Shown here piece by piece: positions 1-37,035 of a stretch of DNA of 37,035 nucleotides. Every line of letters starts with the position of its first letter. Within the stretch, counting starts at the first letter, position 1. The notes beneath the pieces are model-generated. The model saw only the letters and a list, made by a program, of their open reading frames with translations, ran no database searches and had not been told where the DNA came from. The translations under genes and the position numbers were made by a program. Source of the stretch: a virus; IMG/VR virus record IMGVR_UViG_3300030099_000795, positions 1 through 37,035 of that record; one strand, given 5' to 3'.

Positions 1-2
1 AA

Positions 3-692
3 CACTATGAAAATATACAAAGTGGTAAGACACCTATTCTAAAAACAGATAAAGAAAAAACTACAGAGCATATTACTGATCTACATAAACATCTCAAAAA
101 GAAAGATAATAAAACTTATCCTTTGATACCACCAACAGATCCAAGATTACTCATGAGAATCGCTGAGTTTTCAGATGATATGTTAAAAGAGTTTGAAATA
201 AAAGATAGAAAAGAACTATCTCAAAAAATGTATGACAGTATGACAAAGTATGGTGGTATAGGCCTATCTGCAAATCAAGTTGGTTTACCATTTCGTATGT
301 TTGTCATGGGTGGTCACCCACAGATAGAAGATGGTAAAGTAAGAAACTGTTTTAATCCTCTTATCAAAGATTTTAGTCAAGAGACTATTAATATGAAAGA
401 AGGTTGTTTATCTTTTCCTTTCTTGTTCTTAATGATAAACAGACCTAAATGGGTTAATGTAGAATACACAGATGAGAATGGTGAAAAGGTTGAAGAATAT
501 TTACATGGTATGTCAGCAAGAATATTTCAACATGAGAACGAACACATGAACGGATACATATTTACCGATCTAGTAAGTAAGATGAAACTAGATAGAGGTA
601 AAAAGGCACAAGCAAAATTAATTAAACAAACAATTAGACGACAACAACAAAGATTGAGAGATGAAGTCGCAAGTAAAAATGTCAAAATCTAG
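3..692 (+). CDS. def: Peptide deformylase, 5' end outside window
   Basis: This enzyme removes the formyl group from the N-terminal methionine of new proteins. All three family motifs are visible: GIGLSANQVG (motif 1), EGCLSFP (motif 2, metal-binding Cys) and HENEH (motif 3, metal-binding His pair and catalytic Glu). The frame has no stop back to the window edge. The segment reading IPPTDPRLLMRI aligns with the normal N-terminus of the family, so the ATG at 153 is too late. A TTG at 123 is possible but has no clear ribosome site, so the true start is probably upstream of the window. Deformylases are common in marine T4-like phages, where they are thought to keep pace with rapid phage or photosystem protein synthesis. 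The stop overlaps the longest reading of the next gene. Confidence 0.93.
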   Translation, partial: HYENIQSGKTPILKTDKEKTTEHITDLHKHLKKKDNKTYPLIPPTDPRLLMRIAEFSDDMLKEFEIKDRKELSQKMYDSMTKYGGIGLSANQVGLPFRMFVMGGHPQIEDGKVRNCFNPLIKDFSQETINMKEGCLSFPFLFLMINRPKWVNVEYTDENGEKVEEYLHGMSARIFQHENEHMNGYIFTDLVSKMKLDRGKKAQAKLIKQTIRRQQQRLRDEVASKNVKI

Positions 693-969
693 GGGGTACT
701 ATCATACACAGACAGCTCTAAAACCGTCCCTAGCGGCGGCTATGAGACGGTTATTCCCCCTAAAAATCAAAATTAGTAGAGATATCGTAGAAAGTGTGAT
801 AGATGTCGGTAGTGGTTTCTTTTTAGCAGTTATCATACAATTGACAATATTTCCACTCTTTGATTTACATCCTAGTATATTTGATAGTATGGGTATCGCA
901 ATTATATTTACAGTTGTTAGTATGACAAGATCAGCACTATGGCGAAGATTTTTTAGAAAGAGAAAATGA
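661..969 (+). CDS. Small membrane protein, DUF7220-like
   Basis: The product is up to 102 residues. Two hydrophobic segments are visible, GFFLAVIIQLTIFPLF and IAIIFTVVSMT, followed by a basic tail (RSALWRRFFRKRK). This arrangement recalls the small phage membrane family DUF7220, recognised from memory and not searched. Three in-frame ATGs are possible: 661, 679 and 742. The family-like part begins only after 742. Everything before it is encoded by a GC-rich nested hairpin at 690-762, so the N-terminal 27 residues may not be translated. The role is unknown. A holin is conceivable from size and topology, but nothing in the sequence proves it. The stop overlaps the next start. Confidence 0.75.
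   Translation: MKSQVKMSKSRGYYHTQTALKPSLAAAMRRLFPLKIKISRDIVESVIDVGSGFFLAVIIQLTIFPLFDLHPSIFDSMGIAIIFTVVSMTRSALWRRFFRKRK
690..762 (+). promoter_or_regulatory. GC-rich nested stem-loop across the deformylase stop
   Basis: Three nested helices are visible. The outer one pairs TAGGGGG (690-696) with CCCCCTA (756-762). The middle one pairs AACCGTC (722-728) with GACGGTT (746-752). The inner one pairs TAGC (731-734) with GCTA (739-742). The outer stem contains the deformylase stop codon and the inner stem ends at a candidate ATG (742). A fold this GC-rich stands out in an AT-rich genome. It could be a terminator or attenuator, a translation regulator or an mRNA processing site; the role is inferred. 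Confidence 0.55.
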
Positions 970-1451
970 TGAAATGGAAAGATAGTGTAAATGATTTTTT
1001 TAAATGGGTCAAAGGCACAGAGTTAGTTGAATTAGATGAAATAGATGTCTCAGAAGATCCTGTAAGACCTGAACTTACATTAGATTTTAGAATTGCACAC
1101 GGTCGTAAGATATTTGGTTTAAAATATAATACTGAGATAGAGGCAATTGTTTGTATTGCATTATGTCCTGAAATACCTCACACAGTTAGAGAGATGAACT
1201 ATATGTCCCAAGCTGCAAATCAAGACAATCAAAGAGGTGAGATAGTTGTAGCATATACAGTATGGTCTAGAAAAAGAGGTGCAGGTAGAGAGATCATAAA
1301 CAAGTTAAGAGAGTGGACAATAGAAAATAACTTTGCACAATTGGTAACTTTGTCACCATTAACACCTATGGCAACACACTTTCATATCAGTAATGGTGCA
1401 AAACAAATCAATATAAATGATGAAACACAAAATTTTGAGTATAAGTTATGA
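966..1451 (+). CDS. GNAT-like acetyltransferase fold protein
   Basis: This is a 161-residue protein. Its second half has the shape of a GNAT N-acetyltransferase: a beta strand reading EIVVAYTVWS, then RKRGAGREIINKL, which fits the acetyl-CoA-binding loop and following helix, then a strand and helix ending FHISNGAKQI, like the usual final motif. The N-terminal half is acidic and not recognised. Its substrate cannot be told from sequence. The start overlaps the previous stop (ATGATGA), so translation is probably coupled, and the end overlaps the next gene by an ATGA. The fold is moderately supported; the activity is inferred. Confidence 0.7.
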   Translation: MMKWKDSVNDFFKWVKGTELVELDEIDVSEDPVRPELTLDFRIAHGRKIFGLKYNTEIEAIVCIALCPEIPHTVREMNYMSQAANQDNQRGEIVVAYTVWSRKRGAGREIINKLREWTIENNFAQLVTLSPLTPMATHFHISNGAKQININDETQNFEYKL

Positions 1452-1678
1452 TTAGTTTAGAAGAATACAATAAACTAAAAGAGTATTATGATTTTCAAAG
1501 AAAAAAAGAATATAATCGAGAACAATTAGAGGACGCAATCGAAGAAGTAAAAAAGAGAACTGGTCTACCAGGATTATCTGTTGACGAGATATGGAGTAGA
1601 TTAGAAGAAAAAGACTATCAAGAGCCGCCAAATAATTGGGTGCCAAGAGATCCTAAATGGCGAATACAAGGAGAATAA
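1448..1678 (+). CDS. Small charged hypothetical protein
   Basis: This 76-residue protein is rich in Glu, Lys, Tyr and Arg. It has a predicted helical first half (EEYNKLKEYYDFQRKKEY) and a Pro/Trp-rich tail (PPNNWVPRDPKW). I do not recognise a family. It starts in an ATGA overlap with the previous gene and is followed after one base by the 2OG oxygenase, so it sits in one tightly packed operon. The tight packing supports it as a real gene. Confidence 0.75.
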   Translation: MISLEEYNKLKEYYDFQRKKEYNREQLEDAIEEVKKRTGLPGLSVDEIWSRLEEKDYQEPPNNWVPRDPKWRIQGE

Positions 1679-1679
1679 A

Positions 1680-2291
1680 ATGAGTAGACCTATAATGAAA
1701 GAACTAGATTTATCACCACATACTGGTAATTTAGAGGCAGTTGCAACACTACTAGATGATTTAGAAATGGCAAAAGTAAAAACAAAATATGCAAAGACTG
1801 GTTGGGATGCTATATCTTTACATGGTTATGGACCTAATCCTGAAGATATATTGAAGCCCGGTGTTTTAAAAAGTTCAGTAGATATAGATACAAAACTACA
1901 ATGGACAACACTAAAAGATAATGAGGTTATGAAACCAGTATTAGAAATGTTAGATAGATTGCCTTGTGATTTTGAGAGAGTTAGATTTATGAAACTAGAA
2001 GCCGGCAAAGTTATCGGCAAACATACTGATAAAATTGATAAACAAATAGGATTTGATGACGGCGATATTATTAGAATACATATGCCAATTAGAACAAACA
2101 ATCAAGTTGTTTTTACATTGTATGAAAGCACAAAAGATAAAGACGGCACAGAGTATAATCTAGAGACTGGACATTATTATTATACTGATGTTACAAAAGC
2201 TCATGCTGTAAGAAATACTAGTGATGTTGATAGAATACATTTAGTTGCTGACTGCTACTCTAACGAAAAGATGAGGGCTTTACTTAATTAA
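1680..2291 (+). CDS. 2OG-Fe(II) oxygenase, Asp/Asn beta-hydroxylase-like
   Basis: The 203-residue product carries the iron ligands of the 2-oxoglutarate oxygenase fold: H115-x-D117 in GKHTDK, a distal H175 in KAHAVRN, and R185 in DRIHLVAD, which would hold 2-oxoglutarate. The HxD, HAVRN and R pattern is that of the aspartyl/asparaginyl beta-hydroxylase family. Such enzymes hydroxylate protein or small-molecule substrates using oxygen and 2OG. The phage substrate is unknown. Oxygenases of this kind are frequent in marine T4-like phages. It follows the small gene at 1448 with almost no spacing. A second 2OG oxygenase of a different subtype lies at 22333. Confidence 0.87.
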   Translation: MSRPIMKELDLSPHTGNLEAVATLLDDLEMAKVKTKYAKTGWDAISLHGYGPNPEDILKPGVLKSSVDIDTKLQWTTLKDNEVMKPVLEMLDRLPCDFERVRFMKLEAGKVIGKHTDKIDKQIGFDDGDIIRIHMPIRTNNQVVFTLYESTKDKDGTEYNLETGHYYYTDVTKAHAVRNTSDVDRIHLVADCYSNEKMRALLN

Positions 2292-2313
2292 TTATTTGTG
2301 ATATACTTACTTT

Positions 2314-2760
2314 ATGAATCATGCCAAAGAAACAGACTTTGAATCGATAAAAGAAATATTTTATCAACATAAGAAATGGTTTCCACATATAAGAACAGAT
2401 TACATGAAACGCATGATTGCAAAAGAAAATTTAATATTTGATAATAATGTAGTGATTACATATAATTTTTATAAAAGAAAACAAAAAATAGGTCGACTAT
2501 TCCCAGGAATAGGTGATGTGATTGCTCAACAAGGCGATTGTATATTACATCAAATCGCAGCTAAATATCACAATGGTTCTGCAAGTCAAGCACTACAAAA
2601 GTTTTTTGAATTTGTAGATCCAAGACGAGTATATCTAAGTGTTCGTAGTGATAATGAAGTAGCAAAGAAATTTTATCTCAAAAACAATATGAAACTAGTT
2701 GGCACCACATCATGGGCAAAAGGCACACTACCAGGAGATGTTTACTTATATGACAGATAA
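2314..2760 (+). CDS. GNAT family N-acetyltransferase
   Basis: This 148-residue protein has a typical GNAT C-terminus: YLSVRSDNEVAKKFYLKNN followed by MKLVGT, where the Asn and the AxxFY helix match the family's motif B. A central strand-loop-helix (LHQIAAKYHNGSASQAL) is in place of the acetyl-CoA loop. The substrate is unknown; GNATs can modify ribosomal proteins, tRNA, antibiotics or nucleoid proteins. No strong ribosome-binding site is visible before the ATG. The last 11 bases overlap the start of the methyltransferase that follows. Confidence 0.8.
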   Translation: MNHAKETDFESIKEIFYQHKKWFPHIRTDYMKRMIAKENLIFDNNVVITYNFYKRKQKIGRLFPGIGDVIAQQGDCILHQIAAKYHNGSASQALQKFFEFVDPRRVYLSVRSDNEVAKKFYLKNNMKLVGTTSWAKGTLPGDVYLYDR

Positions 2761-3829
2761 TCTACAACAAGTTCATGATGATTGGAAGAAGAAAGGTTTT
2801 CCTTATTATCCAAAAAATAGAGAGTGGCGAAATGAAATATTTAATCAGTTAGTAAATTTTAGACGAGACACACTCATTGATAGAAAGAATAAAATCATAG
2901 GTCAATCTGCACATGGGTTAAATCTTGCATGGTCATACATGGAACACGCATGGGGTATCAAATGTGGTAAAATGAAAACACCTATGGAGATATGGGAAGA
3001 TGAAGAACATCTTAAAAAAGGTTTAAATAAAATATTATCAGGCACATTCTTTCAAAAGAAACCTGCTCATATGATTACAGAATCAGATATGCGATCTATG
3101 TTAAGACGATATAGTGGCACTCAAATGGTTTCTAATTTTAGACCTACTGCAGCTGCAGCCATGTATGATGTCTTTGTAGATAAAGATAGTCCACTTGAAG
3201 GCACAGTTGCAGGCACAGTATGGGATCCTAGTATGGGTTATGGTGGTCGATTACTTGGTGCGATTGCAGCTGGTATTAATTATATCGGTACTGATCCTTG
3301 TATACCTACATATGAAGGATTAAAAGGCATATTAAATGATTATGGTAATCCACATAACACATATAAACTACACAGACAAGGTAGTGAAACATTTATACCA
3401 GAAGATGAAAGTCTAGATTTCGTATTTACGAGTCCACCTTACTTTGGTTGGGAAGCATATGGTGATGAACCAGAACAATCAAGTATTAAGTTTTCAACTA
3501 GTGATATATGGAAAGAAAAGTTTTTAAAACAGACTATTGCCAACGCATACAAAGGTCTTAAAACTGGCAAATATCTTGCACTCAATGTTGCTAATACAAA
3601 ACAGTATAAGACATTTGAAGAAGATACAGTTTCACTTGCAAAAGATGTAGGATTTCAACACACAGATACATGGTGGTTATCACTATCTACTCAACAAGGA
3701 GGATCTGCTGTGTCAACTATTGATGGTGATATACAAGAGACTAAACAAAAACAACAATATATGGGCGAATATAAGAGACCAGATATCTCAGGCCGTAAAT
3801 TTGAACCTACTTTTATCTTTCAAAAGTAG
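2750..3829 (+). CDS. SAM-dependent DNA methyltransferase-like protein
   Basis: This protein of about 359 residues has a SAM-binding motif I (DPSMGYGGRLLG, D159) followed by a catalytic motif IV of the amino-methyltransferase type (TSPPYF, S228-PPY). The order I then IV fits the gamma-like group of N6-adenine or N4-cytosine methyltransferases. A longer reading begins at 2699 but runs through the GNAT gene; the ATG at 2750, overlapping that gene's end by 11 bases, is the sensible start. It is clearly related to the protein at 17426: both share the motif order, the spacing, an A(x)A(I/M)YD helix before motif I and a (T/C)DP(C/N) after it. It may modify phage DNA against host restriction. The target sequence is unknown. 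Confidence 0.8.
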   Translation: MTDNLQQVHDDWKKKGFPYYPKNREWRNEIFNQLVNFRRDTLIDRKNKIIGQSAHGLNLAWSYMEHAWGIKCGKMKTPMEIWEDEEHLKKGLNKILSGTFFQKKPAHMITESDMRSMLRRYSGTQMVSNFRPTAAAAMYDVFVDKDSPLEGTVAGTVWDPSMGYGGRLLGAIAAGINYIGTDPCIPTYEGLKGILNDYGNPHNTYKLHRQGSETFIPEDESLDFVFTSPPYFGWEAYGDEPEQSSIKFSTSDIWKEKFLKQTIANAYKGLKTGKYLALNVANTKQYKTFEEDTVSLAKDVGFQHTDTWWLSLSTQQGGSAVSTIDGDIQETKQKQQYMGEYKRPDISGRKFEPTFIFQK

Positions 3830-3874
3830 AACAAAGTAAGAACAAACATAACTGCGACATTCTGTCAGCAGATA

Positions 3875-3904
3875 AACCCTTGAAAAACAAGGGTTATTTT
3901 ATTC
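3875..3904 (+). terminator. Hairpin terminator after the methyltransferase
   Basis: AACCCTTG (3875-3882) pairs with CAAGGGTT (3888-3895) around an A5 loop. A T-rich ATTTTATT run follows. It closes the first operon, just ahead of the next promoter. Confidence 0.8.
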
Positions 3905-3925
3905 CAAAAAAAGTGGTAAATATGC

Positions 3926-3954
3926 TTGACTTTTAGACCGAAATACGGTAGCAT
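3926..3954 (+). promoter_or_regulatory. Sigma70-type promoter, TTGACT-17-TAGCAT
   Basis: The -35 box TTGACT (3926-3931) is 17 bases from a -10 box TAGCAT (3949-3954). It shares GCTTGACTTTT and AAATACGGTAGCAT with the promoter at 6693. Transcription would begin near 3961, only a few bases before the ATG at 3963, so the message may be leaderless. Confidence 0.75.
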
Positions 3955-3962
3955 GATAATAT

Positions 3963-6308
3963 ATGCAAAAAACAAACAATATCAATAATCAGGCAAAATC
4001 ATATCTTGCAAAATTACTTGCTACTGAAAATATATCAGTAGAACACAAAAAAGTACAAACTGCTTATTTTGATGTCAAATCTAGATTACTTGTTTTACCT
4101 ATATGGAAACACATGAACGAGGATATTACAGATTTACTTATTGCTCACGAAGTTGGTCATGCACTATTTACTCCACAATCAGGTTGGGAAAAGTCTGTTA
4201 TTGAAAAAAAGATTCCTAAATCATTCTTGAATGTTATCGAGGATGCTCGTATTGAAAAACTAATCAAAAGAAAATATCCAGGTTTATCACAATCATTTAT
4301 CAAAGGCTATAGAGACCTTATTAGAAATGATTTCTTTGGCACTAAGAATAAAGATATAAACGAATTATTACTTATTGATAGATTGAATATTCATTTCAAA
4401 TCATCTCATGTAGAATCTCCTGTTATATTCAAAGATGAGTATGAACAAGATGTAGTTTCTAGAATGAATAAATTAGAAACCTTTGATGATGTCGTTAAAC
4501 TTGCTGAAGAATTATCAAAATATTGTAAAAAAGAATCTGAAGAAAAAGAACAAGAAATGGAATCTCTAACATCTGATAATGGTGATTATGATGGCGAGGA
4601 AGATGATGAGATGAGAGACGGTGACGATTCCTCTGATGATAATCAAGATGATAATGAAGAAGAAGAAAATAATAGTTCAAACGATTCTGCCGAAGATGGT
4701 GACGAAGAAGAAAATCAAGAACAAGAAGAAAATGCTAATACAGACGAACCACCAAGTGGCGAACAATCAGATAAAGAATTAAAAGGTGCAGCTGCAAAAC
4801 CTTCAGATGTTCCTGAAGAAGTTTCTGCTGAAACAGATCAATCTTGGGAAAGTAAAAAAGGCGATTTATTAGATCCTAAATCTAAGAACAATGACTATAT
4901 GAATATTCATAACTTTAAAAACACTAAAGATTATGTCGTAGATTACAAACAAGTATTACAAGATTTTAATGAAGTTATGAAACCCAATCCTGATAGACCT
5001 AAAAAATCAGAGTCCATTCTAAGACTAGTTTCAGAGTATAGAAAATTTACAAAACAACAAAGTAAAAAAGTTTCCTATATGGTCAAAGAGTATGAAATGA
5101 AAAAGGCTGCTGCCGCTTACTCTAGAACTAAACAAGATAAATCAGGTGTTATTGATCCTTTAAAATTACACTCTTACAAATATAATGATGATATTTTCAA
5201 GAGAATGGCAATCACACCGAATGGTAAAAATCACGGTATGATGATGTTTATAGACTGGTCAGGTAGTATGCACGATAAAATTACGAATACTATTCACCAA
5301 CTTATGAACCTCACTATGTTTTGTAAAAAAGTAAACATACCTTTTGAAGTTTACGCTTTTGGTAATGACGGCTACAAAAATAGACAAGAGAATAGACTTC
5401 CAAAATATCAAGAGGGTGATATTACTATTGATAATAGATTTAATTTATTTAATTACTTATCATCTAGAATGAATGCTCAAGAATATGAAAAAGGTATGAT
5501 TAACTTATTCATGCTTGCAGAAAAAAATAATCCTAAGTATTCTATCTCTAGAAAAGCATATAGAACTATGAATTGGGATGAGATCGAAAAAATAAGATCA
5601 CAATGGGATTGGGTAGGTAATTTACCTAGAGAACCTTGGGGTTACGGTATGTGTTCTACTCCATTGAATGACGCTATCATGGCTTCTATACCAATGGTTG
5701 CTGCCTTCAGAAAAAAGTATGGCATTGATAAAATGAATACTGTATTTTTAACTGACGGCTCAAGTGATGGTAATTATGATAAAGTTACTTCTCAAAGACC
5801 AGATAGATATTGTTCAGAGATAGGTAATGGTTTCTATAGAGTTAGTCCTAATTGGGATTCTAATTTAGTTTTAAGAGATACAATCACGAAAAAAGAATAC
5901 TTTGATGTTGGTAGAAGGGAACTATCTGAAAGTTTACTAGACGCTTTGAGACAAAGAACTGGTACTAAAGTTTTAGGTTTCTACATATCAAGTGGCAAAA
6001 AGATTGATCGTTATACTTTAGATCATTATTTTCCTGATTACGCTTATGAAAAAGGTCAAAAAATTTATGACAGAAAAAAAGTAATGGCAGATTACAGAAA
6101 AAATAAATGTCTTATTGTAAAAGACAATATTGGTTATGATGAGTTTTATCTCCTTGCTGGGGGTGAAATGCAGATATCTGATGGTCAAATGGCGACACCA
6201 TCAGAGAATGCTAAAAAGAGTGAACTAAAAAGATTGTTTACTTCTACTTTAAAATCAAGTAGAGATAGTCGAATAGTCTTAAACAAGTTCATAGAACAAG
6301 TCGCTTAA
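3963..6308 (+). CDS. CobT-like VWA protein with HExxH motif
   Basis: This is a 781-residue protein with three parts. Near the N-terminus is a zinc-metalloprotease signature, AHEVGHALF (HEVGH, residues 62-66), with a downstream NVIEDARIEKL helix whose Glu could be the third ligand. Residues about 195-300 are a long Asp/Glu-rich low-complexity stretch. The C-terminal third is a von Willebrand A domain with a MIDAS motif (D431-W-S-G-S435) and a second acidic site at D598. The acidic-then-VWA layout matches CobT, which partners the AAA+ protein CobS in cobalt chelatase and related MoxR-VWA systems. The CobS-like gene lies just downstream under a twin promoter, so the two probably form a remodelling complex. 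True cobalt chelation is doubtful because no CobN is present. A peptidase role is inferred. Confidence 0.85.
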   Translation: MQKTNNINNQAKSYLAKLLATENISVEHKKVQTAYFDVKSRLLVLPIWKHMNEDITDLLIAHEVGHALFTPQSGWEKSVIEKKIPKSFLNVIEDARIEKLIKRKYPGLSQSFIKGYRDLIRNDFFGTKNKDINELLLIDRLNIHFKSSHVESPVIFKDEYEQDVVSRMNKLETFDDVVKLAEELSKYCKKESEEKEQEMESLTSDNGDYDGEEDDEMRDGDDSSDDNQDDNEEEENNSSNDSAEDGDEEENQEQEENANTDEPPSGEQSDKELKGAAAKPSDVPEEVSAETDQSWESKKGDLLDPKSKNNDYMNIHNFKNTKDYVVDYKQVLQDFNEVMKPNPDRPKKSESILRLVSEYRKFTKQQSKKVSYMVKEYEMKKAAAAYSRTKQDKSGVIDPLKLHSYKYNDDIFKRMAITPNGKNHGMMMFIDWSGSMHDKITNTIHQLMNLTMFCKKVNIPFEVYAFGNDGYKNRQENRLPKYQEGDITIDNRFNLFNYLSSRMNAQEYEKGMINLFMLAEKNNPKYSISRKAYRTMNWDEIEKIRSQWDWVGNLPREPWGYGMCSTPLNDAIMASIPMVAAFRKKYGIDKMNTVFLTDGSSDGNYDKVTSQRPDRYCSEIGNGFYRVSPNWDSNLVLRDTITKKEYFDVGRRELSESLLDALRQRTGTKVLGFYISSGKKIDRYTLDHYFPDYAYEKGQKIYDRKKVMADYRKNKCLIVKDNIGYDEFYLLAGGEMQISDGQMATPSENAKKSELKRLFTSTLKSSRDSRIVLNKFIEQVA

Positions 6309-6327
6309 CTTGAAGGGAACTTATATT

Positions 6328-6576
6328 ATGGAAAAAACTAATACTCCAATTAATTTAAATCCTAATCAAGAAAAGTTTGTCAAGTTGGCAAACGAAGAAG
6401 GTTTTACAACCGAGATTACTAGAAAAGATATTATATCTTTACAAAGTAAGCACGGTATCACAAAACCTGCTTGGTTAATGAAGAATACTGCTTATAGAAT
6501 AGGCAGAGCTTCATATAGTCTACCTACTTTAGGTCAGACTATGGAATCTGAAACTAACGAAACCGTTAGTGAATAA
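6328..6576 (+). CDS. Stand-alone copy of the CobS-like N-terminal domain
   Basis: This protein has 82 residues from the ATG at 6328, which follows an AAGGGA ribosome site; a TTG at 6310 is less likely. It repeats the first domain of the AAA+ protein at 6751. The ITKPAWLMKN and YRIGRASYSLP segments here correspond to IKNPSWLKQD and YKVSRGVYSLP there. In CobS the N-terminal domain contacts partner proteins, so this free copy could be an adaptor or a competitor for the VWA partner. That role is inference; the duplication is visible in the sequence. It lies between the two partner genes and is closed by a strong hairpin. Confidence 0.8.
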   Translation: MEKTNTPINLNPNQEKFVKLANEEGFTTEITRKDIISLQSKHGITKPAWLMKNTAYRIGRASYSLPTLGQTMESETNETVSE

Positions 6577-6592
6577 TCAAAAATCTAAAAAA

Positions 6593-6614
6593 TGTGGGGG
6601 TTTCGACCCCCATA
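6593..6614 (+). terminator. Hairpin terminator with TTCG loop
   Basis: A nine-pair stem (one G-T pair) joins TGTGGGGGT (6593-6601) to ACCCCCATA (6606-6614) around a TTCG tetraloop. There is no long T-run. It separates the small domain gene from the promoter of the AAA+ gene. Confidence 0.78.
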
Positions 6615-6692
6615 TTGACTAAAAAGAACAAAATGAGAACAAATAAAATGGAAAAGTCGCAGAAAATAAGGGGAAAAAAATGGATTATATGC

Positions 6693-6721
6693 TTGACTTT
6701 TTCATCAAAATACGGTAGCAT
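6693..6721 (+). promoter_or_regulatory. Sigma70-type promoter, TTGACT-17-TAGCAT
   Basis: TTGACT (6693-6698) and TAGCAT (6716-6721) are 17 bases apart. The sequence is nearly the same as the promoter at 3926, which suggests the VWA and AAA+ genes are expressed together. Confidence 0.78.
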
Positions 6722-6750
6722 AGCATTATAACATTATGAAAGGACGATTG

Positions 6751-7956
6751 ATGACTACATTAAATCAAGATCAGTTAAATCAAGTTGAAATCTTATATAA
6801 ACATTATAAGAAAACTGATTTATCTAGATCAGAGATCAATGCCTTAGTGAAAAAAGGCACGATCAAAAATCCAAGTTGGTTGAAACAAGACCAATATAAA
6901 GTCTCTAGAGGAGTTTATTCTCTTCCAGTTGATGGCGATATCTCTCCTAAAATCAAGGAAGATATTATTTCAGAATTACCTAAAGAAGAAACTGCACCTG
7001 TTGTTGATACAGTAAATCAGGCTGCATTTATTGTTTCATCTTTAACTGGTAATATTATACCTTCTAAAGATCCTGTGTTTGTACCATGGGGTTATTTCAA
7101 AGATATTAAATCAATTGTTTCTAGTAAACAATTTTATCCTATCTTTATTACTGGTCTTTCTGGTAACGGTAAGACTATGAATGTATCTCAGGCTTGTGCT
7201 CAGGCAAAAAGAGAATGTATTAGGGTTAATATTACTATCGAAACCGATGAGGATGATTTACTCGGCGGTTATAGATTACAAGAGGGTCAAACTGTTTGGC
7301 AGAATGGTCCTGTAATCGAAGCGATGGAGAGAGGTGCTATCCTTCTTCTTGACGAGATTGACCTTGCGTCTAATAAGATTATGTGTTTACAACCAATCTT
7401 AGAAGGTAATGGTGTCTTTCTTAAAAAGATTAACAAGTTTGTTAAACCTGCACCAGGGTTTAATGTGATTGCAACTGCCAACACTAAGGGTCAAGGATCC
7501 GAAGATGGTAAGTTCATCGGTACTAATATTCTCAACGAGGCATTCCTTGAGAGATTTCCTATTACTGTTGAACAATCATATCCTACTAATAAGATTGAAA
7601 GTAAAATCTTATTAAATGTTATGTCCGAGAAAGGTCTTACAAAAGATACTGATACTAAGTTTGCTGAAAACTTAATTAATTGGGCAGACATTATCAGAAA
7701 GACCTTCTATGAAGGCGGTGTAGATGAGATTATCTCAACTAGACGATTAGTTCATATAGTAGAAGCCTATACTATTTTCAAAGATAAAATGAAGGCTATC
7801 GAGATGTGTACTAACAGATTTGACAACGATACCAAAACATCATTTATGGATTTATATTCCAAAGTTGATGGTGGGGAAGATGTCTCCACTTGGGGTCAAC
7901 CGGTAGTTGAAGAACCAGATTCCAATGATAGTGAGGATGATAACATCAGTTATTAA
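6751..7956 (+). CDS. cobS: CobS/MoxR-type AAA+ ATPase
   Basis: This 401-residue ATPase has Walker A GLSGNGKT (135-142), Walker B ILLLDEID (D201-E202), a sensor region reading NVIATANT and an arginine-rich ERFP segment. These mark the MoxR/CobS branch of AAA+ proteins. The first 60 residues form a small domain also found alone at 6328. The start is set at 6751, because AAAGGA lies six bases ahead of it; an ATG at 6736 would place the ribosome site inside the gene. CobS normally powers metal insertion with CobT and CobN, and marine T4-like phages often carry a cobS gene. Here only a CobT-like VWA partner is present, so protein remodelling is at least as likely as a cobalamin role. Confidence 0.88.
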   Translation: MTTLNQDQLNQVEILYKHYKKTDLSRSEINALVKKGTIKNPSWLKQDQYKVSRGVYSLPVDGDISPKIKEDIISELPKEETAPVVDTVNQAAFIVSSLTGNIIPSKDPVFVPWGYFKDIKSIVSSKQFYPIFITGLSGNGKTMNVSQACAQAKRECIRVNITIETDEDDLLGGYRLQEGQTVWQNGPVIEAMERGAILLLDEIDLASNKIMCLQPILEGNGVFLKKINKFVKPAPGFNVIATANTKGQGSEDGKFIGTNILNEAFLERFPITVEQSYPTNKIESKILLNVMSEKGLTKDTDTKFAENLINWADIIRKTFYEGGVDEIISTRRLVHIVEAYTIFKDKMKAIEMCTNRFDNDTKTSFMDLYSKVDGGEDVSTWGQPVVEEPDSNDSEDDNISY

Positions 7957-7979
7957 AAATCTATCTCATAATGTAGTCG

Positions 7980-8003
7980 AGTGGCGGTCTTTGGATCGCC
8001 ACT
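7980..8003 (+). terminator. Hairpin terminator after cobS-like gene
   Basis: A ten-pair stem joins AGTGGCGGTC (7980-7989) to GATCGCCACT (7994-8003) with a TTTG loop and a short T-rich tail. Confidence 0.78.
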
Positions 8004-8014
8004 TTGTATATGGC

Positions 8015-8043
8015 TTGACAACGAATTAAAAATATGATAGCAT
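8015..8043 (+). promoter_or_regulatory. Sigma70-type promoter, TTGACA-17-TAGCAT
   Basis: TTGACA (8015-8020) and TAGCAT (8038-8043) are 17 bases apart. The -10 box overlaps the first ATG of the next gene (8042), so translation more likely starts at the second ATG (8054), about four bases after the expected transcript start. Confidence 0.75.
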
Positions 8044-8053
8044 GAAAAAAAAG

Positions 8054-8356
8054 ATGACAAAAACTAAAAAACAATTTAGAAAAGATGAACCACCAATACC
8101 ATTTCACTATAAATTTTATTTGGTATATTGGGAAGATATACAGAGTGATAGTGGTTGGCGTGATATTAAAGATATACAAAGCTCTAAACCTGCTATATGT
8201 GTATCAACAGGTTGGTTAGTTAAGAAGGATAAAAAAGTTCATATTCTTATGTCAGATTATAATTATGATGATAAAGGTGAAATGGCAGATGGTGGTAATA
8301 CTACTGTGATACCTACAAAAAATGTAATAAGAAAATATGAGATCGAGGGATTATGA
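8054..8356 (+). CDS. Conserved hypothetical phage protein
   Basis: This protein has 100 residues from the ATG at 8054, or 104 from the ATG at 8042. The later start is preferred because the earlier one is inside the promoter's -10 box, but this would make the message nearly leaderless. The body is a mixed alpha/beta sequence with VYWEDIQSDSGWRDI, STGWLVKKDKK and an IPTKNVIRKYEI end, a pattern I associate with small beta-barrel-like phage proteins of unknown role. It overlaps bS21 by an ATGA, so the two are translationally coupled. Confidence 0.75.
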   Translation: MTKTKKQFRKDEPPIPFHYKFYLVYWEDIQSDSGWRDIKDIQSSKPAICVSTGWLVKKDKKVHILMSDYNYDDKGEMADGGNTTVIPTKNVIRKYEIEGL

Positions 8357-8562
8357 GTTTAGAAGTAACCGTTAGAAATAATAATGTAGATAAGGCCATG
8401 AGAGTTTTAAAAAAGAAACTACTTAAAGATGGTCTGATGAGAGAGTTAAAAGATAGGCAATACTATTCTAAACCCTCTCTTGTAAAAAGAGAAGCAAGAA
8501 AACAAGCAATCAGACGATTGAAAAAAGAACAAAGATTGAAAGCTTTGAAAGACGGTTTTTAG
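8353..8562 (+). CDS. rpsU: Ribosomal protein bS21
   Basis: This is a 69-residue homologue of bacterial ribosomal protein S21. The family pattern is clear: VTVRNNNVDKAMRVLKKKL, then GLMRELKDRQYYSKPS, then a strongly basic helical tail (VKREARKQAIRRLKKEQR). It is full length for the family. S21 sits on the 30S platform by the anti-Shine-Dalgarno end of 16S rRNA and helps in choosing messages. Phage-encoded S21 is known from marine and other uncultured phages and is thought to bias host ribosomes toward phage mRNA. It starts in an ATGA overlap with the gene before it. A predicted pseudoknot follows its stop. Confidence 0.93.
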   Translation: MSLEVTVRNNNVDKAMRVLKKKLLKDGLMRELKDRQYYSKPSLVKREARKQAIRRLKKEQRLKALKDGF

Positions 8563-8569
8563 AGATTAC

Positions 8570-8641
8570 TTGATATGAATAAGTTGCCCATATCAAATAA
8601 TGTAATAAACAATGGCAACTATGACTTGAAGGAGTTGATAT
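8570..8641 (+). promoter_or_regulatory. Predicted H-type pseudoknot with competing SD pairing
   Basis: Stem 1 pairs TTGATATG (8570-8577) with CATATCAA (8589-8596). Stem 2 pairs AGTTGCC (8582-8588), inside loop 1, with GGCAACT (8614-8620). The stems abut with no spacer, and loop 3 (8597-8613) is A-rich, as in classic H-type pseudoknots. The stretch AGTTGATAT at 8633-8641, between the ribosome site AAGGAG (8629-8634) and the ATG at 8645, repeats parts of both 5' strands. It could therefore capture CAACT or ATATCAA and mask the ribosome site. This suggests a two-state translational switch; the ligand or binding protein is unknown. Confidence 0.65.
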
Positions 8642-8644
8642 ATT

Positions 8645-8962
8645 ATGGGTAGAAAAGCCTTAACAAAAAAACAAAAAGTGTTAAATTTGTTATCAAGTGG
8701 TAAAGCAGTTGCTTGGACTACACTAAGAAACAAGTTTGATCTGACATCACCTAGAGCGATGGTAGATCAACTAAGAACTGAAGGACATATGGTGTATATT
8801 AATCAAACATCAAATGGTACTTCTTATCGCTTAGGTACACCTACAAAAGCAATTTTAGCTGCAGGCGTGAAGAAAGTGTTAAAAGGTAACACAAATGAAA
8901 TCGTGGCTGCTGGTATCAGAGCTTTATACGGTAAACAAAAATACGCTTACTCTAATCAGTAA
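8645..8962 (+). CDS. Winged-helix-like DNA-binding protein
   Basis: The first 65 residues of this 105-residue protein look like a winged helix-turn-helix. Helices KKQKVLNLLSSG, AWTTLRNKF and SPRAMVDQLRTEGH are followed by a beta wing (HMVYINQTSNGTSYRLG). The C-terminal part (ILAAGVKKVL and IVAAGIRALYG) is a repeated helical motif. It may bind DNA as a phage regulator, or bind RNA; no target is visible. It has a good AAGGAG ribosome site, but this lies next to the predicted pseudoknot, so translation may be controlled. A T4-type late box follows its stop. Confidence 0.75.
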   Translation: MGRKALTKKQKVLNLLSSGKAVAWTTLRNKFDLTSPRAMVDQLRTEGHMVYINQTSNGTSYRLGTPTKAILAAGVKKVLKGNTNEIVAAGIRALYGKQKYAYSNQ

Positions 8963-8975
8963 GAGTATAATATCG

Positions 8976-8983
8976 TATAAATA
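8976..8983 (+). promoter_or_regulatory. T4-type late promoter TATAAATA
   Basis: This is an exact match to the T4 late promoter core. Transcription would start about six bases after the box, near 8989, and run into a structured non-coding stretch. Confidence 0.65.
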
Positions 8984-8984
8984 G

Positions 8985-9190
8985 TAATGTCAGGCAGTTC
9001 GTAAGTCCTAGACATTAGAGGTAGAGTGTCTTCCGCAAAGACACCATTTTGAGTTTTCGCCGTTTCTCTAAAAAACGGCGCCTACTGGTCCATTGGTCTT
9101 TGAGGTTATGAGAGCCATTAATTCTTTAGGGTAAATGTGGGTGAGACCTACCACTACCAGTTTTATAGGGGCTTGAAATTTTAAAAAGAG
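8985..9190 (+). ncRNA. Candidate structured non-coding RNA or long leader
   Basis: No credible gene lies here for about 300 bases, but several strong inverted repeats do. TAATGTC (8985-8991) pairs with GACATTA (9011-9017). GTGTCTT (9026-9032) pairs with AAGACAC (9038-9044). CGCCGTTT (9058-9065) pairs with AAACGGCG (9073-9080). ACTGGT (9084-9089) pairs with ACCAGT (9156-9161) and encloses a smaller hairpin at 9137-9151. A TATAAATA box lies directly upstream and another lies between it and hsp20. It does not fit tRNA or tmRNA. It may be a small RNA or a processed leader; no family is recognised. Confidence 0.5.
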
Positions 9191-9196
9191 TTCTTA

Positions 9197-9204
9197 TATA
9201 AATA
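9197..9204 (+). promoter_or_regulatory. T4-type late promoter TATAAATA upstream of hsp20
   Basis: This is an exact late-core match. The expected start near 9210 falls at the foot of a hairpin (ATGATAC 9208-9214 with GTATCAT 9226-9232, extended by CTC/GAG), so the hsp20 message would carry a 5' stem-loop. Confidence 0.65.
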
Positions 9205-9263
9205 ATTATGATACGCTCATGTGAGGTATCATTTAGATTAACTTGCTTAATAAGGAGAAAAAA

Positions 9264-9683
9264 ATGACAAGACTATCTATATGGAACGATTTGCGTCCAT
9301 TCTCAGTAGGATTTGATGATCTATTCGATCACTTTAACAATCAGTTAGAGATCAAACAAACATCATCTTATCCACCTTACAACATTAACAGAATAGATGA
9401 TTTAAATTATCAGATTGAAATGGCACTTGCTGGCTTCAGTAAGAATGACATTGAAATAAAATATTCTGATAATCAATTAACTATCAAATCAATTGAGAGT
9501 GAGGATAAGGACGAGAAGGAAACTTTACATAGAGGCATCTCAAAAAGAAAATTTAGCAGAGCATTTACTTTGGCTGAAGATATCAAAGTTAATGGTGCTG
9601 AGTTGAAAGACGGAATGCTTTTAATTGAGTTAGAGAAAATCGTACCAGAGGAAAAGAAACCTCGAACAATTGACATCAAGTAA
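9264..9683 (+). CDS. hsp20: Hsp20 small heat-shock protein
   Basis: This is a 139-residue alpha-crystallin-type chaperone. The alpha-crystallin domain is recognised by YQIEMALAGFSKNDIEIKY, QLTIKSI and the later GAELKDGMLLIELEKIVP. The tail ends with an I-x-I-like anchor (TIDIK) used for assembling oligomers. The start is the ATG at 9264 after AAGGAG; a TTG at 9243 is upstream of that site and unlikely. Hsp20 is a common gene of T4-like cyanophages and pelagiphages, where it probably protects or folds virion proteins. A late promoter upstream agrees with this. Confidence 0.92.
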   Translation: MTRLSIWNDLRPFSVGFDDLFDHFNNQLEIKQTSSYPPYNINRIDDLNYQIEMALAGFSKNDIEIKYSDNQLTIKSIESEDKDEKETLHRGISKRKFSRAFTLAEDIKVNGAELKDGMLLIELEKIVPEEKKPRTIDIK

Positions 9684-9695
9684 TTGGTCAATAGA

Positions 9696-9724
9696 TAGGA
9701 GGCGAGGCTTGACTTTGCCTCCTA
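9696..9724 (+). terminator. Hairpin terminator enclosing the next -35 box
   Basis: TAGGAGGC (9696-9703) pairs with GCCTCCTA (9717-9724). The 13-base loop contains the TTGACT -35 box of the gp45 promoter, so termination and initiation signals share the same bases. Confidence 0.7.
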
Positions 9725-9737
9725 CTTATGTTATCAT
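9709..9737 (+). promoter_or_regulatory. Sigma70-type promoter of the replication operon
   Basis: TTGACT (9709-9714) and TATCAT (9732-9737) are 17 bases apart. The transcript would start near 9744, giving a short leader with AAAGGTGA ahead of gp45. Confidence 0.78.
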
Positions 9738-9771
9738 CAACTAAACAATTAATAAAGGTGAAATTTATATT

Positions 9772-10446
9772 ATGAAACTAAATCAAAACACACAAAATAT
9801 TCTAAAAAACTTTTCTGAGATTAATACAAATATATTAATTAAACCAGGAAAAGAATTGAATACAATATCTACTATGAGAAATATATTTGCTAAGGCAAGT
9901 ATAGATGAATCATTTGATACAGAGTTTGGTATCTATGATCTCAATGAGTTTCTTGCAGTAGTATCAAGTTTAAATAAACCAGAACTATCTTTACAAGATA
10001 AGTTTATGACTATATCTGCTGAAGGCAGTAAGTCAAAAGCAAAATACTTTTATTCTGATCCATCAGTTCTAGTATCGCCAACTAAAGAAGTAAATATGCC
10101 AGAAGCAGAAGTTACTTTTAGTTTATCAGAATCACATCTTAGTGAACTAAAAAAGATGGCTGCGATTTTAAAAACACCTGATCTTGCATTAGTGGGAACA
10201 AAAGGTGGCGATATCGTATTAAAAGTATGTGATAAAAAGAATGATACATCTAATAACTTTGATATCGTTGTAGGCGAAGGCGCTACAGCAGATTATACTT
10301 TCTATTTTAAAGTAGAAAATTTAAAAATGATATCTGGTGATTATGATGTTTCTGTATCATCAAAGTCTATATCTCATTTCAAAAACAAGAAACTACCTAT
10401 TGAATACTGGATTGCTCTTGAGCCAGACAGCACAATCAGTAAGTAA
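9772..10446 (+). CDS. gp45: Sliding clamp gp45
   Basis: This 224-residue protein is the trimeric DNA polymerase processivity clamp of T4-like phages. It is also the mobile activator of late transcription. It is recognised by length, by its place before gp44, and by conserved segments such as FGIYDLNEFLAVVS and EYWIALEPDS near the C-terminus. The clamp encircles DNA and tethers proteins bearing a short hydrophobic tail; gp43 and the methyltransferase at 17426 both end in such a tail. It has its own sigma70-type promoter and heads the replication operon. Confidence 0.94.
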   Translation: MKLNQNTQNILKNFSEINTNILIKPGKELNTISTMRNIFAKASIDESFDTEFGIYDLNEFLAVVSSLNKPELSLQDKFMTISAEGSKSKAKYFYSDPSVLVSPTKEVNMPEAEVTFSLSESHLSELKKMAAILKTPDLALVGTKGGDIVLKVCDKKNDTSNNFDIVVGEGATADYTFYFKVENLKMISGDYDVSVSSKSISHFKNKKLPIEYWIALEPDSTISK

Positions 10447-10475
10447 TTTAAATTATATAATGAACGGAGTGAAAT

Positions 10476-11414
10476 ATGAACACAGACTTTTTATGGGTCG
10501 AAGAATATAGACCTAAGACTATTGATGATTGTATATTACCAACATCACTAAAAACACTATTCAAGTCCTTTATCAAGAAGGGCGAACTATCTAATCTACT
10601 ATTTTCAGGCACACCAGGTATTGGTAAGACCACAGTTGCAAAAGCATTATGTGAAGAATTGAACTGTGATTGGATCATGATAAATGGTTCTGAAGAAGGT
10701 GGTATTGATGTATTAAGAAATAAGATTAAGAACTTTGCTTCTACCGTATCACTATCAGGTGGTAAAAAAGTTGTAATCTTAGACGAGGCAGATTATTTAA
10801 ATCCACAATCCACTCAACCTGCATTGAGAGGTTTCATCGAGGAGTTTCATGCAAACTGTAGATTTATTCTTACTTGTAATTTTAAGAATAGAATCATAGA
10901 ACCTTTACATAGTAGATTCTCTAATATAGAATTTAGAATTAATCCTAAAGACAAACCTAAACTTGCAAGCAAACTATTTGAACGATCTGTTCACATTCTC
11001 AAAGAACAAAATGTAGATTATGAGGATAAAGTTCTTGTAGAATTAATTAAGAAACATTTTCCTGATTTTAGAAAACTGATAAATGAGTTACAAAGATATT
11101 CTGTAAGTGGCACAATAGACGCTGGTATTCTTGTAAATGTGTCTGATGAGAATCTAAAAACTTTAGTATCGTATCTTAAAGGTAAAGAGTTTAGTGATAT
11201 GAGAAAATGGGTTGTAAATAATCTTGATAATGATCCAGTTAAAATCTTTCGTAAAATTTATGATAGTATGTATGATAGTTTACAACCAGAAACTATACCT
11301 CATGCTGTTTTAATTATAGCTGACTATCAGTATAAATCTGCCTTCGTTGCAGATCAAGAAATTAACTTGGTGGCTTGTCTAACTGAACTTATGTCCCAGG
11401 TTAAATTTAAATGA
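10476..11414 (+). CDS. gp44: Clamp loader large subunit gp44
   Basis: This is a 312-residue AAA+ ATPase with Walker A GTPGIGKTT (from residue 45), Walker B VVILDEAD (D103-E104), a sensor reading RFILTCNF and an SRF arginine-finger motif typical of clamp loaders. Together with gp62 it opens gp45 and places it on primed DNA. The ATG follows GGAGTG. The stop overlaps the start of the methyltransferase at 11411, which has been inserted between gp44 and gp62. Confidence 0.95.
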   Translation: MNTDFLWVEEYRPKTIDDCILPTSLKTLFKSFIKKGELSNLLFSGTPGIGKTTVAKALCEELNCDWIMINGSEEGGIDVLRNKIKNFASTVSLSGGKKVVILDEADYLNPQSTQPALRGFIEEFHANCRFILTCNFKNRIIEPLHSRFSNIEFRINPKDKPKLASKLFERSVHILKEQNVDYEDKVLVELIKKHFPDFRKLINELQRYSVSGTIDAGILVNVSDENLKTLVSYLKGKEFSDMRKWVVNNLDNDPVKIFRKIYDSMYDSLQPETIPHAVLIIADYQYKSAFVADQEINLVACLTELMSQVKFK

Positions 11415-12187
11415 TATACAATACAGACTGTTTAAAATTTTTAGAGACTATTCCTGATAGTTCTTACAATGTTTGTATATCTAGTCCACCATATAATCTT
11501 GGCGTTAGATATAGTGAATATAAAGATACAAGAACTGATTATATAGAGTGGATGAAAGATGTTTGGTATGAAGTTTGTAGAGTTTTAAAACCAGATGGTC
11601 ATTTGTTTTTAAATTTAGGATACTCTAAAGACAATCCTTTTGACACATATAAAGTTGCAGAAAATGTACCATGGTCTTTACAGAATAATATCATATGGGC
11701 AAAGGCTGTAGAAGTTGATGGTCGAGTAAGAGGATATAGTATACCTCATTCTAGTAAAAGATATCTACAAAATGGTTGGGAACATTTATTTCACTTTACA
11801 AAAAATGGTGATACACCTATTGACATAGAATGGTCTGGTGTTCCTTATAATGAAAGTTATAATAACGCAGAAAGAAACGCAAAACGAAGTGGTAAAAATT
11901 ATAGAGCAACTACTAACTGTTGGCATATAACATATAAAAGTAAGGCAACAAAAGAGATAACAAAAGAGATCGCAGGTCATAATAAACACCCAGCAATTTA
12001 TCCAGAAACACTTGTTGAGAAATGTTTGAAAGTGTCTGGTTTAAAAAATGGAGTTGTATTTGATCCATTTATGGGCACAGGCACAACAGCTGTCGTTGCT
12101 AAAAATTATGGTTTAGATTGGGTTGGTTGTGAGATTGATAAAGACTATCATAAGTTTGCAAATGAAAGAATAGCGAGGACGATATAA
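11411..12187 (+). CDS. DNA N4/N6 amino-methyltransferase, beta-type
   Basis: This 258-residue protein has catalytic motif IV near the N-terminus (S25-PPYNLG) and SAM-binding motif I near the C-terminus (FDPFMGTGT, D218), the beta-class order of N4-cytosine and N6-adenine methyltransferases. Motif I is followed by GCEIDKDY, which fits motif II. It is complete and lies between gp44 and gp62 with one- and four-base overlaps, so it is translated with the clamp loader. It is not close to the other two methyltransferases here, which have the opposite motif order. No restriction partner is visible, so it is probably an orphan methylase protecting phage DNA. Confidence 0.92.
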   Translation: MIYNTDCLKFLETIPDSSYNVCISSPPYNLGVRYSEYKDTRTDYIEWMKDVWYEVCRVLKPDGHLFLNLGYSKDNPFDTYKVAENVPWSLQNNIIWAKAVEVDGRVRGYSIPHSSKRYLQNGWEHLFHFTKNGDTPIDIEWSGVPYNESYNNAERNAKRSGKNYRATTNCWHITYKSKATKEITKEIAGHNKHPAIYPETLVEKCLKVSGLKNGVVFDPFMGTGTTAVVAKNYGLDWVGCEIDKDYHKFANERIARTI

Positions 12188-12573
12188 TGTATGAACTAAA
12201 AGAATATCTAAACGCCATCAACTTTACTAAAAAAGATTTGATGAAATCTGAAGATGAGATGTGGAAGAAAAAGTATCCTGCTTTTATCGTCAATAAATTA
12301 TTATCTGCTTTTTCAGACACCATAATGTTTGTTAATGAAATGAATAGAAACCATTTCTTAGATAAAGATATGCAATTTCAATTTCTACTAAATAGTATTA
12401 GAACAAAGAAGCGGTATAGTCCGTTTCTAAGGGCGAATAAACTAAAAGAAATTGAGTGTGTAAAAGAGTATTATGGATATAGTAATGATAAAGCAAAGTC
12501 CGCTCTTGATATACTCACCAAAGATGAGATAAAACTTATCAAGGAGAAATTATATAAAGGTGGGACAAAATGA
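12187..12573 (+). CDS. gp62: Clamp loader small subunit gp62
   Basis: This 128-residue protein matches T4-like gp62 by position after the clamp genes and before regA, and by the conserved KKRYSPFLR segment followed by helical VKEYYGYSNDKAKSAL. It is shorter than T4 gp62, which is usual for marine relatives. It joins gp44 to form the loader. Both ends overlap neighbouring genes by a few bases. Confidence 0.88.
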   Translation: MYELKEYLNAINFTKKDLMKSEDEMWKKKYPAFIVNKLLSAFSDTIMFVNEMNRNHFLDKDMQFQFLLNSIRTKKRYSPFLRANKLKEIECVKEYYGYSNDKAKSALDILTKDEIKLIKEKLYKGGTK

Positions 12574-13001
12574 ACGAATTAGATAATAATTGGCATCCAG
12601 AAAATATGCTGGAAGTTCAATTGAAAGAACCAGACGATTTTTTAAAGGTTCGTGAGACACTAACTAGAATTGGTGTTGCCTCTAGAAAAGATAAAAAATT
12701 ATTTCAATCATGTCATATTCTACATAAACAAGGTAGATATTTCATTGTACATTTTAAAGAGCTGTTTGCTCTAGATGGTAAAGAGGCAAACTTAACAGAT
12801 AATGATGTTGAAAGAAGAAACACGATAGCACAATTGCTAGGTGATTGGGGGTTAATTTCAGTTATTAATACAACAATCGCAGAAAAGAAAGCACCATTAT
12901 CACAAATAAAAGTTTTATCATTTAAAGAAAAAGGTGAATGGGACTTACAAGCAAAATATAACATAGGTAAAAAAGTCGAAGATGAAAGCACCGAAGTTTA
13001 G
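12570..13001 (+). CDS. regA: RegA translational repressor
   Basis: This 143-residue protein is close to T4 RegA along its length. DDFLKVRETLTRIGVASRKDK, SCHILHKQGRYFIVHFKELF and LLGDWGLI are hallmark segments. RegA binds the start region of several early phage messages and blocks their translation, including its own. It overlaps gp62 by four bases and the next gene by 20. The overlap fits coupled translation. Confidence 0.95.
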   Translation: MNELDNNWHPENMLEVQLKEPDDFLKVRETLTRIGVASRKDKKLFQSCHILHKQGRYFIVHFKELFALDGKEANLTDNDVERRNTIAQLLGDWGLISVINTTIAEKKAPLSQIKVLSFKEKGEWDLQAKYNIGKKVEDESTEV

Positions 13002-14364
13002 AGAGTTCATCTCTGAAGAGCCAGAGAAAGGCAAATATAAATTACTTGTTATTACAGATGAGCCTGAAAAGGCAAAAACATTTCATACTGCTGATAGACT
13101 AAGAGAAGAAGCAGAAAAGTTAGGTTGGAAATATTATCTGTATAAATTAACAGGTGGTTATACTACTAGTCCTGAAGGCTCTTTAAGACTTCATAATAAA
13201 GATGATGAAAAAGGTTTTGAAGTATCAGGTATAGATACAGTAGCAATCATTCGTGGTTCCGTAACCAGAAAAGATAGTTGGATGGACATAGTATCACTAT
13301 TAGAAAAACATAGTGTCTGTGTTGTTAATAGTAGAGAAACAATTAGTGTTTGTGCTGACAAGTATAGAACATCACTAAGACTTGCAGACTATGGTGTGAA
13401 ACAACCAGTAACACATCTAGTAAATGATCCTGAAAATTCTGAAAAAGCATTTGAGAATCTAAATACACAATATCCTATTATACTTAAAACATTAAGAGGT
13501 AGTAAAGGTGTTGGTGTTTTATTTGTAGAGTCAGCAAAAGCATTAGATAGTATTGTTCAATTAATACATAAACAAGACGAGGATGCTGATTTACTTTTAC
13601 AAGAGTATATTAAAACAGATTATGATGCTAGAGTTTTAGTATTAGGTGGTAAAGTTTTATCTACAATGAAACGACCTGTAATCGAAGGCGACTTTAGATC
13701 AAATGTATCGCAAGGTTCAAAGCCACAAAAACTAGAACTAACAGAATTAGAAATCGAAGAAAGTTTAAAAGCTGCAAAGGCAGTAAATGGTTTATGGACT
13801 GCTGTTGATTTTATACCTAGTAAAAATAGAACAAAAGAACCACCATTTATCATTGAAGTAAACTCATCACCTGGCACAGAGGGTATGGAAGAAGCGACAG
13901 GTAGAAATATTAGTAAAGAGATATTAGAGTTTTTTGCTGACAAAAAGAATTGGGTCAAAGTGCCTGGTGAGTGTGGATATAAAGAGATCGTAACTATCAA
14001 ACCATTTGGCGAAATCATCGCTAAGTTTGATACAGGTAATTCTGGTATGTCAGTTATTCATGCTGATAACATGGATATAAAAGGTAAAAAGATTACATGG
14101 TCTTTACTTGATAAAACAATAACATCTGATATTATAAGAACTGAAGAAATATCAGTAGGCGGTTTAAGAGATTACGAAGAAACTAGATATGTTATAAAAT
14201 TAAATGTAGAATTTTTAGGCAGTATCTATGAAACAGAATTTACTTTAGATGATCGAGAGGATAGAACACCAATTTTATTTGATCGAGAGTTTATGAGTAA
14301 AGCAAATGTAATGGTAAATCCAGATAGAAAATATGTGGTCACTACAAAGTATAGTTTGGACTAA
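12982..14364 (+). CDS. RimK-like ATP-grasp ligase fused to retropepsin-like domain
   Basis: This is a 460-residue two-domain protein. Residues about 20-320 are an ATP-grasp ligase of the RimK type: YPIILKTLRGSKGVGVLF binds ATP, LLLQEYIKTDYDARVLVLG follows, and FIIEVNSSPG is the metal-binding end. Residues about 335-460 resemble the RimK-associated retropepsin-like (RimB, putative Zn/aspartic protease) family, with AKFDTGNSGMSVIHA carrying the DTG motif. RimK adds glutamates to ribosomal protein S6, and RimB is reported to be its partner. A fused pair would add and remove the modification. The N-terminus (FREFISEE) also resembles the peptide shared by late proteins here. Target and activity are inferred. 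Confidence 0.85.
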   Translation: MKAPKFREFISEEPEKGKYKLLVITDEPEKAKTFHTADRLREEAEKLGWKYYLYKLTGGYTTSPEGSLRLHNKDDEKGFEVSGIDTVAIIRGSVTRKDSWMDIVSLLEKHSVCVVNSRETISVCADKYRTSLRLADYGVKQPVTHLVNDPENSEKAFENLNTQYPIILKTLRGSKGVGVLFVESAKALDSIVQLIHKQDEDADLLLQEYIKTDYDARVLVLGGKVLSTMKRPVIEGDFRSNVSQGSKPQKLELTELEIEESLKAAKAVNGLWTAVDFIPSKNRTKEPPFIIEVNSSPGTEGMEEATGRNISKEILEFFADKKNWVKVPGECGYKEIVTIKPFGEIIAKFDTGNSGMSVIHADNMDIKGKKITWSLLDKTITSDIIRTEEISVGGLRDYEETRYVIKLNVEFLGSIYETEFTLDDREDRTPILFDREFMSKANVMVNPDRKYVVTTKYSLD

Positions 14365-14368
14365 ACGC

Positions 14369-14397
14369 TTTACAAACTTACTTTTATGTGTTATAAT
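14369..14397 (+). promoter_or_regulatory. Sigma70-type promoter before polymerase operon
   Basis: TTTACA (14369-14374) and a perfect TATAAT (14392-14397) are 17 bases apart. The expected start near 14404 precedes an AGGAGTGA ribosome site. Confidence 0.82.
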
Positions 14398-14417
14398 AAT
14401 TATGTTAGGAGTGAACA

Positions 14418-14648
14418 ATGGCAAAAAATCATCAAACAGAAAACGCTTTATTTAAAGCGTTGCATAAAAAATATGAATCAGATATAGCCTCAGCATATGC
14501 TACCTTACTAATTTATTTTGATAATTCTGTGGGCATCGGTGAACATCCACAACAATTAGAAGAAATGGATAAGTTGATGGAAAACATAGCTGCGGCTGAA
14601 GATAAATTATCAGCATTAAATAAACATTTTAACAATACACAAATCTAG
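14418..14648 (+). CDS. Small helical hypothetical protein
   Basis: This 76-residue protein appears all helical (ALFKALHKKYESDIASAYATL and MDKLMENIAAAEDKLSAL). It has a strong AGGAGTGA ribosome site and its own promoter. The stop (TAG, 14646-14648) overlaps the GTG start of gp43, so it may serve in part to couple polymerase translation. The family is not recognised. Confidence 0.78.
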   Translation: MAKNHQTENALFKALHKKYESDIASAYATLLIYFDNSVGIGEHPQQLEEMDKLMENIAAAEDKLSALNKHFNNTQI

Positions 14649-17143
14649 TGAAATTTTATACAAGTGTGCTGCCGTATAAAGGCAAGTTATTAGTTCGTGG
14701 TGTAAATCATGACGGCAGCCACAAAAAGTTCAAAGTAAACTACAAACCATCTTTATTTGTACCTGCTCAAAAAGATACAGGTTACAAAACACTAGATGGT
14801 AGAGATGTAGGTAAAATGACTTTTGAAAGTATATATGAAGCGAAACAATGGATTGACGAGTATAAAGATGTTTCTAATTTTGAATATTTTGGTAATACAA
14901 GATTTCAATATCCATATATTGCAGATGAGTTCCCAGGTAAAGTTGATTGGGATATCAAACAGATAAGATTAATTACAATTGATATTGAATGTGAAAGTGA
15001 AAATGGTTTTCCTGATGTAGATAGGGCAGAAGAACCAATTATTTGTATTACTGTAAAAGATCATGCAAGAAAAAGTATTCTTGTTTTTGGTTGTGGTAAT
15101 TTTGTAAATGATCGTGATGATGTTAGATATATTAGATGTTCAACTGAAAGAGATTTAGTACAAAAGTTTACAGAGTTCTGGACTAGTTATAATCCTGATA
15201 TCGTAACAGGTTGGAATGTAAAGTTCTTTGACATTCCTTATCTTATGAATCGTTTTAAATATCTTATGGGTGATGACTATTTAAATCAGTTTAGTCCTTG
15301 GGGTATTGTAACTTCTAATAGTGCGAGAATAACTGCTAAAGGTTTTAATAAAGAACAAAAGTATTATGATTTATTAGGTGTGTCTGTATTAGATTATCTT
15401 GATCTATATCGTAAACACACATTTGTTAGACAAGAAAGTTATAAATTAGATTATATAGGTGAAGTAGAATTAGGCGAAAAGAAAACTGAAAATCCATATG
15501 ATACTTTCAAAGAGTTTTATCAAAATGATTATCAATTATTTGTAGAATATAATATACAAGATGTTGAACTAGTCGATAAATTAGAGGATAAAATGCAGTT
15601 GATTGCTTTACATTTGACTATGGCTTATGAAGGCAAAGTAAATTATCAAGATGTGTTTGGTCAAGTTCGTATGTGGGATACTATTATATTTAATTATCTC
15701 AAAGAAAAAAAGATAGTTTGTCCTGCAATAATAGAAAATGAAAAGTCTAGTGGTTATGAAGGTGCATATGTAAAAGATCCTATTGTAGGTTTTCATGATT
15801 GGATTTGTAGTTTTGATTTGAATAGTTTGTATCCACATTTAATTATGCAGTATAATATATCGCCTGAAACTATGGTCAATCATAATCCTAATACTTGTTC
15901 AGTAGAAAAGTTTTTAAGTCAAGAGGCAGATTTATCTGATTTAAAAAGTTGTACTATCACACCAAATGGTGCTATGTTCAATACGCTTAAACGAGGTTTC
16001 TTGCCTGAGTTGATGGACAAGTTATACAAAGAACGAGTGATATATAAAAAGAAAATGATAGAAGCAAAAAAGTTGTATCAAGAGACTGGCGATAAAAGAC
16101 TACAAAACGATATTGCAGCTAATCATAATATTCAACTTGCAAGAAAGATTGCTTTGAATAGTGCTTATGGTGCTATTGGTAATCAATACTTTAGATACTT
16201 TGATGTAAGACACGCTGAAGGTATTACGAAGGCAGGTCAACTTGCGATCAGGTGGATTGAGAGAGATGTAAACAAATATTTAAATGACTTGATGAAAACT
16301 AAAAATGTTTCTTATGTTGTTGCCTCTGATACAGATTCTATCTATGTAAAACTAGGTGCAGTTGTAGATAAAATATTTAAAGATAAATCTGACATAAGAA
16401 AGATTGTAAAAGTTCTAGATAAATTTTGTGAAGAAAAATTACAAAAAGAAATTGATCGTAGTTATGATAAACTTGCTAAATATACAAACGCATATGAAAA
16501 TAAAATGGTGATGAAACGAGAAGTAATTGCTAACAAAGGTATATGGACTGCTAAGAAAAGATATATTTTAAATGTATATAATGAAGAAGGTGTTGACATG
16601 AAAGAACCTAAATTAAAAATTATGGGTATTGAGGCAGTCAAGAGTTCAACACCTGCCCCTTGTCGTGTAAAAATTAAAGAAGCATTGAAAGTAATTATGA
16701 ACAAAGATGAAAACGCTTTGATAGAATTTATTGATGAGTTTAGAAATCATTTTAGAAAGTTAAGACCAGAACAAATAGCCTATCCTCGTTCTTGTAATAA
16801 TTTAAAGAAGTATTCATCATCAACTGATATCTATCAAAAGTCAACACCGATTCATGTAAAAGGTGCTTTGTTATATAATAATTTATTGAAGAAGAATAAA
16901 TTAGTTAAGTATGAAGAAATACAAGAGGGTGATAAAATTAAATTTGTAGTTTTAAAAGAGCCTAATCCAATCAGAGAAAAAGTCATATCTTTTCCTGCAA
17001 GACTACCAAAAGAATTTAACTTACATGATTTTATTGACTATGATGAGCAGTTTGATAAATCGTTTTTAGAACCATTACGATTTATTGTAAATGCAATCAA
17101 CTGGAGTTTTGAGAAACAAGCAACACTAGATAACTTTTTTTAG
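14648..17143 (+). CDS. gp43: Family B DNA polymerase gp43
   Basis: This is the 831-residue replicative polymerase. The proofreading exonuclease is shown by DIECE (D112, E114), NVKFFDIPYL and YNIQDVEL. The polymerase motifs are A (SFDLNSLYP, D390), B (ALNSAYGAIGN) and C (SDTDSIY, D561 and D563). The last eight residues, QATLDNFF, form a clamp-binding tail of the PCNA-box type QxxLxxFF, which would bind gp45. It starts at a GTG that overlaps the previous stop; no better ATG is near. The stop is directly followed by a small coiled-coil gene. Confidence 0.96.
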   Translation: MKFYTSVLPYKGKLLVRGVNHDGSHKKFKVNYKPSLFVPAQKDTGYKTLDGRDVGKMTFESIYEAKQWIDEYKDVSNFEYFGNTRFQYPYIADEFPGKVDWDIKQIRLITIDIECESENGFPDVDRAEEPIICITVKDHARKSILVFGCGNFVNDRDDVRYIRCSTERDLVQKFTEFWTSYNPDIVTGWNVKFFDIPYLMNRFKYLMGDDYLNQFSPWGIVTSNSARITAKGFNKEQKYYDLLGVSVLDYLDLYRKHTFVRQESYKLDYIGEVELGEKKTENPYDTFKEFYQNDYQLFVEYNIQDVELVDKLEDKMQLIALHLTMAYEGKVNYQDVFGQVRMWDTIIFNYLKEKKIVCPAIIENEKSSGYEGAYVKDPIVGFHDWICSFDLNSLYPHLIMQYNISPETMVNHNPNTCSVEKFLSQEADLSDLKSCTITPNGAMFNTLKRGFLPELMDKLYKERVIYKKKMIEAKKLYQETGDKRLQNDIAANHNIQLARKIALNSAYGAIGNQYFRYFDVRHAEGITKAGQLAIRWIERDVNKYLNDLMKTKNVSYVVASDTDSIYVKLGAVVDKIFKDKSDIRKIVKVLDKFCEEKLQKEIDRSYDKLAKYTNAYENKMVMKREVIANKGIWTAKKRYILNVYNEEGVDMKEPKLKIMGIEAVKSSTPAPCRVKIKEALKVIMNKDENALIEFIDEFRNHFRKLRPEQIAYPRSCNNLKKYSSSTDIYQKSTPIHVKGALLYNNLLKKNKLVKYEEIQEGDKIKFVVLKEPNPIREKVISFPARLPKEFNLHDFIDYDEQFDKSFLEPLRFIVNAINWSFEKQATLDNFF

Positions 17144-17305
17144 ATGAATAAAGATATAGAACAAATAAAAAAACAATTAGATCAAATGGAAAAAAAGATG
17201 GATGATCTAAATAAAAAATTAGATATACATATCGATAAGATATGGCAAGTGTATGAGGGTCTAAGAAATCCTATCAAGGCTGTATCTAAGATGTTTAAAA
17301 AATGA
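17144..17305 (+). CDS. Small coiled-coil protein
   Basis: This is a 53-residue protein. Its first 35 residues form a heptad-like coiled coil (IEQIKKQLDQMEKKMDDL), ending in a basic IKAVSKMFKK tail. It starts at the first ATG after the gp43 stop and overlaps the next small gene by an ATGA. The function is unknown. The tight packing between two real genes supports it. Confidence 0.6.
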   Translation: MNKDIEQIKKQLDQMEKKMDDLNKKLDIHIDKIWQVYEGLRNPIKAVSKMFKK

Positions 17306-17424
17306 CCGATGAGGAAATAAAAGAATTTATAGAAATGTTTCCTAATTTACCTAATCCAGAACACTATCCCATGTGTTTTGAGTGGTATGTGAAACTATTT
17401 TGGTACTATAAAAATAAAAAGTAA
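17302..17424 (+). CDS. Very small aromatic-rich protein
   Basis: This 40-residue product has the sequence features NLPNPEHYPMCFEWYVKLF and a basic YKNKK tail. It overlaps the previous gene by four bases and ends one base before the methyltransferase ATG. Short NPEHYP-type proteins seem familiar from marine T4-like phages near gp43 and uvsX, but this is recalled, not searched. The function is unknown. Confidence 0.55.
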   Translation: MTDEEIKEFIEMFPNLPNPEHYPMCFEWYVKLFWYYKNKK

Positions 17425-17425
17425 T

Positions 17426-18754
17426 ATGAAAGAAAACGCATTTACACACTATAAACGAGATAATACACTATATAATAGTCTCTTAGCCGCCGCTACAGAC
17501 GGAAAACTACCTGTCTTGACATCATCTATCTTTGAAAAAATGAACGCAGAATATGGGAAAGAGAAAATGAGAACTCACTTGGCAGACTATATCGCAAGTG
17601 AAAGACCAGTATTTCCACTCAAAGAAATTACTGAACAAGATATGAGAACTTCTTTTGCTAATCTCAAAAAATTTGACACTAGTACCATTTGCATACCAAA
17701 TGAACAAGTTGAAAAAGAAGTTTTTGAAAAGTATGATGATTACAAATATTCATATAGCAAATACGGTCTTGGTTTAATAAATGGTGCTAGCACCTTTAAT
17801 GATGTAAGTAATTATTTCATGCAAGACCTAAGACTAGAGTGTAGTAGTTATGGCTTCCGGGCACCTAAAGAAGTTTGGGAGAATGGTGATGCTTATGCCA
17901 TATGGAAATGTCTAGGTCCTATATGGCGAGGTATCAATGGAGTTAAACTTACAAAAGTAAAAGAACTAGATGGTACTGAGACAGAGAAGTTAGTAGGTGG
18001 TGAACTATCAGAAAAAAGTTACATATCAGCATTTAGATTAGGCACATATATCGCAACACAATTTAAACCTGTTGTTGCAAAAGCAATCTATGATATCACA
18101 AATGCTAAAACTGTGTTAGATACAAGTTGTGGTTGGGGTGATAGACTTGCAGGTTTTTTTGCCTCAGACGCTGAAGAATATTATGGTTGTGATCCTAATC
18201 CTAATACATATCAAAGATATCAAGAACAGATATCAAAGTATAATAAACTTCTATCTAAACCTAAAAAGGTTCAGATATGGAGATGTGGTGCTGAAGATTT
18301 GCCATATCATAAACTGCCAAAGATAGATTGTGCGTTTACAAGTCCACCATATTTTTCTACCGAACAATATAATAAAGGTGGTGAACATGAAGAGGATCAA
18401 TCGTGGGCAAAATTTAACGAGTATGATAAATGGCGTGATGATTTTTACTTACCAGTTGCAGAAAAAACCATGAGTGTATCAAAGTTTATGTTTGTAAATA
18501 TTATGGATCCAAAAATACATGGTGTTCGTTATCGTTCTGGTGATGAATTGGTAGACAAATTTCAAGATAAATTTTTAGGTCAGATTGGTATGAGAATCAT
18601 GCAACGACCAAAGTCAGACACATTATTTAAAGATGAAAAAGAGAAGGCTGATTTCATGAACAAAATGTTTATAGAAAATGTTTGGTGTTTTGGACCTAAA
18701 ACAGACCTATTTAAAAATTCAAGAAAGGCAACTTTAGATGAGTTCTTTGCTTGA
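17426..18754 (+). CDS. DNA methyltransferase with clamp-binding tail
   Basis: This 442-residue protein has SAM motif I (DTSCGWGDRLAGF, D232) followed by catalytic motif IV (TSPPYF, S306-PPY309), the gamma-like order of N6-adenine and N4-cytosine methyltransferases. It is related to the protein at 2750. The C-terminus, ATLDEFFA, nearly repeats the polymerase tail ATLDNFF, so it probably docks on the gp45 clamp and methylates DNA as it is copied. The stop lies in the -35 box of the uvsX promoter. Its early coding region also holds a GC-rich hairpin (around 17479-17501) resembling the one near 731. Confidence 0.85.
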   Translation: MKENAFTHYKRDNTLYNSLLAAATDGKLPVLTSSIFEKMNAEYGKEKMRTHLADYIASERPVFPLKEITEQDMRTSFANLKKFDTSTICIPNEQVEKEVFEKYDDYKYSYSKYGLGLINGASTFNDVSNYFMQDLRLECSSYGFRAPKEVWENGDAYAIWKCLGPIWRGINGVKLTKVKELDGTETEKLVGGELSEKSYISAFRLGTYIATQFKPVVAKAIYDITNAKTVLDTSCGWGDRLAGFFASDAEEYYGCDPNPNTYQRYQEQISKYNKLLSKPKKVQIWRCGAEDLPYHKLPKIDCAFTSPPYFSTEQYNKGGEHEEDQSWAKFNEYDKWRDDFYLPVAEKTMSVSKFMFVNIMDPKIHGVRYRSGDELVDKFQDKFLGQIGMRIMQRPKSDTLFKDEKEKADFMNKMFIENVWCFGPKTDLFKNSRKATLDEFFA

Positions 18755-18779
18755 CAAACAATTATATATAGTGTATAAT
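18751..18779 (+). promoter_or_regulatory. Consensus sigma70 promoter of uvsX
   Basis: TTGACA (18751-18756) and TATAAT (18774-18779) are 17 bases apart, a perfect consensus. The -35 box overlaps the stop codon of the methyltransferase (18752-18754). Confidence 0.9.
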
Positions 18780-18808
18780 ATTTCAAACGACAGTAGAGGT
18801 AAAAGATA

Positions 18809-19867
18809 ATGAGTGATTTTTTGAAAGATGTAATTAAAGAAACTGGTAATGAATATGCTAGTTTAGTATCAGATGGTGCGTCAGGTGATGTAACCGATTT
18901 TATTGATACAGGTTCTTATATATTCAATGCGTTATTAGGTGGTGGTATAAACAAAGGTTTGCCATCAAACAAAATAACTGCGATTGCAGGTGAAAGTGCT
19001 ACAGGTAAGACTTTCTTTGTATTAGGTATGTGTAAGAATTTTTTAGATCAGAATCCAGATGGTGGTGTTATATTCTTTGAATCAGAATCAGCAGTTACAA
19101 AAGACATTATAGAAGAAAGAGATATCGATAGTAGTCGTATGGTTATCATGCCAGTTACTACTGTTCAAGAGTTTAGACATCAAGCGATTACAGTATTAGA
19201 TAAGTATATCGCTCAAGATGTATCAGAAAGAAAACCTTTACTACTTGTGTTAGATTCTTTAGGTATGTTATCAACAACTAAAGAAATGGAAGACACACAG
19301 GCAGGTAAAGAAACTAAAGATATGACAAGGGCACAAATAGTAAAAGCAGCCTTTAGAGTATTAACATTGAAATTAGGAAAAGCAAAAGTTCCTCTTATTA
19401 TAACTAACCACACCTATGATGTTGTCGGTAGTATGTTCCCAACAAAAGAAATGGGCGGTGGTTCTGGTCTTAAATATGCGGCTAGTTCTATCGTCTATCT
19501 ATCAAAACGAAAAGAAAAAGATGGCACAGAGATCATAGGTAATATTATTCATTGTAAAAATTACAAATCTAGATTAACAAAAGAAAACAAAGTAGTAGAT
19601 GTTAGATTGACATATGACAAAGGTTTAGATAGATATTATGGTCTATTAGATTTAGCATTGAAACATAATATATTTAAACAAGTATCAACAAGAATAGAAC
19701 TGCCTGATGGCTCAAAAGCATTCGGTAAAACTATTAATAATGATCCTGAAAAATATTTCACAAAAGATATATTAGAAAAGTTAGACGCTGCTTGTTCAAA
19801 AGAATTTAAGTATGGAGATGTAATTGACACCGAAGATACCACAGAAGCACCAGACAACGAATCCTAA
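18809..19867 (+). CDS. uvsX: UvsX RecA-like recombinase
   Basis: This is a 352-residue strand-exchange protein. Walker A is GESATGKT (residues 61-68), Walker B lies in [11 protein letters not shown], and the [12 protein letters not shown] segment fits the DNA-binding loop region. Order and length match UvsX of T4-like phages. It drives recombination-dependent replication and repair. It has a perfect sigma70 promoter and a leader of about 25 bases. The end overlaps the next gene by 44 bases. Confidence 0.95.
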
Positions 19868-20159
19868 ACAAAACGAGGACTATGTATTTGTAGAGAAACC
19901 TGGAGAGGACTTTACAGCCTTAAAATTAATTAGTGGTCCATATGCAAGTATAGTTTACAAATATGGTAATGTAGGATTTAGACCAGAGAATGAAGCAGTT
20001 GATGGTCAACTTCCTATGGTGTTTGATTATACAGTAATAGAAAATAAAGTAAATGCTGACACAGATAGTCAAGAGTTTATAAATCATATAGGCGATATCT
20101 TGGTTGTATTATTAGATGAACAGTTAAAAGAGAAAAAAGAACTTAATGGAAAGAATTGA
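19824..20159 (+). CDS. Hypothetical protein between uvsX and gp41
   Basis: This is a protein of up to 111 residues. The body has a beta-rich pattern ([31 protein letters not shown]) and a helical C-terminus ([17 protein letters not shown]). The only upstream start is a TTG at 19824, just after an in-frame stop and inside uvsX; there is no in-frame ATG until LPMVFDY. It overlaps gp41 by 14 bases. The family is not recognised. Its place in the operon suggests a recombination or replication accessory role; this is inference. Confidence 0.78.
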
Positions 20160-21522
20160 AAGAACAGCACTTCGTAATTTAATTCACAATGAAAAGTATT
20201 GTAGAAAAGTTTTACCTTTTATCAAAGAAGAATATTTTTCTGATAGATTAGAAAAACTATTATTTACAGAAATATATAACTTTGTAAATAAGTATAATAA
20301 TCTCCCTACGAAAGAATCTTTATCCATTGAAATCAATAATAATAAATCTGTAAATGAAGATGAGTATAAAAAAATTACAGATATATTATCTACATTAGAT
20401 CCAGAGCCAGTAAACTTAGATTGGTTAGTTGAGACAACAGAAAAGTTTTGTAAAGATCGATCCATACATAACGCTATTTTATCAGGCATTCAAATCATAG
20501 ATGGTAAAGATAAGACACACACTCCAGAGTATTTACCTGAGTTATTATCGAATGCCCTGGGTGTGTCTTTTGACCAAAAAGTAGGTCATGACTATCTGCA
20601 AGAATCAAAAGAAAGATTTGATTTCTATAAAAAGAAAGAAGAAAGGTTAGAATTAGACCTAGAGTTTTTTAATAAAATTACAAGAGGTGGTATACCAAGT
20701 AAGACTTTGAATATTTGTCTTGCAGGCACTGGTGTAGGTAAAACTATGTTTATGACACACCTTGCTTCGTCTGTATTATTACAAGGCAAGAATGTTCTAT
20801 ATATCACTTTAGAAATGGCTGAAGAACGCATCGCTGAGAGAATAGATGCAAACTTATTGAATGTGGGTATGAGTGATTTAGAAGAATTACCATATCAAAT
20901 GTATGAGACTAAGATTAATAAATTACAAAGTAAAACAACAGGCACATTAATTATCAAAGAATATCCTACTGCTACTGCTCATACAGGTCATTTCAAAAAT
21001 TTAATTAGTGAACTTGCATTAAAAAAATCATTCAAACCAGATATTGTATTTGTAGATTATTTAAATATTTGTGCTTCATCTAGATTTAAATCGGGTGCAA
21101 ATGTGAATAGTTATACTTACATCAAAGCGATTGCTGAAGAACTTAGAGGTCTTGCAGTAGAAAATGATATACCTATTTTTTCTGCAACTCAAACAACAAG
21201 AGGTGGTTATGTAAGTAGTGATGTAGGTCTTGAAGATACATCAGAAAGTTTTGGTCTTCCTGCAACAGCAGACTTTATGTTTGCTTTGATTAGTAGTGAA
21301 GAATTAGAAGAAAAGAATCAGATCATGGTTAAACAATTAAAGAATCGATATAATGATCCAACACTAAACAGAAAATTTATTGTTGGTGTCGATAGATCAA
21401 AAATGCGTTTGTATGATGTAGAGCAAAACGCACAAACAGATTTAGTTGATAGTGGTCAAGAGACCATATCATCTAACGATAAATTTAAAAGGCTGGGTCA
21501 GTTCTCAGATTTTAAAGTATAA
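20146..21522 (+). CDS. gp41: Replicative helicase gp41, DnaB-like
   Basis: This 458-residue protein has a DnaB/RecA-type ATPase core with Walker A GTGVGKT (194-200), Walker B DIVFVDYLN and a SATQTTRGG segment like motif H3. The N-terminal 150 residues are helical, as in gp41. It is the 5'-3' hexameric helicase of the T4-type fork. The start overlaps the previous gene by 14 bases. The gp61 primase is not in this window. Confidence 0.93.
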   Translation: MERIERTALRNLIHNEKYCRKVLPFIKEEYFSDRLEKLLFTEIYNFVNKYNNLPTKESLSIEINNNKSVNEDEYKKITDILSTLDPEPVNLDWLVETTEKFCKDRSIHNAILSGIQIIDGKDKTHTPEYLPELLSNALGVSFDQKVGHDYLQESKERFDFYKKKEERLELDLEFFNKITRGGIPSKTLNICLAGTGVGKTMFMTHLASSVLLQGKNVLYITLEMAEERIAERIDANLLNVGMSDLEELPYQMYETKINKLQSKTTGTLIIKEYPTATAHTGHFKNLISELALKKSFKPDIVFVDYLNICASSRFKSGANVNSYTYIKAIAEELRGLAVENDIPIFSATQTTRGGYVSSDVGLEDTSESFGLPATADFMFALISSEELEEKNQIMVKQLKNRYNDPTLNRKFIVGVDRSKMRLYDVEQNAQTDLVDSGQETISSNDKFKRLGQFSDFKV

Positions 21523-21539
21523 CAACAAAGGAGAAAAAA

Positions 21540-21776
21540 ATGGCAATCAAGTTAAATGATAAATGGTATGATGAAAATAAATTCACACCAGAAATTAAAA
21601 ATGCTATTGTTCAGGTAAACAATTATCAAAAACAAGTTAATAATCTAAAAGCTGACTTGCAAAATTGTAATATAATTATTGCACATCACAGTAACTTTAT
21701 TAAGGAAAATGTACCTGCAGCTGCAGAAATAGATGAACCAAAAGCAGACGAAACAAAAAAACCTGAAGAAAAATAA
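21540..21776 (+). CDS. Small coiled-coil protein with acidic tail
   Basis: This is a 78-residue protein with KWYDENKFTPEIKNAIVQVNN, then a helix (QKQVNNLKADLQNCNIIIAHH) and a low-complexity Glu/Lys/Pro tail. It has an excellent AAGGAG ribosome site after gp41. It resembles the protein at 34227 in size and in helix layout, which may be convergent. The function is unknown. Confidence 0.8.
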   Translation: MAIKLNDKWYDENKFTPEIKNAIVQVNNYQKQVNNLKADLQNCNIIIAHHSNFIKENVPAAAEIDEPKADETKKPEEK

Positions 21777-22020
21777 GGTGAAAAAGAAAGTCGTAAAGAG
21801 AAAGCCTAGAGCTAAGCCTAGTAAATTATCTTACGAATTAAAACTAAGTAAGAGAAATAGAAAGGTGCGTTGGCTTGTTATCGAGAGACCAACTGGTAGT
21901 ATTATTACAGAATCAGAGTTTGAAGATGACGCTAAAAAGATTTGCGATTTTCATAACAAATATAGACAATGGGAACCGAACGGAGGAATAGTTAAGTTTT
22001 TAACATTAGGAAAAATATAA
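21733..22020 (+). CDS. Small basic hypothetical protein
   Basis: This is a protein of up to 95 residues with a very basic N-terminus (KKKVVKRKPRAKPSK) followed by a compact domain (VRWLVIERPTGSIITESEF, KKICDFHNKY). The ATG at 21733 lies 44 bases inside the previous gene; a GTG at 21778, just after that gene's stop, is a plausible alternative. The basic arm suggests nucleic-acid binding; this is inference. It ends one base into the next gene. Confidence 0.75.
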   Translation: MNQKQTKQKNLKKNKVKKKVVKRKPRAKPSKLSYELKLSKRNRKVRWLVIERPTGSIITESEFEDDAKKICDFHNKYRQWEPNGGIVKFLTLGKI

Positions 22021-22349
22021 TGGAAGATATGAACAAACAAAGTAAAAGATTTTATGAAATCATAGATGTGATTAGAAATCTACACGATCAGAAACGCCAT
22101 GACTATGGTGCCAATGAGGACATATTTGCTAACTTTCGATTATCAGAGTTGTCAGGCATACCTGCTTGGCAAGGATCTGTTGTTCGTATGGGCGATAAAT
22201 ATGCAAGAATAAGTAACTTCATCAAAAAAGGTGAGTTTAAATTTAAAGGTGAAAATATAAAAGACACATTGATGGACATGGCGATATATAGTTTGATAAC
22301 TATGATACTCTATGAAGAAGAAGAGGAGAAACATGACGAAAGTAGTTGA
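22020..22349 (+). CDS. DUF1599/Nmad1-like protein
   Basis: This 109-residue protein has KRHDYGANEDIFANF, VVRMGDKYARISNFI and KDTLMDMAIYSLITMILYEE. This pattern is that of the all-helical DUF1599 family, also called nucleotide modification associated domain 1, which has a MazG-like look. Members occur in phages with modified bases or altered nucleotide pools. A second 2OG oxygenase overlaps its end, which fits a nucleotide or base modification pair. The family call is from memory of the motif. Confidence 0.8.
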   Translation: MEDMNKQSKRFYEIIDVIRNLHDQKRHDYGANEDIFANFRLSELSGIPAWQGSVVRMGDKYARISNFIKKGEFKFKGENIKDTLMDMAIYSLITMILYEEEEEKHDESS

Positions 22350-23133
22350 TATGGATAAAATCGTAGAAGGCGATAATTCTACACTAGAGGGAACAGGTGT
22401 TGTTAAATCAGATAGACCTACAACAGTTGACGCAAAAGAATTACCTGAAGGTACCATGATGGAGATAACACAGCCTGGAACAAATAAAAAGTTTACATAT
22501 CCTGCGATGGCGTTAGCAGGTGGTGATTACCATAAGATCATACAAGCGTCTGATGGCTTATTTTCTGATGAAGATGTCAAAAGATATTATGATACTGTTA
22601 TGAAGATGGACTGGCAAGATGGTTGGTACTCATCTGAGAAAATGAAAAAAGAAGCAAAGACACCAGGATATAAACACATTCATTTAGGCGGTAGTGATAC
22701 CAAAGAAACAGATTATGAAATAGAACAAGATTGGGTCAAAGAGATATGGGATAAAGTAGATCCTGAAAATGTAAAATTACTCAGACACTATCTTAATGGT
22801 CATCATGCAAATCAATCAGGTGGTATTCATCTTGATGGTTGGACTGGCGATCAATATACAGTTATCGTTTATCTTACACCAGACTGGACACCAGATGATG
22901 GTGGTTCAATTGAGTTCTGGACACCTAATCTTACAGACGAAATGAGAGCGATGGCAGTTAATACACCATATGGTTTTTCAGGTAGTTCAGAAATGAATAT
23001 CGTTAAATCATACTGGCCAAAACCAGGTAGAGTTGTAGTCTTTGACGCAAGAATACCTCATGTTGCAAGGGCAGTAGAGGGCGATAAATTTAGAGTTTCA
23101 CTAGTATTTAAGTGTAGAAAAGTCAATTATTAA
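22333..23133 (+). CDS. 2OG-Fe(II) oxygenase, prolyl-hydroxylase-like
   Basis: This protein has 266 residues from the ATG at 22333, which follows GAGGAGA. The iron-binding triad is H166-x-D168 (GIHLDGW) and H243 (RIPHVARAV), with R254 (FRVSLVFK) for 2-oxoglutarate. The HLDGW, TVIVYLTPDW and GGSIEFW segments match the prolyl-4-hydroxylase-type subgroup common in marine myophages. It overlaps the DUF1599-like gene by 17 bases. The substrate could be protein, base or sugar; the sequence does not tell. Confidence 0.88.
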   Translation: MTKVVDMDKIVEGDNSTLEGTGVVKSDRPTTVDAKELPEGTMMEITQPGTNKKFTYPAMALAGGDYHKIIQASDGLFSDEDVKRYYDTVMKMDWQDGWYSSEKMKKEAKTPGYKHIHLGGSDTKETDYEIEQDWVKEIWDKVDPENVKLLRHYLNGHHANQSGGIHLDGWTGDQYTVIVYLTPDWTPDDGGSIEFWTPNLTDEMRAMAVNTPYGFSGSSEMNIVKSYWPKPGRVVVFDARIPHVARAVEGDKFRVSLVFKCRKVNY

Positions 23134-23136
23134 CGC

Positions 23137-23165
23137 TTGACAAAACGGTCATATTGTTATATAAA
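23137..23165 (+). promoter_or_regulatory. Sigma70-type promoter overlapping a late box
   Basis: TTGACA (23137-23142) and TATAAA (23160-23165) are 17 bases apart. A T4-type late core TATAAATA occupies 23160-23167. Either would begin near 23172-23173, the A of the ATG, giving a leaderless message. Confidence 0.72.
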
Positions 23166-23167
23166 TA
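23160..23167 (+). promoter_or_regulatory. T4-type late promoter TATAAATA
   Basis: This exact core shares its bases with a sigma70 -10 box, so the gene at 23173 may be read both early and late. Confidence 0.65.
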
Positions 23168-23172
23168 GCAGT

Positions 23173-24258
23173 ATGGCATATACTTTGTTTCCAACAAAAA
23201 CGGCTGATATACTAAAAATCAAACCAGACCCGATCAGAGGTGGTGAGATAGTTGAGCTTTTTGGTTATCTAAAAAGAAAATATAAAACTGTCAAAACACC
23301 TATCAATATTGACCCTGGTAAATTAAGTATTGTGAATGTAACAAGAGAATTACAAGGCACAGCAGATTTAAATGTAGTAAAAAAAGAAGCAAAGTTAGAT
23401 AAAATTAAAATTAAATTTGGTGCAGGTTCAGCAGGTAATCGTGGAGTTGCAAATAGAGGAAATCTTTTTGAGAATACTTTTGCAAGAGCTGTAGAATCAT
23501 ATTGGTCAGGACAAGAAGTGCAAGATTCTATGATGTTAAAAGCAATAGAAGATTTAGCAAAAACATATAACTTCAAAAGACTAAAAAATTTAAATGTAAA
23601 AGAAGAAGGTGCTTTGAATACTAAAAGACCTTTACAATTTAGACCAGGTCCTTACATATCATCACCAACAGGTAGTTTAGATATAGGACCTACCGTTACT
23701 GATTTAACTCTACACAAAGGTAAAAATATCAACAACTACACTAGATCAGAGGTAGTTTCATATTTAAGTTTAAAATTAGGTGGCACAACCACATTCTTTA
23801 ATATTGGTGTTAAAAAAATACTGACTAAGAGTGAGATACAAACTGGTAAGGTTAAAGACAGAGACGGCATAAAATTGTTAGATATGTTTGGGATTGACAA
23901 TAAAACATTTTGTCAAATATTTAATGGCACTTTAAAAAAAGGATTTAGTAGTAATACTTTTAATAAAATAAACAAAAGATATCTAGAAACATTTTTACAA
24001 TCAGGTTTAGGTTATGGTTTTCATGTTATACATAAACTCACTAGTGAAATCAAATCATTCAAAGTAGATAAAAATTATATGTTACAGGCTACAAGACCTA
24101 GAACCTGTCAAGTGTTTTATGGTGGTCTAGGTGGTCAAGGTAAAAGAGTAGATATAGTTATTATGACGCCTAAGTATAAAATGAAAGTAAATATAAGAGA
24201 TACACAAGGTACTGACGGTTATCCTACTAGAATCATGGGTGATTTTAACTATTTGTAA
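23173..24258 (+). CDS. Hypothetical protein, first gene of late region
   Basis: This protein has 361 residues from the ATG at 23173; a TTG at 23137 lies inside the promoter. Notable segments are GAGSAGNRGVANRGNLFENTF, KRPLQFRPGPYISSPTG, LKLGGTTTFFNIGVKK and the C-terminal VNIRDTQGTDGYPTRIMGDF. An acidic/Lys pattern like a nuclease core is conceivable but not demonstrable. It lacks the MKSF-type N-terminus of later genes. It has both a sigma70-like and a late promoter. The function is unknown. Confidence 0.85.
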   Translation: MAYTLFPTKTADILKIKPDPIRGGEIVELFGYLKRKYKTVKTPINIDPGKLSIVNVTRELQGTADLNVVKKEAKLDKIKIKFGAGSAGNRGVANRGNLFENTFARAVESYWSGQEVQDSMMLKAIEDLAKTYNFKRLKNLNVKEEGALNTKRPLQFRPGPYISSPTGSLDIGPTVTDLTLHKGKNINNYTRSEVVSYLSLKLGGTTTFFNIGVKKILTKSEIQTGKVKDRDGIKLLDMFGIDNKTFCQIFNGTLKKGFSSNTFNKINKRYLETFLQSGLGYGFHVIHKLTSEIKSFKVDKNYMLQATRPRTCQVFYGGLGGQGKRVDIVIMTPKYKMKVNIRDTQGTDGYPTRIMGDFNYL

Positions 24259-24259
24259 T

Positions 24260-24267
24260 TATAAATA
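24260..24267 (+). promoter_or_regulatory. T4-type late promoter TATAAATA
   Basis: This exact late core begins one base after the previous stop. The start near 24273 is the centre of an 18-base perfect palindrome. Confidence 0.68.
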
Positions 24268-24283
24268 ATATTGTACAATATTA
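24266..24283. repeat. 18-base perfect palindrome at late start site
   Basis: TAATATTGT is followed directly by its reverse complement ACAATATTA. It overlaps the late box and spans the predicted start, so it could be an operator or a 5' hairpin. Confidence 0.6.
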
Positions 24284-24300
24284 AATGGAAAGAGTGTTAA

Positions 24301-25533
24301 ATGCAGAATTTTCAAGACTATCTTGTAGAAGATAGAAATACACATCTTGAACATCTGGAAGACGAAATAATTAATAATGGAACAAAGGGTGCAAAAACAG
24401 CGATAAACTTTTTAAAGTCTATCAAACAGATGTTACAAGGCGGATCAGGAGGATCCACAGTATCAGTAAAGTGGGATGGAGCCCCAGCTGTATTTTGTGG
24501 TATTAATCCTGAAAATGGCAAATTCTTTGTTGCAACTAAATCTCTATTTAATAAATCACCTAAAATAAATTACACTAACGCAGACATATCTAGAAATCAT
24601 GGTGGTGCGTTAGCAGATAAATTAAAAGACTGTTTAAAATATTTACCCTCTCTAGGTATCTCAGGTATTTTACAAGGCGATTTATTATTCACAAGTGGTG
24701 ATAAAAAAACTGCTAATGTTGCAGGTCAGAGATCAATCGTATTTACACCTAACACTATTACATATGCCGTGCCTGTCGTCAAGTCAGGTCTCTTTGGTAG
24801 TTCTTTGTATGATAATATTAACAAAGCAAAACTAGGCATAATTTTTCACACATCATATACAGGTAAAACTATCTCAACATTAAAAGCAGGTTTTGGTGTG
24901 AATGTTCGAGGCCTAAAGAAAAGTAAAAATGTATTTTTTGATGACGCAACTTATAAAAGAGCAGATAATGCTGCCTTTACACCAGACGAAGAAAAAGCAT
25001 TTGACAATGTAATTAGAATGGCAGAGGGTTCTGCTTACAAAGCAGGTGCATTTATAGATAAATTAAAAAAAGATCAAGGACCATTATCATTAGGTATACA
25101 ACTAAAAACATTTTTTAATACATATATTAGACAAGGCACAGCGATTACAAATACTAATAAACTAGTAAATAATTTTGAAGTATTTTTTGTAAACAGAATT
25201 AAAAAAGAGATAGATAATAAAAAGACACAAGCTGCAAAACAAAAGTATAAAGAAATATTAGAAGCAGGTATGAAAATTTTAAGACCAAATAGAGATGGAT
25301 TATATTTTGCAATCGCAACTTATATAACATTTCAATCAGCAAAGGCTGTTTTATTGAGAAAATTAAATACGATACAAAGTATTGGTTCATTTTTAAGAAC
25401 TAAAAATGGTTATAAAGTTACAAATCCTGAAGGTTATGTTGCAATTAGAAAAGGCGGTGCTGTTAAGTTAGTAGATAGATTAGAGTTTAGTAGAGCAAAC
25501 TTTAACATGGCAAAAGATTGGGTAAAAGGATAA
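24301..25533 (+). CDS. Nucleotidyltransferase/ligase-like protein (DUF6267-like)
   Basis: This 410-residue protein has a KWDGAP motif (K57), like the KxDG nucleotide-binding lysine of DNA and RNA ligases. It also has LQGDLLF (D127), like motif III, and near the end NPEGYVAI (E377) and VKLVDR (K389), like motifs IV and V. The gap between motifs III and IV is long for a ligase, so there is a large helical insert. I recall similar phage proteins as DUF6267. The N-terminus MQNFQDYLVED resembles the late-protein peptide described in the findings. Ligase activity is inference; the residues for it are in place. Confidence 0.75.
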   Translation: MQNFQDYLVEDRNTHLEHLEDEIINNGTKGAKTAINFLKSIKQMLQGGSGGSTVSVKWDGAPAVFCGINPENGKFFVATKSLFNKSPKINYTNADISRNHGGALADKLKDCLKYLPSLGISGILQGDLLFTSGDKKTANVAGQRSIVFTPNTITYAVPVVKSGLFGSSLYDNINKAKLGIIFHTSYTGKTISTLKAGFGVNVRGLKKSKNVFFDDATYKRADNAAFTPDEEKAFDNVIRMAEGSAYKAGAFIDKLKKDQGPLSLGIQLKTFFNTYIRQGTAITNTNKLVNNFEVFFVNRIKKEIDNKKTQAAKQKYKEILEAGMKILRPNRDGLYFAIATYITFQSAKAVLLRKLNTIQSIGSFLRTKNGYKVTNPEGYVAIRKGGAVKLVDRLEFSRANFNMAKDWVKG

Positions 25534-25817
25534 TGAGATCATTTAGAAGTTTTATATTAGCTGCACAAAAAAGAAAGAAATGTCCTGAAGGATATAGATT
25601 TGATAAAAAGTTAGGTGTATGTGTGCCAATAGGCATGACAAGATATTATCCTTACTTTGGTGCAAGAAGTAGTAATGGAGATAAAGAAACAGATACATCA
25701 AATGGTAATGGTCAAAATGGTAATGGATCTAATGGTAACAATCAAAGTGGTAATGGCCAAGGTGGTGGTAATGGTAATAATAATACAGGCAACGGAAATG
25801 GTGGTAACGGATCATGA
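25533..25817 (+). CDS. Short protein with Asn/Gly-rich tail
   Basis: This protein has 94 residues from the ATG at 25533, in a TAATG overlap with the previous stop. An MRSFRSFILAA start is followed by a small Cys-pair motif (KKCPEGYRFDKKLGVCVPIG). Residues from about 50 onward are a low-complexity Asn/Gly tail (NGNGQNGNGSNGNN). The Cys-pair motif is one I associate with phage virion or packaged proteins. The tail is likely flexible. The function is unknown. Confidence 0.8.
   Translation: MRSFRSFILAAQKRKKCPEGYRFDKKLGVCVPIGMTRYYPYFGARSSNGDKETDTSNGNGQNGNGSNGNNQSGNGQGGGNGNNNTGNGNGGNGS
25678..25815 (+). repeat. GGTAAT-type low-complexity repeat
   Basis: Imperfect repeats of AATGGTAAT encode the Asn/Gly tail of the gene above. 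Such runs can change length by slippage. Confidence 0.65.
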
Positions 25818-26014
25818 AAAGTTTTAAAGATTTTTTAGAAGATGTTAGAAAAATGCCAGGTGGCGGATATGGCGTTTATGCTGATAAGTTTAAAAATAAA
25901 AGAAGGGTAATGACACCTGGTGGTAAACACGCAAAAGAATTGAAAAAAGTATATAAAAATAAAAAAGACGCTAACGATTATATGGCAGCGATTATGATAT
26001 CGAAAGGAGGGTGA
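25814..26014 (+). CDS. Small basic protein with MKSFxxF start
   Basis: This 66-residue protein begins MKSFKDFLEDVRK, like several neighbours, then has a Gly-rich and basic body (MPGGGYGVYADKFKNKRR) and a helical end. It overlaps the previous gene by an ATGA. A small basic protein with this N-terminus resembles the T4 internal head proteins in style. The function is unknown. Confidence 0.8.
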   Translation: MKSFKDFLEDVRKMPGGGYGVYADKFKNKRRVMTPGGKHAKELKKVYKNKKDANDYMAAIMISKGG

Positions 26015-26015
26015 T

Positions 26016-28265
26016 ATGAAAAGTTTTAGTCAATTTAAAGAATCAATCATTGATATACCTAGACGAACATATGCGCCTGGTGTTTTTGATGATGAAGATA
26101 CAGATAATCCTAAGATAAAAGATAGTGTTTTAAGAATGATTACAGAACAGTTTGAAGAATTTGAAACTGAATATCCTATACTTAAATATTCTTTAATAGG
26201 ATCAATACTTACAAAAAGATATCGTAATGACGCTGATTTAGATATCAATGTTTTGTTTGATGTGCCTGAAGAAAAAAGAGAAGAAGAAAGATTACGACTA
26301 TCTAAAAAATATCTATCATCTAAAAATCCTGATAATGTGCAAGGTAAATTAATACCAGGCACAAGACATCCTGTAAATTATTATTTTATTACAGACGAAA
26401 AAACTTATGACGATCAAAATGAAAAAGCAGATGCAGTATTTGATATCAAAGATCAATCATTTGTAAAACGACCAGAAGATTTTGAGTTTAATCCTAATTT
26501 ATATATGAGAGATTTTCAAAGACAAGTTGATAAGATTGATATACTTAAAGGTGAATTGAAAAGAGATATTATAGATTATGATGAGTTGATGGAGTTGAAA
26601 CCTGGTGAGATAAAAGATTTAGAAAAAAGAACAAGAAATAAACTTGCAGAGATAGAAAAAAGCATACAAGACCTAACAGACATTGGTGATAAAGTTGATG
26701 CTGAAAGAAGAGCTGCATTTGATACAGATATGACACCAGATGAAATCAAAACTTATAGTATTAAGAATAGATTACCTGCAAATGTAGTTTATAAAATGTT
26801 AGAAAAATATCACTATCTTAAATTATTAAAAAAATGTAAAAAGATTTTAGACGATGGTGAAGTATCAGATGATGAAATAGATTCGTTAAAATATGTTGAT
26901 GACGCCCAAAGCGAAGCGAGGGCGGTCGGTGAGGCATTAAACAAAGACAGCACATTGGTATTCGCCTTTGGAAGGTTCAACCCTCCTACCATAGGCCACG
27001 CTAAACTTATGAGTAAGGTGATAACTGAAGCACGAAGTAATCGGGCAAATCATGTTGTCTATGCTAGTGCCTCTACCGACAGTAGAAAAAATCCATTAGA
27101 TGTAAATACAAAAGTTCGTTTTATGAAAAAGATGTTTCCTAGAAATAACATCAAAGCTGCAGGCGGCAATCAAAGAACATTTATGGAGATATTAAAATTT
27201 ATGGATCGTATGTATGGTAATATTATTATGATAGCAGGTAGTGATAGAGTAAGTGAGTTTCAAAGACTTGCAGACACATATAACGGTCGTGATTATAATT
27301 ATAAATCTATCAAACTAATATCATCAGGCGAAAGAGATCCTGACGCAGAAGGCGTTACAGGTATGTCAGCTTCTAAAATGAGAGAGATGGCAAAAAGAAA
27401 TGACTATAGAAGTTTTAAACAAGGTGTACCTAACTTATCAGATTCAGATAGTAAACAATTATTTGATGCTGTTAAAAAGGGTATGGGTATCAGAGAGGGT
27501 ATTGATAGTTTTACAAATTTTTTAAATAACGATTTACGAGAAGAATATCATCAAGAAAAAATATTCAATGTTGGTGATATGGTAGAACATTTAGATGGTA
27601 CAAAAGGTATGATTGTAAGACGAGGTTCTAATTATGTTTCTTACGAGACAGATGACGGTCTGATTAAAAAGGCATGGTTATATGACTTACAAGAAATGCA
27701 AGAGGGTCCTAGAATACCTAGAAAGAAAGGTCAACCTGCAGGTTCAGATAAACATAGTGATCTTTATACAGACGAAAATCCAAAAGGCACAATCAAAGGT
27801 CTTGGTTTCAAAGATGTTGCAACTGCAAAGGCAAGTGTAGCAAAAATTAAATCATCTGGTAGAACACACGCACATAAAATACAGGCTGCAATTGCAATGG
27901 AACAAAGAGCAAGAGTTATGGGTAAAAAAGCAGAAGCAGCAGTGTATCGTAAGTATATCAATCAAATGAAAGAGAAAACTAAACGAATGAACAAAGAAGA
28001 AAGATTACTTGATGTTCTAGAAAAAGAGTTAGGTGTGAATGAATACTATGAGATTGGCACAGATGAGTATGCTCAACACACTATGAAGATGACACCAGGT
28101 CAACCAATACAAAATTTTAGAAAGTCTAGTGATAAAATTACTGATAAGGATCTTGAAAAATTTAAGAATGAAGATGAAACAATAGATAAATATAAGAAAA
28201 GATTTAAAGAAAACTGGAAGGTCGAACTTGACAAGGCAGTTGAAAGAATGAGGGAACAACTATAA
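26016..28265 (+). CDS. Multidomain nucleotidyltransferase / cytidylyltransferase-like protein
   Basis: This is a 749-residue multidomain protein. After an MKSFSQFKES start comes a Pol-beta-type nucleotidyltransferase motif (G62-S63, then D74-x-D76). Around 319-328 is a cytidylyltransferase/NMNAT signature, FGRFNPPTIGH (T-x-G-H328), with a later SASKMREMAK segment in the place of the ISSTxxR motif. A short SH3-like segment follows (VGDMVEHLDGTKGMIVRR). The C-terminus has SDLYTDENPKGT and HAHKIQAAIAMEQRARVMG, a module that recurs in phage proteins. A GC-richer patch begins just before the cytidylyltransferase motif. It may attach nucleotides to NMN, tRNA or protein; the substrate is unknown. 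The ribosome site is AGGAGG. Confidence 0.82.
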   Translation: MKSFSQFKESIIDIPRRTYAPGVFDDEDTDNPKIKDSVLRMITEQFEEFETEYPILKYSLIGSILTKRYRNDADLDINVLFDVPEEKREEERLRLSKKYLSSKNPDNVQGKLIPGTRHPVNYYFITDEKTYDDQNEKADAVFDIKDQSFVKRPEDFEFNPNLYMRDFQRQVDKIDILKGELKRDIIDYDELMELKPGEIKDLEKRTRNKLAEIEKSIQDLTDIGDKVDAERRAAFDTDMTPDEIKTYSIKNRLPANVVYKMLEKYHYLKLLKKCKKILDDGEVSDDEIDSLKYVDDAQSEARAVGEALNKDSTLVFAFGRFNPPTIGHAKLMSKVITEARSNRANHVVYASASTDSRKNPLDVNTKVRFMKKMFPRNNIKAAGGNQRTFMEILKFMDRMYGNIIMIAGSDRVSEFQRLADTYNGRDYNYKSIKLISSGERDPDAEGVTGMSASKMREMAKRNDYRSFKQGVPNLSDSDSKQLFDAVKKGMGIREGIDSFTNFLNNDLREEYHQEKIFNVGDMVEHLDGTKGMIVRRGSNYVSYETDDGLIKKAWLYDLQEMQEGPRIPRKKGQPAGSDKHSDLYTDENPKGTIKGLGFKDVATAKASVAKIKSSGRTHAHKIQAAIAMEQRARVMGKKAEAAVYRKYINQMKEKTKRMNKEERLLDVLEKELGVNEYYEIGTDEYAQHTMKMTPGQPIQNFRKSSDKITDKDLEKFKNEDETIDKYKKRFKENWKVELDKAVERMREQL

Positions 28266-28864
28266 TGTATAGAAAATCTATGAGAGACGCTTTAGAAGAA
28301 GCAAGACAATATACTGCTATTCACGAAGTTAAAGTTTCAAGAGGTAGACAAACTTTAGATATTGCAAAAGACGATTTACCAGTTTATAAAGCAAAAGGTT
28401 GGCAACTTGCCGAAGAATTAGTAACAGAAATCAAAAATATGACAGTTACAATTCCTGATCCTAGAAAAAGAGCACAAGCAATCAAAGACTTACAGAAACA
28501 TAAAAGTAATCTAGGACTACAAACAGATGTTATGAATGATAAAAAATTCAAAGTATTTGGTAATGGTCAAGACCTTAACAAGTTTGCTACAGATTTAAAA
28601 AACTTTTACGGTGCTCAAATAAAAGCAGAATCAGTAGAAGAATTAGAAGAAAGATTTACAGTAGGTGACTTCAAAAGATTAGAGGCAGATAATCGACATG
28701 ATATTGCAGCTAAAAAATTAGTTGATAAATTTGGTACACCTGAAGATAAAAAAGAGATTGACGCTATAAACAAAAGACATAATAAGACAGGTTACATAAC
28801 TGGTCCTGATTTTAAAAAGAGAACACAAATAGTAAACAAATATTTTAGTAAATTAATGCCATGA
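28265..28864 (+). CDS. Hypothetical protein, candidate capsid cargo
   Basis: This 199-residue charged protein begins MYRKSMRDALEEAR. The middle has LPVYKAKGWQLAEEL and an alternating Lys/Asp pattern; the C-terminus reads RHDIAAKKLVDKFGTPEDKKEI. No catalytic motif is seen. It is coupled to the previous gene by a one-base overlap and to the next by four bases. Position and N-terminus suggest a packaged or head-associated protein; this is inference. Confidence 0.8.
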   Translation: MYRKSMRDALEEARQYTAIHEVKVSRGRQTLDIAKDDLPVYKAKGWQLAEELVTEIKNMTVTIPDPRKRAQAIKDLQKHKSNLGLQTDVMNDKKFKVFGNGQDLNKFATDLKNFYGAQIKAESVEELEERFTVGDFKRLEADNRHDIAAKKLVDKFGTPEDKKEIDAINKRHNKTGYITGPDFKKRTQIVNKYFSKLMP

Positions 28865-31617
28865 GTTTAAAGTTTTCAGATTTACGAGAGTTCTCTCCTA
28901 TGCAAATTGCAAGGCTGAAAAAAGAATATGAGCCTCTACGAGGTAAAAATATATCAATACCTAACGCAAATAAATTAGGTACTATGATGGATAGATTATC
29001 CAAAGATATGCTAATAAAGTTAGCAAATGCTGATATACCATTTGTAACGACTAGTGCTATATCTAAACTTGTTATGAAACATGGTATGAAGTTTACAGAT
29101 TTTACTGCTAAACAATTAAATATGAGTGAAGCAGATGAGTTACAAACTGAGGCTTGTTGGACTGGTTACAAACAAGTCGGATTAAAAAAGAAAGGTGACA
29201 GAATGGTGCCTAACTGTGTGCCAGAAAGTGTGGTTAAAGAAATGTTTGGAGATATGATAAACGAAATAAATGATCTAAGAGGATCTTTTACAGACGCTCA
29301 GTTAGAGAGAATGAAGCAAGATTGGAAAAACAAACCTGCTTCAGCATTAACACTTAGTGTAAAACAAATGATTATGAAGATGGACGCACCAACTAGAGCT
29401 GCGTTAGAAAATGCAAAAATTAATCACATATCAAAGTTTGCTGGTTCTACATTCGAACAAAAAGAAAGTATTGATCCTTCATGCCCAATATGTGAAGGCG
29501 AAGCTTGTCAATGCCCACAAGGAGAAGATATGCAAGAAGGTATGGTAAAAAAAGTTATGCAAACTATTCACGATAAACTTTCAAAAGAAGGTGGCGCTGC
29601 TGGGTTTGATGACTTAGCAAAAGAAGTAAAAAAAGAGTTTGGTATTACTATCTCAAAAGACACTTTGAAGAATATGCCTGGTGTCAAACAACATAGAGAT
29701 GGTGATTATATATTAGAAGCAGACTTAACGAAATCACAAGTTAAAATGGTTCACAAGGCTGCAGATAAACTGTCAAAGAAAGACTTTGTACAACGATATG
29801 GTAAAGACGGTGATAGTGTTAGATATGCAACAGCAACTAACATGGTCAAAAAGAAACTTGGTATTGCAGAAATGACTAAGGAAAAAATCAATAAGGGAGA
29901 AACAGAAATGCAAGAACAATCTTATAAAGACAAGTTCAATGCTACCATGAAAGACTTTGGGATTAAATCCCTTGGCGATCTTAAATCTGATGACGAGAAG
30001 AAAAAGTTTTTCAAAGCAGTTGACGCTAAGCATGTAGCAAAGAATGAAGAATTAGACGAAATGGCTAAAACAGAAATGATGAAAGCTGAAATGATGAAAA
30101 AAGAGATGATGAAGAAGATGGAAATGCTCAAGGCAGAAAAAGATCCAAAGAAAATGGAGATGATGAAAAAAGAAATGATGAAAGAAATGGAAAAAATGCC
30201 TGAGATGATGAAGAAAGAAATGATGAAAAAGATGGAAATGGCCATGAAAGAAGCAGAAGTACCTGCTGAACCTATGAAAAAATTAAACACAGGTGAAAAA
30301 ATGAAAGAAGAGGCAGAGCCTATGACTAGAGATACTATGTCTTTGGCTGATAAAGATCCAATCAATGCTATGAAAATGAACGCTATGAGAATGCCTATCA
30401 GATCCATGAAAATGAATGCCATGAAAGACATGAATGCTATGAAAGATATGGATAGCAAAGACGAAATGATGAAGGCAGAAATGATGAAGAAAGAAATGAT
30501 GAAAAAGATGGAGATGATGAAGGCTGAGACAGATCCTGAGAAGATGGAAATGATGAGAAAAGAGATGATGAAAGAAATGGATAAGATGCCTGAAATGATG
30601 AAAAAAGAGATGATGAAGAAAATGGAGATGATGAAAAAAGAAGTCGCCGAGATGATGAAAAAAGAGATGATGAAGAAGATGGAAATGATGAAAGCTGAAA
30701 CTGATCCAGAAAAGATGGAGATGATGAAGAAAGAAATCATGATGAACATGAAGAACATGGACTCTATGGACAAAGAAGAAATGATGAAGAAGATGGAAAT
30801 GGCTATGAAAGAATATGGCACCATGATGGCGATGAAAATGAAAGAAGGATTTGCTTCTGATGCTCAAAGACGAGCTGCGTTTGCGAGTGGTTACAAAGAA
30901 AAAGGCAAGAAAAAAGATGAAATGGCAAAAATGAATGCTATGAAAAAGATGAATGCTATGAAGAAAATGAACGCTATGAAAAAGATGAACGCTAATGTTA
31001 ACATAGATAAAGATGAAATAGCAAGAGTTAAAATGAATGCCATGAAGATGAAAGAATCTGAAAATATTGAAGAACTACATGACATGGGTAAAGATAACAA
31101 AGATGAAATGATGATGAAGGCTATGAAAATGAACGCTATGAAAATGCCTATCAGATCAATGAAAATGAATGCTATGAAACTATCTGAACCTATGAAAAAA
31201 ATGGATGATAAAGATACAGAGAATCCTAAAAAAGATGCTGATATGTCAAAAGTAAAAGACAAACAAAAACCTTTGATGGCGATGATGAAAAAAGAAAAGT
31301 ATCTACCAATCAAACCAGGTAGTATTCAGGCAGTAGTTGCTGAAATGCAATTGAGAGAAGAAGAACTAGTTGAGGTAAAAGGTAAAGAACTTGAAAAGAT
31401 GATCGCTGACTATTTGAGAAAAGGCGGAACAATTAAAAAACTTCCACCTGTATTAGCAAAAGGCATGAAACCATCTCAAATGAAACCACATGAAGTTGGT
31501 AAAATGGGTGTAATCAAGTCTATGAAAATGAAAGAAGTAAGAGAGTTTATCGATACTTACAACAAACACTTTTTACTAAACTATAAGGCAGAAGAATTTA
31601 TTAATGAAATACAATAA
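28861..31617 (+). CDS. Giant Met/Lys/Glu-rich repeat protein
   Basis: This is a 918-residue protein. Residues 1-400 are ordinary sequence, with an SLKFSDLREFSP start, a CWTGYKQVGLKKKGD...VPNCVP motif (from C99) common in phage proteins, and a CPICEGEACQC cluster (C208, C211, C216, C218) that could bind zinc. Residues about 401-655 are long imperfect repeats of EMMKKEMMKKMEMMKAE, and residues 690-770 are NAMKKM repeats. A 19-residue block (MKMNAMRMPIRSMKMNAMK) occurs at 504 and again at 755. The last 120 residues are again ordinary. Methionine is extraordinarily abundant. Scaffold, nucleoid-like or injected-protein roles are possible; none is proven. Confidence 0.85.
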   Translation: MSLKFSDLREFSPMQIARLKKEYEPLRGKNISIPNANKLGTMMDRLSKDMLIKLANADIPFVTTSAISKLVMKHGMKFTDFTAKQLNMSEADELQTEACWTGYKQVGLKKKGDRMVPNCVPESVVKEMFGDMINEINDLRGSFTDAQLERMKQDWKNKPASALTLSVKQMIMKMDAPTRAALENAKINHISKFAGSTFEQKESIDPSCPICEGEACQCPQGEDMQEGMVKKVMQTIHDKLSKEGGAAGFDDLAKEVKKEFGITISKDTLKNMPGVKQHRDGDYILEADLTKSQVKMVHKAADKLSKKDFVQRYGKDGDSVRYATATNMVKKKLGIAEMTKEKINKGETEMQEQSYKDKFNATMKDFGIKSLGDLKSDDEKKKFFKAVDAKHVAKNEELDEMAKTEMMKAEMMKKEMMKKMEMLKAEKDPKKMEMMKKEMMKEMEKMPEMMKKEMMKKMEMAMKEAEVPAEPMKKLNTGEKMKEEAEPMTRDTMSLADKDPINAMKMNAMRMPIRSMKMNAMKDMNAMKDMDSKDEMMKAEMMKKEMMKKMEMMKAETDPEKMEMMRKEMMKEMDKMPEMMKKEMMKKMEMMKKEVAEMMKKEMMKKMEMMKAETDPEKMEMMKKEIMMNMKNMDSMDKEEMMKKMEMAMKEYGTMMAMKMKEGFASDAQRRAAFASGYKEKGKKKDEMAKMNAMKKMNAMKKMNAMKKMNANVNIDKDEIARVKMNAMKMKESENIEELHDMGKDNKDEMMMKAMKMNAMKMPIRSMKMNAMKLSEPMKKMDDKDTENPKKDADMSKVKDKQKPLMAMMKKEKYLPIKPGSIQAVVAEMQLREEELVEVKGKELEKMIADYLRKGGTIKKLPPVLAKGMKPSQMKPHEVGKMGVIKSMKMKEVREFIDTYNKHFLLNYKAEEFINEIQ
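30061..31200 (+). repeat. Met-rich coding repeats
   Basis: Imperfect ATGATGAAA/GAG-type units of about 40-130 bases recur across this stretch. A 57-base block at 30370-30426 is repeated at 31123-31179 with only a few changes, so unequal exchange or duplication has shaped it. Confidence 0.8.
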
Positions 31618-32212
31618 AACATTTGCTGAAGCTCTTAAACAAGTAAGAGAAGATGGACATACTGATGTAGCGTCAGCTATTAGATCGTGCAAAACGACAA
31701 TAGAGGACGCTAGTCAGATGTTATCAAAATTACAGATGATGAATCCTGAAGGTGATTTGCCAAGTTGGTGGATGAAAAAAATTGCTATTGCTTCTGATAG
31801 TATGAATAAATTAAGAGATTATCTTTTAGTACCTTCAGTAACAGAACAAGATGAGAGGTCTTTTGAAAAAGATACTAAGTCTGGTAAATCATCAAATGTT
31901 ATCATAGGCACTTTAGAAAAAGAAAATGAAAGACTAATTGGTCAAATAAATCTATTAAAACAAAAACTAGAAAACGAAAAAAACAGAACTGTAAAACCTG
32001 AACCTAATCCTGATACAGGTGAAGTTCCTCTAAGAACTGGACTTGCACAAGCACTTTTAGACAAGAAAGATAAAAATAAACCAGAACTTAAAGGTACAGA
32101 TAAAAAGAAACTAAAAATGAGTTTAGGTAAATCTAAAGTAGATGTAAATCCCGATGTAGATTTGGGTATATATTCTGGCGGCCAAAAAACACCTAACGGT
32201 AATTTACACTAG
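31604..32212 (+). CDS. Hypothetical helical protein
   Basis: This is a 202-residue protein. A MKYNKTFAEALKQVRED start is followed by DVASAIRSCKTTIEDASQMLSKLQMM and LPSWWMKKIAIASDSMNKLRDYL. That helical module is one I have seen in many phage proteins, often at the ends of large head proteins. A coiled coil (LEKENERLIGQINLLKQKLE) and a Lys/Pro-rich tail follow. It overlaps the Met-rich gene by 14 bases. The function is unknown. Confidence 0.8.
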   Translation: MKYNKTFAEALKQVREDGHTDVASAIRSCKTTIEDASQMLSKLQMMNPEGDLPSWWMKKIAIASDSMNKLRDYLLVPSVTEQDERSFEKDTKSGKSSNVIIGTLEKENERLIGQINLLKQKLENEKNRTVKPEPNPDTGEVPLRTGLAQALLDKKDKNKPELKGTDKKKLKMSLGKSKVDVNPDVDLGIYSGGQKTPNGNLH

Positions 32213-32225
32213 GAGATAAATCTCC

Positions 32226-32753
32226 ATGAGAGATTACAAAAAGTTATATAGAGAGGCGAAAGGCGATATGCCTCGCATCTATGTTGACATGGATGGAGTG
32301 TTATGTGATTTTGTTCTTGCTGCTAAAAGAGCAACAGGACAAAATTGGGTTGGTCTCAGGTCTGGTCAAGATTGGGAAGCCATAAGAAATACTAAAAATT
32401 TTTGGGCAAATATGCCCTGGACTAGAGATGGTAAACAACTCTGGTCATATATCAAGAAATTTCAACCTCATATTTTATCAGCATTTAGTCCAGATGATCC
32501 GAACTGTAAACCAGGTAAGATGAGATGGTTAAGAAAAGAGATAGGATATACGCAAAATTTTATGATAAATCTAGTGAGGCGTAGAGAAAAGAAAGACTTT
32601 GCTATGAGAGGTGGTGATGTGGGTAGAAAACCTGCAATTTTAATTGATGACTACCCTAAAAATGTAACACAATTTAGGGCAGCTGGGGGTATAGGAATAT
32701 TACATACAAATACTTCATCTACTATAAATCGGTTGAAGAAGATTGGTTTTTGA
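32226..32753 (+). CDS. HAD-family phosphatase, 5'(3')-deoxyribonucleotidase-like
   Basis: This 175-residue protein has an RIYVDMDGVLCDF motif with the two HAD aspartates (D21, D23) and a late AILIDDYPKN motif. Length and motif context fit the 5' nucleotidase, deoxy (NT5C-type) group, which removes phosphate from nucleotides. The N-terminus MRDYKKLYREAKG is an extension before the HAD core and resembles the late-protein peptides. It may alter host nucleotide pools, or act as an injected enzyme. Confidence 0.85.
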   Translation: MRDYKKLYREAKGDMPRIYVDMDGVLCDFVLAAKRATGQNWVGLRSGQDWEAIRNTKNFWANMPWTRDGKQLWSYIKKFQPHILSAFSPDDPNCKPGKMRWLRKEIGYTQNFMINLVRRREKKDFAMRGGDVGRKPAILIDDYPKNVTQFRAAGGIGILHTNTSSTINRLKKIGF

Positions 32754-32759
32754 TAAATA
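32752..32759 (+). promoter_or_regulatory. Late-like box GATAAATA
   Basis: This is a one-base variant of TATAAATA. The expected start near 32765 is next to a ten-base palindrome (GTTAATTAAC, 32766-32775), and an AAGGAGAG ribosome site precedes the gene at 32810. Confidence 0.5.
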
Positions 32760-32809
32760 GTAGCAGTTAATTAACAAAAGAAACAAACTTATTAATAAGG
32801 AGAGATAAT

Positions 32810-33475
32810 ATGCCTTTATGGGGAAATTCAGATGCCGTTGAAGCGAAACCTAAACACTTCACGGATGCTGAAAAATTAAATGTTTACGCAACTGAAAAAG
32901 GTTGGGTAAAGAAAATTACAGGGACTGGTGGACGAGCTGGTCGAATACAAGAAGAAATTATTGTAGCGATTGGCGATTTAAGTACCTCTCTAAACCTTGC
33001 AGACATTACAGCGATTGATTTTGATATAACAGCGTTTGATAAGTCTGATGGCGGAACGCTAAGTGTAACAGTTACTTTCAACGAAGAAGTTGAAGTTGCT
33101 ACAGACGGTGGTACACCAACATTAACAGTAGTAAATGATACCAATTCAAATCATACATTATCATATACTAGTGGTTCTGGAACAAACAGACTTACATTTC
33201 AACTTGCAATTGCAGCTGGTAACGCTGCTACAGACGCTGGTGATGAGCTTTCAATCGGTGCAAATGCAATCGCTTTAAATAGTGGTTTCATTACTGAGAA
33301 AGCAACTGAAAAATTTGTTTTAGAAGCAGGAACTAATGACGGTAGTGCTGACGAGTTCATAGAACTAGAAGGTAATACTGCTGGTCTTATCATGCAAGAA
33401 CAAAATACAGCTTCTACAATTACTAACTCAGCTGCAATAGGTACTGCTGCTGGAACAATTACTGTAACTGCGTAA
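32810..33475 (+). CDS. Virion structural protein with Ig-like domain
   Basis: This 221-residue protein starts MPLWGNSDAVEAKPKHF, an N-terminus familiar from marine T4-like phage structural proteins. The middle has a bacterial Ig-like beta pattern (GTLSVTVTFNEEVEV, TPTLTVVND, NRLTFQLAIAAG), and the C-terminus is a Thr/Ala-rich beta repeat. It is acidic and beta-rich, unlike its Lys-rich neighbours. It may decorate the head or form part of a fibre or tail. It has a good AAGGAG ribosome site. Confidence 0.82.
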   Translation: MPLWGNSDAVEAKPKHFTDAEKLNVYATEKGWVKKITGTGGRAGRIQEEIIVAIGDLSTSLNLADITAIDFDITAFDKSDGGTLSVTVTFNEEVEVATDGGTPTLTVVNDTNSNHTLSYTSGSGTNRLTFQLAIAAGNAATDAGDELSIGANAIALNSGFITEKATEKFVLEAGTNDGSADEFIELEGNTAGLIMQEQNTASTITNSAAIGTAAGTITVTA

Positions 33476-33484
33476 TAAAACTAT

Positions 33485-33492
33485 TATAAATA
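33485..33492 (+). promoter_or_regulatory. T4-type late promoter TATAAATA
   Basis: This exact late core has its start expected near 33498, at the foot of the 5' hairpin described next. Confidence 0.7.
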
Positions 33493-33495
33493 TTC

Positions 33496-33580
33496 GTATA
33501 GGGCATTAGTGCCCTATGCAATTGATCCCTTACGAGATAACATCAATGTATGGGCTAATATTCCCCGAATACATAAGGGG
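33496..33580 (+). promoter_or_regulatory. Structured 5' leader of late structural gene
   Basis: ATAGGGCA (33498-33505) pairs with TGCCCTAT (33510-33517) around a TTAG loop, with two more pairs outside. A second hairpin pairs CCCC (33563-33566) with GGGG (33577-33580). A 5' terminal hairpin could stabilise the late message. Confidence 0.6.
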
Positions 33581-33600
33581 TAACAAAATGGGAGAAAAAA

Positions 33601-34152
33601 ATGGCTGATAAAAAAATCACCGCTTTAACTTCATTAGGAACTGCGACAGCAAGAGAAGATTTACTTCATGTTGTTGATGATCCTTCTGGAACACCAATAA
33701 ATAAAAAAGTAACTATCGCTGAGATGGAAAATGCTCTAAGAGCACCTGTATCTTTAGCAGATACTGCTTCTATCACAGCAACTGCTGCTACTAACGCAGG
33801 AAGAACAAACGCTTTTCCTGACACATCACAAAATACAACTGTAACTCTACCAACACCAAGTGCTGGTCTGACTTTCAGATTTATTTACGCTGGTGCGGCT
33901 GCAGACGCTACAGATCACATCATCAAAACTACTGGTAACACTTTATTCTTTAAAGGTGCTCTAGTACACCACGATACTAACCAGACTGGTCAAACATCTG
34001 CTACAGTATTCTCTGATGGTAACTCAAACAGTATTCTAACATTAGCAACACCTTCTGCTTATGTAATCGACATCGTTGGACAATCTTCAACTGTCTATTT
34101 CATTTCAGGTTTCGTTGCTGACGATACTGCTCCAGCATTCTCTGACGCCTAA
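33601..34152 (+). CDS. Virion structural protein, fibre/decoration type
   Basis: This 183-residue protein begins [20 protein letters not shown], a segment seen at the N-terminus of many phage tail-fibre and structural proteins, followed by [22 protein letters not shown]. The rest is Ala/Thr-rich beta sequence with aromatic residues near the end ([19 protein letters not shown]). It has an AAAATGGGAG leader and a strong late promoter, so it is probably abundant in the particle. The exact position in the virion is not clear. Confidence 0.82.
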
Positions 34153-34184
34153 TAGTTAGAGTAAGTTGGTTACTTAAAACTTTT

Positions 34185-34204
34185 AGAGGGCCTTCGGGCC
34201 CTCT
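34185..34204 (+). terminator. Hairpin terminator with TTCG loop
   Basis: AGAGGGCC (34185-34192) pairs perfectly with GGCCCTCT (34197-34204) around TTCG. It follows the structural gene and is a textbook strong hairpin, with only a weak T-run. Confidence 0.85.
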
Positions 34205-34226
34205 TACTTAATAGAATGGAGATGTT

Positions 34227-34460
34227 ATGAGTATAACTAAAGAACAAATTGAATTGAGAAAGTCTAACTTAGAGAAAGACTTTCAAAATGTGAAACAACA
34301 AATTGAAGAAGGTCAAGTCAAGATCAATACTATGAGAAATAATTTGAATGCCTTGGCAGGTGCAATACAACAATGTGATGTATTCTTAAAAGAGATTGCA
34401 GACAAAGACGCACCAATGCCAGCAGAAAAACAACAAGCTCTTGATATTGCGACTTCATAG
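34227..34460 (+). CDS. Small coiled-coil protein
   Basis: This 77-residue protein is almost wholly helical (EQIELRKSNLEKDFQNVKQQI and LNALAGAIQQCDVFLKEI). It looks like a phage tail or head accessory coiled coil. It resembles the small protein at 21540 in layout. It starts after a terminator and GGAG. The function is unknown. Confidence 0.8.
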   Translation: MSITKEQIELRKSNLEKDFQNVKQQIEEGQVKINTMRNNLNALAGAIQQCDVFLKEIADKDAPMPAEKQQALDIATS

Positions 34461-34472
34461 GAGAAAAGATTA

Positions 34473-34646
34473 ATGGACAAACTAACACAGGAAGAATTAA
34501 ACGGTCTATCGCCAAGAGCGAGAAAGCAATACGAAGATTCTAACGAGGTTCTTTCTGAAATAACAACAGAAAATCCTAATAAAGATTTAGTTGTTGAAGA
34601 AGATAAACCTAAAAAGAAAAAGGAAAAACAAAATGAAGAGCTTTAA
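34473..34646 (+). CDS. Short acidic/basic hypothetical protein
   Basis: This 57-residue protein starts MDKLTQEELNGLSPRARKQYE, then an acidic stretch and a Lys-rich run (KPKKKKEKQN). It has an AGGAG ribosome site and overlaps the next gene by 14 bases. The family is not recognised. Confidence 0.6.
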   Translation: MDKLTQEELNGLSPRARKQYEDSNEVLSEITTENPNKDLVVEEDKPKKKKEKQNEEL

Positions 34647-35070
34647 ACAATTTAATGAAGCAGGATATACAGATAGATTTGCTCATCAATCAGTAGAAGA
34701 TGATAATGTGGGTATCTTTGATATTGCAAATCCTGAATCACTAAAAAGAGTTAATGCTTTTGTAGGTGCAATCGCTGATAAAGAATATTTACAACCAGAC
34801 GCTGCTATGCACCAATTAGCGATGAGACTAGAAACTATTGGTTTAAGATATACTGTACCAAAAATTGATGGTAACAATGGTAAATCAGTAGTAGAAGTTT
34901 CTCAGTTTGGTGGAAGATATGGCAAGACATCTGATAACACTACTTCAGGTGAAGGTGATATTGAAAACGGCGATGGTATTTCTCATAGAAAAGAAGGTGG
35001 TTTAAAACTGGAATTTAATTGGGAAAAACAATCTAACAACACTTACAAAGTATTTGCAAATTTAGTTTAA
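34633..35070 (+). CDS. Hypothetical protein with MKSFxxF start
   Basis: This protein has 145 residues from the ATG at 34633. It begins MKSFKQFNEAGYTD, matching the late-protein peptide. The body has IFDIANPESLKRVNAFVGAIADKEYLQP and AMHQLAMRLETIGLRY, a mixed helical domain, then a beta end (LKLEFNWEKQSNNTYKVF). I do not recognise an enzyme motif. It probably belongs to the head-associated group. A longer reading from a TTG at 34591 runs through the previous gene and is less likely. Confidence 0.82.
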   Translation: MKSFKQFNEAGYTDRFAHQSVEDDNVGIFDIANPESLKRVNAFVGAIADKEYLQPDAAMHQLAMRLETIGLRYTVPKIDGNNGKSVVEVSQFGGRYGKTSDNTTSGEGDIENGDGISHRKEGGLKLEFNWEKQSNNTYKVFANLV

Positions 35071-35074
35071 TTAA

Positions 35075-35096
35075 GTACATATATATTGATATGTAC
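35075..35096 (+). terminator. Possible hairpin between late genes
   Basis: GTACATAT (35075-35082) pairs with ATATGTAC (35089-35096). There is no long T-run, so it may be a weak terminator or a processing site. Confidence 0.5.
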
Positions 35097-35110
35097 AGAT
35101 TGGTTTTATT

Positions 35111-35479
35111 ATGAGTGATTTTAAAGAGTTGACACCTGAGAACATCAATATGTTTGCTATCAAACATTATGATAATCCTCATTGTATTGACGAAAAAGAG
35201 TTCTTAGATGATATGAAACGATTTAAATATCTGAAAAGATTATTTAGAAAGTATGATACAACTAAAGAATTAAAATCAAGATTAATAATCAATCACATAA
35301 TTATTCTTGCAAATGTATTTGGTATTGATGCTGCCACTACTTTATTATTTTTTAAAATAGATAGAAAACATTGGCCATTATTAAAAACTATTCTTGTGTT
35401 TCTACATTATATGCCAGAAAACGATATGACAGATATAAGAATAAATCAAAAAGTTATGAGTGAGTTAGGAAAAATATGA
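35111..35479 (+). CDS. Conserved T4-like hypothetical protein
   Basis: This 122-residue all-helical protein has NPHCIDEKEFLDDMKRFKYLKRLFRKY, LKSRLIINHIIILANVFG and a final ILVFLHYMPEND. This pattern recurs across T4-like and jumbo phages in late operons; I recall a DUF7207-like family but have not searched. It overlaps the next gene by four bases. The role is unknown. Confidence 0.8.
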   Translation: MSDFKELTPENINMFAIKHYDNPHCIDEKEFLDDMKRFKYLKRLFRKYDTTKELKSRLIINHIIILANVFGIDAATTLLFFKIDRKHWPLLKTILVFLHYMPENDMTDIRINQKVMSELGKI

Positions 35480-36018
35480 GCAGAGTTATAGACGCATTTA
35501 TTGCTTATAGAATATTAAAACTTCTAGTAACACCTTTCAATAAAACAGACGCATTTAAATTAGGTATCATAGATGATAAAGGTAAAGTTTTAATTAAATC
35601 TAAACAAATTACAAATCAAAGACAAAGAAAAGCATATACATTACTCATTCGTTTTGTATTCAATCTCAAAAAATTATTAGCAAAAGTAGGAATTAGAGGA
35701 CCATTAGGTACTGCAGCTGCAGCTGCACTTGCATTTTTCAAAGAAGAAAATGGTCAAAATGATTATGTAGAACAAGTGGTTTACAAACACTTAAAAGAAA
35801 AAGGTTTTGAGTTTGAAGTAAATGAGAACTATGGTGAGTTATTAAGACCTGGTACATATAGAGTTAAACGCAATATTACAGATTTAGAAGGTGATATAGT
35901 CATAAATATAGATGAAGAAGTTATATTTGAAGGTAAAACAGATACTATTATGGGATATGATGTTTTCAAATATAAGAATGTATATTTAACTACGGAGGAC
36001 TTATATGCCAACGCCTAA
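35476..36018 (+). CDS. Conserved T4-like hypothetical protein
   Basis: This 180-residue protein has an N-terminal half reading VIDAFIAYRILKLLVTPFNKTDAFKLGIIDDKGK, with helices and an Ala-rich segment (GTAAAAALAFF). The C-terminal half is beta-rich (YRVKRNITDLEGDIVINIDEEVIF). Proteins of this form commonly follow the previous gene in T4-like phages. The function is unknown. It overlaps the next gene by 14 bases. Confidence 0.8.
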   Translation: MSRVIDAFIAYRILKLLVTPFNKTDAFKLGIIDDKGKVLIKSKQITNQRQRKAYTLLIRFVFNLKKLLAKVGIRGPLGTAAAAALAFFKEENGQNDYVEQVVYKHLKEKGFEFEVNENYGELLRPGTYRVKRNITDLEGDIVINIDEEVIFEGKTDTIMGYDVFKYKNVYLTTEDLYANA

Positions 36019-36961
36019 TACTAGAGACGCTATGAGAAGATTTCGAGCAGGTAAAGCAGGATTTACAGATAAAGCACATCTAAAAGCAAAAGGTTTAATA
36101 CCTAGAGCAGATGGCACGAAAAGAAAGTCTGATAAGTATAAAGAAGAATTAGACAAAGGCGATACAGCACAAGTCAAAACAGTTATTAAAGGTCTTAAAA
36201 AGGCAAGTGGTCTACACGCTAAACAAGCAAAGTCATTAGAAAAACAAATTGATGATGATATGGATAGACAACCACAAGATAAAGATGTTAAGAAAGTAAA
36301 AGGTACACAACCTAAAAAATACTATAAAACATTAGATAAAAAAACAAAAAAGAAAAGAGCAGATTTTTTCAAGACAAGAAAACCTTATCGTAAATCAGAT
36401 GATGATGACGATTACAAACCAGCACCTGGTGACGCTAAGGCAAAAACAAAACCATCTACTTTTACTAAGAAGTTTAAGAAGATGTATGGCGAAGATGCCC
36501 CAGCAAATGCTACAGGTACAGCAGTCGCAGGAACAGGTGATGATTCATCAACAGTAGTAATAAAGAAAAAGAAAGATAAGGAAACAATGAGAGATAGACT
36601 ATTAAGAAGATTTAAAATTAAAGAGACTATCGACAGAACTATTCCAGACTTAGAAATACCAAAAGACGAAATCAAAGAAAAAGCAAAAATGATGAAAGCG
36701 ATGGCGATGAAATCTGAGGTAAGTTTAGATGAGACTATCAAGGCAGTACAAAATAAAGCAAAGAAAACTGGTATGCCTTACTCTATTCTGAAACAAGTTT
36801 ACAATCGAGGTATGGCTGCATGGAAAGGTGGTCATAGACCTGGTGCAACTCAACAACAATGGGCACTTGCTAGAGTAAATAGTTTTGTAACTAAATCATC
36901 TGGAACATGGGGCGGCGCTGATAAAGACTTGGCGAAAAAAGTTCGAGCTGCCAAAAAGTAG
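36005..36961 (+). CDS. DUF5824-like late protein
   Basis: This 318-residue protein is strongly Lys/Asp-rich in its first two-thirds, including an SDDDDDYKPAPGDAKAK linker. The C-terminus has GMPYSILKQVYNRGMAAWK and RPGATQQQWALARVNSFV, the core of a module I recall as DUF5824, common in phage head-region proteins. A KMMKAMAMK run echoes the Met-rich gene. It probably binds nucleic acid or acts in the head; this is inference. It is followed directly by the next start. Confidence 0.78.
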   Translation: MPTPNTRDAMRRFRAGKAGFTDKAHLKAKGLIPRADGTKRKSDKYKEELDKGDTAQVKTVIKGLKKASGLHAKQAKSLEKQIDDDMDRQPQDKDVKKVKGTQPKKYYKTLDKKTKKKRADFFKTRKPYRKSDDDDDYKPAPGDAKAKTKPSTFTKKFKKMYGEDAPANATGTAVAGTGDDSSTVVIKKKKDKETMRDRLLRRFKIKETIDRTIPDLEIPKDEIKEKAKMMKAMAMKSEVSLDETIKAVQNKAKKTGMPYSILKQVYNRGMAAWKGGHRPGATQQQWALARVNSFVTKSSGTWGGADKDLAKKVRAAKK

Positions 36962-37035
36962 ATGTCAAAATCATATAAAGAATTTGTCAAAGAATATGGC
37001 ATGGGATACAATGCTTTGTATATGAAACCCATGGC
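36962..37035 (+). CDS. Partial gene with MSKSYKEF start, cut by window
   Basis: Only the first 24 residues are present, MSKSYKEFVKEYGMGYNA onward. The start lies one base after the previous stop. The N-terminus fits the late-protein peptide group, so the group extends beyond the window. Confidence 0.65.
   Translation, partial: MSKSYKEFVKEYGMGYNALYMKPM

What the first reader, a model, noticed from the sequence alone, without database searches (positions are those of the whole stretch)
8570..8641. Predicted two-state pseudoknot switch between bS21 and the next gene
Stem 1 (TTGATATG/CATATCAA) and stem 2 (AGTTGCC/GGCAACT) are both perfect and interleaved, with no base between them and an A-rich third loop. 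The AGTTGATAT stretch overlapping and just past the ribosome site repeats parts of both 5' strands, so ATATCAA or CAACT could instead pair over the ribosome site. This is a compact design for a translational on/off switch. I do not match it to a known riboswitch. The signal could be a ligand, the winged-helix product, or the ribosome/bS21 itself.
Basis: partly seen in the sequence, partly recalled or inferred. Interest (0 to 1): 0.82.

Follow-up and report, generated by a model that had tools for sequence, protein, structure and literature searches.

The report
Conserved pseudoknot before phage winged-helix gene
In a family of ocean viruses that infect bacteria, the messenger RNA folds into a knot just before one small DNA/RNA-binding-type gene; both halves of the knot keep pairing in relatives although their letters change, so it is a real, uncatalogued control element, probably setting how much of that protein is made.

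Summary
The pseudoknot is real. Stem 1 (8570-8577/8589-8596) and stem 2 (8582-8588/8614-8620) are perfect, and form the strongest H-type pseudoknot in the 37-kb window on either strand (0 of 1500 shuffles reach it). About 67 distinct relatives in marine T4-like phages keep it. Nearly every pair position in both stems has two or more standard pair types across relatives. It ends 23-25 nt before the start codon in 55 of 72 cases. Rfam has no match.

The proposed two-state switch fails. AGTTGATAT is present in only 13 of 67 relatives, and competing pairings are no better than chance. The element belongs to the downstream winged-helix gene, not to bS21: it persists where bS21 is absent or far away. 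All 122 pseudoknots found by an independent DNA pattern scan precede this gene. Related clades replace it by a compact pseudoknot or a simple hairpin at the same distance.

Best explanation (inferred, about 0.42): a gene-specific translational operator, probably autogenous, working like the T4 gene 32 pseudoknot. Main rival: a passive element that exposes the ribosome site and protects the 5' end of the mRNA.

The parts
8565..8569 (+). Lower stem, 5' arm ATTAC (probable extension of stem 1 across a 3' bulge ATAAT)
   Evidence: ATTAC/GTAAT or TTAC/GTAA in nearly all leaders whose S1 is 6-8 bp; few compensatory changes (ATTAT/ATAAT in L063/L066; ACTT/AAGT, ACTA/TAGT, ACTA/TGGT in L160/L175/L184). 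Long-S1 leaders have 10-12 contiguous pairs instead.
8570..8577 (+). Pseudoknot stem 1, 5' arm TTGATATG
8578..8581 (+). Loop 1, AATA
   Evidence: 0-5 nt, A/U-rich in relatives
8582..8588 (+). Pseudoknot stem 2, 5' arm AGTTGCC
8589..8596 (+). Pseudoknot stem 1, 3' arm CATATCAA
8597..8613 (+). Loop 3, ATAATGTAATAAACAAT, A/U-rich; holds the lower-stem 3' arm GTAAT 8602-8606
8614..8620 (+). Pseudoknot stem 2, 3' arm GGCAACT; ends 24 nt before the start codon
8629..8634 (+). Shine-Dalgarno AAGGAG, inside the conserved CTTGAAGGAG (8625-8634)
8633..8641 (+).
   Evidence: in 13 of 67 leaders
8645..8962 (+). Gene governed by the element: 105-aa winged-helix protein
   Evidence: HTH_39 E 0.013 for the window protein, below the gathering score; 29 of 36 homologues match HTH_39 at E<=0.05, best 2e-5; AlphaFold H-H-H-E-E (mean pLDDT 59); BirA/ArsR-like winged helices Z about 9
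8353..8562 (+). Upstream neighbour bS21 gene (stop TAG 8560-8562); not part of the element
   Evidence: Ribosomal_S21 E 5e-16; one search shows the element without bS21

Best explanation
A gene-specific H-type pseudoknot RNA in the leader of the winged-helix gene, acting as its translational operator. Shown by sequence: the pseudoknot exists and is conserved by compensatory change, ends about 24 nt before the AUG, and was found only before this gene. Inferred: the folded knot leaves the SD free, so 30S can load. A bound protein, most likely the winged-helix product itself, would turn the knot into a block at the upstream edge of the 30S footprint and so limit its own synthesis. Recognition would be by shape or by the A/U-rich loops, because the stem letters drift freely. 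It would thus work like the T4 gene 32 autogenous pseudoknot without being homologous to it.
For: Conserved RNA: 72 pseudoknots passed the energy filter; after setting aside five doubtful or different-class loci, 67 distinct ones remain. The 72 hold 42 different S1 helices and 25 different S2 helices; nearly all S1 and S2 positions have 2-6 standard pair types (only the sparsely sampled outermost ones do not). On an unfitted MAFFT alignment 83.6% of cells pair, against 75.1% shuffled and 31-47% for slid partners; covariation score 0.326 against 0.202, 0 of 500 shuffles. G-U pairs occur in 53 of 67 leaders, which fits RNA. Position: 55 of 72 end 23-25 nt before the ATG, including clades with a different upstream gene and an N-extended ORF. 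Gene-specific: 122 of 122 strong pseudoknots among matches to GGC(A/G)AC-N2-9-CTTGAAGGAG precede this gene and none precede another (overlapping loci counted more than once). Independent of bS21: in L075, L077, L087, L091 and L094 the order is CobS, promoter-like sequence, pseudoknot, winged-helix gene, and in L061 bS21 is 777 nt away. The product has a nucleic-acid-binding fold. Precedent for the mechanism: T4/RB69 gene 32 (PMC535899, PMC3014915).
Against: No RNA-binding data exist. Winged helices usually bind DNA. The recognition helix is nearly invariant while both RNA stems change, so any recognition would have to be by shape or loops. The linker lacks the roughly 40-nt UUAAA region used by gp32. 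Orthologues in HTVC008M and Mosig have no pseudoknot and Melnitz has only a hairpin, so the operator would have to be replaceable. The structure model is of modest confidence (mean pLDDT 59).
Confidence: 0.42

Rival explanations
1. Passive translation and stability element: the knot (or, in other clades, a compact knot or hairpin) insulates the RBS from upstream RNA, may dock or stand by at the 30S platform, and protects the 5' end of the transcript from RNases. No regulator senses it.
For: Structure is kept while sequence is free. The 20-29 nt spacing is kept even when the knot is swapped for a 4-bp-S1 compact knot or a simple hairpin. In clades with their own promoter-like sequence the structure begins near the predicted 5' end. 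Precedents: the tisB 5' pseudoknot needed for 30S/S1 binding (PMC7708055); T4 gene 32 mRNA is cut by RNase E at -71, just upstream of its knot, and is the most stable T4 mRNA (PMC3014915).
Against: A generic aid should appear before many phage genes; all 122 strong knots found precede this one gene, and no other knot of this strength lies in the window.
Confidence: 0.32
2. Small-molecule riboswitch of pseudoknot type (preQ1, SAM-II or SAM-V style).
For: Compact H-type knot next to an RBS; SAR11 hosts do use such knots (SAM-II-like motif before methionine genes, PMC2704228).
Against: No Rfam match even at E<=10. Among 21 representatives no well-sampled L1 or L3 position keeps one base in more than 76%, so no conserved pocket. 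Downstream gene is a winged-helix protein, not a metabolic gene.
Confidence: 0.07
3. DNA operator: stem 1 is a palindrome bound by the winged-helix protein to repress transcription.
For: Winged-helix fold; S1 reads as an inverted repeat.
Against: No conserved half-site (42 different S1 helices) despite a nearly invariant recognition helix; G-U pairs in 53 of 67 leaders break DNA symmetry; the second, interleaved stem is equally conserved.
Confidence: 0.06
4. bS21 or ribosome-sensing element: phage bS21 on the 30S platform reads the knot upstream of the SD.
For: bS21 is the upstream gene in the window and most close relatives; a knot ending at -24 would lie near the platform (inference).
Against: Knot kept where bS21 is missing from the locus or 777 nt away; HTVC008M has bS21 next to the gene but no knot.
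Confidence: 0.05
5. Two-state switch, with AGTTGATAT as the competing strand.
For: In the window ATATCAA/TTGATAT (7 bp) and CAACT/AGTTG (5 bp) can form.
Against: AGTTGATAT in only 13 of 67 leaders; competing pairing beats shuffles at p<=0.05 in 1.5% of leaders; far weaker than the knot.
Confidence: 0.04

Closest known systems
T4/RB69 gene 32 mRNA pseudoknot (autogenous translational operator)
   Same: H-type knot in the leader of a T4-like phage gene, upstream of an accessible RBS; product is a nucleic-acid-binding protein; knot absent in some relatives (RB49) (PMC535899, PMC3014915)
   Different: Gene is a winged-helix protein, not the single-strand-binding protein; knot ends 24 nt from the AUG; no UUAAA-repeat coating region; no homology shown
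tisB mRNA 5' pseudoknot (30S/S1 standby)
   Same: Pseudoknot in the leader whose structure matters for translation (PMC7708055)
   Different: Standby site about 100 nt upstream of a sequestered RBS; here the RBS is next to the knot and appears open
rpsO/S15 and other r-protein pseudoknot operators
   Same: Pseudoknot autoregulation; distinct structures can serve orthologous genes (PMC4137082, seen as a search result only)
   Different: Here the regulated gene is not an r-protein gene and the SD is outside the knot; bS21 is only a neighbour
preQ1, SAM-II and SAM-V pseudoknot riboswitches
   Same: H-type knot close to the RBS
   Different: No conserved ligand pocket, no Rfam match

Membership tests
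T4 gene 32-type autogenous pseudoknot operator | H-type pseudoknot in the leader upstream of the RBS | tested here: met
T4 gene 32-type autogenous pseudoknot operator | Unstructured UUAAA-repeat stretch of about 40 nt between knot and start, including the RBS | tested here: not met
   8-nt linker to the SD, 24 nt to the AUG, no UUAAA repeats
T4 gene 32-type autogenous pseudoknot operator | Governed gene encodes gp32 (single-strand-binding protein) | tested here: not met
   Winged-helix protein
T4 gene 32-type autogenous pseudoknot operator | The gene product binds the knot | not testable with these tools
   Needs a binding assay
Known Rfam riboswitch or leader | Covariance-model match | tested here: not met
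   No hit at gathering or at E<=10
Pseudoknot riboswitch (general) | Nearly invariant unpaired pocket nucleotides | tested here: not met
   No well-sampled L1 or L3 position above 76% among 21 representatives
Two-state RBS-sequestering switch | Conserved competing helix over the RBS | tested here: not met
rpsO/S15-type r-protein operator | r-protein gene directly downstream, knot including the SD | tested here: not met
   Winged-helix gene downstream; SD 8 nt outside the knot
DNA palindromic operator | Conserved half-site sequence | tested here: not met
   42 different S1 helices in the set
Winged-helix protein family (HTH_39-like) | HHH plus beta-wing fold and profile match | tested here: met
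   (29 of 36 homologues at E<=0.05; the window protein itself is below the gathering score)

The most novel reading that the evidence does not exclude
A shape-read RNA operator: a phage winged-helix protein controls its own translation by recognising a pseudoknot whose letters are free, so that phage lineages have rewritten both helices many times and even exchanged the knot for a compact knot or a hairpin at the same distance from the start codon.
Probability: 0.25. Interest if true: 0.75.

Novelty: new variant of a known kind. Interest (0 to 1): 0.55.

Why it matters
A 2010 review still called the T4 gene 32 knot perhaps the only viral pseudoknot used in translational autoregulation (PMC3014915). 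This would be a second, more widespread case, in marine T4-like phages related to those of SAR11 and OM43 bacteria, with a rich natural series of compensated variants that makes shape-based recognition directly testable. It would also give a first role hint for a conserved winged-helix gene annotated only as hypothetical in cultured relatives.

Tried and rejected
Two-state switch with AGTTGATAT: rejected. Rfam families: none. Further copies of the knot in the window: none. Second copy of the winged-helix gene in this record: none. Search of cultured phage records with the leader DNA: only chance-level hits, E about 0.04. Foldseek against PDB gave no hit at E<=0.001 and only generic winged helices, so no functional inference was drawn from particular matches. 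First literature query was malformed; cyanophage plus pseudoknot gave no description of this element. The script stopped with an error while printing its last rows; its printed rows are used only for illustration and the statistics come. An inverted repeat in L155-L159 that scored as a knot overlaps the promoter and was not counted as this element.

Full report
WHAT IS THERE. The described arms are exact: S1 8570-8577/8589-8596, S2 8582-8588/8614-8620, 4-nt L1, no base between the helices, 17-nt A/U-rich L3. A scan of 90-nt windows on both strands ranks it as the strongest H-type pseudoknot of the record, and 0 of 1500 dinucleotide shuffles of its own region reach its energy. It lies between the stop of bS21 (8560-8562) and the SD of a 105-aa gene starting at 8645.

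GENOME CONTEXT. The order is CobS-like AAA ATPase, a phrog_25889 gene, bS21, knot, winged-helix gene, Hsp20, gp45 sliding clamp, then other genes including DNA polymerase. The best cultured matches to the winged-helix protein are HTVC008M, Mosig and Melnitz, phages of SAR11 and OM43-type (Methylophilales) bacteria, all Kyanoviridae. The window is one 37-kb viral contig record.

CONSERVATION. Relatives of the downstream protein were fetched from IMG/VR in three searches and their leaders compared. Seventy-two distinct pseudoknots passed an energy filter. Five of these (L084, L087, L158, L159, L161) are doubtful, only partly parsed, or belong to another class and were left out of the later counts, leaving 67. 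In the set of 72 there are 42 different S1 helices and 25 different S2 helices, and nearly every position shows several standard pair types, e.g. S1 TTGATATG/CATATCAA, TATTAGATAG/CTATCTAGTA, TAAACAGC/GCTGTTTG, AACTCAATACT/AGTGTTGAGTT, TTGCATAGT/ACTATGCAA and S2 GTTGCC/GGCAAC, GTTGTC/GACAAC, GTCGCC/GGCGAC, GTGCC/GGCAC, TGTTGTT/AACAACA. On a MAFFT alignment not fitted to the structure, 83.6% of cells pair (shuffled mean 75.1%, slid partners 31-47%), with covariation score 0.326 against 0.202; 0 of 500 shuffles reach either. Rows that MAFFT misaligns (L063-L072, L160-L185) count against the structure there, so the test is conservative. Control (a) does not correct for relatedness, but the slid control (b) keeps it, and the number of wholly different helices speaks for itself.

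A THIRD STEM. Leaders with a short S1 (6-8 bp) nearly all carry ATTAC (or TTAC) just 5' of S1 and GTAAT (or GTAA) in L3; leaders with a long S1 have 10-12 contiguous pairs. Together this suggests a stem 1 of about 10-13 pairs, bulged in the window's clade. The ATTAC/GTAAT arms vary little, so direct covariation support is modest.

POSITION. The knot ends 23, 24 or 25 nt before the ATG in 55 of 72 cases, in clades with different upstream genes and with N-extended proteins. Distant clades have other structures at about the same place: a compact knot with constant AGTC/GACT and varying S2 (TTGACC/GGTCAA, TGACA/TGTCA, TGTG/CACA, GTGCA/TGCAT), 24-29 nt from the ATG, or a plain hairpin with replaced arms (AATCATCA/TGATGATT, CTGCAC/GTGCAG, CTACAC/GTGTAG, TATCACA/TGTGATA), 20-27 nt from the ATG. 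On a weakly resolved protein tree the classes cluster (7 changes against a shuffled mean of 26.7), with canonical knots in several deep branches.

WHICH GENE OWNS IT. In L075, L077, L087, L091 and L094 the gene follows CobS directly, with promoter-like TTGACA/TATAAT sequence just before the knot and no bS21 between them; in L061 bS21 is 777 nt upstream; L160-L189 lack all five neighbour genes tested. HTVC008M has bS21 next to the gene but no knot.

THE SWITCH CLAIM. AGTTGATAT is present in 13 of 67 leaders. The best pairing of S1-3' or S2-3' with the stretch after the knot beats shuffled spacers at p<=0.05 in 1.5% of leaders, fewer than chance would give. AAGGAGTTGAT also resembles the extended anti-SD complement AAGGAGGTGATC (own knowledge), which may be why it recurs near the SD in close relatives.

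THE PRODUCT. The protein is a winged helix: 29 of 36 homologues match HTH_39 at E<=0.05 (the window protein alone is at E 0.013, below the gathering score). AlphaFold gives H-H-H-E-E at block-mean pLDDT 66-79 over residues 1-60, with an unsure C-terminus, and the nearest solved folds are BirA and ArsR-type winged helices (Z about 9). The recognition-helix region (SPRAMVDQLR in the window) is nearly invariant.

MECHANISM. Shown: a conserved RNA pseudoknot at a fixed place before one gene. Inferred: it controls translation of that gene. Gene-exclusivity and a nucleic-acid-binding product favour an autogenous operator, as in T4 gene 32. The free drift of stem letters and the replacement by other folds favour either shape recognition or a passive role at the 30S edge or 5' end (tisB precedent). 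I rate the operator 0.42 and the passive element 0.32. Riboswitch, DNA operator, bS21-sensing and two-state switch are each 0.07 or less.

MEMBERSHIP. It works like, but is not shown to be a member of, the gene 32 operator family: the coating region and the gp32 product are not met. It matches no Rfam family. I class it as a new variant of a known kind: an uncatalogued pseudoknot leader family.

LIMITS. The pseudoknot energies are sums of stem stacking terms without loop penalties, so they rank candidates but are not folding free energies.

Noticed in passing
window 8976-9085: Candidate phage small RNA or structured leader between the winged-helix gene and hsp20: a T4-type late-promoter-like TATAAATA (8976-8983) is followed by three helices (TAATGTC..GACATTA; GTGTCTT..AAGACAC; GCCGTTT..AAACGGC). 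The core GGTAGAGTGTCTTCCGCAAAG occurs in 72 IMG/VR contigs (49 distinct elements), with compensatory changes in helices 1 and 3. HTVC008M (L083 about 2750-2850) has a diverged version with three replaced helices. No significant Rfam match; TATAAATA itself is not enriched in the window.
   Followed up: partly
window 9086-9190; L002, L030, L079: The stretch of about 95 nt after that element is missing as a block in some relatives, so the element has sharp borders.
   Followed up: no
window 9197-9264: Second TATAAATA (9197-9204) followed by a strongly conserved hairpin TGATACGCTCA..TGAGGTATCA in the hsp20 leader.
   Followed up: no
L105-L110, L161, L164, L165, L190 leaders: Compact pseudoknot (constant AGTC/GACT, varying S2, L3 UUAAA-like) preceded by a 5' hairpin ATTAC..GTAAT, right after a promoter-like sequence.
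   Followed up: partly
L111-L157 leaders (Melnitz-like clade): Inverted repeats with changing arms overlap the promoter of the winged-helix gene, e.g. AAGAGGGGA..TTGACA..TCCCCTCTTTTT (-35 box in the loop of a terminator-like hairpin) and ACCCTAGAAATAGGGT between -35 and -10.
   Followed up: no
window 8629-8639: SD region AAGGAGTTGAT differs by one base from the extended anti-SD complement AAGGAGGTGAT (own knowledge of 16S rRNA).
   Followed up: no
homologues in alignment A4, columns about 84-103: The winged-helix protein has a variable C-terminal insertion: long in the window's clade, missing in the Melnitz-like clade.
   Followed up: no
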